Origin: Lachnospiraceae bacterium 28-4
Lineage (GTDB): Bacteria > Bacillota > Clostridia > Lachnospirales > Lachnospiraceae
DNA: 64,000 nucleotides
Direction: 5' to 3'
Assembly (NCBI GenBank): GCA_000403275.2
Contig: KE159600.1
Span: 641,708-705,707, forward strand
Part shown: piece after piece, positions 1 through 64,000 of the stretch
Numbering within the stretch: position 1 is the first letter of the stretch
How the letters are laid out: every line of letters starts with the position of its first letter
Notes under the pieces: model-generated
Told to the model about the DNA's origin: nothing
What the model saw: only the letters and a program-made list of their open reading frames with translations
Database searches by the model: none
Program-made: the position numbers and the translations under genes

Positions 1-665
1 GGCGTTTTCTCAGGACTGTTCACCATATATAACGGTATCATCATATCGTTCCATATGTTCATCGCAATAAATACGATATTTGTAGCGATGATCGGCTTCA
101 GAAGCGGCATTACCACCGTAAAAAACAATCTTATAGGCCTGCATCCATCGATAAAAGCCGCCTCATCCAGTTCTCTCGGTACATTTTTCATAAAGCTTGT
201 AAACAAAAAGACGCTCCAGGGAATATACATTCCGGCGAACACGAGAATTACGCTGAAATAAGTCCCGTAAATATGCAGCGCCTTCAGAAACGCCAATGTG
301 GGAATCACCATAAGCGGGGCTACCATTCCCACATTAATATACATATATACCCCCTCCGTAACGCGGGAAGACCTTCGTTCCATAATAAAAGCACAAAGCA
401 TGGCACATATCGTACACACCGATACACCAAATACAGAATAGATGAAACTGTTGAAAGTAGCTCTCCCCAGCTTTCCGGAAGTAAATACATATATGTAATT
501 TTCCAAATGCCATTCTTCCGGCAAATCTATCGTAAACCGAGCCGCTGCCGCCGCATCCTTAAAAGAACCAAATATCAGCATAAGCAGCGGAATGAGAATA
601 ATACCACTAAGTGCTAACATGCATAGCTCAAATATTATCTTTCCCACACAGCGTCTGCTTTTCAT
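1..665 (-). CDS. Sugar ABC transporter permease (MalG-like), 3' end outside window
   Basis: Inner-membrane subunit of a carbohydrate ABC importer; only the first 221 codons are in the window and no stop is reached. The protein is hydrophobic, with several predicted membrane segments. Near residues 168-190 it carries the EAA loop (DEAAFIDGCRPIRLFFTV) that contacts the ATPase in MalFG-type permeases. Its ATG (665-663) overlaps the TGA of the upstream permease as ATGA, so the two are translationally coupled. With the upstream permease and binding protein it forms a CUT1-type importer; no ATPase gene is visible, so the cassette probably uses a shared MsmK-like ATPase (inference). Substrate unknown. 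Confidence 0.9.
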   Translation of the reverse strand, partial: MKSRRCVGKIIFELCMLALSGIILIPLLMLIFGSFKDAAAAARFTIDLPEEWHLENYIYVFTSGKLGRATFNSFIYSVFGVSVCTICAMLCAFIMERRSSRVTEGVYMYINVGMVAPLMVIPTLAFLKALHIYGTYFSVILVFAGMYIPWSVFLFTSFMKNVPRELDEAAFIDGCRPIRLFFTVVMPLLKPIIATNIVFIAMNIWNDMMIPLYMVNSPEKT

Positions 666-1588
666 GTCATATTTTCCTCCTTTCGGTGCAAAATACCGGA
701 AAGGCTAACGGAAATGATCGAAATAAATACAAATAGTACGATGCCCATCGCCGCGCTTTTTGCCAGCCTTCCTTCAGAAAATGCCTGATATATCATGGTA
801 TTCAATACCTGTGTGGCAAAACCCGGACCTCCGTTGGTCATGACAAAAACCTGATCGAACACCTTAAATCCTCCGATCACACACATCGTGACATTGACCG
901 TAAAGGAAGGAATCAGAAGGGGAAGAGTAATAAACCAAAACGCCTGAAAACTGCCCGCGCCGTCTATTTTCGCCGATTCATAATACTCCCGGGAAATTCC
1001 CTGCAAACCGGCAAGAAAAACCGTCATAACATATCCCGACCATTTCCACACTTCCACCGCTATAATACAGCCAAGGGCTGTCTGTGTACTTCCCAGCCAG
1101 TCATGGCCGATCTCTTTATGCAGAAAGATCCCAAGCATCCGATTCAGCATCCCATCCGTGCGCAATATGGAAGAAAACAATACCCCTACCACAATATAAC
1201 TCAACACCGAGGGGATATAATATATCGTCCTCAAATATTTCTGGGTGCGCAGCCCGCGGTTAAGCGCCAACGCCAGCAGCAAACCTGCCAAAAGTTTTAT
1301 CATCGTTGTCGCCACCGCAAAGACTACCGTGTTTCTCAAAGAAAGCAGAAAATGCCTGTCCCTGAAAATCGCCAGGTAATTATCCAATCCTTTAAAATGA
1401 AGTCCCTCCATATTCAGGAAAGCTCCCTTAAATGACAGATTTTCCACATTCCAGTTCGTAAAAGACATAACCAGCCCTATCACAAGAGGAATCATATAAA
1501 ATGCAGTATAGATAAACAGCGCCGGCACCATCAGCCGATATGGATACATTCTTATTCCTTTTGCTTTTCTTTTTCTCATATGCACCAC
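662..1588 (-). CDS. Sugar ABC transporter permease (MalF/UgpA-like)
   Basis: First permease of the sugar importer, 308 residues if the GTG at 1588 is used. An AAGG five bases before that GTG supports it; an internal ATG at codon 4 is the alternative. Six membrane segments are expected. The EAA loop is visible around residues 199-222 (YESAKIDGAGSFQAFWFITL). It lies 7 bp after the binding-protein gene and overlaps the next permease, so all three form one operon. The family forms a heterodimeric pore in the cytoplasmic membrane. Specificity cannot be inferred from sequence alone. Confidence 0.92.
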   Translation of the reverse strand: MVHMRKRKAKGIRMYPYRLMVPALFIYTAFYMIPLVIGLVMSFTNWNVENLSFKGAFLNMEGLHFKGLDNYLAIFRDRHFLLSLRNTVVFAVATTMIKLLAGLLLALALNRGLRTQKYLRTIYYIPSVLSYIVVGVLFSSILRTDGMLNRMLGIFLHKEIGHDWLGSTQTALGCIIAVEVWKWSGYVMTVFLAGLQGISREYYESAKIDGAGSFQAFWFITLPLLIPSFTVNVTMCVIGGFKVFDQVFVMTNGGPGFATQVLNTMIYQAFSEGRLAKSAAMGIVLFVFISIISVSLSGILHRKEENMT

Positions 1589-1595
1589 TTATACC

Positions 1596-2984
1596 TTAAA
1601 ATCCCGTTTGTTCTGTTTCCGCCATATATTCTTCATATTTTACCTGCCATTCCTCCACAATCTGCAACGGAGTAGAACCTCCATTTACCATGTCCACGTA
1701 GTTTTTCCACAAGTCCGGCAGAATGGACGACATTTCCGGTATCGCGCCATTCATTTCGATAAAATATTTATTTGTCTCAACATAGTTATCCACAATACTT
1801 TGTACGCACTGAGGAACCTGTCCGCCATCCACATCGGAAAATGCAGGGAATCCCGGCAACTGCTCATAATAAAGATTCATATATTCCGGCCGCGAAAAAC
1901 ATTCCAATACTTTTAATGCTGCGTCCGTATTCTGTCCGTTTTTGCATACATAAACAGAACTTACATAGGCTCCGATGGAAGTCGCATCCTGATCTGCAAA
2001 AGGAACTACAAAAGAACCGAGTTCCAGATCCGGATATTTTGCCAGCATATCCGTAACCGTCCATTCCCCGGTGTACATCATGGCCGCTTCCCCGGTTGCA
2101 ACGGCTTCTTTCCACATATCCTGAGTTGCCGACGCATGGTTCTCATTCACATAACCTTTCTCGTACAGTTCCGTCAGGGTTTCCAGTACTTGAATATATT
2201 CCGGATAATCCGTCCACTTCGCCTCGTTTACTCGTATCTTCTCCAAAGCGTCGGGATTATTGACCGATAGTACGATCGGTAATGCCGATGTAACCCAACA
2301 CTGCATTACGGAACTATCCTTATCGGGAAAATATACGGGAACCACACCTTTATCTTTTATCTTCTGACAAAGGCCAAGAAATTCCTCATAAGTTTTCGGG
2401 TTCATTTCTTCTGCCAGCCCCAGCTCTTCCATTAATCCTTTATTGTAATACATTCCAAAATAACATTCGGAAGACTCCGTGGGAAATGCCCATATTTTTC
2501 CGTTCTTATCCTTTAATATATCGGGATTCACCAGTCGGCTTACCCATTCTTCGCCGGTAAGTTCCACGCAATTTTCCTGCGCATTGACCGTGCCGTATTC
2601 CGTGGGTGCGTTATGTTCAAAAATATCGGGCGCATCCCCGGTTGCCAGCTTTGTTTTCAGCATCGTATGGTACTGATCGTCCGCCACTTGCTGGAATTCA
2701 ATTTCAATGTTTTCTTCCTCCAGCAGCTTTGCTGCCATCGACTCATAAGCCGCCTTATACTTGGTTGCGGAAGTAAACCAGATCACTTTTTGTTTTTCCC
2801 CGTCGGAAAAAGCACTTTCTGAACTTTCTTCTCCCGCCCCGGCCGCTTCTTCAGCGCCAGCCTCTTTGTTCTCGGAACTTCCACTTGCCGTACCGGCGGA
2901 TTCGGTCTGCGCCCCATTTCCGCATCCCGCCGTCAATACACATATACCGATCAGCAAAGCCATCCATTTTTTTATTCTCTTCAT
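1596..2984 (-). CDS. Extracellular sugar-binding lipoprotein of ABC importer
   Basis: Solute-binding protein, 462 residues. A signal peptide ends in the lipobox LTAGC (cysteine near residue 21), followed by a Ser/Ala/Glu-rich linker to about residue 60 and then a type-1 extracellular solute-binding fold typical of family 1 (MalE/MsmE). The start ATG is preceded by GGGAGG. It is first in the operon with two permeases. It is anchored outside the membrane and delivers sugar to them; the sugar is unknown. A monosaccharide, oligosaccharide or sugar-alcohol ligand would all fit. Confidence 0.92.
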   Translation of the reverse strand: MKRIKKWMALLIGICVLTAGCGNGAQTESAGTASGSSENKEAGAEEAAGAGEESSESAFSDGEKQKVIWFTSATKYKAAYESMAAKLLEEENIEIEFQQVADDQYHTMLKTKLATGDAPDIFEHNAPTEYGTVNAQENCVELTGEEWVSRLVNPDILKDKNGKIWAFPTESSECYFGMYYNKGLMEELGLAEEMNPKTYEEFLGLCQKIKDKGVVPVYFPDKDSSVMQCWVTSALPIVLSVNNPDALEKIRVNEAKWTDYPEYIQVLETLTELYEKGYVNENHASATQDMWKEAVATGEAAMMYTGEWTVTDMLAKYPDLELGSFVVPFADQDATSIGAYVSSVYVCKNGQNTDAALKVLECFSRPEYMNLYYEQLPGFPAFSDVDGGQVPQCVQSIVDNYVETNKYFIEMNGAIPEMSSILPDLWKNYVDMVNGGSTPLQIVEEWQVKYEEYMAETEQTGF

Positions 2985-3078
2985 TGCATAACCTCCCTTT
3001 CTTTTTTGTGATTTTAATATATCATTCTGCCCATTTTTCTAATATAGAAAAAGGACAAATATCATATGGAAAAAATGC

Positions 3079-3116
3079 AAAAAAAAATCACTCTCCTGCT
3101 TCGGAGAATGATTTTC
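3079..3116 (-). terminator. Rho-independent terminator after exonuclease III gene
   Basis: Hairpin with arms near 3084-3098 and 3101-3115 (AATCACTCTCC / GGAGAATGATT) around a GCTTC-type loop. On the minus strand it is followed by a run of T. It lies 24 bp beyond the stop codon of the minus-strand exonuclease gene. Confidence 0.8.
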
Positions 3117-3138
3117 CTGCCAAAATTTCACAATATTG

Positions 3139-3891
3139 TTATTTTATAACCAATCCCACCGGACAATGATCCGATCCAAATACTTCCGTATAAATCAGCG
3201 CATCCTCCAGGCGTTCTTTCAACGCCTCCGATACAAGGAAATAATCGATGCGCCACCCCGCATTTTTGGCCCTGGCGCTGAACCGATACGACCACCAGGA
3301 ATAAGCCCCTTCTTTATCGGGATAAAAATGTCGGAATGTATCTATAAAACCGGCTTCCGTCAGCTCCGTAAATTTTCCCCTCTCTTCATCCGTAAATCCC
3401 GCATTTTTTCTGTTTGTCTTAGGATTTTTCAAATCGATCTCTTTATGGGCTACATTCAAATCCCCGCAGAAAATAACCGGTTTTTTTGCTTCCAGCCCTT
3501 TTAAATAGCCAAGGAAATCCTTCTCCCACTGCATCCGGTAGGAAAGCCTCGCCAACCCTTCCTGGGAGTTCGGCGTATATACCGTTATCATATAAAAATC
3601 TTCATATTCCAAAGTAATGACCCTTCCTTCGTGGTCATGTTCCTCCACTCCTATTCCGTATGCGACGGATAAAGGCTCCTTTTTTGTGAAAACAGCCGTT
3701 CCCGAATAACCCTTCTTTTCCGCATAATTCCAATATTGCCGATATCCCGGAGTCTCCAGTTCAATCTGTCCCTCCTGTAGCTTTGTCTCCTGTATGCAAA
3801 AAATATCTGCATCCACTTCTTTAAAAAAATCGAGAAACCCCTTGCCTACACAGGCCCGAAGCCCGTTTACATTCCAGGAAATTAATTTCAT
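3139..3891 (-). CDS. xth: Exodeoxyribonuclease III (AP endonuclease)
   Basis: Cytoplasmic Mg-dependent AP endonuclease / 3'-exonuclease of base-excision repair, 250 residues, the normal size for the ExoA/XthA family. Visible motifs are [10 protein letters not shown] at the N-terminus, IQETKL with the metal-binding Glu near residue 36, [18 protein letters not shown] and the C-terminal SDHCPVGL with the catalytic Asp-His pair. An AAGGAG lies upstream of the ATG. Monocistronic: it has its own terminator and an upstream palindrome. Confidence 0.96.
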
Positions 3892-3957
3892 GCTTTTTTG
3901 CTCCTTCCAGATAAAGATAAATGGGTAGTTGTAAAATTGTAAAATTGTAGGTTGTGA

Positions 3958-4115
3958 GAATATTCTGAAAATATGTTCCGTGAAAATCCTGTTGTACCGG
4001 GCATTCCATCAAGCCCAGTAAAACAGAAGACAGTCGGGAAATGTCCCTCCTGTCTTCTATGGTCTTGATTCCATGGTACAGAAGGATTTTCACGGAACAT
4101 ATTTTCAGAATATTC
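3958..4115. repeat. 158-bp quasi-perfect palindrome
   Basis: Outer arms 3958-3998 and 4075-4115 are complementary at 39 of 41 positions. Inner arms continue with gaps (AGAAGACAG at 4025-4033 against CTGTCTTCT at 4050-4058), and a small GGGA...TCCC hairpin sits near 4037-4047. It fills most of the gap of about 300 bp between the divergent-side end of the DUF3810 gene and the exonuclease start. There is no T-tract typical of a simple terminator. Could be a hairpin-forming repeat or a transcribed structure; function unknown. Confidence 0.85.
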
Positions 4116-4190
4116 AGCAAGTTTATCTATAATATCTATTTTGCAATTTTTTAAAAGCTAACTAGATATTATAAGGAATCTTTATCTGTG

Positions 4191-5594
4191 TCAATATGTG
4201 TTTTCTTGAACTTCTATTGTATTCATTACACTGGTTATTTTAGAGGGCGTTTCCGAGGTTGTTTCCGGGTCTGCGGGGATTGCTTGTACTCGGAGCAGCG
4301 TTTCTTCTACTTCGGGGGAGCCGTCATAGTAGTGGAGCAGAAGGCCGACTACCCGAGTATAGCTGAGCGTCCCGTCCTCGACTCCGTTTAAAACCATGGA
4401 AGTTTCCGAAAGCTTATCCGAAACTTTGTCTACTACTTCCGTACTGATCACCGCCCTGGCTTCCACTTTTTCCCAGGCATCTTTCTCTAAAAATATATTT
4501 TCCTTCCTCACCCGGGGAGAGATATTTACGTGGGATAAGTATATTTCTTTATTCTTTCCTATGGCTTTATAAAATTCATTATCAATATAGTTTAACACGC
4601 TCAGATATCCGCTATACTGGAATGTCAGATCGGAAGAACGAATACAGGCAAGAAAACCTATCATATTCGCTTCTTCTTCATACATAAAGCCTTTCAAATG
4701 CGCATATTCATGGCAAATCGTCGCCGGACGGTTTATTTCATGCATCAGTTTATTATAATTCACTTCCATCGAAAAAGGAAAAAAATATCCTTTCATTTTC
4801 TGCTGGCTGAAAAATCCTGAAAATGTAAGCTGTTTCGGCCTGGGGTAGTATCCTGCCAGCTGGCCGCACTCTCCGCCCAAATCCTGCATGCACGCTATAA
4901 GTTCCCCTTCCATATCCTCAGGATAAATAATATTTCCGTTTTCATCTCTCTCTACCAGCTCTGCCAGCTCATTCGTTTTTATTACTACATAATCTCTTAA
5001 TCTGATCAATTCCTCCAAGGTATATTCCCTGGATAACAGGTCTATCACCGCGAAACCTTCTTCCGCAGAGCTTCCCTCCGCGAAGCCCCCTTCCGTTCCC
5101 CTGCAAAGTATTCCGTATTTTTCTTCCAGTGTGGAGCAATGATAGGGAATAAAGCAATTCAGTGTCATTACTATGGCAACCCCGGTGAATATCCAACCGT
5201 AAACAACAAAATAACCCTTGCAAAACTTTCTTATCCCATTCCTGTTTTTATGCTTCCAATCTGCCTTGGCTCCGCCAATCGGCCGCAGCGTGTCCCGCTG
5301 CTTTTCAAAAATCCATGCAGCGCCGTATACAGCAGACAACAGTATGGCTGCCGCCGTTAAAACAGCGCCCGCTATAACCATCATTTCGCCTACGGAAAAA
5401 GAAAATATTCCCATGGCCCTGCTATATGTATTCACCCATAAGGGATAAATATGTATTACGTAAAAATCGCAAAAAGCTTTGCTCTTCCATGCCAGAATAT
5501 TCAGCACCACTACCAAAATCCAAAGTCCCCCTGGCAGCAGATATCTCTTTCCCCCGCCCGGCCGCCTTCCTGGCTGAAAATCTTTCCGCCACAT
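4191..5594 (-). CDS. DUF3810-family membrane protein with HExxH motif
   Basis: Membrane protein, 467 residues from the preferred ATG at 5594, which has GGGAGG seven bases upstream; an ATG at 5609 would add five residues and lacks a ribosome site. Three hydrophobic segments lie in the first 155 residues. Near residue 295 is ICHEYAHLKG followed by YEEEANMIGF, an HExxH plus downstream Glu pattern as in zinc metallopeptidases. These features match DUF3810. The C-terminal 130 residues are polar and family-variable. Biological role unknown; membrane-anchored zinc peptidase activity is inferred, not shown. Confidence 0.8.
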   Translation of the reverse strand: MWRKDFQPGRRPGGGKRYLLPGGLWILVVVLNILAWKSKAFCDFYVIHIYPLWVNTYSRAMGIFSFSVGEMMVIAGAVLTAAAILLSAVYGAAWIFEKQRDTLRPIGGAKADWKHKNRNGIRKFCKGYFVVYGWIFTGVAIVMTLNCFIPYHCSTLEEKYGILCRGTEGGFAEGSSAEEGFAVIDLLSREYTLEELIRLRDYVVIKTNELAELVERDENGNIIYPEDMEGELIACMQDLGGECGQLAGYYPRPKQLTFSGFFSQQKMKGYFFPFSMEVNYNKLMHEINRPATICHEYAHLKGFMYEEEANMIGFLACIRSSDLTFQYSGYLSVLNYIDNEFYKAIGKNKEIYLSHVNISPRVRKENIFLEKDAWEKVEARAVISTEVVDKVSDKLSETSMVLNGVEDGTLSYTRVVGLLLHYYDGSPEVEETLLRVQAIPADPETTSETPSKITSVMNTIEVQENTY

Positions 5595-5893
5595 CCATAT
5601 ACCTCCCATAAAATATCCGAAACCTTCTTATATATCATTAGAATAACATACAGATATTACATGGAATTGATATTTTGTAAATTTTTTGTGAATATTTTAT
5701 AGTTAATTTCGATTATTCCACTTATCTTTGGTAAATATATACAATATTTTAAATAGGGAGTTTTTCTGCTTTTTCTTTTTCGTCTTTCAAACAATCATTG
5801 AATTATATTTACCAGATTGTGTTTATCAAGTTTCGATTATCTAATTTCATATCGTCCTATAATAATATTTTATCGAATATCAATAAATTCTTA

Positions 5894-5922
5894 TTGACTT
5901 TCAATTTGAACCGTGATAGGAT
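5894..5922 (+). promoter_or_regulatory. Sigma-A-type promoter for the DUF2975 operon
   Basis: TTGACT (5894-5899), a 17-bp spacer and TAGGAT (5917-5922), 57 bp before the DUF2975 start codon. The rest of the AT-rich 385-bp gap (5595-5979) shows only two copies of TTTCGATTAT (near 5707 and 5831) and no gene. Confidence 0.65.
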
Positions 5923-5979
5923 AAACATCAACAAATGATTTTTAACTTCAAAAACTTATTGACCAAAGGAGGATTTCCC

Positions 5980-6426
5980 ATGAAAGATAAACTGACGCTG
6001 GCTACCAAACTGCTTTTAGATTTCATGTTTTATACAGGAATTCTTGTCACTCTTACTCTTCCCCTCAGCATTAAATTTTACGGAAGATATAACAGCTATT
6101 TTGCCAATAACTATGTCCCTCTTATTCTGCTTTTCTTCTTTTCTGGGACATTTGCTATTCTTATCATTTATGAACTCAGGAAAATATTCCGCACCGTCTT
6201 AAACGACGACTGTTTTATCCTGGAAAATGTCATAAGCCTCCGGCGCATGGGCACTTATAGCCTGGTGATCGCCCTGATTACCGCCGGCCGGCTGTTCCTT
6301 TATATTACTCCGGCGGTTCTCATCGTTATTCTTGTTTTTGTCATAGCCGGACTTTTCAGCAAAGTTTTATCCCAGGTATTTGATAAAGCTGTTGCATACA
6401 AACTGGAAAACGACTTAACCATTTAG
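5980..6426 (+). CDS. DUF2975 membrane protein
   Basis: Small integral membrane protein, 148 residues, with four predicted membrane helices; residue pattern and size fit DUF2975. The ATG at 5980 is chosen because AAAGGAGG lies just upstream; an ATG at 5935 has no ribosome site. A small XRE-type regulator follows 10 bp later, a pairing commonly seen for DUF2975 proteins (the YozG-like arrangement), then a DUF4153 membrane protein. Function of the family is unknown; a membrane sensor or partner of the regulator is possible. Confidence 0.8.
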   Translation: MKDKLTLATKLLLDFMFYTGILVTLTLPLSIKFYGRYNSYFANNYVPLILLFFFSGTFAILIIYELRKIFRTVLNDDCFILENVISLRRMGTYSLVIALITAGRLFLYITPAVLIVILVFVIAGLFSKVLSQVFDKAVAYKLENDLTI

Positions 6427-6436
6427 GAGGAAACCC

Positions 6437-6664
6437 ATGGGAATTATTATTAACTTAGACGTGGTCATGGCGCAGCGCAAAAAAGGACTGACCGAACTTG
6501 CAAAAGATGTGGATATCACCCTCGCTAATCTTTCCATTTTAAAAAATAACAAAGCAAAAGCCATACGGCTGTCCACGCTGAATGCTATCTGCAAATCACT
6601 GAACTGCCAGCCGGGCGATATTCTGCAATATATAGAAGACGAAAAGGAGGAAAAACAAGAATGA
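6437..6664 (+). CDS. XRE-family (YozG-like) transcriptional regulator
   Basis: Compact helix-turn-helix protein of 75 residues. Nearly the entire chain is one Cro/C1-type domain (KGLTELAKDVDITLANLSIL for the first helices, then the LSTLNAICKSLNCQPGDIL pattern). AGGAGG precedes its ATG. Its TGA overlaps the next ATG (ATGA), so it is coupled to the DUF4153 gene. It likely regulates this operon (inference). Confidence 0.9.
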   Translation: MGIIINLDVVMAQRKKGLTELAKDVDITLANLSILKNNKAKAIRLSTLNAICKSLNCQPGDILQYIEDEKEEKQE

Positions 6665-8298
6665 ACGAATCTACAAAATTTATGGAAGAAGAAGAAAAGA
6701 AAAGTCGCCACTTTGGGCTTTTCGGCCTGAGCAGCGTTATTTATGCCCTTTTTTATACTTTCTGCCTATATAAAAATGCTTCCGGTATCACATACCCTTT
6801 TTTCACAGGCGGAACCCTCTTCTATTTTTTCTCATTCTTGAAAAAGTCAGGGATTTCCGCCAAAAAAGACTCCGCATTTTACGCGGTTAGCATTGAGCTG
6901 TTAGGCATTTCTACTTTTTGTACCGATAATAAGAATATTATTCTCATGAACAAATGTGGAATTTTTATCTTATTTTTTATACTGTTTATACACAACTTCT
7001 ATCAGGATAAACTATGGGATATTTTTAAATACTTTCAGGCCATACTACAGACTATCCTCGGCTCCTTACATTCATTTACAAGACCGGTTACCGATTTTAA
7101 GTTATACCGGAAAGCCGAAAAAACGAAAGATAAAAATAAAATGTCCGGCCCTGCCTATATTATGATCGGCCTCCTTATTTCCTTGCCGCTGCTGACCGTC
7201 GTATTATCTCTGCTTTCTTCCGCAGATATTGTTTTTCGTTCCTTTATCAAAGATTTTGCTTTTATCGACTGGCTTTCGGAAAACTTTATCGGGCTGACCT
7301 TTTCCATCCTTTTTTCCTTTTTTGCTTCCTACTGTATTTCCGCTTATCTGGAAAAGCGTTCTATAAAGGAGGAAGTCGCTGATAAACGTACCGGGGAACC
7401 TCTGATCGCCATCACTTTTACCGCTATTTTGTCCTTTATTTACCTTTTATTCAGCGGTATCCAGATCATTTATCTCTTTGCGGGCAATATGCAGCTTCCC
7501 AAACCATATACCTATGCAGAATATGCGCGGGAAGGTTTTTTTCAGCTTCTTTTTGTCTGTCTGATCAATCTGGTTCTGGTATTCGTCTGCCTGGGCCGAT
7601 TCAAAGAGAACAAAGCGTTAAAAGCCATTTTAACAATAATATCCTTATGCACTTATATTATGATTGCCTCCAGCGCCATGCGCATGCTTTTGTATATTCA
7701 ATATTACGACCTGACTTTTCTGCGCTTTTTTGTACTTTGGGCTCTGATCGCAATATTTTTCCTGATAACCGGTATCCTTATTCATATATACAAAGAAATG
7801 TTTCCATTATTTAAATACTGTATCACCGTTGTCACCGTTTTATATATTGCTTTTTCCTTCAGCCGCCCCGATTATTTTATCGCCAAATACAATATCGCGC
7901 AAATGTTGGAAAAAGAAAGAACCGAATCCGAAAGACCGGACTATGATACGCTATATCTGCTCGGCCTTTCCGCAGATGCCGCTCCGGCCATCCTCAATCC
8001 GCAAACGCTGTCCGCCCTTTTTAACGGCCCGGAAAATTCTGTCCGTTGGACACTGGATCTGAAAGCATGGAAGAATGACAGCCGAAGAGACTACTACCCC
8101 GATACCTACAAACCGACTACATGGATGGAAGAGTATCTCCATTATACGTACTATGACAGTATACTGCTGACGGAACACGAAGGTTCCCGATGGAGAACTT
8201 TTAATCTTTCCCGTTATACGATGAAAAAATGCATGAATCCCTTTACTATGTCACTGTTTATGAAGAATAAATGCCCTCTTTTTTATACTTTATATTAA
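6661..8298 (+). CDS. DUF4153/DUF4173-type multi-pass membrane protein
   Basis: 545 residues with about ten or more hydrophobic segments between residues 20 and 410, then a soluble tail of about 130 residues rich in Tyr and Trp. The architecture (membrane domain, then a short extracytoplasmic or cytosolic tail after SFSRPDYFIAKYN) matches the DUF4153 group. Third gene of the DUF2975-XRE operon, starting within the ATGA overlap. The 3' end overlaps the convergent MATE gene by 9 bp. Function unknown. Confidence 0.8.
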   Translation: MNESTKFMEEEEKKSRHFGLFGLSSVIYALFYTFCLYKNASGITYPFFTGGTLFYFFSFLKKSGISAKKDSAFYAVSIELLGISTFCTDNKNIILMNKCGIFILFFILFIHNFYQDKLWDIFKYFQAILQTILGSLHSFTRPVTDFKLYRKAEKTKDKNKMSGPAYIMIGLLISLPLLTVVLSLLSSADIVFRSFIKDFAFIDWLSENFIGLTFSILFSFFASYCISAYLEKRSIKEEVADKRTGEPLIAITFTAILSFIYLLFSGIQIIYLFAGNMQLPKPYTYAEYAREGFFQLLFVCLINLVLVFVCLGRFKENKALKAILTIISLCTYIMIASSAMRMLLYIQYYDLTFLRFFVLWALIAIFFLITGILIHIYKEMFPLFKYCITVVTVLYIAFSFSRPDYFIAKYNIAQMLEKERTESERPDYDTLYLLGLSADAAPAILNPQTLSALFNGPENSVRWTLDLKAWKNDSRRDYYPDTYKPTTWMEEYLHYTYYDSILLTEHEGSRWRTFNLSRYTMKKCMNPFTMSLFMKNKCPLFYTLY

Positions 8299-9684
8299 AT
8301 TGGAACACTCCTTTTCCTGCTCTTCCCCCATTTCTTTCAAAACACTGACACACAAAGGAACTGCCAGCGCAAAGGAAAGGACGTCGGATACCGTCTGGCA
8401 TACTTCCACGCCAAACAATCCAAATATTCTTGGCAAAAGCAAAATTAAAGGAATAAAGAACAATCCCTGTCTTGCCGCCGCCAGGATAGAAGCCTTCAGC
8501 GCTTTTCCGATAGATTGAAGCATCATATTGGACATAATAATCCAACCTGTAAGGGGAAATGCCAGGCATTGCATACGCAGCGCCAGCGCTCCGATTTCAA
8601 TGACCTCCGCATCCCCTTTCCGGAACAAGCCGATGATTCCCGGCGCGAGCAAAGCGCCCACAATAGAAATGCCAACCAAAAACAAAGTGGCATATTTCAC
8701 GCAAAAAGCAAATCCCTCCCTCACGCGCCCATACAGCTTCGCTCCATAATTAAAACCGCACACAGGCTGGAATCCCTGTCCAAATCCGATCAATGCGGAA
8801 CTGGCAAACATCGTCACCCTGGATACAATGGACATTGCCGCGATCGCTTCGTCCCCATGAAGTCCGGCTCCATGATTTAACAAAATCCCGGATATGCTGG
8901 CAAGCCCCTGTCTGCACAAAGAAGGTATGCCTCCTCTGCAAATCTCTTTTACATAATGGCCATTCGGTTTGAAGTTACAAAATTGTATCCTTATATTGCC
9001 GCCCTTCCTGCTTTGAAACAATAAAAGCAGAAAACTGCAGAACTGGCTGATTACGGTAGCTGCTGCCGCTCCTGCCACTCCCATGCCGCAAACAAAAATC
9101 AGCAGCGGATCCAGCACAATATTAATTACCGCTCCCGTCACAATACCTACCATGGCATATGCCGCGCTCCCCTGAAAGCGAAGCTGGTTATTCAGCACTA
9201 GCGAAGAGGTCATAAAGGGCGCTCCTATCAGAATGATTCTCAAATAATCTTCCGTATATGGCAGTATGGTAGGCGTTGAGCCAAGAGCCACCGCCAACGG
9301 TTTTAAGAAAACCAGTCCTCCCGCCATTACGAACAGCCCGCAAAGAAAAGCAAGAAAAAAACCATTCGCCGCCATTGCCGCCGCTTCTTCAAAATCTTTC
9401 GCTCCCAGACGCCTTGAAATATAATTCCCGGAACCGTGTCCGAAAAAAAATCCCAATGCCTGAATCAGCGCCATCACCGAAAAAACGATGCCCACTGCCG
9501 CCGTAGACTGCCTGTCGATCCTCCCCACAAAAAAAGTATCGACCATATTATAAAACGAAGTTACCAGCATACTGATGATGGTAGGTACTGCCAATTCCCC
9601 GATCAGCCTTGGAACCGGGGTCTCCGTCATATATATGTATTTTTCCTCCTGCTGCATCCCATCCACTTCCTTTTTATTCTCCAA
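8290..9684 (-). CDS. MATE family efflux transporter
   Basis: 464-residue multidrug and toxin extrusion family protein with twelve predicted membrane helices in two MatE halves (about 30-190 and 255-420). Typical signatures are PTIISMLVTSFYNMVDTFFVG in the first helix pair and GFGQGFQPVCGFNYGA in the second half. The family exports cationic drugs or metabolites by Na+ or H+ antiport. It is the second gene of a two-MATE operon, its start overlapping the upstream gene's end by 11 bp. Substrate unknown. Confidence 0.93.
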   Translation of the reverse strand: MENKKEVDGMQQEEKYIYMTETPVPRLIGELAVPTIISMLVTSFYNMVDTFFVGRIDRQSTAAVGIVFSVMALIQALGFFFGHGSGNYISRRLGAKDFEEAAAMAANGFFLAFLCGLFVMAGGLVFLKPLAVALGSTPTILPYTEDYLRIILIGAPFMTSSLVLNNQLRFQGSAAYAMVGIVTGAVINIVLDPLLIFVCGMGVAGAAAATVISQFCSFLLLLFQSRKGGNIRIQFCNFKPNGHYVKEICRGGIPSLCRQGLASISGILLNHGAGLHGDEAIAAMSIVSRVTMFASSALIGFGQGFQPVCGFNYGAKLYGRVREGFAFCVKYATLFLVGISIVGALLAPGIIGLFRKGDAEVIEIGALALRMQCLAFPLTGWIIMSNMMLQSIGKALKASILAAARQGLFFIPLILLLPRIFGLFGVEVCQTVSDVLSFALAVPLCVSVLKEMGEEQEKECSNLI

Positions 9685-11071
9685 TCGCCTTCTGTTTCCA
9701 TTTCCCCCATCGATAACAAATAAACGTAATCACCGCCCCCAGCGTCCATGAAACCAGCAAAGAAACAAATACGCTTTCACATCGTCCGCCCGGATATTGT
9801 TCGCTTCTCGTCAGGTAAGCGAGCCCATACGCCACCGGCACACGGATAGCCACCGTAGTAATCAGGGAGATCCACATAGGAGTCATCGTATCACCGGCTC
9901 CGCGCATAATGCCGGACAAGGACTGGGTGACTGCCATCGCAATATATCCTACGGCAAGAATCTGCATCATACGCATACTCATATCTACCAGTTCTCTCGT
10001 TTTCGTAAAAATACCCATCAGCTGGCCGCCAAAAAGAAGAATCATCACAGTGATCGCAGCAGATACGCCCATAGAGATCCATGTGCCCTGTTTCGCACCC
10101 TTTTCCACCCTCTCAAATTCCCTGGCGCCTACATTCTGCCCGGCATAAGTAGTCATCGCCGTCCCAAACGAAAAATTAGGCATCATAGCAAAACCGTCCA
10201 CTCTCATGACAATGACATTGGCAGCGATAAACATTTCTCCAAAACTATTCGTCAAAGACTGAACAACAATCATTGCCATGGAAAAAATAGCCTGTGTCAG
10301 TCCCGAAGGCAGACCGAGACGTATCGTCATCATGGCATACTTTTTATGCAATTTCAAATACTTCTTTTTAAAATCAAAAACATCTGACATCCTGAGCAGT
10401 TTCCAGAAACAAAGAACTGCGGACAAAGCCTGGGCAATTGCCGTTGCCAGCGCTACGCCCGCCACTCCCATATCAAAACTGGCTACAAACAGCAAATCCA
10501 ATACAATATTCACAATCGTAGCCACCAATAAATATAAGAGCGCCGACACCGAATCGCCAAGCCCCCTGAGAACGCCTCCCAGAATATTATAATATGCCAT
10601 TCCGACAATACCGATAAAAATAATATTCAAATAAGACTCACACCATCCAAGGATCGTATCCGGCGTATCCAGCAGCTTCAGCAAAGGGCCTGAAACCAGC
10701 GGCCCTACAATCATAATAATCACAGAGGAAATTGCCGTCAGCGTCACACAGCTTCCGATCGTCCCCGACAAATCCTCCCTCTGTTTCGCTCCAAAATACT
10801 GGGAAACCATAATCCCCGCGCCTACCGAAATACCTACAAACAAAACAAGCAGCAGATTCAGGATAGGCGAAGCGCTTCCCACCGCCGCCAGAGCGTTATC
10901 CCCCACATACTGCCCCACAATTACACTGTCTGCCGTATTATACAACTGCTGGGCAATATTCCCGATCAGCATTGGAATTGCAAACGCTATAATCTGTTTC
11001 CCGGGAATCCCCACCGTCATATCGATCGGGGCAAATAATTTTTTAAATCCTGATAATTTTTTGTCCTGCAT
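9674..11071 (-). CDS. MATE family efflux transporter
   Basis: 465-residue MATE exporter, first gene of the pair. The two MatE halves are visible: IAFAIPMLIGNIAQQLYNTA in helix 1 and the DGFAMMPNFSFGTAMTTYAG pattern in the second half. It differs clearly from its partner, so this is not a recent tandem duplication. A heteromeric transporter is possible but unproven; MATE proteins usually act as monomers. An inverted repeat lies about 84 bp upstream. Confidence 0.93.
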   Translation of the reverse strand: MQDKKLSGFKKLFAPIDMTVGIPGKQIIAFAIPMLIGNIAQQLYNTADSVIVGQYVGDNALAAVGSASPILNLLLVLFVGISVGAGIMVSQYFGAKQREDLSGTIGSCVTLTAISSVIIMIVGPLVSGPLLKLLDTPDTILGWCESYLNIIFIGIVGMAYYNILGGVLRGLGDSVSALLYLLVATIVNIVLDLLFVASFDMGVAGVALATAIAQALSAVLCFWKLLRMSDVFDFKKKYLKLHKKYAMMTIRLGLPSGLTQAIFSMAMIVVQSLTNSFGEMFIAANVIVMRVDGFAMMPNFSFGTAMTTYAGQNVGAREFERVEKGAKQGTWISMGVSAAITVMILLFGGQLMGIFTKTRELVDMSMRMMQILAVGYIAMAVTQSLSGIMRGAGDTMTPMWISLITTVAIRVPVAYGLAYLTRSEQYPGGRCESVFVSLLVSWTLGAVITFICYRWGKWKQKAIGE

Positions 11072-11154
11072 AACAACCTCATGAATTCATAAATTTTTAA
11101 GAAAATTTTTCACACTTTTTCACTATTCCTGTCATAATATATAGATGGTGGATA

Positions 11155-11192
11155 TTTCCTATTATATGCTCCACGCACGACATAGTAGGAAA
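11155..11192. promoter_or_regulatory. Inverted repeat upstream of MATE operon
   Basis: TTTCCTATTA (11155-11164) faces TAGTAGGAAA (11183-11192), complementary at 9 of 10 positions with an 18-bp loop. Position suggests an operator or leader hairpin for the minus-strand MATE operon; neither is demonstrated. Confidence 0.35.
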
Positions 11193-11259
11193 CTATAGCG
11201 ATAAAACATATTCTACAAGATTATAAAAATAATATCAACCATATTAATATGTAAAACAC

Positions 11260-11603
11260 GGAAATCAATTTTAGAGGTCGGGGCAGGGAGAGGGCAGAGG
11301 AGGCGGGACGGGACAGGGAGTGCATGGGTTTCCGTGCCAGCTTCGGGAAATGGATTTTCTAAATATTCCGGCAAAATAGCTGCAGAAGGACGCAACCGCC
11401 CGCGATTCGCCATCCAGGCTCATTGCGGGCTTTTGGTGACATCCATGTCACCAAATTGCTGTTTGCTGAACGGAATATTAAGAAAATCTTATTTCCCTGC
11501 GCAAAGCAGCGGAAACCCATGCACTCCCTGTCCCGTCCCGCCTCCTCTGCCCTTTCCCATGCTGTCTGCCCTCTCCCTGCCCCGACCTCCAAAATTGATT
11601 TCC
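11260..11603 (-). repeat. Structured palindromic element A (long-arm hairpin with conserved core)
   Basis: 344 bp. Outer arms 11260-11334 and 11511-11603 are near-perfect complements, with a 19-base insertion in the right arm and one mismatch. Arms are strongly purine-biased with many GGG runs. The core (about 11341-11495) is closed by a second 17-bp stem (11354-11370 with 11471-11487). Inside are a stem TTTGGTGACAT / ATGTCACCAAA and a GCCCGC / GCGGGC stem. The core is nearly identical, in inverted orientation, to element B, but the outer arms are not. Read on the minus strand, the single arm mismatch is a G-U pair. Likely structured RNA or a hairpin repeat; not coding. Confidence 0.85.
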
Positions 11604-11642
11604 ATGTATGTAAAATATACAAATAAAATTATAAGTTTAAGA

Positions 11643-11967
11643 GCGTGTCCGTTTGGGAAAGAGCAAGGGCAGGCCAAGGAAAGGCCGGGGGAAGGAGTGC
11701 CGGGGGATATTTTCTCGCTGCTTCACGAAGGAAAATGAGATTTTCTTAATATTCCGTTCAAAAAGCAGCAATTTGGTGACATGGATGTCACCAAAAGCCC
11801 GCAATGAGCCTGGATGGCGAATCGCGGGCGGTTGCGTCCCCCTGCAGCCACTTTGCCGGAATATTTAGAAAATCCATTTTCCGAAGTCAGCACGAGAAAA
11901 TATCCCCCGGCACTCCTTCCCCCGGCCTTTCCTTGGTCTGCCCTTGTTCTTTCCCAAACGGACACGC
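11643..11967 (+). repeat. Structured palindromic element B (inverted partner of element A)
   Basis: 325 bp. Outer arms (about 11643-11716 and 11894-11967) are complementary except for two positions, both G facing T (G-U if the plus strand is RNA). The core repeats that of element A in opposite orientation: closing stem 11740-11756 with 11857-11873, hairpin 11772-11795, stem 11797-11802 with 11824-11829 and a nested GCC/GGC hairpin. The arms are unrelated to those of A apart from a shared GGAGTGC. A 39-bp AT-rich spacer separates A and B. Together with A it fills most of the 937-bp gene-free gap 11072-12008. Confidence 0.85.
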
Positions 11968-12008
11968 CCCCCATCTTAACAACTACGTAAATTAGGAGAA
12001 CAAAACAT

Positions 12009-12980
12009 ATGAAAACAATAAAACCTATAAAAATATCGCCTCTTTTTTTATCTTCCTTTGCATTATTCATACTCTTTTTCTGCGGCTGTGCTTCCAAATC
12101 TTCGCCGGCCCCTGTTGATGAATCTAATATTGACGAATGCCAGGTCGTTATTCCGGGTATATCCAGGGAATACAGGCTTTTGTTTCTTACAGACAGCCAT
12201 ATAGTTCTTCCAGAAACCGAAGGACCTCAGGAAATTATTGATTATTCCGACCAGCGTCTTTCCCAGTTTACAGGGGAAACCGGTACTGTTTCTTCCGATC
12301 AGTTTTTATCCTGGATATCTTCTTCCGGCGAATGGGAACTGGATGCCCTGCTTCTTGGCGGGGATATTATCGATTCCCCTTCTCCTGCTAATATCAGTTA
12401 TTTAAAAGATTCCCTGGAACGGCTGGAGATCCCGTATATTTATGCTTTGGGCAACCATGACTGGACTTATCCCTGGGAATACATGACGGAAAAGGGGAGA
12501 GAAGAATATCTTGCCCTGTTATCACCCTATATGATTTCCGCCGAAAACGAATTTTCCGGGAATACCGCTTTTCATACGTTGGAACTTGATGATTTTATTA
12601 TCGCGGCGATTAATAACAGCGATAATCAGATTCCGCCGGAAGCTTTGGAAGAATATAAGAAAATCGCGGAAAAAGGCAAACCGATTCTCCTTTTGCTCCA
12701 TGTACCTTTTTATACGCAGCCCCTTCTCGATAAAACTTCCTCCGTCTGGCAAAACAGCGTAGTGCTGGGAGGCGGCGTTCATGGGGGAATTTATCCTAAC
12801 GATGTTTCCGCAGAATTTATCGGGTTAATTACCTCCAAAGACAGCCCTGTGGCGGCAGTGCTTGCCGGACATGTCCATCTTTCCGATATATCCTATATCC
12901 AGGGGGAAAAAGAGATTCTGCAAATAACCGGCGATGCCGGATTTAAAGGAAAAGGCACAATAATTCATATTACTCCATAA
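12009..12980 (+). CDS. Calcineurin-like metallophosphoesterase lipoprotein
   Basis: 323 residues. An N-terminal hydrophobic segment ends with LFFCGCASKS, a probable lipobox (cysteine near residue 27). Metallophosphoesterase motifs follow in order: LTDSHIV (DxH), LLGGDIID (GDxxD), YALGNHDW (GNHD), LLLHVPF and VLAGHVHLSD (GHxH). The protein should bind two metal ions and act outside the membrane; the substrate is unknown. AGGAG lies 10 bases before the ATG. First of a possible run with the DUF4474 and second phosphoesterase genes, though a 67-bp gap separates it. Confidence 0.88.
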   Translation: MKTIKPIKISPLFLSSFALFILFFCGCASKSSPAPVDESNIDECQVVIPGISREYRLLFLTDSHIVLPETEGPQEIIDYSDQRLSQFTGETGTVSSDQFLSWISSSGEWELDALLLGGDIIDSPSPANISYLKDSLERLEIPYIYALGNHDWTYPWEYMTEKGREEYLALLSPYMISAENEFSGNTAFHTLELDDFIIAAINNSDNQIPPEALEEYKKIAEKGKPILLLLHVPFYTQPLLDKTSSVWQNSVVLGGGVHGGIYPNDVSAEFIGLITSKDSPVAAVLAGHVHLSDISYIQGEKEILQITGDAGFKGKGTIIHITP

Positions 12981-13047
12981 AACATTTATGTACCAATTTC
13001 GACATTTAATCATAAGATATAACAAATGAATGATAAAGGATTTTGTT

Positions 13048-13941
13048 ATGTACTTGTTTTTTGGTATTTTTTTCCTTGTACTTCTTTTCTTCTTCTGCCT
13101 GAACTATTGGAGACGGAAAAAAATCATTAAAAAAATCTGTTGTATGTCTACGAAGGAAAAATGCTGTCTGCTGGACGAACTTTTAGAACCTTTTGGTTTC
13201 TGCTATGTTCCTTCACAGGATATTTTTACTTCCCGGATTGATGCCATGCAGCGGGAGTTCGGTTACTGCGCTTTATACGACAAGGCCGCGCTTTCTTTTC
13301 ATATGGTTTTTGATTGCCTTCCCGTTTATTTTAATTACAATGGCAGAACCTGGCTGGTAGAACTCTGGAAAGGCCAGTATGGCATCAATACCGGCGGAGA
13401 AATAGGAATCTATTACGCGGATAGAATTATACCGGAATCCAAATGGGAAAATACGATTTTCCAATGCGTGGAGGATGAAGACATGGTCGGACTTTCCTTT
13501 AACCTTTTCAGAAAAGGCATGGGAATCGCCGACGTAGGGGGACGGCACTGGTGGCTGACCGCTTTCTCCGTAGGAAGATTCTCCAATCCCCAAGACCTGT
13601 ATATGCGGGCCAGTGTTACCTTCCCTCATCATGAAATGGCAGAAGCTTTTGCAGAAGGGCTTGTGCGCTCCGGTTATTGTCCTGACGACATCGGTATCTG
13701 CCACCATACCGTCACCTTCTCTTTTGCCAGATCATTTGTAAGAAACGGCTGTCTGCGTCGTTTGCATATTCTCCTGGCACAGTGCGCCAACCGCTTCTGG
13801 TGCAAGATATATCTATCTGTTACCAGGCCGTTTTGCCTTTCTTTAGATAAAATCTTATATCTGTACTATTATCTTCCTTTTATATTCCGAAAAACACTCC
13901 GTATTAAAAAATATAAAAAAATAAAACGAAAAAGAAGGTAA
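13048..13941 (+). CDS. DUF4474 domain protein
   Basis: 297 residues from the preferred ATG at 13048 (AAAGGA seven bases upstream); an ATG at 13030 would add six. One N-terminal membrane helix, then a basic stretch, then a domain containing LLEPFGFCYVPSQDIFTSR and NYNGRTWLVELWKGQYG that fits DUF4474. The carboxyl tail is very Lys/Arg-rich. It probably sits at the membrane with the domain in the cytoplasm. The next gene starts 5 bp later, so they are cotranscribed. Function of the family is unknown. Confidence 0.78.
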   Translation: MYLFFGIFFLVLLFFFCLNYWRRKKIIKKICCMSTKEKCCLLDELLEPFGFCYVPSQDIFTSRIDAMQREFGYCALYDKAALSFHMVFDCLPVYFNYNGRTWLVELWKGQYGINTGGEIGIYYADRIIPESKWENTIFQCVEDEDMVGLSFNLFRKGMGIADVGGRHWWLTAFSVGRFSNPQDLYMRASVTFPHHEMAEAFAEGLVRSGYCPDDIGICHHTVTFSFARSFVRNGCLRRLHILLAQCANRFWCKIYLSVTRPFCLSLDKILYLYYYLPFIFRKTLRIKKYKKIKRKRR

Positions 13942-13945
13942 AGAG

Positions 13946-14839
13946 ATGAGTTATTATTCACGTCTTTCCAAATCTTTTGAGGGAGCTTTAAGGCTCCCTC
14001 TAACAGAACGTTCCAAATATGTTTTTATCAGCGACTGCCATCGCGGTGTAGGGAATTCAAACGATAATTTTTTAAAAAACCAGAATTTATACTATGCCGC
14101 ATTGCAGCATTATTATAGATTGGGGTATACCTATATCGAATTGGGCGATGGGGATGAACTGTGGGAAAACCGCAGTATGAAACAGATCATGGAAGCCCAC
14201 GGCAACGTATTTCTTCTTCTTTCCCGTTTTCATGAGCAGCATCGCCTTTATATGCTCTACGGCAATCACGATATGGTAAAAAAGAACAGTCGGTATACGG
14301 AAAAACATTGCAGAAGCTGCGGCTGCGTCCTGGATCATACTTTTTATCAGGAACAGGAGATTTCTATCCCCAATATACCCTTTTATTCCGGCATCATACT
14401 GGAAACAAATTTCTCCATGGATGTTTACCTCACTCACGGACATCAGACAGATCTGTTTAATTCTTCCCTGTGGAGGTTATCCCGCTTTCTTGTCCGTTAC
14501 TTATGGAAACCTCTGGAGCATTTCGGCGTTCTCGATCCTACCAGCGCAGCTAAAAATTATACGAGAAAACACAAAGCAGAACAACGGCTCCATCATTGGG
14601 CTGAACAGGAGAACCATATCCTGATCACCGGCCATACACACCGCCCTGCTCTTTCACAGGAAGACCGCTTTTATTATAACAGCGGCAGTTGTGTTCATCC
14701 CCGCTGTATTACCTGTCTTGAAATCGAACACAGATGCATACGCCTGGTAAAATGGACGCTTGCCACAAAACCGGATATGACTTTATATGTATCGAGGGAA
14801 GTCATTGCCGGCCCGCTGCCGCTGAACCGGCAATATTGA
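13946..14839 (+). CDS. Metallophosphoesterase, LpxH-like fold
   Basis: 297-residue soluble calcineurin-like phosphoesterase. Motifs: VFISDCHRG (DxH), IELGDGDELWEN (GDxxx), YGNHDM, YLTHGHQTDL and ITGHTHRPAL. The GDGDELW and GHQTD patterns recall UDP-2,3-diacylglucosamine hydrolases, but a Gram-positive host should not make lipid A, so the substrate must be something else (inference). Placed 5 bp after the DUF4474 gene. Two CxxC-like cysteines (CRSCGC near residue 120) are unusual for the family and could bind metal. Confidence 0.85.
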   Translation: MSYYSRLSKSFEGALRLPLTERSKYVFISDCHRGVGNSNDNFLKNQNLYYAALQHYYRLGYTYIELGDGDELWENRSMKQIMEAHGNVFLLLSRFHEQHRLYMLYGNHDMVKKNSRYTEKHCRSCGCVLDHTFYQEQEISIPNIPFYSGIILETNFSMDVYLTHGHQTDLFNSSLWRLSRFLVRYLWKPLEHFGVLDPTSAAKNYTRKHKAEQRLHHWAEQENHILITGHTHRPALSQEDRFYYNSGSCVHPRCITCLEIEHRCIRLVKWTLATKPDMTLYVSREVIAGPLPLNRQY

Positions 14840-14909
14840 TATTCTTTTCCCTTGTTTTGTCCTTATGGACGAGTTACAAGGGAAAGTTTTTCTTATTCCG
14901 TTTTAATTC

Positions 14910-14973
14910 ATTCTACTCATTCTAACAAAATAATTGACAAGAATGAGTAGAATGGGTAGAATGTGAGTAGAAT
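14910..14973 (+). promoter_or_regulatory. Promoter with embedded palindromic operator for AlbA_2-type gene
   Basis: TTGACA (14934-14939), 17-bp spacer and TAGAAT (14957-14962), a near-consensus promoter. The arms ATTCTACTCATTCT (14910-14923) and AGAATGAGTAGAAT (14940-14953) form a perfect 14-bp inverted repeat flanking the -35 box. A further GAGTAGAAT copy lies at 14965-14973. The layout suggests repression by a dimer or higher oligomer, perhaps autoregulation by the gene product. Confidence 0.75.
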
Positions 14974-14992
14974 AAAATTAGGAGGCGGTCAA

Positions 14993-16306
14993 GTGATTTT
15001 TCAAGAAAGCGAAACGGTTGAACTAAAAGCAATTGTAGTGGAGGATATAAAAAAAGAAGTCATTGCTTTTGCAAACTGTGAGGGAGGAAGACTGTATATA
15101 GGCGTTCAGGATGACGGAACCGTGTCAGGGCTGGATAACCCAGACGAAACTTCTTTGCAAATCAGCAATATGGTTCGAGATGCAATTAAACCGGATCTGA
15201 CGATGTTTCTTCATTATGAAACAGTAACGGTAGATGGAAAGAAAATCGTTACAGTTGATATTCAGCAGGGAACAGAGCGACCATATTATATAGCCAAAAA
15301 AGGCTTGCGTCCTGAAGGCGTTTATGTCCGTCAAGGTTATTCCTCTGTTCCGGCTACAAATACTGCAATCCGCCGCATGATTAAGGAAACTGACGGAGAT
15401 CATTTTGAAGAAATGCGGTCTTTGGAACAAAATTTAACCTTTGAAAGTGCAAAAAAAGTATTTGCTGAACGAAATGTAAAGTTTGGTCTCACACAAATGA
15501 AAACATTAGGAATGGTAACACAGGATGGTGTCTATACAAACTTGGGGTTACTGCTTTCGGATCAGTGTGTGCATACAATTAAAGCCGCTGTTTTTCAAGG
15601 TAGAACGCAGAGTGAATTTAAGGATCGGAGAGAATTCTCCGGCTCCCTGTTTCGGCAGATGGATGAAGCATATGATTTTATTGATTTCCGTAATCAGACA
15701 CACTCAACCTTTGATAAGTTATATCGTATTGACAGACGGGATTATCCGGAAACAGCAGTCAGGGAAGCTCTTTTGAATCTTCTTGTTCATCGTGAATATT
15801 CATTCCGCGCCAGTACTTTCATCAGCCTTTATGCAGACAGACTTGAATTTACCTCTATTGGCGGTCTGGTAAGCGGCGTATCCCTAAAAGATGTAACAAT
15901 GGGTATTTCCGTCTGTCGGAACTTCAAATTGGCAAATGTATTTTACCGTTTAGAATTGATAGAAGCCTATGGAACCGGAATTATAAAAATCATGGAAGCG
16001 TATGAGGGAACCGGAATGGCACCGCAGATTGAAACATCTGATAATGCATTTAAAATTATTCTCCCTAACCTGAATGCAAGGCCTGAACCCGCAAGGCAAA
16101 TGCAAATAAATCCAGAGAAAAGCACACCAGAAGAAAAAGTAATTGCTCTGACAAAGCAACGGGGGGTTATTACAAGAAAAGAAATAGAAATACTGCTTGG
16201 TATAGGTCAGTCATCATGCGGACGGCTGCTAAAAAAAATGATTGAAAACGGTCTGCTTATCCAGGAAGGAAAGGGCAAAAACACCCATTATTGTCTTCCA
16301 CAATAA
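14993..16306 (+). CDS. AlbA_2 (Schlafen-type) domain ATP-binding regulator
   Basis: 437 residues from a GTG at 14993, chosen because AGGAGG lies seven bases upstream; an in-frame GTG at 14963 sits inside the operator. N-terminal AlbA_2/AAA_4 domain with ETVELKAIV, EVIAFANCEGGRLYIGVQDD and GVYVRQGYSSVPA. A central HATPase_c_4-type region has DYPETAVREALLNLLVHREY and GLVSGVSLKDV. A C-terminal winged helix (EEKVIALTKQRGVITRKEIE, residues about 375-437) follows. The family is often regulatory and associated with mobile regions. Substantially different GC and context mark the start of an accessory patch. Confidence 0.85.
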   Translation: MIFQESETVELKAIVVEDIKKEVIAFANCEGGRLYIGVQDDGTVSGLDNPDETSLQISNMVRDAIKPDLTMFLHYETVTVDGKKIVTVDIQQGTERPYYIAKKGLRPEGVYVRQGYSSVPATNTAIRRMIKETDGDHFEEMRSLEQNLTFESAKKVFAERNVKFGLTQMKTLGMVTQDGVYTNLGLLLSDQCVHTIKAAVFQGRTQSEFKDRREFSGSLFRQMDEAYDFIDFRNQTHSTFDKLYRIDRRDYPETAVREALLNLLVHREYSFRASTFISLYADRLEFTSIGGLVSGVSLKDVTMGISVCRNFKLANVFYRLELIEAYGTGIIKIMEAYEGTGMAPQIETSDNAFKIILPNLNARPEPARQMQINPEKSTPEEKVIALTKQRGVITRKEIEILLGIGQSSCGRLLKKMIENGLLIQEGKGKNTHYCLPQ

Positions 16307-16336
16307 AAAATAAATAATTTAAAATAAAAGACAAGG

Positions 16337-16935
16337 TTAGGATTGCGGATCTGCCATCTGCCCCGGTATCTGAAAAAGAAGTATTAAATATACGTGAACG
16401 CAGAAAAATAGAAACTGGTTTGAGAAAATGGGAGGTAATTAAAGAAGCCCAAAGGTTAAAAAGAGCTGGTAAAAACTACTTTTAAGCGGATATGGGTATA
16501 CGGAAATATTCAACCTGATCAAAGAAGAAGGATATACTGGCCAGATTTCCTTGTATAACAGTAAAATGAAAGGAATCCGCTGGGAAACGAAACACCGGGT
16601 TCATTATTTAAAAAGAAGCGGCATAAAAAGGCTGTTATATGTACCACTGGAAGAAATCCCAGACGGACAAAAGCGGAGGGATATAGAATATTACCTGAAA
16701 GGACAAACGGAATTGGAACAGGTACTAAAACTTGTATCTGATTTTAAAATTCTCCTGTCAGGGAAAAATGAAACTGATTCGGCCGGATCTGGAAGCTGTT
16801 AAAAACGCAATAAAATACGATTACAGTAATGGCCCTGCCGAAGGGCATAATAATAAAATAAAAGTAATAAAAAGGCAGATGTATGGCAGATGTAAATTTG
16901 AAATTCTTCGGCAGAAGGAAGTTTTAAAGTTTTGA
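16337..16935 (+). pseudogene. ISL3-like transposase remnant
   Basis: Disconnected pieces of one transposase. A segment at 16337-16483 ends at a stop after KRAGKNYF. A second at about 16500-16790 contains NLIKEEGYTGQISLYNSK. A shifted frame ending at 16935 carries the characteristic C-terminus NGPAEGHNNKIKVIKRQMYG. The EGhNnkIKviKRqmYG signature is typical of ISL3-family (IS204/IS1001) DDE transposases. At least one stop and one frameshift are present and the N-terminal half is missing, so it is inactive. No clear terminal inverted repeats were identified. Confidence 0.8.
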
Positions 16936-17062
16936 GCATAATAACATCTCCGGAAGTATATGCCACCAGTTTATCACCAGTATCAATCGACAGGAGTTTT
17001 CGGATGCTGACAGGCAAAGAAATCTGTCCTTTGGAAGAAACTGCCAATATTTGTGTATTCAT
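16925..17062 (-). pseudogene. Truncated AbrB/MazE-type DNA-binding protein
   Basis: The first ~45 residues are a canonical SpoVT-AbrB swapped-hairpin domain (TQILAVSSKGQISLPVSIRK, then DTGDKLVAYTSGDVIMLKTL). After LKLPSAEEF the reading runs into the transposase remnant's DNA and loses similarity. Full-length relatives continue with a short antitoxin tail, so this looks like an antitoxin-like gene cut by the insertion-sequence end. No toxin partner is visible nearby. The exact junction is ambiguous because both reading frames look genuine across 16900-16935. Confidence 0.7.
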
Positions 17063-17152
17063 TTATTTATGCCATTTCTTACTTATATTATGTCATAGTA
17101 TAAAAATGCATGCAAGAAAAATTGAATTCACCACTTGACAATATGGTAAAGA

Positions 17153-17182
17153 TTTAATTCCCCCGAATTCGGGGGAATTAAA
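17153..17182 (-). terminator. Perfect 30-bp palindromic terminator after alpha-glucosidase
   Basis: TTTAATTCCCCCGAA is followed directly by its complement, a perfect 30-bp palindrome with a five-G/C core, 26 bp beyond the glucosidase stop. AT-rich sequence follows on the minus strand. It may work in both directions. Confidence 0.8.
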
Positions 17183-17207
17183 ATTTAGTCACATCCGGCT
17201 CACTTGA

Positions 17208-18875
17208 TTATCTCCTATACAAAACAAAAGCTTCATACGGTTCCAACGTTACCATTTTACCTTCATAAGCGTTCTCTCTGTTAGATATGATACAATCCGT
17301 CCCGACAAATTCTTCCGGCACCGTAAACTCCACTTCTTTGTCCGAAAAACTACAAACTGTCAACAGTTTTTCTCCTTCCAAAACTCTTGTATAGACAAAG
17401 AGTTCTTTACTGTCCTCCAATAAAAGTTCATATTTCCCGTATACAATAACTGGGTACTGTTTCCGCAGTCCGATCAGTTTCTTATAATAATGAAAAACAG
17501 AATTCTTATCCTCCGTTTCCGTCCGGGCATTTATTTCTTTATAATTGGGATTTACTCCAATCCAAGGCGTCCCCTTGCTGAATCCGGCATTCTCCGTATC
17601 ATCCCACTGCATCGGTGTTCTGGCATTATCCCTGCTCTTCGCCGTCAGGCATGGCCAGAACGCTTCATGGGATACATGGCCGCTTTCGCACCATTCTCTG
17701 TACGCATTCACGCTCTCTATATCGCGGAAATCCTGCATGCTCCGAAAAGGGTAATTCGTCATGCCAAGCTCTTCCCCCTGGTAAATATAAGGAGTCCCCT
17801 GCATCATATGCAGACAGGTTGCCAGCATCTTCGCCGATACTTCCCTATACTCCGGCCTGTCATCTCCGAAACGGGAAACCGCCCTTGGCTGGTCATGGTT
17901 ATCCCAGAATAAGCTGTTCCATGCTTTTTCGTACAATTCGGTCTGCCAGCGCGACATAATTTTCTTTAACACGGGAAGAGGAACTTTTTCATCCGTCCAC
18001 TTTCCATATTTTCCATCGCTTTCCACATGCTCAAACTGAAACACCATATTCAGTTCCCGGGTATCCTCGCCCGCATATTGTTTTGCCAGCTCCGTCGTCA
18101 CTCCTGCCGTTTCCCCTACCGTCATAATATCGTATTTTGACAATACTTTCTCATTCATCTCCTGCAAATAATCGTGAACCTTCGGCCCGTTCACACAGTA
18201 AGGATTGGCATTGCCATAGAAGCCCTGCACTTCCCCGTCCGGCATTTCTTTCGTTTTGGATATCATGCTGATAACATCCATACGAAATCCGTCGATCCCT
18301 TTTTCACACCACCACGTCATCATATCAAATACTTCCCGGCGCACTTTTGGATTATCCCAGTTTAAATCCGGCTGTTTTTTTGAAAACATGTGAAGATAAT
18401 ACATCTTTGTTTCCTCGTCATATTCCCATGCCGAACCGCCAAAGCAGGCGCCCCAGTTATTAGGCGCTGTTCCGTCCTCTTTTCCTTCCCGCCAGATATA
18501 ATAATCTCTATAAGGATTTTCTTTTGATTTCCTGCTCTCCACAAACCATCTATGCTCATCGGAAGTATGGTTTACTACAAGATCCATAACGATACGGATA
18601 TTCCTTTTATGAGCTTCTGCCAACATCTCGTCAAAATCTTCCATCGTACCGAATTCATCCATGATCGCCTGATAGTCGCTGATATCATATCCGTTATCAT
18701 CGTTAGGCGACTGATAAACCGGAGAAAGCCAGATAACATCGATCCCCAGATATTTTAAATAATCCAGTCTGCCCGTAATCCCTTTCAAATCCCCAATCCC
18801 GTCCCCGTTGCTGTCCATAAAACTGCGGGGATAGATCTGATAAATTACCGCCTCTTTCCACCATTTTTTAACCAT
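17208..18875 (-). CDS. malL: Alpha-glucosidase (oligo-1,6-glucosidase type), GH13
   Basis: Cytoplasmic GH13 subfamily 31-type enzyme, 555 residues from the ATG at 18875, which has GGAGG seven bases upstream; an ATG at 18893 precedes that ribosome site and is unlikely. (beta/alpha)8 barrel motifs: DVIWLSPVYQSPNDDNGYDI, DLVVNHTSDEH, GFRMDVIS (nucleophile Asp), TVGETAG (acid/base Glu) and WDNHDQPR (third Asp). It hydrolyses alpha-1,6 or alpha-1,4 bonds in isomaltose-like oligosaccharides; a trehalose-6-phosphate hydrolase is a close alternative. Single gene with its own terminator. Confidence 0.92.
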   Translation of the reverse strand: MVKKWWKEAVIYQIYPRSFMDSNGDGIGDLKGITGRLDYLKYLGIDVIWLSPVYQSPNDDNGYDISDYQAIMDEFGTMEDFDEMLAEAHKRNIRIVMDLVVNHTSDEHRWFVESRKSKENPYRDYYIWREGKEDGTAPNNWGACFGGSAWEYDEETKMYYLHMFSKKQPDLNWDNPKVRREVFDMMTWWCEKGIDGFRMDVISMISKTKEMPDGEVQGFYGNANPYCVNGPKVHDYLQEMNEKVLSKYDIMTVGETAGVTTELAKQYAGEDTRELNMVFQFEHVESDGKYGKWTDEKVPLPVLKKIMSRWQTELYEKAWNSLFWDNHDQPRAVSRFGDDRPEYREVSAKMLATCLHMMQGTPYIYQGEELGMTNYPFRSMQDFRDIESVNAYREWCESGHVSHEAFWPCLTAKSRDNARTPMQWDDTENAGFSKGTPWIGVNPNYKEINARTETEDKNSVFHYYKKLIGLRKQYPVIVYGKYELLLEDSKELFVYTRVLEGEKLLTVCSFSDKEVEFTVPEEFVGTDCIISNRENAYEGKMVTLEPYEAFVLYRR

Positions 18876-19009
18876 AATCATACCTCCGGTCATTGATATT
18901 TTTCATATATGACTTATTATAGTGGATTTGTTTCAAATATCCTACGTTTTTATGATTAAAAGGTACATTATTTTGACTCTTTCTACCTGAAAAATCAAAT
19001 CATTGCCAC

Positions 19010-20575
19010 TCAAACCGTCTCCATCTTCTCAAAATTCACCGTAGCAATCGCCATCATTCCTGCCGTCATAAAAACGACTACTCCTGCCAGTGTAATCAAT
19101 CCTATTTCCATCGAAATAAGACCACCGATCACAGCTCCGACCGCTCCTATACCAATGACAATTCCCTCAAAAAACACTCTCGCGTATTGTTTTCCTGCCA
19201 GTCCCAGAATATTTCCCAAAAACGCTTCTACCATAATATCCGCATAAAGCTTGCACGCCTGAATACATACATAAGCCAGAATAACCAGCAAAATCTGTAA
19301 AAAAGGAATTCCAAATACAATTCCTGACGGCAGAGCGATCAGGCATCCGTCAATCACCGACCTTATATGCTCTATTAACGTAGAGTACCATAGCTTGCAC
19401 AAAGCCGTATCGGGAATCAGATAAGTATATGGCTTTTTTAATTCCTTCCCCCATTTTCCCTGATAACCGGAAAAAATAAACGTAAGATAAGCCATTACCC
19501 CTAAGATAACAAAAACTTCATACCCACCAAAACCATGATTCCTATAGCCGATTACTGCCAAGCCAATGCCCACCAAAAGGCAGATCAACGTATAAAAGCC
19601 GAAAATAAAAAACCGATTCTTTTTATACTCCAATAACTGCCTGTAAAAAATAGCTTTCGCATATTTTCCTTTATAAGCAACGGTAGCCTTCCCGTATTTT
19701 TTCTTCCATCCTACAATCGCTATCTCTCCGGCCTTCCCTCTTTTTCTCGCTGCTTCATAATCTTCTGAAAACTTAATCGCATCTTCACAAAACTCGCCGG
19801 TGCATTTCATACGATATGCCATAAAAAACAATAGAATAACAGAAATAAAATACAGTATGGAACAAATAATATTCACTGTATCCGGCCCTATGAATAACAG
19901 ATGGAGAAAAGCAATATTCCATCCCACTACGGGAACCATCTGAATCGCAGGGCTATGGAGATAATTCACTACCGGCCCAAAACCGATTCCCTCCTTCAGA
20001 TATATTCCAACACCGATCAAAATGAAAATACCAACCAACAGATACATAGCGATTTGCACTGCAAACATCTGCTTTTTGTCCAATTTTTCGTTTCCATAAC
20101 ACAAAATCATGATAGAACCTTCCAGAATATTTTCCACAATAAAAGAAAACGCAAAATATACCGCCATTTTCCATATCGGTATATCGAACCATAATATGCT
20201 GGCAACGATTACAATTATATTCAATATCAACGTCACTATCATATTTTTTATATGGGCATACAACAAAATCTTCTTAGGGCTGACGGGCGATGAAAAAAGA
20301 AAATGGATATCCGGTTCACGAAAAACAAGCCCTTTCCGTTTACTATAAGAAATCATATTAGAAGGAATAAAAATAAAAACAATTACCGTCAGTATCGCCG
20401 TAAGAACAGATCCCCCTTCCACTTCAAACAATTCAAAAAAAACAGGGAAAGAGCGAAAAATAAAATAAAAATAAAGAATAACAAAAGCAGCATAAATATA
20501 TGTCACCGGTTTTTTTAACGCTCTTTTCACACGATTTTTAAAAGTTTTTCTATAAAGATAAAATATCATATTCAT
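19010..20575 (-). CDS. Putative ABC exporter permease
   Basis: 521-residue membrane protein with about twelve hydrophobic helices, fitting the 'putative ABC exporter' family rather than an importer. A cytoplasmic basic loop (residues about 255-300, RKRGKAGEIAIVGWKKKYGK) divides two halves. Its ATG overlaps the ATPase stop (ATGA), so the two proteins are coupled and form a complex. Exported substrate unknown. Confidence 0.85.
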   Translation of the reverse strand: MNMIFYLYRKTFKNRVKRALKKPVTYIYAAFVILYFYFIFRSFPVFFELFEVEGGSVLTAILTVIVFIFIPSNMISYSKRKGLVFREPDIHFLFSSPVSPKKILLYAHIKNMIVTLILNIIVIVASILWFDIPIWKMAVYFAFSFIVENILEGSIMILCYGNEKLDKKQMFAVQIAMYLLVGIFILIGVGIYLKEGIGFGPVVNYLHSPAIQMVPVVGWNIAFLHLLFIGPDTVNIICSILYFISVILLFFMAYRMKCTGEFCEDAIKFSEDYEAARKRGKAGEIAIVGWKKKYGKATVAYKGKYAKAIFYRQLLEYKKNRFFIFGFYTLICLLVGIGLAVIGYRNHGFGGYEVFVILGVMAYLTFIFSGYQGKWGKELKKPYTYLIPDTALCKLWYSTLIEHIRSVIDGCLIALPSGIVFGIPFLQILLVILAYVCIQACKLYADIMVEAFLGNILGLAGKQYARVFFEGIVIGIGAVGAVIGGLISMEIGLITLAGVVVFMTAGMMAIATVNFEKMETV

Positions 20576-21279
20576 TTTTCTTCTTCCTTCTCATTATCCG
20601 TCACATGGAAAAACAGTTCTTCCAAATCTTCTTCTTTCACATCGCTTTTTTTATAAGAAGCAATGATATGTCCCTTATCCATTACAAACATAACATCCCA
20701 AAGATCCTTCACCATTTCCAGCATATGCGTACTGATCAATATTGTCGTTCCCATTTCCTTCAACTCCATGATCACCTGCTTCAGCTCCTTAATAGCGGCG
20801 GGATCCAGCCCGACCATAGGTTCGTCCAGCAAAATAACCTTCGGACGGATAATTAAGGCACAGCAAATACTCACCTTCTGCATCATTCCCTTGGAAAGTT
20901 CATTGCCAAGCTTATCCTGCTTATCCGTCAGTTCAAATCTTTCAAAAAGTTTTTGGATATCTTCTTCACTTACCGGAACATGATAAGCGTTAATAATAAA
21001 TTCTATATGTTCTTTTACTGTAAGAGCTTCATACATTGCGGGAAGTTCCGGTACATAAGCAAAAATTTTTTTTGCTTCCAGGCTTTTTGCCTCCATACCC
21101 CGGATCAAAATCTTTCCCTTATAACGCAAAAGCCCGGCAATACTCTTGATGACCGTGGATTTACCCGCTCCGTTCGGCCCGAGAAGTATTCCTATCTCCC
21201 CATCTTCAATGGTAAAGTTTACATCATTCGCCGCCTTATATTTTCCATATGTTTTCGTTAAATTAAGAATTTGCAACAT
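20572..21279 (-). CDS. ABC transporter ATP-binding protein
   Basis: 235-residue ATPase with Walker A GPNGAGKST (residues about 35-43), signature ELSKGMMQKV, Walker B KVILLDEP and the switch His in STHML. It powers the adjacent exporter permease. The LSKGMMQK signature is typical of ABC-2 drug or peptide exporters. First gene of a two-gene operon. Confidence 0.94.
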   Translation of the reverse strand: MLQILNLTKTYGKYKAANDVNFTIEDGEIGILLGPNGAGKSTVIKSIAGLLRYKGKILIRGMEAKSLEAKKIFAYVPELPAMYEALTVKEHIEFIINAYHVPVSEEDIQKLFERFELTDKQDKLGNELSKGMMQKVSICCALIIRPKVILLDEPMVGLDPAAIKELKQVIMELKEMGTTILISTHMLEMVKDLWDVMFVMDKGHIIASYKKSDVKEEDLEELFFHVTDNEKEEEK

Positions 21280-21311
21280 CGGTCAGCACTTCCTTTCTCA
21301 TAAATTCTTAT

Positions 21312-21349
21312 AAAACCGCGACAGAAAATCTGATTCCTGTCGCGGTTTT
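21312..21349 (-). terminator. Terminator between exporter operon and upstream hypothetical gene
   Basis: AAAACCGCGACAG (21312-21324) pairs perfectly with CTGTCGCGGTTTT (21337-21349). On the minus strand the stem ends in TTTT. It ends the transcript of the gene at 21385-22233. Confidence 0.88.
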
Positions 21350-21384
21350 GCTATATCTTTATTATATCATTTTTCAAAAGTAAG

Positions 21385-22233
21385 TCAACAAGGCCTATAT
21401 GCTTTCAAATATCCCCTTAACTCCGTTTCTATTTCATGAAAAGCCATATCTGAAGCTTGTTTTAATTCCGAAAGCGTATAACCATCATATTTTTTCGTTT
21501 CCGAGAAACTTTCTGCCTGATTTTTTCCATCCTCCGGTTCTTTCACATCCGTTTCTTCCGCATGGATTTCCTCCTGATCCGTTTCCGTCCCTTCAAAAAT
21601 ATTTTCCTGATCCTGCACTTGATCCGCTGTCATTTCTCCCAATCCCTCTGCCGCCGATTCGTTCTGCTCCGTTTTCTTTCTCTCTTCTTCCGCGAGTTCT
21701 TCCTCGGTAGGGAGATTTTTATACCTGCCGGAATTGACAAATTTAACATATTCCTTCTCAATTCCCATCACTCTTCTGAGAATTTTCTCCATTAATCCTA
21801 ATTTTTTGCCTTTGGGAATATTCGGATTATTCATCACCGACTTGGCTTCTGCCAGAAAGCTGCTCATTTTATTCATCTTCAGCTTTTCCACATCTTCCTT
21901 TGTCTTGCACGATTTCATCTGCCTTTTATAAGCTTCCCGTTCGTTTTTAATCTCCACATATTCTTTGTACTTTTCCGGACAATTCCTTTGCAGATAAGTG
22001 ATTTCTTCCGGCGTAAGCGTCCCTCCTGCTTTTAACTTCGCATCGATATCAGACATCTGTCTGCCTTCCCGCATCCTCTCTATATCTTCCTTATATTGCT
22101 GAATCTGCCTTTCCTGAGGACTCATTTCCGCTTTCAATGCTTTTCCGCCGTTTTTCTTCTTTTGCTGCCATTTATTGTCCATTTCCGCCATTTTTACAGT
22201 ATTGCGGATCGAACCGACTATCGGTAACATCAT
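21385..22233 (-). CDS. Hypothetical protein, charged and coiled-coil rich
   Basis: 282 residues from the ATG at 22233 (AGGAGG nine bases upstream); a start at 22284 would add a basic leader with no ribosome site. Not recognised. Residues about 15-140 are Lys/Glu/Gln-rich and helical (EMSPQERQIQQYKEDIERMR; KNEREAYKRQMKSCKTKEDV). Residues about 185-260 are acidic, low complexity (EELAEEERKK, TDQEEIHAEETDV). No signal peptide or membrane segment. Position between an ABC exporter and a PTS regulator gives no functional hint. Confidence 0.75.
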   Translation of the reverse strand: MMLPIVGSIRNTVKMAEMDNKWQQKKKNGGKALKAEMSPQERQIQQYKEDIERMREGRQMSDIDAKLKAGGTLTPEEITYLQRNCPEKYKEYVEIKNEREAYKRQMKSCKTKEDVEKLKMNKMSSFLAEAKSVMNNPNIPKGKKLGLMEKILRRVMGIEKEYVKFVNSGRYKNLPTEEELAEEERKKTEQNESAAEGLGEMTADQVQDQENIFEGTETDQEEIHAEETDVKEPEDGKNQAESFSETKKYDGYTLSELKQASDMAFHEIETELRGYLKAYRPC

Positions 22234-22347
22234 ATCTTCTAACCTCCTTGTTCTCCCGCTGCAAATCCGTTTGCAACCCCGCATTATATATAATATTTAT
22301 CTTATATATTTATATCGGCAGAATATTAAGAATTATCACCCCTTATA

Positions 22348-23883
22348 TCAAGTATTATCGCACAATTTTGTAAATACAAATTCTTCTATAAAACGTCTGC
22401 TCTCTTCCTTATCCATATGCGCGATATTGGCCACGGGTTTTGACGTATTTTCCAAAGAGGCCGTCGCAATAATAAAATCATATCTGCTCTCTTCACAAAA
22501 AGAAAGCTGTTGTGAAGAACAAATATCCACCACCTTAATCTCAGGAAGATTTTGCTGTATATCATGATACATTTCCATCTGCGTCAGAATTCCTGAATTG
22601 GAAACGATCAAAGCCCTTTTTTTCTGTGTAATACGTTCCATGGACAATCCAAAATGGAAAGCAATGGATATCAATTCCTTCTGATCAGGGGCTACCTGGC
22701 CGAATTGCTGGTAAAGATTTGTATTTTTACATATACTGGAATAGATATCTTCATAATTATCAGGCAAAATAGGAAAAGAATGCTCATGGGAACCGAGATT
22801 TTCTTTCAGCCGGTAAATAGCGCTTCTTAAATGGTAGACAAGGCCAAAAAACAACATCTTATCCCCTGCAAAATTACTTCCCAGCTCGGCATCTATAGCT
22901 TCTGTTAAATGCATAGCCAGCATTTCAATATTTTCAGGCATCCGATATTCTCCGTCAGGCTGATCCAAAAATGTATTATAACTCATTAAATGAATACAGA
23001 TATAAATACATTCCGATTCCGGCAGTTTAATCGAAAACATGGATTCCAGACGCTTTGCAATAAATAATGCCGTATTCATCTCCAACTGTGGAAATTCTTC
23101 ATTTGGCGGAAGAAATTCTTTCTTTACCTCACATCCATGCCGCAGCCGGAATACGCTGATTGTCATATGGGTAACTAAAGCGGTGAAAAAATCGCTTCCC
23201 ATAAAAAAATCAAATTCTTTTTCCGCGTCTTCTATGATTGCACAAATATTAATTATATCCTTTTTATCATAGACTTCCTCTAGTTTTTGCAGATTTTCTT
23301 TTGAAAGGCGTGAAATTTGCTTTGATTCATAGACCACCGACTTATTTTTCAATTCTTTTAAGTCAAAAAAGCCTGCAATAGCCGCACGCCTGGAAATTTC
23401 ATCCCCAGCTATGCCTATTCCCCGGCGCTGTGTCTTAAACAATTTTAACTTATATTGGGAAAGCCAGTTTTCCACCCAATCCAAATCCGACAAAATGACA
23501 AAACGGCTCACATAAAACTGATCCGCAAGAAATTGAATTGTTAGTTCTTCTTTTGAAAATACAAGGCTCCTGAGAATCTCTATACGGCGTTCCACACTTC
23601 CTTCCAGCATGGTGAAATATCGGCTCTTTATTAGAGATGCCAATTTCTGGCGTTCAGAAAAATCTACGGAAATCCGGATTCCATAACCTTGTTTTTTAAT
23701 AATTCTCACATCCGGGAGATCATGTTCCAAAAGCCAGGAATCCGCCTTATTCAAGTAATTTTGTACTGACCGTTTTGAAATATTCAATACTTGTGACAAA
23801 TCATCCAAAGTTACAAACCCATCGCCGTCATTTTTCAAAAGCGTTTCTAATATTTTTTGCAAATTTTCCTCGGAATGCCGCAT
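22348..23883 (-). CDS. PRD-containing transcriptional regulator of the PTS operon (MtlR/BglG type)
   Basis: 511 residues. N-terminal winged helix (KNDGDGFVTLDDLSQVLNIS, about 13-32), Mga-like second HTH, two PTS-regulation domains (about 180-390, with histidines in MTISVFRLRHGCE, CIHLMSY and VYHLRSA), and a degenerate EIIB-like domain (RALIVSNSGILTQMEMYHD) where the phosphorylatable Cys is replaced by Ser. No EIIA domain at the C-terminus. It is last in the operon and presumably senses phosphorylation by this operon's own HPr or EIIB. Regulation of the operon is inferred from context. Confidence 0.88.
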   Translation of the reverse strand: MRHSEENLQKILETLLKNDGDGFVTLDDLSQVLNISKRSVQNYLNKADSWLLEHDLPDVRIIKKQGYGIRISVDFSERQKLASLIKSRYFTMLEGSVERRIEILRSLVFSKEELTIQFLADQFYVSRFVILSDLDWVENWLSQYKLKLFKTQRRGIGIAGDEISRRAAIAGFFDLKELKNKSVVYESKQISRLSKENLQKLEEVYDKKDIINICAIIEDAEKEFDFFMGSDFFTALVTHMTISVFRLRHGCEVKKEFLPPNEEFPQLEMNTALFIAKRLESMFSIKLPESECIYICIHLMSYNTFLDQPDGEYRMPENIEMLAMHLTEAIDAELGSNFAGDKMLFFGLVYHLRSAIYRLKENLGSHEHSFPILPDNYEDIYSSICKNTNLYQQFGQVAPDQKELISIAFHFGLSMERITQKKRALIVSNSGILTQMEMYHDIQQNLPEIKVVDICSSQQLSFCEESRYDFIIATASLENTSKPVANIAHMDKEESRRFIEEFVFTKLCDNT

Positions 23884-23908
23884 TTTTCCACTCTCCTACC
23901 AATACGGG

Positions 23909-24160
23909 TCAAGCCCCTGTAACAGAAAAATAAAGTACCTTTCCCCAATCCTCCCCTTTAATCGCTTTCTTTACCGCTGCACACGCAGCGTTTGCACACG
24001 CAGCGTTTGCATTTCCTTCGGAATTCATGCTTTCTGCTTCAAATTCCAAGCCGATTCCTTTTTTTCCGATAAAAGTAAATTTGATCCCATCTAACTCGGA
24101 ACCATCCAGCAATTCCTTGATTTCATTATTTTTTAATGGTGTCTGTATCGTAATCCTCAT
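23909..24160 (-). CDS. Unrecognised 83-residue protein in PTS operon
   Basis: Small soluble protein; not recognised. Pattern ELDGIKFTFIGKKGIGLEFE suggests a beta-rich N-terminal half. A repeat NAACANAACAAV in the middle comes from a perfect 15-bp tandem duplication (23975-24004). Located between the RDD gene (2 bp away) and the regulator. Codon usage and spacing fit a real gene. It may be a partner of the PTS proteins. Confidence 0.75.
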   Translation of the reverse strand: MRITIQTPLKNNEIKELLDGSELDGIKFTFIGKKGIGLEFEAESMNSEGNANAACANAACAAVKKAIKGEDWGKVLYFSVTGA

Positions 24161-24162
24161 AA

Positions 24163-24696
24163 CTACAACTCCTTTTTTCTATCTACTGTTATTGTTTTTA
24201 CAGCCATATCAAATCCCGTATAACATTCTTTATTTGTAAAAATTGTTAAACAACATATAAGAAAGGGAAAACCTTGAAACAAATATAGGGACAGCATTTT
24301 TAAAAAGCTTCTGACACATAAAAGCAATGCATGAACCGGCCATTTTCTTTCCACATTCCGGGATGTTATTTTCAGTCTGCACACTAATTTCCCAATCGTA
24401 GAACCCCTAAAAATAAATTGGGATAAAACTTCATAAAAAAAGCTAATTGCCAGCATAATACCATATGCCCGGTTAAAAGTGGAAAATACCGCCCCGGTTA
24501 ATGCAGCATCCTGCCCTCCCGCCAATTCCGCAGCATCCATCGCTTTTTTTACACTAAAAAAATCCGGTTCTCCAAAAAAACGGAAAGCAATAAATGACAG
24601 TATCAATACTATAAACGCATCTATGAAAAAAGCGGCCAGACGCCGGCTTCTCATACCGGATGGCGCATACGCTGTTTCAAGGCCCATAAATCCCAT
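24163..24696 (-). CDS. RDD family membrane protein
   Basis: 177 residues with an RDD-domain arrangement: RSRRLAAFFIDAFIVLILS at the first helix and STIGKLVCRLKI at the second-helix/loop. About four hydrophobic segments. RDD proteins are membrane proteins of mostly unknown, sometimes transport, function. It lies inside the PTS operon after EIIC. Confidence 0.88.
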   Translation of the reverse strand: MGFMGLETAYAPSGMRSRRLAAFFIDAFIVLILSFIAFRFFGEPDFFSVKKAMDAAELAGGQDAALTGAVFSTFNRAYGIMLAISFFYEVLSQFIFRGSTIGKLVCRLKITSRNVERKWPVHALLLCVRSFLKMLSLYLFQGFPFLICCLTIFTNKECYTGFDMAVKTITVDRKKEL

Positions 24697-24802
24697 AATT
24701 TCCTCCTGATTACCGGGTATATACGGACGGCATAAAGTTCCTGCCGTCCATCCCGGCTTTTATTCTATATAAAGTTTTGACACGACGTTTGCTGATCTTC
24801 TT

Positions 24803-26113
24803 CTATTCTGCCGCTGCTATCTCCGCTTCCTGCTCCATTTTATAATTTGTCTTATCCCATGCACGGATAAAAGGAAGCCAGATAAAGAAAGCTACTACGA
24901 AAGATACAATTTGCGCTACTACTCCCATTAAACTTCCGGTCATCAGAAAACCACTGATGAATACCGGTGTCGTCCAAGGCACCATATAATTACAAAGCGG
25001 GAACAAACCAATAGCAGTGCCAAAATATTGAACCGTCATAACTGCAACGGGTGTCAAAATAAAAGGTATCATCAAAATAGGATTCAATACAATAGGAAGC
25101 CCAAATGTAACCGGCTCATTGATATTGAACAAACCAGGCCCAATACCTAATTTTCCTACCTGTTTTAATAATTTGGATTTTGCAAAAACAAGCATGTATA
25201 CGACTACCGGAAGAGTGCACCCAGAACCGCCGATCCATACACCATTCTCATAAAACGGCTGGGTTACTATGTGTCCTGCTGCATTCGCTATATTTTCCTG
25301 GAGATTCATAACCCACATAGGCTCGAAAATAGGGAAAATAATGATGGAAGAACCATGAAGGCCGAGAGCCCAGAGGATATGTTCCACGATACATCCAAGC
25401 ACCGTTCCTATATATGAAGTCCCTGCACCGCGTAGCGGTGTGGAAATCACTACCGAAACAAATTCAGGAAAACTTCCCCACGGAGTCACCGCAAACAGGA
25501 AATGAAGCACGGTAAACAGAAGAATAATTACCACGCCGGGCAATAAAGCGGTAAACTGCCGGGAAACTGCCCCAGGCACCGACGCCGGAAGTTTAATCGT
25601 AAACTTTTTCTGCACCAGAAGACGGTAAATCTCTCCGCTTGCCAAAGCCACCAAAAGAGCAGTAAATAAAAACTCTGCAGTAAATGTACCGGTCAGCCAG
25701 GCTTCTACCGTTCCGTCCGCTGTTTCAAATGCCGATACTACATTGATTGTAAAAAATGCGGATAATGAAATAATTCCCGCAGGAGTTCCGTCGATTCCAT
25801 AACTGGAAACCAAAGAACTGCATACCCCAAAACAAGCTACAATCGCCACAATCCCATAAGTTGCATTCATAATAATGCCTTCAAACGCCAGCCAGTCTTC
25901 GCCAAATGTTCTGGCCATAAAATCAAGATACGGCTGAAAAGGAAATTCAGCGATAATCATAGCAAAGGCGCCTAAAATTAAAAGCGGCATTACCATAACG
26001 ATACCATCGCGCATCGCGATCAGATGACGCTGGCTGCCGATCCGGGCAGCTACCGGTAAAAATTTTTCTTCAATAAAATTACTTTTTGATTTATTCTGTT
26101 CGGATTTTGCCAT
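24803..26113 (-). CDS. PTS EIIC component, cellobiose/lactose family
   Basis: 436 residues from the ATG at 26113 (AGGAGG six bases upstream; an in-frame ATG at 26134 lies before it). Ten or so membrane helices; family motifs include RIGSQRHLIAMRDGI at the N-terminus, GLHGSSIIIFPIFEP in the middle and NINEPVTFGLPIVLNP near residue 310, which is the CelB/ChbC signature for sugar binding. Translocates and phosphorylates a beta-glucoside or chitobiose-type sugar with the EIIA and EIIB genes next to it. Exact sugar unknown. Confidence 0.95.
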   Translation of the reverse strand: MAKSEQNKSKSNFIEEKFLPVAARIGSQRHLIAMRDGIVMVMPLLILGAFAMIIAEFPFQPYLDFMARTFGEDWLAFEGIIMNATYGIVAIVACFGVCSSLVSSYGIDGTPAGIISLSAFFTINVVSAFETADGTVEAWLTGTFTAEFLFTALLVALASGEIYRLLVQKKFTIKLPASVPGAVSRQFTALLPGVVIILLFTVLHFLFAVTPWGSFPEFVSVVISTPLRGAGTSYIGTVLGCIVEHILWALGLHGSSIIIFPIFEPMWVMNLQENIANAAGHIVTQPFYENGVWIGGSGCTLPVVVYMLVFAKSKLLKQVGKLGIGPGLFNINEPVTFGLPIVLNPILMIPFILTPVAVMTVQYFGTAIGLFPLCNYMVPWTTPVFISGFLMTGSLMGVVAQIVSFVVAFFIWLPFIRAWDKTNYKMEQEAEIAAAE

Positions 26114-26152
26114 TTGAACCCTCCTCAATATCATTTTTATCTTAAGTTTCCA

Positions 26153-26464
26153 TTATTTCTTTTTATTGTACAAATCCATCGCGTCCCTCAGAATATTATC
26201 CGCTTTCAACAACGCATAATCGCTCATATTCATCGCTTCAATTACCGGTATTTTATCCCCGAACTGATCCTTGAATTTATTTACCAAATATCTGACTTGC
26301 GGACCTAATAATAAAATGTCCGTCTGATTCACCGATAAAGCAACCTTATCAAAAGGCACCGCATCCACTTCCGCGTCTATATTTTTCTTTTTTGCTTCCT
26401 CTTTGATTTTTTCCACCAATAAGCTCGTGGACATACCAAGGTTACATGCCAGCAATATTTTCAT
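26153..26464 (-). CDS. PTS EIIB component, lactose/cellobiose family
   Basis: 103-residue EIIB with the phosphorylated cysteine in ILLACNLGMSTSLLV (Cys7), typical of CelA/ChbB. It takes phosphate from EIIA and hands it to the sugar bound to EIIC. ATGA overlap with the EIIA stop. Confidence 0.95.
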   Translation of the reverse strand: MKILLACNLGMSTSLLVEKIKEEAKKKNIDAEVDAVPFDKVALSVNQTDILLLGPQVRYLVNKFKDQFGDKIPVIEAMNMSDYALLKADNILRDAMDLYNKKK

Positions 26465-26784
26465 TCTTTTTCCCTTCCTTTCATAACCAATTCATACAGA
26501 TCCGTGAACTCGATAGCCAAATCACGCAACAGTTGGGCGGAACAGAGATGATCCTGCGCATGTACCATGAGAAGCGTCGTTTCCCTCGAATTTCCCGTCA
26601 TTTCATCACGGATTAACTGAGTCTGAATCTCATGAGTCTTTTCCATAGAAGCGGACGCTTTTTCAATAAAGTCCCTGGCTGCCTGAAAATCTCCTTTTTT
26701 TGCCGCTATAATCGCTTCCATGGAATCGCTTTTTGAATCTCCAGCTCCCGCAATTAAAGACATTGCTAACTCCATTGTTTCCAA
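26461..26784 (-). CDS. PTS EIIA component, lactose/cellobiose family
   Basis: 107 residues. LMVHAQDHLCSAQLL contains the active-site His75 with the metal-binding Asp78, and the helical bundle with IIAGAGDSKSDSMEAI is standard for ChbA/LacF-like EIIA. It passes phosphate from the operon's HPr to EIIB. Overlaps EIIB. Confidence 0.95.
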   Translation of the reverse strand: METMELAMSLIAGAGDSKSDSMEAIIAAKKGDFQAARDFIEKASASMEKTHEIQTQLIRDEMTGNSRETTLLMVHAQDHLCSAQLLRDLAIEFTDLYELVMKGREKE

Positions 26785-26790
26785 ATAAAA

Positions 26791-27057
26791 TCACCTCTCT
26801 CCGAATTTTTCTGCAAATAATTTTTCCATAGCAGCGGCGGCGGCCTCTTCGTCCGGTCCTTCTATTTCCACCGTCACGACATCACCGTGTTTTGCATTGG
26901 CCATCATTACCCCTGTCACGTTTTTTAAATCAAAACTTTGCCCGTTTTTCTTTACATGTACGCTGCTTTGGAATTCCCCTGCAGACCGGGTAATACGGCA
27001 CGCCACTCTTGAATGAAAACCGAGTTCATTCAATACTTCAAGTTCTCTCACAATCAT
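26791..27057 (-). CDS. HPr-family phosphocarrier with divergent active site
   Basis: 88 residues. Standard HPr fold length and the phospho-His in NELGFHSRVA (His15). Compared with canonical HPr, the usual Arg-Pro after the histidine pocket is Arg-Val, and the regulatory Ser46 site (KSIMGVM pattern) reads KNVTGVMM, so HPr kinase control should be absent. It lies between EI and EIIA, making it a dedicated carrier and not the general HPr. Its ATGA start overlaps EI. Confidence 0.9.
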   Translation of the reverse strand: MIVRELEVLNELGFHSRVACRITRSAGEFQSSVHVKKNGQSFDLKNVTGVMMANAKHGDVVTVEIEGPDEEAAAAAMEKLFAEKFGER

Positions 27058-28751
27058 TTGGTCTTCTCCTCTCTCATAAATTTTATTACCTCCTTATCGG
27101 AAGAAAAATGCAAAACCTGTTTTACCAATTCCCTGCACTTCTCAAACGAACAACAGCTAATGGCCCTTCTTACCCTCGGAATGGAAGGTATGCTTACGCT
27201 CAAATTATCTATTTCCATCCCTACCCATAAAGGAATCAATTCTTCCACTTCTCCTGCCTGCCCGCATATATCTACTTCAATTTCATTTTCATGGGCACAT
27301 CGGCTGATATGATCTATCATGCGCAGCAATGCCGGATGATAATAAGAATTCAACGACGCTACCTTTTCATTATTTCTATCAGCCGCAAATAAATATTGCG
27401 TCAAATCATTGGTTCCGATACTGAAAAAGTCCACAACTTTTGCAAAACGATCCGCCATAACGGCTGCAGAAGGGGTTTCTACCATCATTCCTACGGCCAC
27501 GTCCCCATGTTTTATTCCGGCCATGTCCAACTCTTGTTTTACTTCATCGATCATATCCCTGGTTCTTTTTATTTCCGACAGGTCAGAAACCATTGGAATC
27601 ATCATTTTCACTGTTCCACATACTCCAGCCCTTAAAATTGCCGATAATTGAGATTTGAAAATTTCAGGATGATCCAAACAATAACGTATAGCCCGATAAC
27701 CTAAAAACGGATTATCTTCCGCAGGAATGTTCAAATAAGAAATATGTTTATCCCCGCCTACATCCAAAGTCCTTATAATTAATGGATCTTTTTCCAATTC
27801 TTTTGCTATTTTGGAATATATCTGATATTGCGTCTCTTCATCAGGAGCTTTGTTCCTTTCCATATAGAGCATCTCCGTACGCATCAGGCCTACTCCTTCG
27901 CCCCCCTGGTTTTTCAACTCTTCTATTTCCGTCTCCGAAGAAACATTGGCGTATACTTTCATATCCTTTCCGTCTTTTGTCTTAGTCTCGCGATGTTTAA
28001 ACCGCTCCAGATCAGCTTTTTCTTCGTCCATTTTTTCACAGTAATCCAAATATTTCTTCAACGCCTCTTTATCCGGCCGGATTATCACTTCCCCGTCGAT
28101 ACAATCCAATAAAACTTTTTCCCCCTTTTTCATCTTTCCAAGTGCGCCTTTTACCCCGATCATACAAGGAATATTCATCGATCTTGCAAGAATCACGCAG
28201 TGGGAAGACAAACCTCCTTTTTCTAAGATAATGCCCTTTAATCTTTTTTTCCCCAATTCCACAACCTGGGAAGGAGTCAAGTCTTCAGCGGCTACGATCC
28301 ATGAACCGTCTTCCATATCGTGTTCCATACCTCCGGATAGTACATTCAGCAATCTTCTTTCTAAATCCGTAATATCCGCCGTTCTTTCGTTTAAATACGG
28401 ATTATCCAATGCGGCTAATTCTGACCGGTAACTTTCCGACTGGCTTACAATGGCATATTCACAGTTTACTTTTTGCGCCTTCACTATTTCTCTTATTGCG
28501 CCAAAATAATTATCGTCTTCCAAAAGAAGGAGCTGAAAATCTAAAATTTCCGCACTTTCTTTATCCGTTTCATTTTGTAATTTCTCGATCAAACGAGTCA
28601 GGGATTCCATACATCCTTTCTTCGCCTCGTCTAATTTTTTAAGTTCCACCTCCACATCTTCCATTTTCTGCGCTCGTATATTCCCTTTTATTTCACAAAC
28701 AGGATACACATCCGCCATTGCCATACCTTTTACCGCTATTGTTCCCTTCAT
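27054..28751 (-). CDS. PTS enzyme I (phosphoenolpyruvate-protein phosphotransferase)
   Basis: 565 residues, near the usual length. N-terminal HPr-binding helical domain, phospho-histidine in KGGLSSHCVILARSMNIPC (residues about 180-200), PEP-binding TIM barrel with GVGLMRTEMLY, IIRTLDVGGDKH and FFSIGTNDLTQY. The C-terminal Cys motif is DICGQAGE rather than the usual CGEMA. Takes phosphate from PEP and gives it to the adjacent HPr. First gene of an EI-HPr-IIA-IIB-IIC operon, so it is a second, dedicated EI (inference; the main one is not in this window). Confidence 0.95.
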   Translation of the reverse strand: MKGTIAVKGMAMADVYPVCEIKGNIRAQKMEDVEVELKKLDEAKKGCMESLTRLIEKLQNETDKESAEILDFQLLLLEDDNYFGAIREIVKAQKVNCEYAIVSQSESYRSELAALDNPYLNERTADITDLERRLLNVLSGGMEHDMEDGSWIVAAEDLTPSQVVELGKKRLKGIILEKGGLSSHCVILARSMNIPCMIGVKGALGKMKKGEKVLLDCIDGEVIIRPDKEALKKYLDYCEKMDEEKADLERFKHRETKTKDGKDMKVYANVSSETEIEELKNQGGEGVGLMRTEMLYMERNKAPDEETQYQIYSKIAKELEKDPLIIRTLDVGGDKHISYLNIPAEDNPFLGYRAIRYCLDHPEIFKSQLSAILRAGVCGTVKMMIPMVSDLSEIKRTRDMIDEVKQELDMAGIKHGDVAVGMMVETPSAAVMADRFAKVVDFFSIGTNDLTQYLFAADRNNEKVASLNSYYHPALLRMIDHISRCAHENEIEVDICGQAGEVEELIPLWVGMEIDNLSVSIPSIPRVRRAISCCSFEKCRELVKQVLHFSSDKEVIKFMREEKTK

Positions 28752-28865
28752 GGTATTCCTCCATATATTTTGCTGATCAAAATGACATATTTTTTTCAGA
28801 AATATGAACTTGATTTTAGTATATCATATACAAAAAATCACTGTAAATATTGTAAAAATATGTTT

Positions 28866-28889
28866 ATTTTCCACATTAAAATGGAAATA
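28866..28889. promoter_or_regulatory. Inverted repeat upstream of the PTS operon
   Basis: ATTTTCCA / TGGAAAT-type arms around CATTAAAA, 115 bp upstream of the EI start in a 246-bp AT-rich gap. A candidate binding site for the PRD regulator; no unambiguous -35/-10 pair was assigned. Confidence 0.4.
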
Positions 28890-28997
28890 TGGCAATTATT
28901 TTATTTATTTACTATATTTAGAAAAAAATAAGCATAAAAATAACTAAAGAAATACCAAATACAAGAGTATTTCTTCAAATCGTTGCAAATTCGACAA

Positions 28998-29756
28998 TTA
29001 AAGCTGTTTTTTATTGAAAAGGCGAATGGCAATCAACACCCCCAAAATGGATAAGGCAATGGAAATAACAGCAGGTATCATAAATTCTGCCGGAACAGCT
29101 TCGCCGGAAATCAAATCTATATTTTTTGAAGTTAAAATGAGCGGATTGAATTTCGCAATCGGTTCTATCATTCCGAGAAAGGATATTATGGCGACAATGC
29201 CGCCTGTAAAGAGTATGCTTGTGAAAGTCTGTCTGAATATCACGCACCCAATCATTAAAATACTCAAGTATAGAAAGCCGATTATCCAAAGGGAAACTGC
29301 CGCAAAAGCAACATTTGAAAGGTGGTTATCATTCCATAAAAGGGCTGTATAACCGTATGCCGCAGCATATCCAATCCAATAACTGATTGTCATAAGCGCG
29401 GCGGCTACCGTATATTTTGCAAGAATAACAGCTTTACGGGATAATCCCTTCGTAACCATTAAAACTAAGGTTCCTTTGGAATATTCATTTGACAGACAAC
29501 TTCCAAACAAAATGATAAATGCACTGAAACCAACGCCGGAAATGTTCTTGTAAAATTGTTTCCATGCGTCCAAAGCGACTGGTTCAGAGGTCATTTCCAT
29601 ATCTGCGGCTAAAGCCGATAATATTTCCGGCGTAAACTTTGCGAGAAACGCACTCATTATACCGAAAATCAGAAAGACTGCGAACAGAATAAGGAAACGA
29701 TAGTTCTTCATATTTTCCGTAAATTCTTTTTTTATAAAAGCAATATATCCACTCAT
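28998..29756 (-). CDS. ABC-2 type permease
   Basis: 252 residues with six predicted membrane helices. KEFTENMKNYRFLILFAVFL at the N-terminus and the segment SNEYSKGTLVLMVTKGLSRK are typical ABC-2 permease features. Start overlaps the ATPase stop by ATGA. With the ATPase and the small PLDc_N-like protein it forms an exporter operon controlled by the regulator at 30964. Substrate unknown. Confidence 0.9.
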   Translation of the reverse strand: MSGYIAFIKKEFTENMKNYRFLILFAVFLIFGIMSAFLAKFTPEILSALAADMEMTSEPVALDAWKQFYKNISGVGFSAFIILFGSCLSNEYSKGTLVLMVTKGLSRKAVILAKYTVAAALMTISYWIGYAAAYGYTALLWNDNHLSNVAFAAVSLWIIGFLYLSILMIGCVIFRQTFTSILFTGGIVAIISFLGMIEPIAKFNPLILTSKNIDLISGEAVPAEFMIPAVISIALSILGVLIAIRLFNKKQL

Positions 29757-30670
29757 TTCACTACCTCCAAAAACAGACTTTCAAGGGACGGCTCCATAAG
29801 TTCTATTTTTACGGGACAAATCCCTGTTTCCGCAAGTTCGCGAAACAATAATTTTTGCACACTTACCATATCTCGGCTATGCAAAATAAGTTCCCTTTTA
29901 TTTTCTTCGGAATGAAGCAGCATTGGCTCTATGGATTTTTGTTTTTTGAAAAGCCGTAAATCTTGATCCGCCGAAAATTCTAAAAGCAAGCTGTCATGTC
30001 CATGTAAAGCCTTAATTTCTGCAAGTGTTCCAGTAACAGCGATTTTTCCCTCATTCAAAAAGGCTGCATGGTCGCAAACGCGCTCTACATCAGAAAGAAT
30101 ATGCGTGGAAAATAACACCGTTGTCGTTCCGCTGATTTCATAAAGAATATCCAAAATCTCTTTTCTTCCTACGGGGTCAAGCGCGCTTGTCGGTTCATCA
30201 CAAATCAGTAATTTGGGCTGTGTGAGCAATGCCTGTGCAATTCCTAATCGTTGTTTCATACCGCAAGAAAATCCGCCGATTTGCTTTGTTGCACTGTTTA
30301 GCCCGACAAGGGAAAGGAGTTCATCACTTCTTTTTGAAATTTCGGTTTTTGATAGACCAATGACTTCTCCGCATAACTTTAGATACTGTATCGGCGTCAT
30401 ATAGTTATAAAATTCTGGAACGTCCGGCAAATATCCAATATATTGATTTGTCCTTGTCTGTCCAAAACAAACAGGCTCATTGCAGACATGGATTTCTCCC
30501 TTGTCGGGCTGTAATAATCCCAACACCATTTTCATAGTCGTTGTTTTGCCAGCACCATTTTTTCCTATGAAGCCAAAGATACTTCTCTCTGGAACAGACA
30601 GATTAAGATTGTCAATGATTTTCTGCTTTCCAAAACTTTTTGATAAATTTTGTATTGTGAGGACGTTCAT
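29753..30670 (-). CDS. ABC transporter ATP-binding protein
   Basis: 305 residues from the ATG at 30670 (GGGGGAG upstream); the longer frame starting at 30772 overlaps the upstream gene and is rejected. Walker A GKNGAGKTTTMKM, signature FSCGMKQRLGIAQAL, Walker B LLICDEPTSALDP, H-loop STHILSD. The C-terminal 90 residues form the usual ABC-2 accessory domain. Partner of the permease that follows. Confidence 0.94.
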   Translation of the reverse strand: MNVLTIQNLSKSFGKQKIIDNLNLSVPERSIFGFIGKNGAGKTTTMKMVLGLLQPDKGEIHVCNEPVCFGQTRTNQYIGYLPDVPEFYNYMTPIQYLKLCGEVIGLSKTEISKRSDELLSLVGLNSATKQIGGFSCGMKQRLGIAQALLTQPKLLICDEPTSALDPVGRKEILDILYEISGTTTVLFSTHILSDVERVCDHAAFLNEGKIAVTGTLAEIKALHGHDSLLLEFSADQDLRLFKKQKSIEPMLLHSEENKRELILHSRDMVSVQKLLFRELAETGICPVKIELMEPSLESLFLEVVK

Positions 30671-30870
30671 TCGTTCTCCCCCTTTCCAAAGACAAAATAA
30701 ATAATCGGTCCAAAGAGCAAAAGGACTACAACAGTTACAAGCCACATGGTTTTGTTTCCAAAGCGATAGCATGGGTGTCGTAGAATGTGTCTTACTGCTG
30801 CTACTGCAAGAGCAATGTCTATTAGCAGAACGGGAACAAGTAATGGCAGAATTTCAAATAATGTGTTCAA
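30667..30870 (-). CDS. Small PLDc_N-type membrane protein
   Basis: 67 residues with two membrane helices (VPVLLIDIALAVAAVRHI and WLVTVVVLLLFGPIIYFVFG), the PLD-nuclease N-terminal pattern seen in short exporter-associated proteins. TTG start at 30870 with GGAGG eight bases upstream. Overlaps the ATPase start. First gene of the three-gene exporter operon. Confidence 0.8.
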   Translation of the reverse strand: MNTLFEILPLLVPVLLIDIALAVAAVRHILRHPCYRFGNKTMWLVTVVVLLLFGPIIYFVFGKGENE

Positions 30871-30901
30871 TATTTTTACCTCCTATTTTATCGTTTCAAT
30901 A

Positions 30902-30930
30902 ATATTATCATAATGATAATATAAAGTCAA
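30902..30930 (-). promoter_or_regulatory. Promoter with 21-bp palindromic operator for exporter operon
   Basis: On the minus strand TTGACT (30930-30925), 17-bp spacer, TAATAT (30907-30902). The perfect palindrome ATATTATCAT-A-ATGATAATAT (30902-30922) covers the spacer and the -10 box. Same design as the promoter at 31536-31564. Confidence 0.85.
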
Positions 30931-30936
30931 TAGAAA

Positions 30937-30960
30937 CCGTCCCTCTGATTTGGGACGGTC
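30937..30960 (-). terminator. Terminator of the regulator gene
   Basis: CCGTCCC and GGGACGG arms around an eight-base loop, 4 bp beyond the regulator stop; the minus-strand 3' flank is TTTCTATT. Confidence 0.65.
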
Positions 30961-30963
30961 ATT

Positions 30964-31506
30964 TTATTTATCTGTATTTTCTGCCGGAGATACGATTACG
31001 CCTATCGTCCGCAGCTTGCGCTCCGAGTTGGGTTCATTTCTTTTTACTGCGCTGATTATTTGAGAAATACTTGTTATAAGAGAAGTCAATTCATCATCAG
31101 AAAGATATAGTGGGGAAAGAGAAAATCCCGTCATATCTTTTTTGATATTGATATTCGGAGAGTGGCAATATTCCTGAAACTGTTTTGCAAACCCAATGAA
31201 ATATTGCATGAAATACTGCATATAGAGTTCGCCGGAATTTTTCTCAACGATCGTTTCTATATCGCTGCTGAGGTTATGTGCCAGCGAATAAGTTTTTTCT
31301 ACCGTACCGCGCACCTGTGTTTCTTCCACCACCTGTAAAATACCATCGCTTAACATTTTTTTGAGATGCCGGTATAAGGTAGCTTGGGGAATGTCGGTAT
31401 AAATATCGGCTAACTGTTTCGCAGTTGCTTTCCCCTGTGAATGTATTTCAAGCAGTAATTTACATTTCACCGGATTTGTAATGCACTCCATAAGCCTATC
31501 TGTCAT
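30964..31506 (-). CDS. Winged-helix transcriptional regulator of the exporter operon
   Basis: 180 residues. N-terminal winged HTH with NPVKCKLLLEIHSQGKATAKQ and PQATLYRHLKKMLSDGIL (helix-turn-helix 20/ArsR-like). The C-terminal half is helical, likely ligand- or dimer-forming. It has its own terminator, so it is transcribed separately from the exporter downstream, but both promoters carry the same operator, so it most likely represses both (inference). Confidence 0.85.
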   Translation of the reverse strand: MTDRLMECITNPVKCKLLLEIHSQGKATAKQLADIYTDIPQATLYRHLKKMLSDGILQVVEETQVRGTVEKTYSLAHNLSSDIETIVEKNSGELYMQYFMQYFIGFAKQFQEYCHSPNINIKKDMTGFSLSPLYLSDDELTSLITSISQIISAVKRNEPNSERKLRTIGVIVSPAENTDK

Positions 31507-31535
31507 CTTTCACCCTCCTGCGTTAATATATGAAA

Positions 31536-31564
31536 ATATTATCATTTTGATACTAAAAAGTCAA
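31536..31564 (-). promoter_or_regulatory. Promoter and operator of the regulator gene
   Basis: TTGACT (31564-31559), 17-bp spacer, TAATAT (31541-31536). Spacer and -10 hold ATCAAAATGATAATAT, closely matching the exporter operator. Autoregulation likely. Confidence 0.8.
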
Positions 31565-31579
31565 TCGACACTTTGATAT

Positions 31580-31897
31580 AGCTCAATTAAAAATGAAGAA
31601 CAGGCGTTGATTGAAGAAAAAATGCGGCAAATACCGACGCTCAATCTCTCCGCCTACGCTCGAAAGCAAGCAAAACGCCGGATAGAAGAACTTAACCGAT
31701 TATTCAAGCCTATTTACGAGGACAACGCCAATGGGAAACTATCTGACAGCATATTTCAAATGCTCTCCGACGATTACGAGCAGGAAGAACTGCGGGAAAA
31801 GCTGTTGCGATTGAATGAAGAAATTAACGAACAGGAAGAACAAACAAAGAACATTGACAGATTCATCAGCAAAGTACAGAAATTTGTTACAATGTAA
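31580..31897 (+). pseudogene. C-terminal fragment of serine recombinase (TndX/Tn1549 type)
   Basis: About 105 residues with no catalytic domain. The open frame begins after a stop near 31574. LNLSAYARKQAKRRIEELNR and the end DNANGKLSDSIFQMLSDDYE resemble the coiled-coil tail of large serine recombinases in Tn916/Tn1549-like conjugative elements. Amino-terminal resolvase and zinc-ribbon regions are missing, so it is inactive. It starts close to the regulator promoter, which suggests the junction of a deletion. Confidence 0.75.
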
Positions 31898-31916
31898 GTG
31901 AAGGAGGTCAAAGAAT

Positions 31917-32027
31917 ATGTAAGAACAAAAATACTACATAGCGGTTGATGAATATGAGCGCAAAATTATTATCAAAGTCGCTCACGCACCAATTAAAAAA
32001 TTCAAGGTTAAAATTATAGAATTTTAG
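31917..32027 (+). pseudogene. TnpW-like transposon protein remnant
   Basis: AGGAGG precedes ATG (31917), but the next codon is TAA. The frame then reads EQKYYIAVDEYERKIIIK followed immediately by VAHAPIKKFKVKIIEF to TAG. The two blocks match both ends of transposon-encoded TnpW proteins, with the middle (roughly 30 residues) deleted. A premature stop and an internal deletion indicate decay. Confidence 0.65.
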
Positions 32028-32031
32028 GACT

Positions 32032-32157
32032 ATGGGACAGACAATATTTGAACAGATGGACGGTACATACACACGGATTGGAGATTATCTCGTCCCCGAT
32101 TTGCAACTGCCCGAAAACGAAGCAAATTCCATTGGAATATGGGGGCAGGGAATTTAA
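32032..32157 (+). pseudogene. TnpV-like N-terminal fragment
   Basis: 41 codons (TIFEQMDGTYTRIGDYLVPD, then LQLPENEANSIGIWGQG) match the start of TnpV-type proteins, which are normally around 120 residues. It ends at TAA inside a GC-rich hairpin (32143-32169). With the recombinase tail and TnpW it forms a compact scar of a Tn1549-like element. Confidence 0.65.
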
Positions 32158-32169
32158 TGCTCCCTGCCC
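32143..32169. terminator. GC-rich hairpin, possible terminator
   Basis: GGGCAGGGA and TCCCTGCCC form a 9-bp stem with a 9-base loop. No T-tract directly follows on either strand, so a terminator role is only plausible. It lies just beyond the stop of the minus-strand 47-residue ORF. Confidence 0.5.
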
Positions 32170-32176
32170 TCACTTA

Positions 32177-32320
32177 TCACTTTTTGTTTGCCCAAAAAGT
32201 AAGATACATTTGAGCTTGCAACTCATGAACAGCAGTCAATGCACTGGTTTTCTGCAATTTTCGCATAGCGTCAAGCACAGGAGTATTCAAAAAATTATAT
32301 GGATTATTGTTTATACTCAT
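32177..32320 (-). CDS. Unrecognised 47-residue protein downstream of AbiEii
   Basis: Begins with ATG (32320) after a clear GGAGG five bases upstream and ends at TGA. Sequence includes NNNPYNFLNTPVLDAMRKLQ and ELQAQMYLTFWANKK. No similarity recognised. It starts 13 bp after the AbiEii stop on the same strand, so it could be a third cistron of the toxin-antitoxin operon. Coding status rests on ribosome site and spacing only. Confidence 0.55.
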   Translation of the reverse strand: MSINNNPYNFLNTPVLDAMRKLQKTSALTAVHELQAQMYLTFWANKK

Positions 32321-32332
32321 AACATCCTCCTA

Positions 32333-33229
32333 CTACATCCACTCATCATTTTGGGCAGTCCAATTACCTGTAAACACTTTGCCTTCTACCGCTGCTGCAA
32401 ACGGCTTTGTCAAGAAGGCTTTTATTGTTTTCAGTACGGTACTATAGTCATCTGTTTTCGTATCTATCTTACGGGTAAACGCTTTCCATTTCTTCTGCAT
32501 AGCGTCATCACTGTCAAAAGTCATAACCTGTCCAAACTGCGCCACCGTAAAACTATGCTCTCTGTTTGTAAAGGTCTTTCTGAGAGCTTCGGATAGTATC
32601 GTTCCATCAAAATCAAACTTATTGGCAAGATAATAAATATCGTAATAGTCTTTCATGCGGCTGGAAAACTCCATCAGACTGAGGATTGCATCAATTTTCT
32701 CAGCAATGGTCGTTTCAATGGAATAAGTATTGATTGTCGGCGCAACAAAATCATCAAGCTGAGTGGGGATTTTTCTTTTTTCCTGCTTTGGCACAATGAT
32801 ATCGCCAACACCAAAATCAATGCCAAAGGGTGTGCGAGTATTTTTAATACGAGCGACCATTGAAGCACCTATACCGGCATATTTCTTCGCAACAGCAATA
32901 GGCGCAATATCTTTTATCTCAAAGGTCACAAAATCATTACCAGTTTGAACTGCAATAATTTCCCCAAGTATGCCCTTTAACTGTTCCGGTGTATTTGGTA
33001 TTTTCCGAAGCAAAAAATCTACATCAACCGTTACTCGGCTATCAAAGTCAGTAAGAGAATAGAGGAACAAGCCTCCTTTTAACACAAGGTTTTCAGCATA
33101 CTTGGACTTTTCCAAACGCCGCAAAAATTCCTCTTGGCAAAAAAGCTGTAAACAGAGTTGATAACTTCTTCCACTTTCAGCAGCTTTATTCTTAAGTCGC
33201 TCCAGCACGGACGCAGCTATATCAGCCAT
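32333..33229 (-). CDS. abiEii: AbiEii/AbiGii-type nucleotidyltransferase toxin
   Basis: 298 residues. NLVLKGGLFLYSLTDFDSR followed by VTVDVDFLLRKI carries the GG/GS-type and DxD features of the DUF1814 nucleotidyltransferase fold used by AbiEii toxins (phage abortive infection, type IV TA). Start overlaps the antitoxin by 8 bp. Acts in the cytoplasm; AbiEii toxins use nucleotides, in some members modifying tRNA (family knowledge). Confidence 0.9.
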   Translation of the reverse strand: MADIAASVLERLKNKAAESGRSYQLCLQLFCQEEFLRRLEKSKYAENLVLKGGLFLYSLTDFDSRVTVDVDFLLRKIPNTPEQLKGILGEIIAVQTGNDFVTFEIKDIAPIAVAKKYAGIGASMVARIKNTRTPFGIDFGVGDIIVPKQEKRKIPTQLDDFVAPTINTYSIETTIAEKIDAILSLMEFSSRMKDYYDIYYLANKFDFDGTILSEALRKTFTNREHSFTVAQFGQVMTFDSDDAMQKKWKAFTRKIDTKTDDYSTVLKTIKAFLTKPFAAAVEGKVFTGNWTAQNDEWM

Positions 33230-33848
33230 TAAGCAGCACCTCCATTACATTCATAACCTTTGTATAAAGCTTCATTTCCTTTGCGTATTTAGACAAATTT
33301 GCAAGATTCTTTTTTTCGTCAGCAGCATAGGCATTGACAGCCTTATTAAAAATTTCGTTATCAAGTTTTGTGCGGTACTTAAAGCAATCGCATATTGTTC
33401 GCTCACGGTCATACAAAGGCAATATTACACCGTTAAAATTGCTTGTGGACTTACCTATATCTAAAAATCCCTTTTGAATATAGTAAGCCTTTATCGGAAA
33501 TTCTTCAATGTTTTTTACGGCACGGTACGCTGTTCTCGGCACAGCAATCGACCATTCACGAGGAGAAAAATCACTATATCCATAGTGAAACAAAGCGGAC
33601 TCAACACAAATAATTCCTTGCGGAAGAAGCTCCCGTATGAGCTGTTCTTCTGTAATACTTTTGCTTTGGGGAAGCTGATAAAATCCTCTACGAATTCTTT
33701 CGATGACTCCTTCTTTACAAAAAGCCGCTACCTCATATTTATTTATCCCGTTAGCAACAAAATCTGAAGTTTTTGCAATGCCGCCGTTATTTTCAATTAC
33801 CGTTTTTAAAATTTCTTTTTTACTCAAGCAGACACCAACTTTCCGCAT
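33222..33848 (-). CDS. abiEi: AbiEi-type antitoxin
   Basis: About 208 residues from the ATG at 33848; a TTG at 33824 or an upstream TTG at 33872 are alternatives, and none has a strong ribosome site. N-terminal winged helix (IENNGGIAKTSDFVANGINK, then VIERIRRGFYQL) and a C-terminal domain typical of AbiEi. It should repress the operon and neutralise AbiEii. Paired with AbiEii in the usual antitoxin-first order. Confidence 0.88.
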   Translation of the reverse strand: MRKVGVCLSKKEILKTVIENNGGIAKTSDFVANGINKYEVAAFCKEGVIERIRRGFYQLPQSKSITEEQLIRELLPQGIICVESALFHYGYSDFSPREWSIAVPRTAYRAVKNIEEFPIKAYYIQKGFLDIGKSTSNFNGVILPLYDRERTICDCFKYRTKLDNEIFNKAVNAYAADEKKNLANLSKYAKEMKLYTKVMNVMEVLLNG

Positions 33849-33959
33849 GCAAAAATTAAATAATGTACGCAATTATTATAGCATACAGATTCGGAAATCG
33901 CAACAACTATATACAGACATTATTCTAAACTTGTATGCTAAAAGTAATTAGCATATTAA

Positions 33960-34199
33960 TTAAATTCCAGCATTTGAAAACCAAAATAGAATAGTATTCA
34001 CCACTCTCCGAAAAAATATACCAAAATTTTTGTAAATGTAGGTTTGCCAAACATATATTGTAATCCTACACTTTAAAATATCACGCAAATCTGTTTTATA
34101 TTGATTATAGACAATTTTTCGTCTATACTTTGGGGTGAAGATGATGTGGTATTTACACATCCACTTCGTGTGGGCAAGCGAATTGGTTTGTTTTGCCAT
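33960..34199 (-). pseudogene. IS200/IS605 transposase (TnpA) remnant
   Basis: From ATG 34199 (AAGGTGA upstream) the first ~40 residues are normal TnpA: SLAHTKWMCKYHIIFTPKYR, RKIVYNQYK. After DLRDILK the sequence loses similarity. The HUH (His-x-His) and catalytic Tyr regions are absent, so a large internal deletion or rearrangement has occurred. Usual length is about 150 residues. Confidence 0.78.
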
Positions 34200-34282
34200 A
34201 AAATCACCTTTCCTTTCTTTTAATAGTGGCCTGAACACCTCTATTATAATGGAAAGGTGATTTTTGTATAACAAACGTCACG

Positions 34283-34299
34283 CACCCGCATAGCGGGTG
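34283..34299. other. IS200-type subterminal hairpin
   Basis: CACCCGC-ATA-GCGGGTG, a 7-bp stem with a 3-base loop, 84 bp upstream of the TnpA start, where the left-end hairpin recognised by TnpA would lie. No right-end hairpin was found beside the truncated gene. Confidence 0.6.
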
Positions 34300-34375
34300 G
34301 TTAATATTTCGCATGTTTCCGTTTCTCTGTTGAGAAACTCCAACATACTCAACAGGGTCTATCCGACCCACAAAA

Positions 34376-34413
34376 GGATACGGTGTAACCCATTTACTAA
34401 GTCACACCGTACC
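34376..34413 (-). terminator. Hairpin downstream of the SurA-like gene
   Basis: GG-TACGGTGT and ACACCGTA-CC arms with about a 17-base loop, 77 bp beyond the stop of the minus-strand foldase gene; short TTTT on the minus-strand side. A candidate terminator. Confidence 0.5.
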
Positions 34414-34489
34414 CTACATAAAAAACTTCCTTATCTGGCGTTATCTAACCGGAACCCTTTTTTATAAACTACTTTATGAATAACATATT

Positions 34490-35743
34490 CTATGATTCTA
34501 CCGCATCTTCTATCGTTAAATATTTTAATTTTCCCTTTTGATCGGTGACGGTATAACTTTCCATTATATTTTCAATATACTCCAATACTCTTTCGCTGGA
34601 TATTGTATTGGAGATATTTTCGTCATCCGCTTCATCATAGTAACGCTTTACAAATTCTACCACATAATATTGATTACTATCCGCATCTTTAAGAACTGCG
34701 AGATCCCCTTCCCCTCTTCCATCTTCATACAGCCAGTCAGCCATAACCGAAGGAATGCTGGAATGATATGCCCCTTCTCTCAAAGAAGCATCTGTCTCTC
34801 CATCCTCATACATCGCTTTATTTTCTTCGGAAGCATTTTCCAGGCAAAGTTCTTGAAACCCTTTCCCTTCTTCCCGCGCTTTTTTCATAGCATCCGCTTT
34901 TTTTCTGGCATCTTCCATTGCTTTCTCTACATCTTCTTGCGAAGCTGCATCTTCTTGAGAAGCTTCATCTTCTTCCGAAGCTTCATCTCCCGTTTCCGCT
35001 TCAAAAGCAAAACTATGGTAATCCACTCTGTCGTAGTTCAGCACGTTCTCCGCATAATAATCTTTGATTTCCTGCTCTTCCGGCGCATTTTGTTCAATCA
35101 GATACTCATAATATTTTCCTGCCAGCAATCCTTCTTTTGCGAAAGACTCCAAATTTTTCTCCGTGGCATATTCTCCATAAGATAATTTATAATAATTATT
35201 AACTGTTGTTCCTGCCGCTTCCGCATTCACTTCCACTTCATTTAAAATAGCCGCATAATCTTCCGTATCATCATAAACAAAATTATTTGCCGCCGCATCA
35301 TCCGCCAGAGCCTTTGTCTGTCTGATCTGCTCTACCGCAAGCTGTTCGAACAGATCCTTATATGTCATCTCTCCGCTGTACTGCTGGTCTTCCAAATTCT
35401 GCGTTGCATCCACTCCCATATAAGAAAGTAAAGAACCATAAGTCATCATATAATTGTTCTTCATCAAATAATAATAATAATCAAATTCCAGTTTTGTCAC
35501 GGAATGACTGCCGATGGTTATATAAGCATCGCTGGTCGCCGCTTTTTTACGTAAAGCAGAAGCCGCAACGGAGCCGACAATCGCCGCTGCGATAAGAAAA
35601 CATGCTGCAATAACTCCAATGCGCATCAGCTTTGCATCCCGCTTGTCCTTTTCTTCCCGTTTCTTTCTCTCTTCTATTTTTCTTTCATATTTTGTCTGGA
35701 TTTTCTGTCCATTGTTTTCCTGCGTTTTATTTTCTTTCGCCAT
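34490..35743 (-). CDS. Membrane-anchored SurA/PrsA-like protein
   Basis: 417 residues. A charged cytoplasmic N-tail of about 40 residues (KYERKIEERKKREEKDKRDA) is followed by one membrane helix (RIGVIAACFLIAAAIVGSVA) and an extracellular part of about 350 residues. The N-terminal extracellular region resembles the helical SurA_N fold; a peptidyl-prolyl isomerase domain is not clearly seen. Residues about 260-290 contain an imperfect acidic repeat (DEASQEDAASQED). It may assist folding of exported proteins; this is inference. Confidence 0.75.
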   Translation of the reverse strand: MAKENKTQENNGQKIQTKYERKIEERKKREEKDKRDAKLMRIGVIAACFLIAAAIVGSVAASALRKKAATSDAYITIGSHSVTKLEFDYYYYLMKNNYMMTYGSLLSYMGVDATQNLEDQQYSGEMTYKDLFEQLAVEQIRQTKALADDAAANNFVYDDTEDYAAILNEVEVNAEAAGTTVNNYYKLSYGEYATEKNLESFAKEGLLAGKYYEYLIEQNAPEEQEIKDYYAENVLNYDRVDYHSFAFEAETGDEASEEDEASQEDAASQEDVEKAMEDARKKADAMKKAREEGKGFQELCLENASEENKAMYEDGETDASLREGAYHSSIPSVMADWLYEDGRGEGDLAVLKDADSNQYYVVEFVKRYYDEADDENISNTISSERVLEYIENIMESYTVTDQKGKLKYLTIEDAVES

Positions 35744-35853
35744 GAAATCGTATTCCTCCTGTTATCTATACTTTTCAAAAGTATGCCATAAATCTAAAAA
35801 TCTATCGGTTTTTATTTTAACACAGATAAAGGAGGAATACAAAAAAACTTTCA

Positions 35854-37359
35854 TTATTTTATTGCAGACGCTGCAACGGCACCATCTTTTAACGCTTCTC
35901 CTTCTTCGCTTCCATCCGTCGTAATATTAATATTCCTGTTTACCTTTGCATCATAAGTTCCGGCTTTTACAATGTCCGCAAGATCAATGCCGACTGTTTC
36001 TTTCATCGTTTCAAAAAGCTTCGCCATTACCGCCGGCACGTTATCGGCTACGGAACTGACCCCGTTCGTCTGCCCGTCCCCTCCGATAATCGTAATCTTA
36101 TCGATCTGTGTCAAAGGTTCCGCAATCTTGCCGGCAATATCAGGAAGTACTTTTATCAGCATTTCAGCCATAGCCGCATTGTTATATTTCTGATATGCCT
36201 CCGCTTTTTTCTCCATAGCCTCTGCCTCTGCCAGACCTTTCGCACGAATAGCCTCTGCCTCCGCTTCACCAACCATACGAATTCCGGCCGCTTCCTGCTC
36301 TTTAGAGAATTTCTGGGCTTCCGCTTTCGCCTTCATAGCATCCGCTTCTCTTTCCTGTTCGAACTTCTCGGCTTCTGCCTTTCTCTGCCTTTCATACAAT
36401 TCCGCATCCGACTGCTGCTGGCGAGCAAATTTATCCGCTTCCGCCCTCTTGCGTACTTCCGCATCCAGCGCTTTTTCTCTTACTTCCGCCTCTTTCTGCT
36501 TCAAAGTTACTTCTTTTTCCTGTTTTGCGATGCTCGCTTCCGCAGTCGCTATTTCTATTGTTTTCCTCTGTTCCTGCTCCTGGATCCGATAAGCCGCATC
36601 CGCTTCCGCTTTCTTCGTATCCTCCATCTTCTTCAGTTCGGATTTCTGAAGGGAAAGTTCATTATTTTTCTTAGCGATCTCTCTTTCCGCATTAATACGC
36701 GCGTCGTTTGCCTGACGATCCGCATCGGCCTTCGCCACGGCGATCTCTTTTTCAGCTTCTGCCTTTGCAATAGCCGCTTTTTTCTTAATCTGGGAAATAT
36801 TATCAATACCTAAATCGTCGATCACACCGTTGCTGTCCGCAAAATTCTGCACATTAAAACTAACGATATCAAGGCCCATAGCCGCCAGATCCGGCTCCGC
36901 ATTCTCTTTTACCAAATTAGCAAATTTCTGCCTGTCACTGACCATTTCTTCCAGCCTCATCCGGCCTACGATCTCTCTCATATTGCCTTCCAGCACTTCC
37001 CTGGCGATCCCGGCTATGTACTGCGTATTCTGATTTAAAAAGTTTTCCGCAGCCAAAGCGAGCCTTTGCTGTTCGCTGCTTATTTTTACATTGACTGCCG
37101 CGTCTACCTGAATATTAATATAATCCGCCGTGGGAACCGCATTGGATGTCTTAACGTCGATAGCAATCAACTTCAGGCTCAGTTTATCCATACGTTCAAA
37201 AAACGGAATCTTTACGCTGGCCTTTCCTATAATAATTTTTTTCCGAAGGCCGGAAATAATGAATGCCGTATCCGGCGGCGCCTTCTTATACCCTGTCACA
37301 AGAATAACAGCAACCAAAATAACGACTACCAAAATAATCAAAAACCCAAATAAATTCAT
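35854..37359 (-). CDS. floT: Flotillin-family (SPFH/Band 7) protein
   Basis: 501 residues. N-terminal membrane helix (LIILVVVILVAVILVTG), SPFH domain (about 25-200, with PFFERMDKLSLKLIAIDVKT), a long Ala/Glu/Lys coiled coil (about 200-390, many EAE and KAEA repeats) and a C-terminal glycine-containing oligomerisation tail. Typical flotillin scaffold protein of membrane microdomains. No NfeD partner gene adjoins it here, unlike many Firmicutes. Confidence 0.92.
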   Translation of the reverse strand: MNLFGFLIILVVVILVAVILVTGYKKAPPDTAFIISGLRKKIIIGKASVKIPFFERMDKLSLKLIAIDVKTSNAVPTADYINIQVDAAVNVKISSEQQRLALAAENFLNQNTQYIAGIAREVLEGNMREIVGRMRLEEMVSDRQKFANLVKENAEPDLAAMGLDIVSFNVQNFADSNGVIDDLGIDNISQIKKKAAIAKAEAEKEIAVAKADADRQANDARINAEREIAKKNNELSLQKSELKKMEDTKKAEADAAYRIQEQEQRKTIEIATAEASIAKQEKEVTLKQKEAEVREKALDAEVRKRAEADKFARQQQSDAELYERQRKAEAEKFEQEREADAMKAKAEAQKFSKEQEAAGIRMVGEAEAEAIRAKGLAEAEAMEKKAEAYQKYNNAAMAEMLIKVLPDIAGKIAEPLTQIDKITIIGGDGQTNGVSSVADNVPAVMAKLFETMKETVGIDLADIVKAGTYDAKVNRNINITTDGSEEGEALKDGAVAASAIK

Positions 37360-37432
37360 TCTATACCCTCCATTCTCTCTTTTTGTCTATAATATTACGC
37401 ATTTTTTCTTTTAATGTCAATTTAATTGCATA

Positions 37433-37474
37433 GAAATCAATTTTGACGGTCTTTGGCATGGCAAAATTGATTTC
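37433..37474. repeat. Short hairpin element C sharing its arm with element A
   Basis: GAAATCAATTTTG (37433-37445) and CAAAATTGATTTC (37462-37474) are perfectly complementary around a 16-base loop. The arm matches the outermost ends of element A (GGAAATCAATTTT), including the next C/G. It lies between the divergent flotillin and nitroreductase genes. Confidence 0.7.
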
Positions 37475-37558
37475 CGTGATTTAATTAGAATATATATTGA
37501 CAATTTCCAAAAAATAATAGTAAATAAAAATAAAAACATCAATCAGGAGACTATGCTT

Positions 37559-38293
37559 ATGAACCAGACAATCCGGCAATTATATGACAGAAAATCCGTC
37601 CGCGTTTTTACCGATGAACCAATCACCTATGATGAAAAACAAATGATACTTACATCGGCCCTTCAGGCTCCCACTGCAGGAAACATGACTCTATATTCCA
37701 TTCTCGATATCCAGGAACAGAGTTTAAAAGACGAGTTAGCAAAAAGATGCGATAATCAGCCTTTTATCGCTAAAGCTCCCCTTGTACTTATTTTTTTAGT
37801 AGATTTTCAAAAATGGTACGATATTTTTAACGCTTATTGTGAAGAATCTCCTAAAATAGAAGAAGCGGATCTCTTCCTTGCCTCGCAGGACTGCGTGATT
37901 GCCGCGCAAAATGCCGTTGTTGCGGCACAGTCCATGGGGATCGGTTCCTGCTATATCGGCGATATTATGGAAAATTTTGAAATTAACCGGAAGCTGCTCC
38001 ATCTTCCCAAATACGCCCTTCCTTATTCCATGGTTGTTTTCGGAAAACCTACCCAATAGCAGAAAGACAGGATCAAACCAAAGCGTTTTGAATTACAAGA
38101 TATTGTCCATACGAATACTTATCGTCAGAAAACCATAGAAGAGACAATATGCATGTTCGAAAAGCAATCGGAAAAAACAGGAAAAGAATTTGCCGAATAT
38201 ATTAAAGCATTTGCCAATAGAAAATTTTATGTGGATTTCAGAAAAGAAATGAACCGTTCCGCAAAAGCCATGCTGAAACAATGGACGGATTGA
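37559..38293 (+). pseudogene. Nitroreductase-family gene interrupted by an in-frame TAG
   Basis: FMN-dependent nitroreductase, N-part with RKSVRVFTDEPI, LQAPTAGNMTLY and AQSMGIGSCYIGD. A TAG at 38057-38059 falls after VVFGKPTQ, but the same frame continues as QKDRIKPKRFELQDIVHTNT for another 77 codons to TGA (38291-38293), matching the usual C-terminal tail of about 245-residue relatives. A single CAG-to-TAG change or readthrough would explain it. ATG at 37559 (37553 is the alternative). An active truncated protein cannot be excluded. Confidence 0.75.
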
Positions 38294-38295
38294 TC

Positions 38296-38350
38296 AAAAT
38301 ACGGTTATTACCGGATAGCTTTTATATCTCCGGTAATAACCGTATTTTTT
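38296..38350. terminator. Bidirectional terminator
   Basis: AAAATACGGTTATTACCGGA pairs with TCCGGTAATAACCGTATTTT (20-bp arms, 13-base loop), with a T-run on the plus strand and A-run at the 5' side. It separates the convergent nitroreductase and cytidylate-kinase-like genes. Confidence 0.9.
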
Positions 38351-38371
38351 AAACTTCGTATATATTTTATC

Positions 38372-38971
38372 TTAACTCTTTACTGCCTCCACAAGCAGTT
38401 TTACACACAAATCGATACCAAGCCTTCCGCTGTCCATATACAACTCATAAAATGCAGGATTTCCCCATTCCCAGTTCGTAACCGCATTATAGAAACCGCT
38501 TCTTCTCTTATCATTCTTTTTCAAGGCGTTTTCCACTTCCGATTCTTTAATTCCTTCTCTTTCTATCGCCCGCTTTTTTCTTTTTTCATTATCCGAATGA
38601 ATAAATACCCGTAAGCTGTCGGCTTTCTCCCTGAGAATATACCCGGATGCCCTTCCAACGATCACGCATTTCGCCTCTTCGGCCACTTCTTCAATAATTC
38701 GTTTTTCTTCAAGGAATAACTTATCCGCCAACGATAATTCCCTGCTGTTGGAAACCCCGCCTAAAGGAGTTTTGGAAAGGTTGAAAAGAAATCCTCCGGG
38801 GCTTCTTTCTTCCAGCCCCTCAATTTGTACGGAAGGTATCTTAAGATTTTTTGCCGCTTCCATAAGAATATTTCTGTCATATAACTTATATCCAAGCGCT
38901 TCTGCCAATTTTCTGCCTATTTCGTTTCCACCGCTGGCATATTGGCGTTCAATCGTTACAATTTGATACAT
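38372..38971 (-). CDS. Cytidylate kinase-like family protein
   Basis: 199 residues. N-terminal ITIERQYASGG-type P-loop variant (TIERQYASGGNEIGRKLAEA) and CVIVGRASGYILR, matching the 'cytidylate kinase-like' (AAK_26) family. Unlike true CMP kinase the nucleoside-binding residues differ, so substrate is uncertain. Cytoplasmic. Confidence 0.85.
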   Translation of the reverse strand: MYQIVTIERQYASGGNEIGRKLAEALGYKLYDRNILMEAAKNLKIPSVQIEGLEERSPGGFLFNLSKTPLGGVSNSRELSLADKLFLEEKRIIEEVAEEAKCVIVGRASGYILREKADSLRVFIHSDNEKRKKRAIEREGIKESEVENALKKNDKRRSGFYNAVTNWEWGNPAFYELYMDSGRLGIDLCVKLLVEAVKS

Positions 38972-39102
38972 ATATACTCCTCCCTTCCATTTTTATTACC
39001 TGTTGAAAAAATTCACTCATTTACTTCTTATCTTTATTATATACACTCTTTTTAGATCTCTCAATCATTTTTTCAGAATATTTTATTAATATTTCCTATT
39101 TT

Positions 39103-40290
39103 TTATGCCATACCAATTTTTTTATCATCTTTTGCATACAACAACTTCAAAATAATAGGCGTAGCAATAGAAGAAACAATAATCAATAAAATAACAGAAG
39201 TAAAATATACCGGCGTAAGCAATCCGACGGACAATCCTTTCTGGGAAACGATCAGGGCTACTTCCCCTCTCGTCATCATTCCGACACCGATTTTCAAAGA
39301 ATCCGACATATTAAACTTACAAATCCGTGCCATCAGGCTACAGCCTATTATTTTTGAAATCAATCCCACCGCTACGAATGCAATGGAAAATATTAAAATA
39401 CTGACATTCAGGCTTTCTAAATTTGTCTTTAAACCGATGCTGGCAAAAAATACGGGGCCAAATAATATGTAGGAATTGGTATCCATCTTGCTTGCTATGT
39501 ATTCGGAATCCCTTATGGAGCAAAGAATAATACCTGCCACATAGGCTCCCGTAATATCCGCGATTCCAAAATATTTTTCCGCAATATAAGCCATAGCGAG
39601 ACATAAAGCAAGGCCGGCGATCGGAATACGCCTTGTATGGGGATATTTGTTATCCACAAATTTAAATATCTTAAAGCAGACAAATCCAACAACGATGGCA
39701 AATATAAAGAATAAAACCGTATTAACTACAACGGACGCCGGATTGGAATCCGGGCTTTTGAATCCCATAACAAATGTAAGTACGATAATACCAATTACAT
39801 CATCAATAATCGCTGCGCTTAAAATCGTTGTTCCAACTTTTCCCTTTAGTTTTCCCATTTCTTTCAGCGCTTCTACCGTGATACTTACGGAAGTCGCCGT
39901 CAATATCGTACCGACAAATACCGCTTTATAGAATCCTTCTGACCCCCATGGAGCAACTCCATAAAAGCCCATATAAAGCAAAGCACCCAGTATAAGGGGA
40001 ACAAATACACCTGCACAGGCAATTAAAGCTGCAATCGGACCCGTTTTCATAAGATCTTTCAAATCTGTTTCAAGCCCTGCGGAAAACATAAGAATAATGA
40101 CACCGATCTCCGCCATTTCAATCAAAAAATCCGACTGGTTTACCAACCCTAAAATGCTCGGCCCTATAATAAGTCCGGCAATAATCTCCCCTACTACCTG
40201 CGGCGCTTTACATTTTCTTGCTAAAATTCCAAAAAATTTTGCCGCTATTATAATAATAGCAAGATCTTTAAATACATCATACGCTTCCAT
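39103..40290 (-). CDS. Cation:proton antiporter (CPA2/Kef type)
   Basis: 395 residues, about twelve membrane helices, ending without a TrkA-N/C nucleotide-binding domain. GEIIAGLIIGPSILG and IDDVIGIIVLTFVMG are typical of monovalent cation/H+ antiporters. GAGGAG lies ahead of the ATG. Likely Na+ or K+ exchange for pH homeostasis. Confidence 0.9.
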   Translation of the reverse strand: MEAYDVFKDLAIIIIAAKFFGILARKCKAPQVVGEIIAGLIIGPSILGLVNQSDFLIEMAEIGVIILMFSAGLETDLKDLMKTGPIAALIACAGVFVPLILGALLYMGFYGVAPWGSEGFYKAVFVGTILTATSVSITVEALKEMGKLKGKVGTTILSAAIIDDVIGIIVLTFVMGFKSPDSNPASVVVNTVLFFIFAIVVGFVCFKIFKFVDNKYPHTRRIPIAGLALCLAMAYIAEKYFGIADITGAYVAGIILCSIRDSEYIASKMDTNSYILFGPVFFASIGLKTNLESLNVSILIFSIAFVAVGLISKIIGCSLMARICKFNMSDSLKIGVGMMTRGEVALIVSQKGLSVGLLTPVYFTSVILLIIVSSIATPIILKLLYAKDDKKIGMA

Positions 40291-40338
40291 AATATTACTC
40301 CTCGTTACCTTATTATAAAAATTATAAAATTATAAATA

Positions 40339-41259
40339 TTATAAATTCAGATTTTTAAATAAATCCCCCAAAGAGGTACCAATCTTTTCATTAGAACTGT
40401 ACTTTGAAGTTTCTACTTTTTCTACCTCATCCACTTCCGAATTTTCTTCCACCGCTTTCATACTAAGGCTAATTTTTCCATTATTCGTATTTAAGATCTT
40501 AACTTTTACCTTATCTCCCGTATTCAGGACTTCCGAAGGCTTCTTTATCCTTCTCTGGCTGATCTGCGATATATGAACCAATCCGCTCAATCCATCAGAA
40601 AGAGCTATAAAGGCACCATAAGGCATTAAAGATTCCACGGTTCCTTCCATAATCGTTCCCGGTGCCAGCATGGATATTTTATGATGGATTTCTTCCTCCG
40701 CCTTTTTCTTTTCTACCGCCTTTGCCGACATTACCAGCTTTTTCTTGCTCTCATCCACGGTAATTACCTTAACGGACAATTTTTTATTCACCCATTCTTC
40801 GAGATTTTCTACATAATTAAGGGAAAGGTGGGAAGCAGGAATAAATCCACGGATGCCTTCCGCATAAGCAATCACTCCTCCGTTCACCACTTCACTTACT
40901 TTTACCTCAATTTCTTTTTCTTCTTCCATATATTGATTCAAGATATCCCATGAAAGAACTTCTTTTGCTTCTTTACAGGATAATTGGATATTTCCTGAAC
41001 CGTCATCCGTTTTTACAACAGTTGCTTTTATAGTATCCCCGATTTTTACTTCATCCAATATATTATATTTCGGATCATTGCTCATATCTTCCGCTTTGAT
41101 AATACCTTGGGCATAATAATTGAAATCAAGGATCACTTCTTCTTCATTCACGGATATAACTGTCCCGGAAATAATATCTCCCTCCCCGATCTTCTTAAAA
41201 GATGCCTCCAGCTCTTTGCTGTAATCTTCCATTGTTTCCTGTTTCATTTCTTCTGACAT
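40339..41259 (-). CDS. S1 RNA-binding domain protein (RpsA-like)
   Basis: 306 residues from ATG 41259, placed six bases after GGAGGAG; an ATG at 41274 overlaps that ribosome site. Three S1 domains (about 30-95, 115-180, 195-265): GDIISGTVISVNEEEVILDF, VVNGGVIAYAEGIRGFIPAS and GTVESLMPYGAFIALSDGLS. The last is most canonical. Likely binds mRNA or the ribosome; short relative to S1 of Gram-negatives, as in many Firmicutes. Confidence 0.9.
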   Translation of the reverse strand: MSEEMKQETMEDYSKELEASFKKIGEGDIISGTVISVNEEEVILDFNYYAQGIIKAEDMSNDPKYNILDEVKIGDTIKATVVKTDDGSGNIQLSCKEAKEVLSWDILNQYMEEEKEIEVKVSEVVNGGVIAYAEGIRGFIPASHLSLNYVENLEEWVNKKLSVKVITVDESKKKLVMSAKAVEKKKAEEEIHHKISMLAPGTIMEGTVESLMPYGAFIALSDGLSGLVHISQISQRRIKKPSEVLNTGDKVKVKILNTNNGKISLSMKAVEENSEVDEVEKVETSKYSSNEKIGTSLGDLFKNLNL

Positions 41260-41305
41260 AGTTTTCTCCTCCATTTATAGATTTTGTATTATTTTATAAA
41301 TAAAT

Positions 41306-43468
41306 TTATTTCACAACCATCACACAAACCGAACGCGGGGCCATACGTATTCTCCCTTCTTCCAGAAAAGGCATTTTTTCCCCTTTTTTCGGAATCGAAT
41401 CCGATAAATACTTGTTCCCGGTATCCGCCGCAACATACCATCCCATGCCGCAAGTTACCGGAGGAAGGCAAAATTCCTGTTCTTCCCAAAATACATTAAC
41501 AGCGAGACAGACAATATCATCCCTCGTATTATTATCATTTCTCCCCGCATAAATAATACGGAGTATTTTACAGTAATCGTCTGCTTCCATCACTTGTATT
41601 TCAGGAAAACCTAAAGAACAATGTCCGGTATCTTTTCTTACGATGTCATGCTCTTTTCGGAATCCTATCATATATCGGAAAAATTCAAATATATCTTTAT
41701 TTTTTTCGAGCAATTTCCAATCCAGCCATGATATTTCATTATCCTGGCAATAAGCGTTATTATTTCCGAATTGGGTATTACAAAACTCGTCTCCAGCCAG
41801 AAACATAGGAATACCCCTGCTCATCATGAGTACTGCCGCCGCATTTTTTACAAGCTTCCGCCGGAGATTTAAAACTTCCTCATTATCCGTATCCCCTTCC
41901 ACACCGCAATTCCAGCTGCGGTTATCGTTGCTTCCATCGGTATTGTTCCATCCGTTGTCTTCATTGTGCTTCCAATTATAAGAATAAAGATCCCACAAAG
42001 TAAATCCGTCATGGCAGGTAATAAAATTGACCGATGCATTATTTCCCCGGTATTCGGGATCATATAAATCTTTAGAACCCGTAATTCTTTTTGCAGCCAG
42101 CCCTGACATGCCATATTCGCCCTTTAAGAAATCACGTATCTCATCCCTGTATCTTCCGTTCCACTCCGACCACCGGTTCCATGCCGGAAAACTTCCGACT
42201 TGATAAAGACCGCCCGCGTCCCATGCTTCCGCAATCAATTTTACATTCCCAAGAATCGGGTCAAAAGCAAGGCTTTTTAATAACGGAGGATTATTCATCG
42301 GAGATCCGTCCTCATTCCGCCCGAGAATAGTAGCAAGATCAAACCGGAAACCATCAATACGATAAACTGTCGTCCAATAACGAAGACATTCCATAATCAT
42401 CTGCTGCACGATAGGATGATTGCAATTTAACGTATTTCCACATCCACTGAAATTATAATAGCTTCCATCCGGCGTCAGCATATAATAAATATTATTATCG
42501 AACCCTTTAAAAGAGAAACAAGAACCCATCTCATTTCCTTCCGCCGTATGATTAAATACTACATCAAGAAAACATTCTATTCCATTTCTATGCAGTTCTT
42601 TAATCAATTCCTTTAACTCGGTTCCTTCATGATTATATTCCGCCTTCGCCGTATAACTTGTATTCGGGGCAAAAAAACTTACCGTATTATATCCCCAGTA
42701 GTCCAATAATTGCTTACCATTTACTTCCCTGTAATCTTTCATTTCATCGAATTCAAAAACAGGCATCAATTCTACGGCATTTATGCCGAGATCCTTCAGA
42801 TATTTTATTTTTTCCTGAAGTCCCCGGAAAGTTCCCGGATATCTTACGCCGGAAGATTCATGCTGCGTAAAGCCTCTTACATGCATTTCATAAATAACAA
42901 GATCTTCCATAGGGATCAAAAGCTGATTCATTCCAAGCCAGTCAAAATCTTCCTTAACTACTCTCGCCTTATAACTAACCCCTTCTTTTTTCTTAACGCC
43001 CCATATTCTCTGTCCGCTTACCGCTTTTGCATAAATATCCAAAAGATAATTATTCTTATTAAATAACAATCCTTTTTTCATATCATAAGGGCCGTCGATC
43101 CTATATGCATATTCAAAATCTTCTATATTCAATCCAAAGACGATCATGGAATATACTTTCCCTATCCTGTAATTTTCCGGAAAAGGAATGACTGCATAAG
43201 GTTCATCTTCCATTCTGCGAAAAAGAAGAAGTTCACAGCCTGTTGCATGATAAGAATGAACTGTAAAATTAACGCCGCAAGGAATTGCCGTAGCTCCGTT
43301 CACTTCATATATTCCCGGACGGACTTCAAAACCGGATATTTTATCCATAGGAATCATATGAATGCTTCTCATGGGAGAAATTACTTTATTATCATCTCCT
43401 GAATCTGTCTGAATTTCTCTTTTTTCCATTAAATCTTCTTTCATATTTAACCTCATTTCTCTCTTCAT
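41306..43468 (-). CDS. glgX: Glycogen debranching enzyme / isoamylase-type GH13
   Basis: 720 residues. N-terminal CBM48 region, then catalytic barrel with VFNHTAEGNE, YRIDGFRFDLATILG (nucleophile), KLIAEAWD (acid/base) and FITCHDGFTLWD (third acid), as in GlgX. Hydrolyses alpha-1,6 branches of glycogen or limit dextrins. Not obviously operonic; a fructokinase gene precedes it behind a terminator. Several start codons in the first 15 residues are possible. Confidence 0.92.
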   Translation of the reverse strand: MKREMRLNMKEDLMEKREIQTDSGDDNKVISPMRSIHMIPMDKISGFEVRPGIYEVNGATAIPCGVNFTVHSYHATGCELLLFRRMEDEPYAVIPFPENYRIGKVYSMIVFGLNIEDFEYAYRIDGPYDMKKGLLFNKNNYLLDIYAKAVSGQRIWGVKKKEGVSYKARVVKEDFDWLGMNQLLIPMEDLVIYEMHVRGFTQHESSGVRYPGTFRGLQEKIKYLKDLGINAVELMPVFEFDEMKDYREVNGKQLLDYWGYNTVSFFAPNTSYTAKAEYNHEGTELKELIKELHRNGIECFLDVVFNHTAEGNEMGSCFSFKGFDNNIYYMLTPDGSYYNFSGCGNTLNCNHPIVQQMIMECLRYWTTVYRIDGFRFDLATILGRNEDGSPMNNPPLLKSLAFDPILGNVKLIAEAWDAGGLYQVGSFPAWNRWSEWNGRYRDEIRDFLKGEYGMSGLAAKRITGSKDLYDPEYRGNNASVNFITCHDGFTLWDLYSYNWKHNEDNGWNNTDGSNDNRSWNCGVEGDTDNEEVLNLRRKLVKNAAAVLMMSRGIPMFLAGDEFCNTQFGNNNAYCQDNEISWLDWKLLEKNKDIFEFFRYMIGFRKEHDIVRKDTGHCSLGFPEIQVMEADDYCKILRIIYAGRNDNNTRDDIVCLAVNVFWEEQEFCLPPVTCGMGWYVAADTGNKYLSDSIPKKGEKMPFLEEGRIRMAPRSVCVMVVK

Positions 43469-43475
43469 ATAATAA

Positions 43476-43515
43476 AAAGCCTATATATAATTTATTACAA
43501 TCATATACAGGCTTT
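43476..43515 (-). terminator. Terminator after fructokinase gene
   Basis: AAAGCCTATATATA with a matching CATATACAGGCTTT-type arm, stem near 43476-43487 and 43502-43515, then TTTTTATT on the minus strand. Confidence 0.75.
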
Positions 43516-43527
43516 CCGTACAAAATA

Positions 43528-44493
43528 TTAATATGCCTTGATAAAATCTTTTACTTCATCTTTTGTCGGCATAACGCGCAGCGCTCCTTTTTTCGTTGTA
43601 ATGAGGGAAGCCGCTGCATTGGCAAACGTCAGCATTTTCTCCAATTTTTCCTGATCCATATTATCCAGGCCGTATTTTAATATAAAATTCAGACAGCAGC
43701 CTCCGAAAGTATCGCCAGCTCCTGTTGTTTCTATCGTATTTTTCTGGACAAACGCAGGTTTCTCCACTCTGAGATTTTTGTAATAAGCGCGGCTCCCATC
43801 TTTGCCCATAGATAATACAATCAATTTTATACTATATCTGTCCTGTAATTTTTTAATACCTTTATCAAAATCTTTTTCTCCTGTAAACCATTGTATTTCA
43901 TTATCCGATATTTTCAAAATATCGCATTGACCCAGTCCGTATTCCACCTGTTTTTTCGCATCGTCCAGCGATTCCCAGAGAGGAGGGCGCAGATTAGGAT
44001 CAAAAGAAATCAAAGCTCCGCTTTCTTTTGCTTTTTTTATTGCTTTCTTTGTCGCTTTCCTGACTCCTTTATGTGTCATGGATAAAGTGCCAAAATGAAA
44101 AATTTTACAATTTTTTATAAGACTATTATTAATATCTCCTTCTTCTAACATCATATCGGCTCCCGGATTGCGGTAAAAAGAAAAATCCCTATCTCCGCCT
44201 TTTAATGTTTGTACGAAAGCGAGGGTAGTCCTCACTTTTTTATCCATAACAAGACCGGACGTATCGATTCCGACTTCTTTTAAAACTTCTTTCAGCTTTG
44301 TACCAAATATATCTTTCCCCACTTTTCCGATAAAAGCCGTTTTGTTTCCCAATTTTTGAAGCATCGCAAGCACATTACAAGGCGCTCCCCCGGGATTCGC
44401 TTCAAATATCGTGTTTCCCTGCCCGCTGATTCCGTTGTCCGTAAAATCAATCAATAACTCGCCCAAAGCCACTACATCATATTTTTTCTTCAT
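43528..44493 (-). CDS. Fructokinase, PfkB family
   Basis: 321 residues. PfkB signatures: LGELLIDFTDNG and NPGGAPCNVLAMLQKLG near the N-terminus and IETTGAGDTFGGCCLNF (catalytic Asp) near residue 245. The ScrK-like order of motifs points to fructose phosphorylation, though related sugars are possible. ACAAGGAGG precedes the ATG. Confidence 0.92.
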   Translation of the reverse strand: MKKKYDVVALGELLIDFTDNGISGQGNTIFEANPGGAPCNVLAMLQKLGNKTAFIGKVGKDIFGTKLKEVLKEVGIDTSGLVMDKKVRTTLAFVQTLKGGDRDFSFYRNPGADMMLEEGDINNSLIKNCKIFHFGTLSMTHKGVRKATKKAIKKAKESGALISFDPNLRPPLWESLDDAKKQVEYGLGQCDILKISDNEIQWFTGEKDFDKGIKKLQDRYSIKLIVLSMGKDGSRAYYKNLRVEKPAFVQKNTIETTGAGDTFGGCCLNFILKYGLDNMDQEKLEKMLTFANAAASLITTKKGALRVMPTKDEVKDFIKAY

Positions 44494-44569
44494 ACCTTCC
44501 CTCCTTGTTTATCATTCATAAATGTCATTACTTTCACTTATTTTATTATATAACAATTCAGACCATTTT

Positions 44570-45550
44570 TCAGAAAAAAATAATTTTCCCATAATATGCG
44601 CAGAACACGCAAAGCAATAGTACTCCATGAATACGCGACAATTTCTTCTTCCAAAATACAAACAAAAATAAAAGTATGGAAGTGCTGATACATACAATAC
44701 TATCAAAATTAAAAGAATAATTATAAGGCACATCCGTAATCAGCGACGTAGTTCCTATAACGAATAATACATTAAAAATATTGCTTCCCACTATATTTCC
44801 AACGGCAATATCCGCTTTTTTCTTCATGGCGGCAGTTATGGAAGTAATCAATTCCGGAAGCGATGTGCCAAACGCCACTATGGTAAGGCCGATCAGCCTT
44901 TCATTCATTCCGAAAATTCTTGCCAGCGATGTCGCCGCATCCACAGCTATATTGCTTCCCGACACAATGGCGATAATTCCTATGATTAATAGAATGAGAA
45001 GCATAAATATATTATCATTTACCTTTATTTCCGTTTCTTCAATTCCTACGCTTATTTTTCCCTTCTTTGCCATCACGATCAGATAGACAAAATACACGAT
45101 CATAAACATCCACAGAATGATTCCGTCTACTCTCCCAAGATGGCCCTTCCAGTAACCGATTCCCGCTAATAAACAGGTAATAACAATCATAAAAGGAATT
45201 TCGTATTTTATGGTTGATATTTGTACCGGTATCGCTACAATAATGGAAGTTATTCCAAGAATCAGCAATACATTTAATATATTGCTGCCAAGGATATTTC
45301 CAATAGCGATTGCGGCGCTATTATTTTCAGCCGTATTTTTCAGCGCTGCGGATATACTGACCGCAGCTTCCGGCGCACTGGTTCCCATAGCCACTATCGT
45401 AAGTCCGATAATCAACTGAGGAATACCAAATCTGTCCGCAATTTTTGATGCCCCTCCTACAAACCAGTCCGCGCCTTTTACTAATAACAAAAATCCAATG
45501 ACCAATAATCCAAACTGAATTATTATTTCCATAAAAAATCCATCATTCAT
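44570..45550 (-). CDS. Ca2+/Na+ antiporter (CaCA family, YrbG-like)
   Basis: 326 residues, ten or so helices, two alpha-repeats with [10 protein letters not shown] and [10 protein letters not shown] motifs that form the ion pathway. ATG at 45550 is chosen because AAGGA precedes it; it overlaps the gyrA stop by 8 bp, so it is coupled to gyrA. Exports calcium in exchange for sodium or protons. Confidence 0.9.
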
Positions 45551-48110
45551 CATCATCTTCCTTTGGAAGAGTTACTTCCTCATCGTTGGGCAGCACGGGA
45601 TGTTTTTCACTTTCCGGTATATCCTCCAGCGCATCCTCAAAATTTTCAAACTCATGATCTCCATCGGATACTTTTTCCCTTACTTTTGCAATCTTCGCTA
45701 CTTTGGAGCCTTCATCGAGATTGATCAGTTTTACTCCTGATGTAATTCTTCCAAGAGTGGATATATCGTCCATTCTTAACTGTATGATCGTCCCCATAGT
45801 AGTGATCATCATAATTTCATGATCATCATTTACCGCTTTCACTCCGACTACATATCCTGTCTTTTCTACGATCTTATAACATTTCACACCTTTGCCGCCG
45901 CGTTTTTGAACGCTGAATTCATCCAGGTAAGTTCTTTTTCCCATACCGTTTTCCGATACGATTAAAAGAGAATCTCCCTGATGGTCTAACTGCATACCGA
46001 CAACTTCATCCCTGTCCGAAAGATTCATACCAATCACTCCCATAGAAGTTCTTCCGGTAGCCCTTACATCCGTCTCCATAAACCTGATGCACATACCCTG
46101 CCGCGTAACAAGAAATATTTCCGTATTTTCATCGGTTATTTTTACTTCTATCAATTCGTCGTCTTCCCGCAGATTAATTGCGGCAAGCCCGTTTTTCCTT
46201 ACATTGGAATATTCTATAATATGGGTCTTCTTTACGATTCCTTTTTTCGTAGCCATAAAAAGATTCTTATTATTTTCATAATCTTTAATAGGTATAATTG
46301 CGGAAATCTTTTCTCCTGGATTCAGCTGAAGAAGGTTAATAATAGCGGTTCCTCTCGCCGTCCTTCCTGCCTCCGGTATTTCATAAGCCTTTAATCTATA
46401 TACCCTTCCAAAATTAGTAAAGAACATAATATAATGATGGGTAGTCGTCATAAGCAGATCTTCGATATAATCTTCATCGATAGTCTGCATTCCTTTGATT
46501 CCTTTTCCCCCTCTGTTCTGGCTTTTGAAATTGTCAATCGTCATTCTTTTAATATATCCAAGACTCGTCATGGCAATTATCGTATTATCTTTTGGTATCA
46601 GATCTTCCATAGATATATCATAAGCATCAAAACCTATCGCACTTTTTCTTTCATCTCCATATTTTTCAGATATGATTGTAATCTCATCTCTTATAACGCC
46701 AAGCAATAATTTCCTATCCGCAAGAATGGCTTTTAATTCCGCTATTTTAGCTAGAAGTTCCTTATGTTCGTTCTCAATCTTATCTCTTTCCAAACCGGTA
46801 AGAGTACGGAGCCTCATATCTACGATAGCCTGAGCCTGTACTTCGCTGAATTGAAAACGTTCGATCAGCCTTTCTTTTGCTTTCTGTACATTTTCGCTGC
46901 TTCTTATAATCTGTATCACTTCGTCGATATGATCGAGAGCGATCAGCAGCCCTTGTAAAATATGATCTCTTTCTTCCGCTTTATTCAAATCATATTTCGT
47001 TCTTCTCGTTACTACCTCTTCCTGATGGGCAAGATAATGTGTGAGCATATCGAGAATATTCATAACCTTCGGCTGATTATTCACAAGAGCAAGCATAATA
47101 ATACCGAAAGTATCCTGCATCTGAGTATGTTTGTAAAGCTGGTTCATAATAACATTGGCATTGGCATCCCTTCTTAATTCAATGACAACTCTCATGCCTT
47201 CCCTGTCGGATTCATCCCTCAAATCAGTGATTCCGTCTATTTTTCTTAGCTTCACCAACTCCGCTATTTTTTGTATCAGATTCGCTTTATTCACCATATA
47301 AGGAAGTTCCGTTACTATAATACGGCTTTTTCCATTTGGCAGCGTTTCTATATCCGTTACGGCTCTTACTCTTACTTTTCCTCTTCCGGTTCGATATGCC
47401 TCTTCGCTTCCCCTCGTTCCCAGTATAACTCCACCGGTTGGAAAATCAGGAGCTTTTACAATAGAAAGTATTTCTTCTATCTCGGTATCCCTGTCTTCTT
47501 CTACCCTGTTATCTATAATTTTTACAACAGCGCCTATTACTTCCTTCAGATTATGAGGAGGAATATTAGTAGCCATTCCTACCGCAATCCCTGTCGTTCC
47601 ATTTACGAGAAGGTTCGGAAAACGGCTTGGAAGAACGGAAGGCTCTTTTTCAGTTTCATCAAAGTTCGGTACAAAATCTACCGTATCTTTATTGATATCG
47701 GCAAGCATTTCCATCGATATCTTAGAAAGCCTGGCTTCCGTATAACGCATGGCAGCCGCGCCGTCACCATCTACCGATCCGAAATTTCCATGGCCATCTA
47801 CCAGCGGATAATGGGTAGACCATGGCTGCGCCATATTGACCAGGGCCCCGTATATGGAACTGTCTCCATGAGGATGATATTTACCCATGGTATCGCCGAC
47901 AATACGCGCACATTTCCTATGCGGTTTATCTGGGCCGTTATTTAATTCTATCATCGAATACAGGACTCTTCTTTGTACGGGCTTCAATCCATCCCTTACA
48001 TCAGGCAGCGCCCTGGAAGCGATAACGCTCATAGCGTAATCGATATAAGAATTTTCCATTGTTTTCTTCAAATCCACATCATGAATTTTATCAAAGATAT
48101 TATCTTCCAT
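45543..48110 (-). CDS. gyrA: DNA gyrase subunit A
   Basis: 855 residues from ATG 48110 (AGGA seven bases upstream). Winged-helix catalytic domain with [13 protein letters not shown]-type quinolone region, catalytic Tyr in [11 protein letters not shown], and six C-terminal GyrA-box blades including [13 protein letters not shown]. The acidic tail ([12 protein letters not shown]) is common in this group. The residue matching E. coli Asp87 is Gly. Introduces negative supercoils together with GyrB, which lies just upstream. Confidence 0.98.
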
Positions 48111-48132
48111 TCTTTTCCTCATTTCTGCGCTG

Positions 48133-50076
<1,944 letters not shown>

Positions 50077-50117
50077 TCATTCTGCCTTATTTCGGCCGTT
50101 TCCTTCCGCCATCTATT

Positions 50118-51197
50118 TTAACTTTGTATGGTTCCTTCCACTACATTAAAAACTTTATTTATTTCAAACCTGTTGTTCACAAATTCATCCAAACCTGTAC
50201 AGGTTATAATAGTTTGTATATCTCCTATGCTGTTTAAAAGATAATTTTGTCTGTTGCTGTCAAGTTCCGACAATACATCGTCCAATAAAAGAACCGGCGT
50301 ATCTTTCGCTATTTTTTTTACAAGTTCTATTTCCGAAAGTTTCAAAGATAAAGCAGCAGTTCTCTGCTGTCCCTGCGACCCGAATTTGCGTATATCGATG
50401 TTTCCGGTAACAAAGGAAAAATCATCCCTGTGTGGGCCGACGCAAGTCTGTTTCAGTTTAATATCCCTCTCCTGGCTTCTTTTTAAAGAAATCTCAAAGT
50501 CTTCGATTTCCACATCAGGCTCATATTTTACGATAAGTTCTTCTTTATCGCCGGACAACTTTTTATGTATTCCATAAATAATCTCATTTAACTGCCCGGC
50601 AAACATACGTCTTCTCTCTATGATTTTGCTACCGAAAGAAACAAGCTGCGAATCCCATATATTGAGTGTATCTTTAAGCTGCGGATTAAAATGCATATCC
50701 TTTAAAAGTTTATTTCTTTGATTTACGATTTTATTATAATGGTTCAAATTATAAAGATAAAAACTATCCAACTGGCAAAGTTCCATATCCACGAATCTTC
50801 TTCTTTCGGCAGGTCCGTTTTTAATAATACCAAGATCTTCAGGAGAAAAGAAGACAACATTTAATAAGCCTAAAAGGTCCGCCGCTTTTTTTAATTTCTG
50901 GCCATCTACAGCAATCCCTTTTGACTTATTTTTACGAAGATGCATATCCACTTTATAACCAATTTCTTCTTTGACAAGATAAGTCCTGATATGAGATTCT
51001 TCCTGGTCAAAACTTATCATATCCTTATCTTTGCTTCCTTTATGTGATTTTGTAGTGGCGGACAGATAAATAGCTTCCAGTACATTCGTCTTTCCCTGAG
51101 CATTATCACCATATAGGATATTGGTTCCTTCGCTGAATTTCAAATCCAAAAAATCATAGTTTCTGAAATTCATCAGTTCCAAAGATTTTATAATCAT
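50118..51197 (-). CDS. recF: Recombination protein RecF
   Basis: 359 residues. Walker A YGDNAQGKTNVLEAI (residues about 29-43), signature FGSQGQQRTAAL and Walker B LLLDDVLSELD. Loads RecA onto gapped DNA. Standard position between the S4-domain gene and gyrB. Confidence 0.97.
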   Translation of the reverse strand: MIIKSLELMNFRNYDFLDLKFSEGTNILYGDNAQGKTNVLEAIYLSATTKSHKGSKDKDMISFDQEESHIRTYLVKEEIGYKVDMHLRKNKSKGIAVDGQKLKKAADLLGLLNVVFFSPEDLGIIKNGPAERRRFVDMELCQLDSFYLYNLNHYNKIVNQRNKLLKDMHFNPQLKDTLNIWDSQLVSFGSKIIERRRMFAGQLNEIIYGIHKKLSGDKEELIVKYEPDVEIEDFEISLKRSQERDIKLKQTCVGPHRDDFSFVTGNIDIRKFGSQGQQRTAALSLKLSEIELVKKIAKDTPVLLLDDVLSELDSNRQNYLLNSIGDIQTIITCTGLDEFVNNRFEINKVFNVVEGTIQS

Positions 51198-51209
51198 ATA
51201 TTACACCTG

Positions 51210-51419
51210 TCAAGCTTTTATTTTTATCTTATTTCCATCAAATTCCACTATATCATCATTAAATATTTTTTTTCCTCTTTGTAAAACACATTCTCCGTTT
51301 ACTTTCACTTTTCCTTGCAGAATCAGCTCTTTCGCCTCTACACCGGAACCGGCCAAACCAGATAATTTTAATACCTGGCCCAGTTTTATAAATTCGTCTC
51401 TTATTTCAATTATTTCCAT
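51210..51419 (-). CDS. yaaA: S4-domain RNA-binding protein (YaaA/RlbA type)
   Basis: 69 residues from ATG 51419 (AGGG upstream); a longer frame from 51515 overlaps dnaN and is rejected. Single S4 fold with SGVEAKELILQGKVKVNGE. Conserved between dnaN and recF in Firmicutes; probable ribosome-assembly factor. Confidence 0.93.
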   Translation of the reverse strand: MEIIEIRDEFIKLGQVLKLSGLAGSGVEAKELILQGKVKVNGECVLQRGKKIFNDDIVEFDGNKIKIKA

Positions 51420-51442
51420 ATTTTCCCTTCTTAATCCATTTT

Positions 51443-52552
51443 TTAGTTTACTGTCGTAAAGTTTACGGGAAGAATAAGATAAATATATTTTTCCTCCGCA
51501 TCCCTTATAAAGCAAGGAGCTTTTGGATTTACAAGATAAATATCGATCTCTTCGTCCTCGATTACCCTGAGCGCATCGATCAGAAACTTTGGATTGAAAC
51601 CGATCATAATATCCTTTCCCTTTTTTTCGATATCGATTTCTTCATTCATGCTTCCTACTGCTGAATTGATCTTAAGCTCCATCATTCCGTCCATAATATT
51701 TATAATAATAGGCTTTTTATCCCCTTCCTTCACGAGAAGAGTAGCTCTGTCTATACAGTTTAAGAATTCTTTCTTGTTGATCCTTACCTTTGTTTCATAA
51801 TCACTGGAAAGCATCTGGTCTATTTTAAAATAATCCCCTTCTATCAGGCGGGAAACAACCGTAGTATGGTCAAATTCAAACACAATATGTTTATCCGTAA
51901 AGAAAATATGTACTTCGCTGTCCATATCACCGGATAAAATCTTGCTGATTTCATTCAAAGTCTTTCCGGGAACTACGACTTTTTTCGGCATATAAAAATT
52001 TTTAAGCCTTATTTTACGGATCGATATTCTATGCCCGTCCAAAGATACCACTTTTAAAATATCTTCATTGATCTCAAATAATTCTCCTGTCATCAGCTTA
52101 TTATTGTCGTTATCCGCAATCGAAAAAATCGTCTGCCTTACCACTTCTTTCAAAGTAAACTGGGATACAATGATAGAATCGATCTTTTCAATGGAGGGGA
52201 GGTAGGAAAAATCCTCTCCCGATTTTCCAATAATATTAAATTTGGATTTTTCACAGGTGATCGTCGTTTTAAACATGTCGTCCGTAACGATCGTTATATC
52301 GCTGTCGGGAAGTTTTCTTACGATTTCGAGGAAAATTTTTGCATCCAGGGCTATCATGCCTTTTTCAACAATATTTCCTTCTATTATCGTTTCTATCCCC
52401 AATTCCATATCGTTAGCCATTAATTTTATTTCAGATCCCCTTGCATCCACAAGGATACATTCCAAAATGGACATCGTTGTTTTATTCGGAACAGCTTTTG
52501 ATACGATTTGAACGCCGGTTAGTAAATTTGATTTGGACAATACTAATTTCAT
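51443..52552 (-). CDS. dnaN: DNA polymerase III beta clamp
   Basis: 369 residues from ATG 52552 (AAAGGAG upstream; the longer frame from 52663 is rejected). Three clamp domains, beginning MKLVLSKSNLLTGVQIVSKA and ending in the usual YLILPV. Sliding clamp for replication and repair. Confidence 0.97.
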   Translation of the reverse strand: MKLVLSKSNLLTGVQIVSKAVPNKTTMSILECILVDARGSEIKLMANDMELGIETIIEGNIVEKGMIALDAKIFLEIVRKLPDSDITIVTDDMFKTTITCEKSKFNIIGKSGEDFSYLPSIEKIDSIIVSQFTLKEVVRQTIFSIADNDNNKLMTGELFEINEDILKVVSLDGHRISIRKIRLKNFYMPKKVVVPGKTLNEISKILSGDMDSEVHIFFTDKHIVFEFDHTTVVSRLIEGDYFKIDQMLSSDYETKVRINKKEFLNCIDRATLLVKEGDKKPIIINIMDGMMELKINSAVGSMNEEIDIEKKGKDIMIGFNPKFLIDALRVIEDEEIDIYLVNPKAPCFIRDAEEKYIYLILPVNFTTVN

Positions 52553-52629
52553 CGTGAAAACTCCTTTCTCGAAAAGGCCCATAATATATATTATAAATTT
52601 ATTATTATACTTATTAAGCATTGTTGATA

Positions 52630-52638
52630 TGTGTATAA
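52630..52638 (-). other. DnaA-box-like 9-mer in the dnaA-dnaN gap
   Basis: TGTGTATAA (reverse complement TTATACACA, one mismatch to TTATCCACA). The 158-bp gap between dnaN and dnaA is AT-rich and may contain an unwinding region as in Bacillus; only this one box is clear. Confidence 0.5.
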
Positions 52639-52710
52639 CATTAACTATTATACTATTTTTCAAGGAAAAAAGAAATCATTATCTATGTGAAAAACAAAAT
52701 ATAACTCAGA

Positions 52711-54063
52711 TTAAGAGGGGTTTATCTTCTTTTTTATGATTTCTATTTTATTTTTAAGATCTTCATTCGTCTGTAATTCATCGGTTATTTTGTTAACTCC
52801 GTGGATAATTGTGGTGTGATCCTTTTTTCCAAGTATTTTTCCTATGCTTTGGTAGGAAGTATCTGTCATAGACCGGCAGAGATACATAACAACCTGCCTT
52901 GGTTCTACGAATTCAGAATTTCTTTTTTTGGAAGTGATGTCTTCTGCCCTGACTCCAAAATGTTCCGCTACTATATTTATAATAAGGGAAGGACTTATTT
53001 CTTTCGGCTTGTCCGGATAAATAATATCTTTTAAGGCTTCCTTTGTCATTTCCAGGTCAATTTCGACATTGTTCAGTTTGGAAAAAGCAATAATTTTATT
53101 AAAAGCTCCTTCCAGTTCCCTGATATTCGATTTTATATTGGTAGCTACATAGGTAAATACTTCATCGTCTATATTTTTATTGAAGTTTTCCGCATTTTTT
53201 TGAAGGATAGCCATCCTTGTTTCATAATCCGGCGGCTGTATATCGGCGATCAGCCCCCATTCGAATCTGGAACGGAATCGTTCTTCCAGCGTTTCCATTT
53301 CCTTTGGAGGTTTGTCGGACGATATGATGATTTGCTTTTCTGCCGCGTGTAAAACATTAAAAGTATGGAAAAATTCTTCCTGAGTGCTTTCTTTTCCTAT
53401 TATAAACTGTATATCGTCGATCAGCAAAACGTCTACCGTTCTGTACTTCTCCCTTAATTTTGTCATATCTGCGGCGTTACCGCTCCGGATGGAACTGATC
53501 ACTTCGTTTGTAAATTGTTCGGAAGTAACGTAAAGAACTTTTCTGTTAGGGTTTTGTTTTAATACGAAATGTCCGATGGAATGCATGAGGTGAGTCTTAC
53601 CGAGCCCTGCTCCTCCATAAATATAAAGAGGGTTGTAAGTATTTCCTGGAGATTCCGCTACCGCTAAAGAAGCCGAATGGGCAAACTTATTATTGCTTCC
53701 CACTACAAAAGTATCAAACCGGTATTTAGGATTCAGGTTAGCCTTTTCATAATTAATATTGTAATAAGGCTTCGGTGCCATGGAATCTTCATTATGGCCG
53801 ACATCTTTTTCCAATATAAAAGATATATCATAGTCATGTTCCATCATTTCGGAAATTGTAACCTGAAAATAGCTCTTATACTTATTATTGATATAGCTTA
53901 GGGCATGAGATTGTTCGGATGGTATGACGATAGTTACTACGTCGTTTTCAGAACTATGGAAACTAAGCTTTGCGATCCATGTATTATAAGATATGTTTGA
54001 CAGATCATATTCTTTTTTAATAGTTTGTTTAATGAGTTCCCAGTTTTCTTCAATAAAATCCAT
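52711..54063 (-). CDS. dnaA: Chromosomal replication initiator DnaA
   Basis: 450 residues from ATG 54063 (GGAGG seven bases upstream; the frame could open at 54102). Domain I (about 1-80), short linker, AAA+ domain with Walker A YGGAGLGKTHLM and Walker B VLLIDDIQF, and the DNA-binding domain with DHTTIIHGVNKI near the end. Binds DnaA boxes at the adjacent origin. Confidence 0.98.
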   Translation of the reverse strand: MDFIEENWELIKQTIKKEYDLSNISYNTWIAKLSFHSSENDVVTIVIPSEQSHALSYINNKYKSYFQVTISEMMEHDYDISFILEKDVGHNEDSMAPKPYYNINYEKANLNPKYRFDTFVVGSNNKFAHSASLAVAESPGNTYNPLYIYGGAGLGKTHLMHSIGHFVLKQNPNRKVLYVTSEQFTNEVISSIRSGNAADMTKLREKYRTVDVLLIDDIQFIIGKESTQEEFFHTFNVLHAAEKQIIISSDKPPKEMETLEERFRSRFEWGLIADIQPPDYETRMAILQKNAENFNKNIDDEVFTYVATNIKSNIRELEGAFNKIIAFSKLNNVEIDLEMTKEALKDIIYPDKPKEISPSLIINIVAEHFGVRAEDITSKKRNSEFVEPRQVVMYLCRSMTDTSYQSIGKILGKKDHTTIIHGVNKITDELQTNEDLKNKIEIIKKKINPS

Positions 54064-54110
54064 TAAAATACCTCCGAGCAAATTTCCTGCACTTTTATGC
54101 AAGTAGTTAT

Positions 54111-54139
54111 ATCTTAATATAAATAAAGTAAAATTTCAA
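54111..54139 (-). promoter_or_regulatory. Likely dnaA promoter
   Basis: Minus strand TTGAAA (54139-54134), 17-bp spacer, TAAGAT (54116-54111), 48 bp before the dnaA start. DnaA boxes just upstream suggest autoregulation. Confidence 0.6.
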
Positions 54140-54543
54140 ATGATTAATTTATCAACAAAGTTATGCACATTCAGTGGATAAACTATTGGATAAGTTCAGG
54201 TTCATTATAAAGTTCATAAAAAATATGTGTATAATTGGGTAATAAAATGCATATGGAAAAAAATTGAGGAAAATAAGAGTTATATCATATGTTTATATTT
54301 TAATTTCACATGATATACTCAGTTTATCATCAGGGTATAGTCATGTTATCCACAGATTATACACAATATGTGCATAATTTTATTGGTGGAAAAATAGAAA
54401 AACGAGCATTGTGGATAACTTTTTTCATTCTATATTTTGTGGTTATTCTTTTGATTCTATAACAAGATGTTGGGTTAGTAAAAATCACGATTTTTTCGCT
54501 GTTTTTTAGGTATTTTTATTTAGTAAAATTTGTCCTTATTTAC

Positions 54544-54572
54544 TTGACGTATATGTTTTTATCCTTTATAAT
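54544..54572 (+). promoter_or_regulatory. rpmH promoter
   Basis: TTGACG (54544-54549), 17-bp spacer, perfect TATAAT (54567-54572), 102 bp ahead of rpmH. Strong sigma-A-type promoter at the right edge of oriC. Confidence 0.85.
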
Positions 54573-54674
54573 CGTAATGATATTTTTCAATACATTTATT
54601 TAAAATATATTTGCCTTTCATGGATAATATAGAAGGTATTATGTATAAAGGCTGGAAAAGGAGGTGCATCGATT

Positions 54675-54809
54675 ATGAAAATGACATTTCAGCCAAATAA
54701 GAGAAAAAGAAAAAAAGTTCACGGTTTCAGGGCTAGAATGAGTACAAAGGGCGGAAGAAAAGTATTAGCTGCCAGAAGAGCAAAAGGAAGAAAGAGATTA
54801 TCAGCATAG
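54675..54809 (+). CDS. rpmH: 50S ribosomal protein L34
   Basis: 44 residues ([20 protein letters not shown] then [20 protein letters not shown]), the conserved L34 sequence. GGAGG (54660-54664) lies about ten bases before the ATG. Divergent from dnaA, the usual Firmicutes position. Confidence 0.97.
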
Positions 54810-54831
54810 GCCGCAGTATTGTGGCCTTTTT
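54808..54831 (+). terminator. Hairpin after rpmH (attenuator/terminator)
   Basis: AGGCC...GGCCT stem (54808-54812 and 54823-54827, with extra pairing inside) followed by TTTTTATT. Overlaps the rpmH stop. Probably lowers transcription into rnpA. Confidence 0.7.
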
Positions 54832-54864
54832 ATTACTTAGAAGTAGAAAAGGACGCAGTTTTAC

Positions 54865-55218
54865 ATGAAATTCTCCGATTCTTTAAAAAAAAATGATGAT
54901 TTCAAGAATGTGTACAAAAATGGCAAATCTTATGCTAATAAGTATCTGGTAATGTATGTATTGAAAAATAGCGGGGAATGCAACAGGCTTGGAATATCAG
55001 TGAGTAAAAAAGTAGGAAACAGCGTTGTGCGCCACAGGGTGACGAGGCTGGTAAGAGAAAGTTACAGACTACATGAAAATATATTTAATAGTGGTTTAGA
55101 TATAGTAGTCGTTGCAAGAAATAATGCGGGGACGGCTTCTTATGCCGAGATAGAAAGCGCGTTATTACATCTTGGAAAACTTCATCATATAGTAAAAATA
55201 TTTTTTTATGAAGTTTAA
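54865..55218 (+). CDS. rnpA: Ribonuclease P protein component
   Basis: 117 residues. RNP family signature [20 protein letters not shown] (residues about 48-67). Basic RNA-binding subunit that helps the P RNA cleave pre-tRNA 5' ends. Cotranscribed with rpmH. Its stop overlaps the next ORF as TAATG. Confidence 0.97.
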
Positions 55219-55457
55219 TGGAATTTTCGTTATATTTGAAAATAATTATGAAAAAGTTACTTATTTATATGATTCAATTCTATAGAAGGTATTTATCTCC
55301 GATGAAATCAACAAAATGTCCTTATATACCTACCTGCTCCGAGTATGGATTGGAAGCGGTAAGTAAATATGGAGCTTTTAAGGGAGGACTTTTGACGGTT
55401 TGGAGGATCTTGAGGTGCAATCCTTTTTCAAAGGGGGGCTATGATCCTGTGCCTTAG
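55218..55457 (+). CDS. yidD: Membrane protein insertion efficiency factor YidD
   Basis: 79 residues from the TAATG-coupled ATG, or 69 from ATG 55248, the more usual length. Core [20 protein letters not shown], then [18 protein letters not shown], is diagnostic of YidD. Works with YidC at the membrane. Confidence 0.95.
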
Positions 55458-55512
55458 AATACCTGGAATGAAGTAAAAAAAGATATTTTATGGAAAAGTA
55501 GGAGGAAAGAAA

Positions 55513-56799
55513 TTGCCCGGAATAATTTTAACTCAGAATCAGACCTTTATTATAGGGCCGGTTGCAAAGATTCTCGGATATATAATGGAAGGTATCTTTT
55601 TCTGTTTGGACAAGATAGGTATTCCTAATATTGGTTTATCTATTATTTTATTTACCATTGTTATATATCTTCTTATGATGCCCTTGACGGTAAAACAGCA
55701 GAAATTTTCCAAACTTTCTGCAAAAATGAATCCTGAACTTCAGGCTATTCAGGCAAAATATAAAAATAAAAAAGACAATGAATCGATGATGAAGATGAAT
55801 GAGGAAACACAGGCAGTATATGCAAAGTATGGGGTTTCCGCTACGGGCAGCTGCGTTCAGCTTCTGATTCAGATGCCTATATTGTTTGCTTTATACCGTG
55901 TTATATATGCTATGCCCGCTTATGTAGGAAAGATTAAAGATGCATTTTTTCCTTTGGTGGACGAGCTGATCGCTCAGCCGGGCAGCGCGGAATTTATCCA
56001 GACTTTTAAAGATGCCGCTATGTTTACCAAACAGTTTTCCAATGAAGCTTTTACAGGCGGCAATATGGAATATATAAGAAATACTTTTATTGATGTGCTG
56101 AACCGTGCGTCTACGTTGGAATGGAGCAGCCTGGCCGATAAGTTTCCTTCTCTTTCCGCAGATGTAAGTATGACCGTGGAAACATTGGAAAAATATAACA
56201 ATTTTTTAGGGTTGAATATAGGGAATTCTCCTTCCTTTATTGTAAAGGAAGCTGTTTCTGCCGGATCTTATCTTATGGTTGTGGCGGCTATCGCAGTTCC
56301 TGTTTTATCGGCAGTAACGCAATGGATTAATACGAAGCTTATGCCTCAGCCTGAAAGCAATAATTCCCAGGATAATACGATGGCTTCTTCCATGAAAACG
56401 ATGAATTATATGATGCCTCTTATGTCCGCAATCTTCTGTTATACGCTTCCCGCAGGTATGGGACTTTACTGGATTGCCGGATCTGTTGTAAGAAGTATTC
56501 AGCAGGTTATCATTAATAAACATATCGATAAGATGGATTTGGATGAGCTTATTAAAAAGAATGTAGAAAAAAGAAATAAAAAGCTTGAAAAGTCAGGAAT
56601 TAATCCGAAAACCATCAATAATTATGCCAATATGAGTACAAGAACCATTCCATCGAAAGCTTCTTCCATGACTCAGGAAGAAAAGGATCTTGCTGTAAAA
56701 AAATCGACGGAATATTATAATAAAAATGCAAAGGCAGGAAGTCTTGCTTCCAAAGCGAATATGGTAAAACAATATAATGAGAAGAACAATAAAAACTGA
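55513..56799 (+). CDS. yidC: Membrane insertase YidC/OxaA
   Basis: 428 residues from TTG at 55513, which has AGGAGG seven bases upstream. Five helices, first at about 25-55, KQQKFSKLSAKMNPELQAIQ coil, and C-terminal LPAGMGLYWIAGSVVRSIQQ. The tail is Lys-rich, as in Gram-positive YidC, for ribosome contact. Inserts membrane proteins. Confidence 0.97.
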   Translation: MPGIILTQNQTFIIGPVAKILGYIMEGIFFCLDKIGIPNIGLSIILFTIVIYLLMMPLTVKQQKFSKLSAKMNPELQAIQAKYKNKKDNESMMKMNEETQAVYAKYGVSATGSCVQLLIQMPILFALYRVIYAMPAYVGKIKDAFFPLVDELIAQPGSAEFIQTFKDAAMFTKQFSNEAFTGGNMEYIRNTFIDVLNRASTLEWSSLADKFPSLSADVSMTVETLEKYNNFLGLNIGNSPSFIVKEAVSAGSYLMVVAAIAVPVLSAVTQWINTKLMPQPESNNSQDNTMASSMKTMNYMMPLMSAIFCYTLPAGMGLYWIAGSVVRSIQQVIINKHIDKMDLDELIKKNVEKRNKKLEKSGINPKTINNYANMSTRTIPSKASSMTQEEKDLAVKKSTEYYNKNAKAGSLASKANMVKQYNEKNNKN

Positions 56800-56814
56800 T
56801 AGGAGGGTATTGTG

Positions 56815-57438
56815 ATGGAATATATGGAAGTATCAGCAAAAACAGTAAGCGATGCGATCACGGAAGCATGTCAGAAGCTGCTTGTAACGAGCGAAAAATT
56901 GGATTATATTGTTGTTGAAGAAGGTTCTTCAGGATTTCTTGGAATAGGTTCCAGGCCAGCTGTTATAAAAGCGAGGGTAAAATCTTCCATAAAAGATAAG
57001 GCAAAAGAGTTTCTCGACAGTGTTTTTGAAGCTATGGGCCTTGTTGTGACGATAAATCTCAAATATGATGAAATAGATAATTATATGGATATCGAACTGA
57101 GCGGGGATGAAATGGGTGTTTTGATAGGTAAAAGAGGACAGACCCTGGATTCTTTGCAGTATCTTGTTTCTCTTGTCATAAATAAAGAGTCTGAAAATTA
57201 TGTACGTGTTAAAGTGGATACGGAAAATTACAGACAGAGAAGAAAAGAAACTCTTGAAAATCTGGCAAAAAATATTGCTTATAAGGTAAAAAGAACAAAG
57301 CGTTCCGTTTCTCTGGAGCCTATGAATCCTTATGAAAGAAGAATTATTCATTCGGCTTTGCAGAATGACAAATATGTGGCAACTCATAGCGAAGGGGAAG
57401 AACCTTTCCGGAGAGTTGTTGTTAATTTAAAGAAGTAA
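56815..57438 (+). CDS. jag: RNA-binding protein Jag / KhpB
   Basis: 207 residues from ATG 56815 (AGGAGG eight bases upstream; GTG 56812 also fits). Jag-N domain (about 1-50), KH domain (GEMGVLIGKRGQ-like: GDEMGVLIGKRGQTLDSLQY) and R3H domain near the end (LEPMNPYERRIIHSALQN). Regulates cell-wall synthesis and RNA in Gram-positives. Confidence 0.95.
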   Translation: MEYMEVSAKTVSDAITEACQKLLVTSEKLDYIVVEEGSSGFLGIGSRPAVIKARVKSSIKDKAKEFLDSVFEAMGLVVTINLKYDEIDNYMDIELSGDEMGVLIGKRGQTLDSLQYLVSLVINKESENYVRVKVDTENYRQRRKETLENLAKNIAYKVKRTKRSVSLEPMNPYERRIIHSALQNDKYVATHSEGEEPFRRVVVNLKK

Positions 57439-57466
57439 AGAAGTATGGAAATAATATATTAATCAT

Positions 57467-57504
57467 ATAAAACCCTTGAATTTTTCGGAAGTTCAAGGGT
57501 TTTA
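57467..57504 (+). terminator. Terminator between jag and mnmE
   Basis: ATAAAACCCTTGAA pairs with TTCAAGGGTTTTAT across a 10-base loop. Ends the rpmH-jag operon, though the adjacent genes may be read through. Confidence 0.88.
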
Positions 57505-57538
57505 TCAAATGGATGATTTTTAGGAGTTTATTATTATT

Positions 57539-58969
57539 ATGAAAAGTGATACAATTACAGCGGTGGCTACCGGAATGACAGATTCCGGGATTGCCATAAT
57601 TAGAATAAGCGGTGAGAATGCGGTACAAATTGTTGACAGAATATATGAATCGAAGTCAGGAAGATCCTGTTTTCATGAATTTGCTTCCCATACGATTCAT
57701 TATGGTTATATCGTAGATAAAAGTGATAATCAAAGAAATATAATAGATGAAGTAATGGTAAGTCTGATGAAGGCTCCAAACAGTTATACGGCGGAAGATA
57801 CGGTGGAAATTAACTGTCATGGCGGTATTCTTATGACAAAAAGAATATTGGAAACCGTTATAAAAAATGGAGCCAGACTTGCGGAGCCGGGAGAATTCAC
57901 GAAGAGAGCTTTCCTGAACGGAAGAATAGATTTATCAAAAGCGGAAGCTGTAATGGATATTATTCATTCTAAAAATAAACTTGCTTTAAAAAATTCCGTA
58001 AATCAGTTAAGAGGTTCCGTTTCTGATTTTATTCAAAAAATTAGAAATGATATTATTTATGAGATAGCTTATATAGAATCTGCGCTGGATGATCCGGAAC
58101 ATATTAGTCTGGAAGGATATTCGGAAAAATTATCGATAAAGACGGAAGATATTTTACAGTCTTTGAAAAAATTAATAGATTCTGCGGATAATGGAAAAAT
58201 AATAAAGGAAGGAATTCGTACTGTTATCCTGGGAAAACCGAATGTTGGAAAGTCATCTTTTTTAAATCTTTTTACGGGAGAAGAGAAGGCTATTGTCACT
58301 GATATAGCAGGAACAACAAGGGATGTTCTGGAAGAGAGTGTTTATTTGAATGGTATTCATTTGAATGTTATGGATACCGCGGGTATACGCCAGACAAGGG
58401 ATAAAGTAGAGGGAATCGGAGTAGAAAAAGCAAGAAAATATGCGGATGAGGCGGATATTATTTTATATGTGATAGATGCTTCCGTTCCTTTGGATGAAAA
58501 TGATTATGATATTATGAAAATGATATCTGGTAAGAGGTTTATTATCCTTTTGAATAAAACGGATCTGGAAAGTTGTGTGACGGAGGATATGATAAAACAC
58601 CAACTTTTACTGAAAACCTGTTCTGGCTTTTCGATGGATACTCCTGAGAAATATCCGGTAATTAAAATTTCCGTAAAAGAAAATAAGGGAATGGATTTGT
58701 TGGAAAAAATAATAAACGATATGTTTTTCCAAGGGCATATTTCTTATGACGATGAAGTGATTATAACGAATATGCGCCATAAAGAAGCAATTATGGATGC
58801 TTATGAAAGTATGCTTCAGGTGAAAAAGAGCATTGAGAACGATATGCCGGAAGATTTTTATTCCATTGATTTGATGAGCAGTTATGCTTCTTTGGGAAAA
58901 GTAACGGGGGAAGAAGTAGGGGAAGATCTTATAAATGAAATTTTTTCTAAATTCTGTATGGGAAAATAA
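57539..58969 (+). CDS. mnmE: tRNA uridine-5-carboxymethylaminomethyl synthesis GTPase
   Basis: 476 residues. N-terminal formyl-THF-binding domain, helical domain, G domain with GKPNVGKSSFLN, DTAGIRQTRD and NKTD, and the C-terminal FCMGK (CxGK family motif). With MnmG modifies the wobble uridine of tRNAs. Confidence 0.97.
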   Translation: MKSDTITAVATGMTDSGIAIIRISGENAVQIVDRIYESKSGRSCFHEFASHTIHYGYIVDKSDNQRNIIDEVMVSLMKAPNSYTAEDTVEINCHGGILMTKRILETVIKNGARLAEPGEFTKRAFLNGRIDLSKAEAVMDIIHSKNKLALKNSVNQLRGSVSDFIQKIRNDIIYEIAYIESALDDPEHISLEGYSEKLSIKTEDILQSLKKLIDSADNGKIIKEGIRTVILGKPNVGKSSFLNLFTGEEKAIVTDIAGTTRDVLEESVYLNGIHLNVMDTAGIRQTRDKVEGIGVEKARKYADEADIILYVIDASVPLDENDYDIMKMISGKRFIILLNKTDLESCVTEDMIKHQLLLKTCSGFSMDTPEKYPVIKISVKENKGMDLLEKIINDMFFQGHISYDDEVIITNMRHKEAIMDAYESMLQVKKSIENDMPEDFYSIDLMSSYASLGKVTGEEVGEDLINEIFSKFCMGK

Positions 58970-59015
58970 AGAATATAAATATGAGATATTGATATAAAAG
59001 GAAGGAAATTTTTTC

Positions 59016-60929
59016 ATGGCCTTGGAAACAAAAGTAGCGGAAAAAGTAGATGTTTGTGTAATAGGAGCCGGCCATGCCGGATGCGAGGCAGCTCTTGCTT
59101 GTGCAAGACTAGGAATGGAAACTGTTATTTTTACGGTTAGTATAGACAGTATTGCTTTAATGCCATGCAATCCGAATATAGGAGGATCTTCGAAAGGGCA
59201 TCTGGTAAAAGAAGTGGATGCTCTTGGTGGAGAGATGGGAAAGGTTATCGATCGGACATTTATCCAATCGAAAATGTTAAACCGATCGAAAGGTCCGGCG
59301 GTACATTCTCTCAGGGCTCAGGCTGATAAAGCGGAATATTCCAGGGCTATGAGAAAAGTTTTGGAAAATCAGGATAAACTTACGATAAAACAGGCGGAAG
59401 TTTGTGAATTGCTGACGGAGAACAATAAAATTACAGGAATAAAGACTTTTACCGGTTCTGTTTATGAATGTAAGGCGGTAATTTTATGTACTGGAACTTA
59501 TTTGAAAGCAAGATGCCTTTGCGGTGAGGCTATTACATATACGGGGCCGAATGGATTACAGGCTGCAAATTATCTCACGGATTCTTTGAAAAACCTCGGA
59601 ATAGAGATAAGAAGATTTAAGACAGGAACTCCTGCCAGGATGGATAAACGGAGTATTGATTTTTCTAAAATGGAAGAACAATTCGGAGATGAAAAAGTAA
59701 TTCCTTTTTCCTTTTCTACGAATCCTGAGGATGTACAGATTGATCAGGTTTCTTGCTGGCTTACTTATACCAATGCGGATACTCATAGAATTATAAGGGA
59801 AAACCTGGATCGTTCGCCTATTTATGCAGGAGTAATTGAAGGAACGGGTCCGAGATATTGTCCTTCCATAGAGGATAAAGTAGTTAAATTTGCCGATAAA
59901 GAAAGACATCAGGTTTTTATTGAACCGGAAGGATTGTATACAAATGAAATGTATGTAGGGGGTATGTCTTCTTCTCTTCCCGAAGATGTACAGCTTGCGA
60001 TGTACCGAACAGTGCCCGGACTTGAGAATTGTAAAATAGTGAGAAATGCTTATGCTATTGAATATGATTGTATTAATGCGAAGCAGCTATATCCAACTTT
60101 GGAATTTAAAGAAGTAAAAGGACTTTTCAGTGCAGGACAGCTTAATGGAAGCAGCGGTTATGAAGAAGCGGCGGCACAAGGATTAGTTGCCGGAATCAAT
60201 GCGGCTCTTTTTATAAAAGAGAAAGAGCAGATTATTTTGGATCGTTCAGAATCATATATAGGTGTTTTGATCGATGATTTAGTAACAAAAGATAATTTTG
60301 AACCTTATCGGATGATGACTTCCAGGGCGGAATATCGCCTTTTACTCCGTCAGGATAATGCGGATCTGCGTTTGAGAGAGAAAGGATATAAGGCAGGGCT
60401 TATTTCTGAAAAAGATTATGAAGCGGTTTTGTTAAAAAAGAAAATGATAGCAGATGAAACAGAGCGGTTAAAGAATCTTATGATAGGAGCTTCTAAGAAT
60501 ATACAGCAATTTCTTTCTTCGAAGGGAAGTTCGGAATTAAAAACAGGAACAACTATGGCGGAATTGATGTGTCGTCCCGAACTGTCTTATGATATTTTAT
60601 CTGAAATTGATGCTGATAGAAAACCATTGCCTGGAGATGTAATAGAACAGGTAGAAATAGAGATAAAATATGAAGGATATATTTCCAGACAGTTAAAACA
60701 GGTAGCTCAGTTTAAGAAGATGGAAAGTAAAAAAATACCTGAAAATTTGGATTATAATGATGTGAAAAGTCTTCGGTTGGAAGCAAGGCAAAAATTAATT
60801 GAAAGCAGACCGGTATCGATCGGACAGGCTTCCCGCATATCAGGAGTTTCTCCGGCGGATATTTCTGTTTTGCTTATTTATTTGGAACAGTTTAAAAAAA
60901 TAACCAGGGTGGAGAATGAAGTTGGATAG
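59016..60929 (+). CDS. mnmG: tRNA uridine-5-carboxymethylaminomethyl synthesis enzyme
   Basis: 637 residues. FAD-binding [17 protein letters not shown] (about 17-33), conserved [21 protein letters not shown] and [13 protein letters not shown]. Partner of MnmE. AAGGAAGG precedes the ATG. Confidence 0.98.
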
Positions 60930-61716
60930 TTTAAAAGATTTTCATTTTGATCAAAATGTTTTTTCAAAACAATTTGAAAAAGATTTGAATGAGTTGGGAA
61001 TTCATTTGGAGGAAAAACAATTTTATCAGTTTAAGCTGTATTATGAAATACTTATGGAATGGAATTCTTTTATGAATTTAACGGCCATAACGGATTTTGA
61101 TGATGTTTTGAAAAAACATTTTATTGACAGTTTATCTATCGTAAAAGCAGATGTTTTGAAAAGAATAGATTCAGAGGAAAATGTATCGGAAGAATATGAT
61201 ATAAAAAATATTTCTATGATCGATGTGGGAACAGGTGCAGGTTTCCCTGGAATTCCTCTTAAAATTGCTTTTCCTGATTTGAATATTACTTTGTTGGATT
61301 CTTTAAAAAAGAGAGTTTGTTTTTTAGAGGAAGTCGTAAATAAACTTGAACTTAAAAATATATCTGTTATTCATGGAAGGGCGGAAGATTTTGCAAAAGA
61401 GAATGAAGGACGGGAGAAATATGATTTTTGTGTTTCCAGGGCGGTAGCAAATCTCTCTACTCTTTCGGAATATTGTATTCCTTTTGTAAAGAAAAAAGGC
61501 AAATTTATTTGTTACAAGTCGGAAAAACTGACAGATGAACTTTCAGATGCAAAAAGAGCAATTTCCCTGTTAGGTGGGAAAGTAGAAAAACAGGTGGATT
61601 TTTATCTTCCTTCTTCAGATATATATAGAAATCTTCTTATTATTGATAAAATAAAGGAAACACCGTTGAAATTTCCGAGAAAAGCAGGATTGCCTTCCAG
61701 GGAGCCGATTAAATAA
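60916..61716 (+). CDS. rsmG: 16S rRNA (guanine-527-N7)-methyltransferase
   Basis: 266 residues. SAM motif [16 protein letters not shown] and [14 protein letters not shown]. Start overlaps the mnmG end by 14 bp. A charged insert of about 15 residues near residue 90 ([16 protein letters not shown]) lies before the SAM motif. Methylates G527. Confidence 0.96.
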
Positions 61717-61768
61717 TATTTTCTTCTTTTTTTCTGTCAATAAAAGTAATGAAAAAAACTTTAGAATA

Positions 61769-61777
61769 TGTTATAAT
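61769..61777 (+). promoter_or_regulatory. Extended -10 promoter for the two-component genes
   Basis: TGTTATAAT is an extended -10 (TGn-TATAAT) 38 bp before the sensor kinase; the upstream -35 is weak. Confidence 0.5.
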
Positions 61778-61814
61778 TTACAATGTAATAATGTACTTTG
61801 TATGAGGTTTTATT

Positions 61815-62690
61815 ATGTCAGATGAATTATATGAAAGTTTGATAGAAATTTATAAGAGTTTTATTTTAGAAAAAGAAAATATATTAAAAAAATTAGAATT
61901 AAATAATAATGATAATGAATATCAATTATATAATAAATATTTGTACATTATAGATTCGAGAATAAATACTTTAAGCGCTCTTTTGAAACTTTTTGAGAGT
62001 TATCTTGTATCAAAAAAGAAAGGTGGTTTTGAGAAGGAGCTTATTAATAAACATCTTCAAATATTGGATATACAGGAAAAAGAAAGACATCGTATTGCAA
62101 GGGATTTGCACGATACTTCTTTGCAGAATTTGACTCATTTAACGCATAAAATAGAATTGAGTTCTTTATATATTGATGAGGATCCGGTGAGAGCGAAACT
62201 TGAACTCGAGATAATAAATAAAAAATTGCGATCTGTCATACAAGAAATTAGAAATACTATATTTGATTTACATCCTATGACATTTGATGATTTGGGCTTA
62301 AAAGAATCCTTTGAAAGATTAGTTGAAAAATTTAACGAGACATCAAAAATAGGTATAGATTATAATATTGAAAATATAAACTGTAATAATTCGCTGATAT
62401 TAATGACTATCTTCAGGATAGTAGAGGAATGTTTAAATAATGCGATTAAGCATTCAAAAGGAACCAAGATATTTTTTGAAATTAAAAAGGATAATGATGA
62501 TAATTGTTTAATTACAATTTCAGATAATGGAATAAGTTTTGATAGTAGGGATATATTATTTTCGAAGGATAATCATTTTGGACTTTCTATTTTAAGGGAA
62601 AGAGTTGAACTTTTATTAGGAACTATGGAAATTGATTCTAAGCCTGATTACGGAACTACTATTAAAATTTTGGTTCCATTGTTAGATTAA
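61815..62690 (+). CDS. Cytosolic sensor histidine kinase (NarL/DegS type)
   Basis: 291 residues, no membrane helix. N-terminal coiled coil, HisKA_3 dimerisation motif EKERHRIARDLHDTSLQNLT (phospho-His in RDLHD), then HATPase with ECLNNAIKHSKGT and GLSILRERVELLLGTM. Phosphorylates the regulator downstream. Strongly AT-rich coding. Confidence 0.93.
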   Translation: MSDELYESLIEIYKSFILEKENILKKLELNNNDNEYQLYNKYLYIIDSRINTLSALLKLFESYLVSKKKGGFEKELINKHLQILDIQEKERHRIARDLHDTSLQNLTHLTHKIELSSLYIDEDPVRAKLELEIINKKLRSVIQEIRNTIFDLHPMTFDDLGLKESFERLVEKFNETSKIGIDYNIENINCNNSLILMTIFRIVEECLNNAIKHSKGTKIFFEIKKDNDDNCLITISDNGISFDSRDILFSKDNHFGLSILRERVELLLGTMEIDSKPDYGTTIKILVPLLD

Positions 62691-62703
62691 ATTAGGGAGA
62701 AAA

Positions 62704-63354
62704 ATGAACATGAGTATTAAAGTGATGATAACGGATGACCATGTTTTAATGAGAGAAGGGGTTAGGCAGCTTTTAGAATTTGATGGTAGTATTGAAGTTA
62801 TTGCAGAGGCGGCGGATGGTATAGAGTGTCTGGAATGTTTAAAAACAGTAAAGCCGGATGTTTTATTATTAGATATAAATATGCCGAATAAAAATGGAAT
62901 TGAAGTATTAGAGATAATTAAAAATAATAATATGGATGTTAAGGTATTAATTCTTACCGTTCATAATGAAGTAGAATATTTATTGAAGGCAGTGGATATA
63001 GGAGTAGATGGTTATATTTTAAAAGATTCAAAATCAGCTGAATTAAAAAAGGCTATTAATGCTATTTATCATGGAGAAAGCTATATACAGGCGAGTTTAA
63101 TTCCTTCTTTAAATTATAGATTAGCAAATAGAGATTTTGATAAAGAAAAAATTGACTCTTTGACGAAAAGGGAATTGGAAGTCTTAATACAAGTAGCCAA
63201 TGGAATGTTTAATAAAGAAATTGCTATTATATTGAATATTAGTGAGAGAACTGTAAAGAATCATATATCTAATATTTTTAAAAAAATAGAAGTAAATGAT
63301 AGAACACAAGCAGCAGTTTTTGCTATTAAAAATAATTTAATTCAGTTATATTAA
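62704..63354 (+). CDS. LuxR/NarL-type response regulator
   Basis: 216 residues. REC domain with phospho-Asp in LLLDINMPNKNG, then LuxR HTH (LTKRELEVLIQVANGMFNKE and ISERTVKNHISNIFKKIEVN). Partner of the kinase 13 bp upstream. Targets unknown. Confidence 0.95.
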   Translation: MNMSIKVMITDDHVLMREGVRQLLEFDGSIEVIAEAADGIECLECLKTVKPDVLLLDINMPNKNGIEVLEIIKNNNMDVKVLILTVHNEVEYLLKAVDIGVDGYILKDSKSAELKKAINAIYHGESYIQASLIPSLNYRLANRDFDKEKIDSLTKRELEVLIQVANGMFNKEIAIILNISERTVKNHISNIFKKIEVNDRTQAAVFAIKNNLIQLY

Positions 63355-63378
63355 GATCTATAAAATTGTAATTTTGAA

Positions 63379-63414
63379 AATTCTATGTTTCACGTGAAAC
63401 ATAGAATTTGTTTT
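63379..63414 (+). terminator. Terminator hairpin containing parS
   Basis: AAATTCTATGTTTCAC with its complement (63378-63409 approx.), then TTTTTT. The palindromic parS forms the top of the hairpin. Confidence 0.7.
63386..63401. other. parS site
   Basis: Perfect Firmicutes parS TGTTTCACGTGAAACA. ParB binding centre for chromosome segregation. Confidence 0.93.
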
Positions 63415-63433
63415 TTATAAAAATACTATATAA

Positions 63434-63449
63434 TGTTTCACGTGAAACA
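63434..63449. other. parS site
   Basis: Second perfect TGTTTCACGTGAAACA, 48 bp after the first. Half-sites follow at 63480-63487 and 63508-63516 (TGTGAAAC, CGTGAAACA). Confidence 0.93.
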
Positions 63450-63642
63450 AATAGACCCAATATATTGTAAATAGTAAATGTGAAACATTTTATTTCATAT
63501 ATTATTGCGTGAAACATGTATTTTTATTAAATATTATTAACGGATTACGCCTATAAAAGATAAAATTATATAAAATATGTATGGATTATATATATATTTA
63601 GTGCTATAATTTTAAAAGTATAAAAAATGGAGGAATTGGTAT

Positions 63643-64000
63643 ATGGGAAAAGCTATTGCGGTGGCAAATCAGAAAGGCGGTGTAGGAAAAACAACTACAT
63701 CAATTAATTTATCTTCGGCTTTGGCATCAAAAAATAAAAAAGTATTGGTAATTGATACAGATCCACAAGGAAATACAACGAGCGGATTTGGAGTAGATAA
63801 AAATAATTTGGATAATACAATATATGAATTGTTTTTAGGAGAATGTTCTATAGAAGAATGTATTATAAAAAATGTAATAGAAGGGGTATCTTTAATACCG
63901 TCAAATGTAAATTTAGCAGCTACAGAGATTGAATTAATAGGAGTAGATAAAAAGGAATTTATATTAAAAAATGAAGTGGATTGGGTAAAGGATCAATATG
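63643..64000 (+). CDS. parA: Chromosome partitioning ATPase ParA/Soj (3' end outside window)
   Basis: 119 codons are visible. Deviant Walker A KGGVGKTTTSIN (residues about 11-22), then IDTDPQGNTTSGFG, standard for ParA/Soj. GGAGG precedes the ATG. Together with the parS sites and a ParB presumably encoded beyond the edge it segregates the origin. Confidence 0.97.
   Translation, partial: MGKAIAVANQKGGVGKTTTSINLSSALASKNKKVLVIDTDPQGNTTSGFGVDKNNLDNTIYELFLGECSIEECIIKNVIEGVSLIPSNVNLAATEIELIGVDKKEFILKNEVDWVKDQY

Follow-up and report, generated by a model that had tools for sequence, protein, structure and literature searches.

TwoAYGGAY elements in a Lachnospiraceae genome are probably mobile DNA hairpins with arms re-copied from one another

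Bacterial MITEs are short, non-autonomous elements that occur in many copies between genes, carry inverted terminal repeats and are flanked by a target duplication of constant length. A sequence family of another kind, TwoAYGGAY (RF01731), has been catalogued since 2010 as an RNA whose function is unknown. Weinberg et al. (2010, PMC2864571) tabulated it as a probable RNA without a cis-regulatory role; Rfam gives it the type Cis-reg and places it in clan CL00106. Its conserved AYGGAY loops match CsrA sites, and binding of CsrA by the two loops has been proposed (PMC4333381). In the literature consulted on the motif, we found no paper that describes TwoAYGGAY as mobile. Two further lines of work concern palindromes. 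Template switching has been credited with the ability both to generate RNA hairpins and to preserve them (PMC8794818), and the Ripley model of quasipalindrome correction is cited in a study of Nematomorpha, whose mitochondrial genes contain perfect palindromes; the authors propose that these are actively converted and may be parasitic (PMC6649704). Finally, an insertion sequence has been reported to land preferentially in a repeated palindrome, REP (PMC1525189).

We examined a window of 64,000 nucleotides from Lachnospiraceae bacterium 28-4. A cmscan of the whole window returned exactly two Rfam matches over cut-off, both to TwoAYGGAY (120.8 and 120.2 bits; cut-off 43), and these are the cores of two neighbouring elements, termed A and B, that sit between divergent genes. 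Both cores match the full model, and the cmscan alignment places two AYGGAY-loop hairpins in each. By sequence membership A and B can be assigned to RF01731, with any action as RNA being putative. An initial annotation of this DNA had suspected an undescribed structured RNA family, and in this respect it has to be revised, the core being that of a described one. Its account of the architecture holds: it reported near-identical cores in opposite orientation, each closed by a 17-bp stem, and a repeat search of the window found an inverted pair of 179 nt (11333-11511 versus 11716-11894; 91% complementary) that constitutes the common core, with an inner stem of 18 nt (94%).

Element A lies on the reverse strand and, as defined by its transposon ends (CACGGAAATCAATTTT / AAAATTGATTTCCATG), is a unit of 350 bp at positions 11257-11606, with the core (120.2 bits) at 11338-11504. 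In core orientation its 5' arm is the longer one (11505-11606) and its 3' arm the shorter (11257-11337); arm alignment gives lengths of 102 and 82 nt. The shorter arm lacks 19 nt that lie between two TCTGCCC repeats in the longer one, and this gap is an uncorrected deletion or slip in one arm. Element B, on the forward strand, has its 5' arm at 11643-11722, its core (120.8 bits) at 11723-11889 and its 3' arm at 11890-11967, the arms being 78-79 nt long and spanning 11643-11967 together with the core. Repeat search and arm alignment show that the outer arms of both elements are self-complementary. As originally noted, the arms of A are unrelated to those of B apart from a shared GGAGTGC: the identity of their R arms is 0.50, within the range of random pairs between the window's own genome (G000) and a same-genus genome used for comparison (G004), for which the median is 0.41 and the range 0.23-0.60.

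At least 62 RF01731 matches over cut-off are present in G000 (4.28 Mb, 7 contigs), a lower bound that comes from scoring the best 150 of 166 candidates. Further copies exist beyond the 62, some around the pattern of the ends described below and one beside the listed copy C3:179914-, and six additional G000 cores are split by an insertion sequence, one of the six being seen by one half only. Matches were found in 14 of 41 related genomes, own genome included; G004 alone has 53, of which 51 are used here, the partial matches on C81 and C91 being left out. In a family search of 299 genomes, one per genus, 45 had matches (43 over cut-off), and in a phylum search 51 of 398 genomes did (34 over cut-off), per-genome counts being minimum values in both. 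For comparison, 22 other genomes supplied 37 copies, 6 of them from the same genus and 31 from 18 further genera, a non-random set chosen mostly as high scorers or neighbouring pairs. Carriage of the core by phages or plasmids found no support, with zero matches in both a phage collection and a plasmid collection.

We consider it probable that A and B are non-autonomous transposon-like (MITE-type) elements whose arms are re-copied from each other at the DNA level. Mobility is the first part of this reading. Element ends read CAC-GGAAATCNATTTT, with the consensus CA-C/G-GGAAATC-A/C-ATTTT, and the pattern CACGGAAATCNATTTT (at most two mismatches) matches the genome 67+56 times, compared with 2+1 for a reversed control. 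Both ends, with at most one mismatch each, were present in only 39 of the 113 copies. Of these 39 copies, 15 carry a direct duplication of 9 bp, set exactly 3 nt outward of GGAAATC, that agrees at seven or more of nine positions; the other 24 fall below that level, and at each of 29 control offsets 0-1 of 39 copies reach it. Element A carries the duplication TATGTAAAA on both sides (11248-11256 and 11607-11615 on the forward strand; 9/9), and for element B the pattern gives no end of the GGAAATC type. At the orthologous site in G004, with flanks 90% and 86% identical, 17 bp stand in place of the window's 740, so both A and B are absent there; four more G000 loci look empty in G004, one of them with apparent remnants of two ends. 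The window also contains a core-less relative of 50 bp (37429-37478, no strand assigned), in which two ends (CATAGAAATCAATTTTG ... CAAAATTGATTTCCGTG) enclose 16 nt, and the sequence itself reads as flanked by an 8/9 duplication (37420-37428 ATTTAATTG; 37479-37487 ATTTAATTA); the ends thus seem to define the moving unit. The suggestion of a hairpin-type mobile repeat, for which the initial annotation had proposed looking for target-site duplications, is supported by both the empty site and the 9-bp duplications.

With terminal inverted repeats, a constant 9-bp duplication at one offset and empty sites, these short, multicopy, intergenic elements resemble MITEs. They differ in that conservation is confined to about 16 bp at the outer ends, with the remainder of the arms specific to each copy yet self-complementary, and in that the ends listed in the one genome scanned yielded no partner element combining matching ends with a transposase. 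Twenty stretches between such ends were examined there, none of which held a transposase gene of the element's own, and the sole transposase among them belonged to an IS4-family insertion sequence (IS) inserted in a core. Three candidates for an autonomous partner were rejected: C1:190021-191929 (1.9 kb) is really a TwoAYGGAY core split by that IS, which has other ends; C2:311791-313358 (L304) matches by chance, its right end falling within a putative pyrB ORF; and L312 spans ordinary-looking ORFs. Mobilisation in trans by an unseen transposase is what we infer, and the 9-bp duplications presumably argue for a DDE enzyme rather than for the REP-type tyrosine transposase associated with REP/BIME palindromes.

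Several observations touch on the make-up of individual copies. The IS4-family IS (PF01609, NF033592) has eight copies in G000, seven of them full-length with identical protein, and in six of the eight (L317, L322, L324, L325, L326 and L327; one by one side only) the insertion point is the first AYGGAY hairpin of a TwoAYGGAY core; the other two are L320 and L323. These insertions in cores are accompanied by 10-bp duplications such as CCATCCATGG, and the AYGGAY loop looks like a preferred landing site of this IS. The situation is like that of REP as an insertion target (PMC1525189), with another palindrome and another IS. One further locus, L313:241-624 (G000 C1:1396341-1396723), has perfect ends and long arms around a centre that is strongly diverged, T-poor and faintly TwoAYGGAY-like, and around 600-650 of L254 the core centre is missing between stem halves like CTATTTCATTAGTGAAATC, with arms partly matched by eye. 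The base of the core stem in A and B (11346-11358 GGAAATGGATTTT and 11868-11880 GAAAATCCATTTT) resembles the ends, with one mismatch each to GGAAATCNATTTT; by chance the window would contain 2.3 matches this good, and the likeness is perhaps accidental or perhaps the mark of a nested origin.

Complementary arms are a general property of the copies. Arms of at least 40 nt flank the core in 60 of 62 G000 copies and in 44 of the 51 G004 copies used, with a median of 94 nt in both, a maximum of about 150 nt and a pooled pairing identity of 0.95. As a control, the left arm of one copy was combined with the right arm of another, and 11 of 120 such combinations reached 40 nt; as 60 of the 62 own-genome copies do so, the pairing goes beyond chance. 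Arms are shorter in the 37 other-genome copies, with a median of 37 nt; 18 of these copies attain 40 nt, and pairing identity is 0.85. The near-perfect pairing within copies goes together with variable sequence between them: arms could be aligned in just 221 of 5,356 copy pairs, 216 of which are within one genome. In composition, the interior of the 3' arm is 74% pyrimidine (flanks, 47%) and 68% G+C.

Pairing of this kind could reflect selection on an RNA stem, the core being a functional structured RNA, perhaps a CsrA-binding sponge or a 5' UTR element. The Rfam type and the CsrA-like loops fit such a reading, and the loops are conserved across 21 aligned cores from several genera. Furthermore, csrA is present in 28 of the 41 genomes searched, own genome included: CsrA was found in 11 of the 14 motif-bearing genomes (the other three being 97, 83 and 65% complete), and also in 17 of 27 motif-free genomes. 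The arms of A and B point the same way, as the four mismatches counted by arm alignment, two per element, are all G.U in core orientation; the initial annotation had remarked on three of three. Since G.U is tolerated on the RNA strand and A.C is not, and each becomes the other on the opposite strand, counting the two tests for a strand. Over many copies the signal is gone: in 106 of the 113 copies, those whose arms measure 25 nt or more, the 9,130 paired columns left after trimming 6 inner and 3 outer ones contain 181 G.U, 181 A.C and 82 other mismatches. Relative to the transcribed strand, 27 tandem copies from a cruder gene call gave 53 versus 48 (p 0.69), and 35 of the 37 other-genome copies gave 49 G.U and 40 A.C (p 0.40). 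Arm mismatches are therefore without strand bias, although those of A and B happen to be uniform.

The cores were examined in the same manner. ViennaRNA folds of 148 cores, short or duplicate ones having been dropped, contained G.U at 261 of 8440 pairs on the modelled strand versus 366 of 8577 on the other, and the mean MFE of -69.2 versus -68.5 favoured the modelled strand slightly (p 0.006), which would fit an RNA. A model (R1) from 21 cores had just 27 base pairs, and the strand tests were made without it. As a control, 30 T-box matches with assigned loci in the own and related genomes were folded like the cores and proved strongly strand-biased, with G.U at 362 of 2110 pairs in sense versus 128 of 1809 in antisense and an MFE of -65.8 versus -49.8, the sense strand being lower in 29 of 30. 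An RNA like a T-box leader would have been picked up by the test, and the cores show no bias towards the sense strand as strong as that of the T-box RNAs.

Nor do the copies show a preferred orientation to genes. Of the 62 listed copies 59 could be classified, 18 as tandem sense, 19 as tandem antisense, 19 as divergent and 3 as convergent, and none of the 59 lies inside a called gene. In an earlier, coarser gene call on less flanking sequence, 43 copies had genes called on both sides, and of these 27 were tandem, 15 divergent and 1 convergent. The scarcity of convergent sites was not significant compared with 22 gaps of at least 100 bp in the window (p 0.61). The divergent setting of A and B had prompted the idea of a cis-regulatory 5' UTR element, which fails on the near-equal tandem classes. 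These results, together with the transversions described next, which are impossible via a G.U intermediate, weaken an RNA role of the core, and we regard RNA selection as a distinctly unlikely reason for the pairing of the arms. The initial annotation had held that arms changing without compensating pairs would speak against a structure under selection; the arms do change with compensation, and it is the RNA-type strand bias that is absent.

How the arms change was read from 23 disjoint copy pairs, whose alignments take in just those columns where the R arms are locally alike. Concerted changes, in which both arms of a copy differ from the other copy in a complementary way, numbered 213 (131 transitions and 82 transversions) versus 108 single changes (90 and 18), and gap columns were concerted in 32 cases versus 26 single. 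In the pair C2:470641- / C2:240761- all 11 changes are concerted, and six are transversions. Mismatches between arms are clustered, with 48 close neighbours versus 25.9 on permutation (maximum 38 in 500), and when pooled they become more frequent outward, affecting 2.4% of the core-side part of the arms and 7.6% of the outer part; counted by copy, the outer half was worse in 17, the inner in 8 and the two tied in 14, which is not significant (sign test p 0.11). The concerted changes support template-switch correction of a palindrome, which the initial annotation had considered and which is the route of arm-to-arm copying that we infer. In this the elements resemble described quasipalindrome template switching, where arms become or stay complements by copying and multibase compensatory changes result (PMC8794818; PMC6649704); they differ in that the process is deduced here for a natural high-copy element with arms of ~100 nt whose identity has been lost between two species. 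The palindromes of Nematomorpha (PMC6649704) are likewise long and nearly perfect inverted repeats, but lie in coding genes of animal mitochondria and, in the account consulted, are not described as transposed units with target duplications.

The same hairpin might be kept by selection acting on it as DNA, for instance as the single-stranded or cruciform substrate of transposition or of a host protein, so that selection and not a mutational bias pairs the arms. This is a serious rival to a purely mutational cause, if a doubtful one. Pairing without strand bias, conserved hairpin loops and the presence of long arms beside the core in nearly all G000 copies would all fit it, and the pyrimidine richness of the 3' arm is unexplained by copying or drift alone. 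On the other hand, the clustering and polarity of mismatches and the concerted gap columns fit copying better than stepwise compensation, and copies in other genomes manage with much shorter arms.

Near-perfect arms could alternatively mark young copies, in which one arm was copied from the other at transposition and never corrected later. If so, arm mismatch should accompany decay of the target duplication; it hardly climbs, from 3.8% at 8-9/9 (14 copies) through 4.3% at 6-7/9 (9 copies) to 5.2% at 5/9 or less (16 copies), with a rank correlation of 0.10 (p 0.55), although a decayed duplication may also stem from recombination or misplaced ends instead of age. Sites occupied in both genomes bear on the same question, since under this alternative they would be repeated insertions at hot spots. 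At ten such G000/G004 sites the aligned flanks are 80-94% identical, and the arms are internally 0.76-1.00 identical, while R-arm identity between the two genomes is 0.31-0.60 (11 comparisons), against 0.23-0.60 with the median of 0.41 for random pairs. Arm identity has thus been lost at shared sites with pairing intact. At five of the ten sites the similar flanks stop no more than 30 bp short of the arm ends, left and right alike, and at eight no more than 80 bp short; at the other two a second G000 copy lies on one side. One of the ten elements is inverted in place. At C3:179914- / G004 C8:18904- the cores are reciprocal best matches (0.877) and the R arms are 0.55 identical, each copy's arms being self-matched at 0.94-1.00; beside the G000 copy stands a second, head-to-head one, outside the list of 62, which G004 lacks there. 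Close flanks and a reciprocal-best core with drifted arms speak against repeated insertions.

In favour of young copies, cores at shared sites are mostly nearer to other copies of the same genome than to the ortholog (overall, 86 of 111 nearest neighbours are from the same genome), and C2:229286+ / G004 C36:81937- is a shared site with different core subfamilies. We nevertheless consider the absence of later correction unlikely. Same-genome likeness of cores and differing subfamilies at one site indicate that replacement or conversion between copies also happens, so that on the sequences compared replacement by another copy is possible at shared sites, besides drift in place.

Adjacent copies such as A and B give a related picture. 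Among the copies used, neighbouring pairs within 700 bp are head to head in 11 of 12 cases (8 of 8 in G000 and G004, 3 of 4 elsewhere); the pairs come from G000, G004, G023, G239, G068 and G197, and those in the other genomes were partly chosen as pairs. In four of the five listed G000 pairs, A/B included, the cores are mutually closest out of 61 and the arms unrelated (0.42-0.50). Inverted neighbours seem either to homogenise their cores or to arise by inverted duplication, while their arms drift separately.

Taken together, we propose that the element would be a unit of about 300-450 bp, with the conserved TwoAYGGAY double hairpin at its centre and long arms between centre and ends. A transposase acting in trans would presumably recognise the ends and insert the unit with 9-bp duplications. 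Once inserted, the long hairpin may invite a polymerase to copy one arm from the other by quasipalindrome template switching, perhaps beginning on the core side, and mutations, slips and deletions in one arm would be either lost or copied to the partner. Arm sequence would then be free and pairing would not, and with complementarity restored again and again, each copy would drift to an arm sequence of its own yet stay a hairpin.

What is new is the reading of a known sequence family, RF01731, as a mobile DNA hairpin with self-correcting arms. The copies described here share with the family as listed the full-model match and the two AYGGAY hairpins, and differ from its description as an RNA in being high-copy, with transposon ends, 9-bp duplications, an empty site, long arms and no clear strand signature of an RNA. 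Whether the reading extends to all of RF01731, so that across many genera of the phylum its members would be mobile DNA hairpins whose covariation comes from arm-to-arm copying in replication and not from RNA selection, stands at even chances in our view. Should TwoAYGGAY prove to be mobile hairpin DNA, labelling it a cis-regulatory RNA would be misleading, and the idea of a CsrA sponge needs testing against this possibility. The count of G.U versus A.C by strand, with a T-box control, is applicable to other repeat-like Rfam families. The elements offer a natural case, present in many copies, of complementary changes, transversions among them, that come about with no hint of selection on RNA, so that covariation taken by itself might lead to a false call of an RNA. 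If the reading is true, the compensation that normally counts as proof that an RNA stem is functional would be mass-produced by a mutational process in a selfish element.
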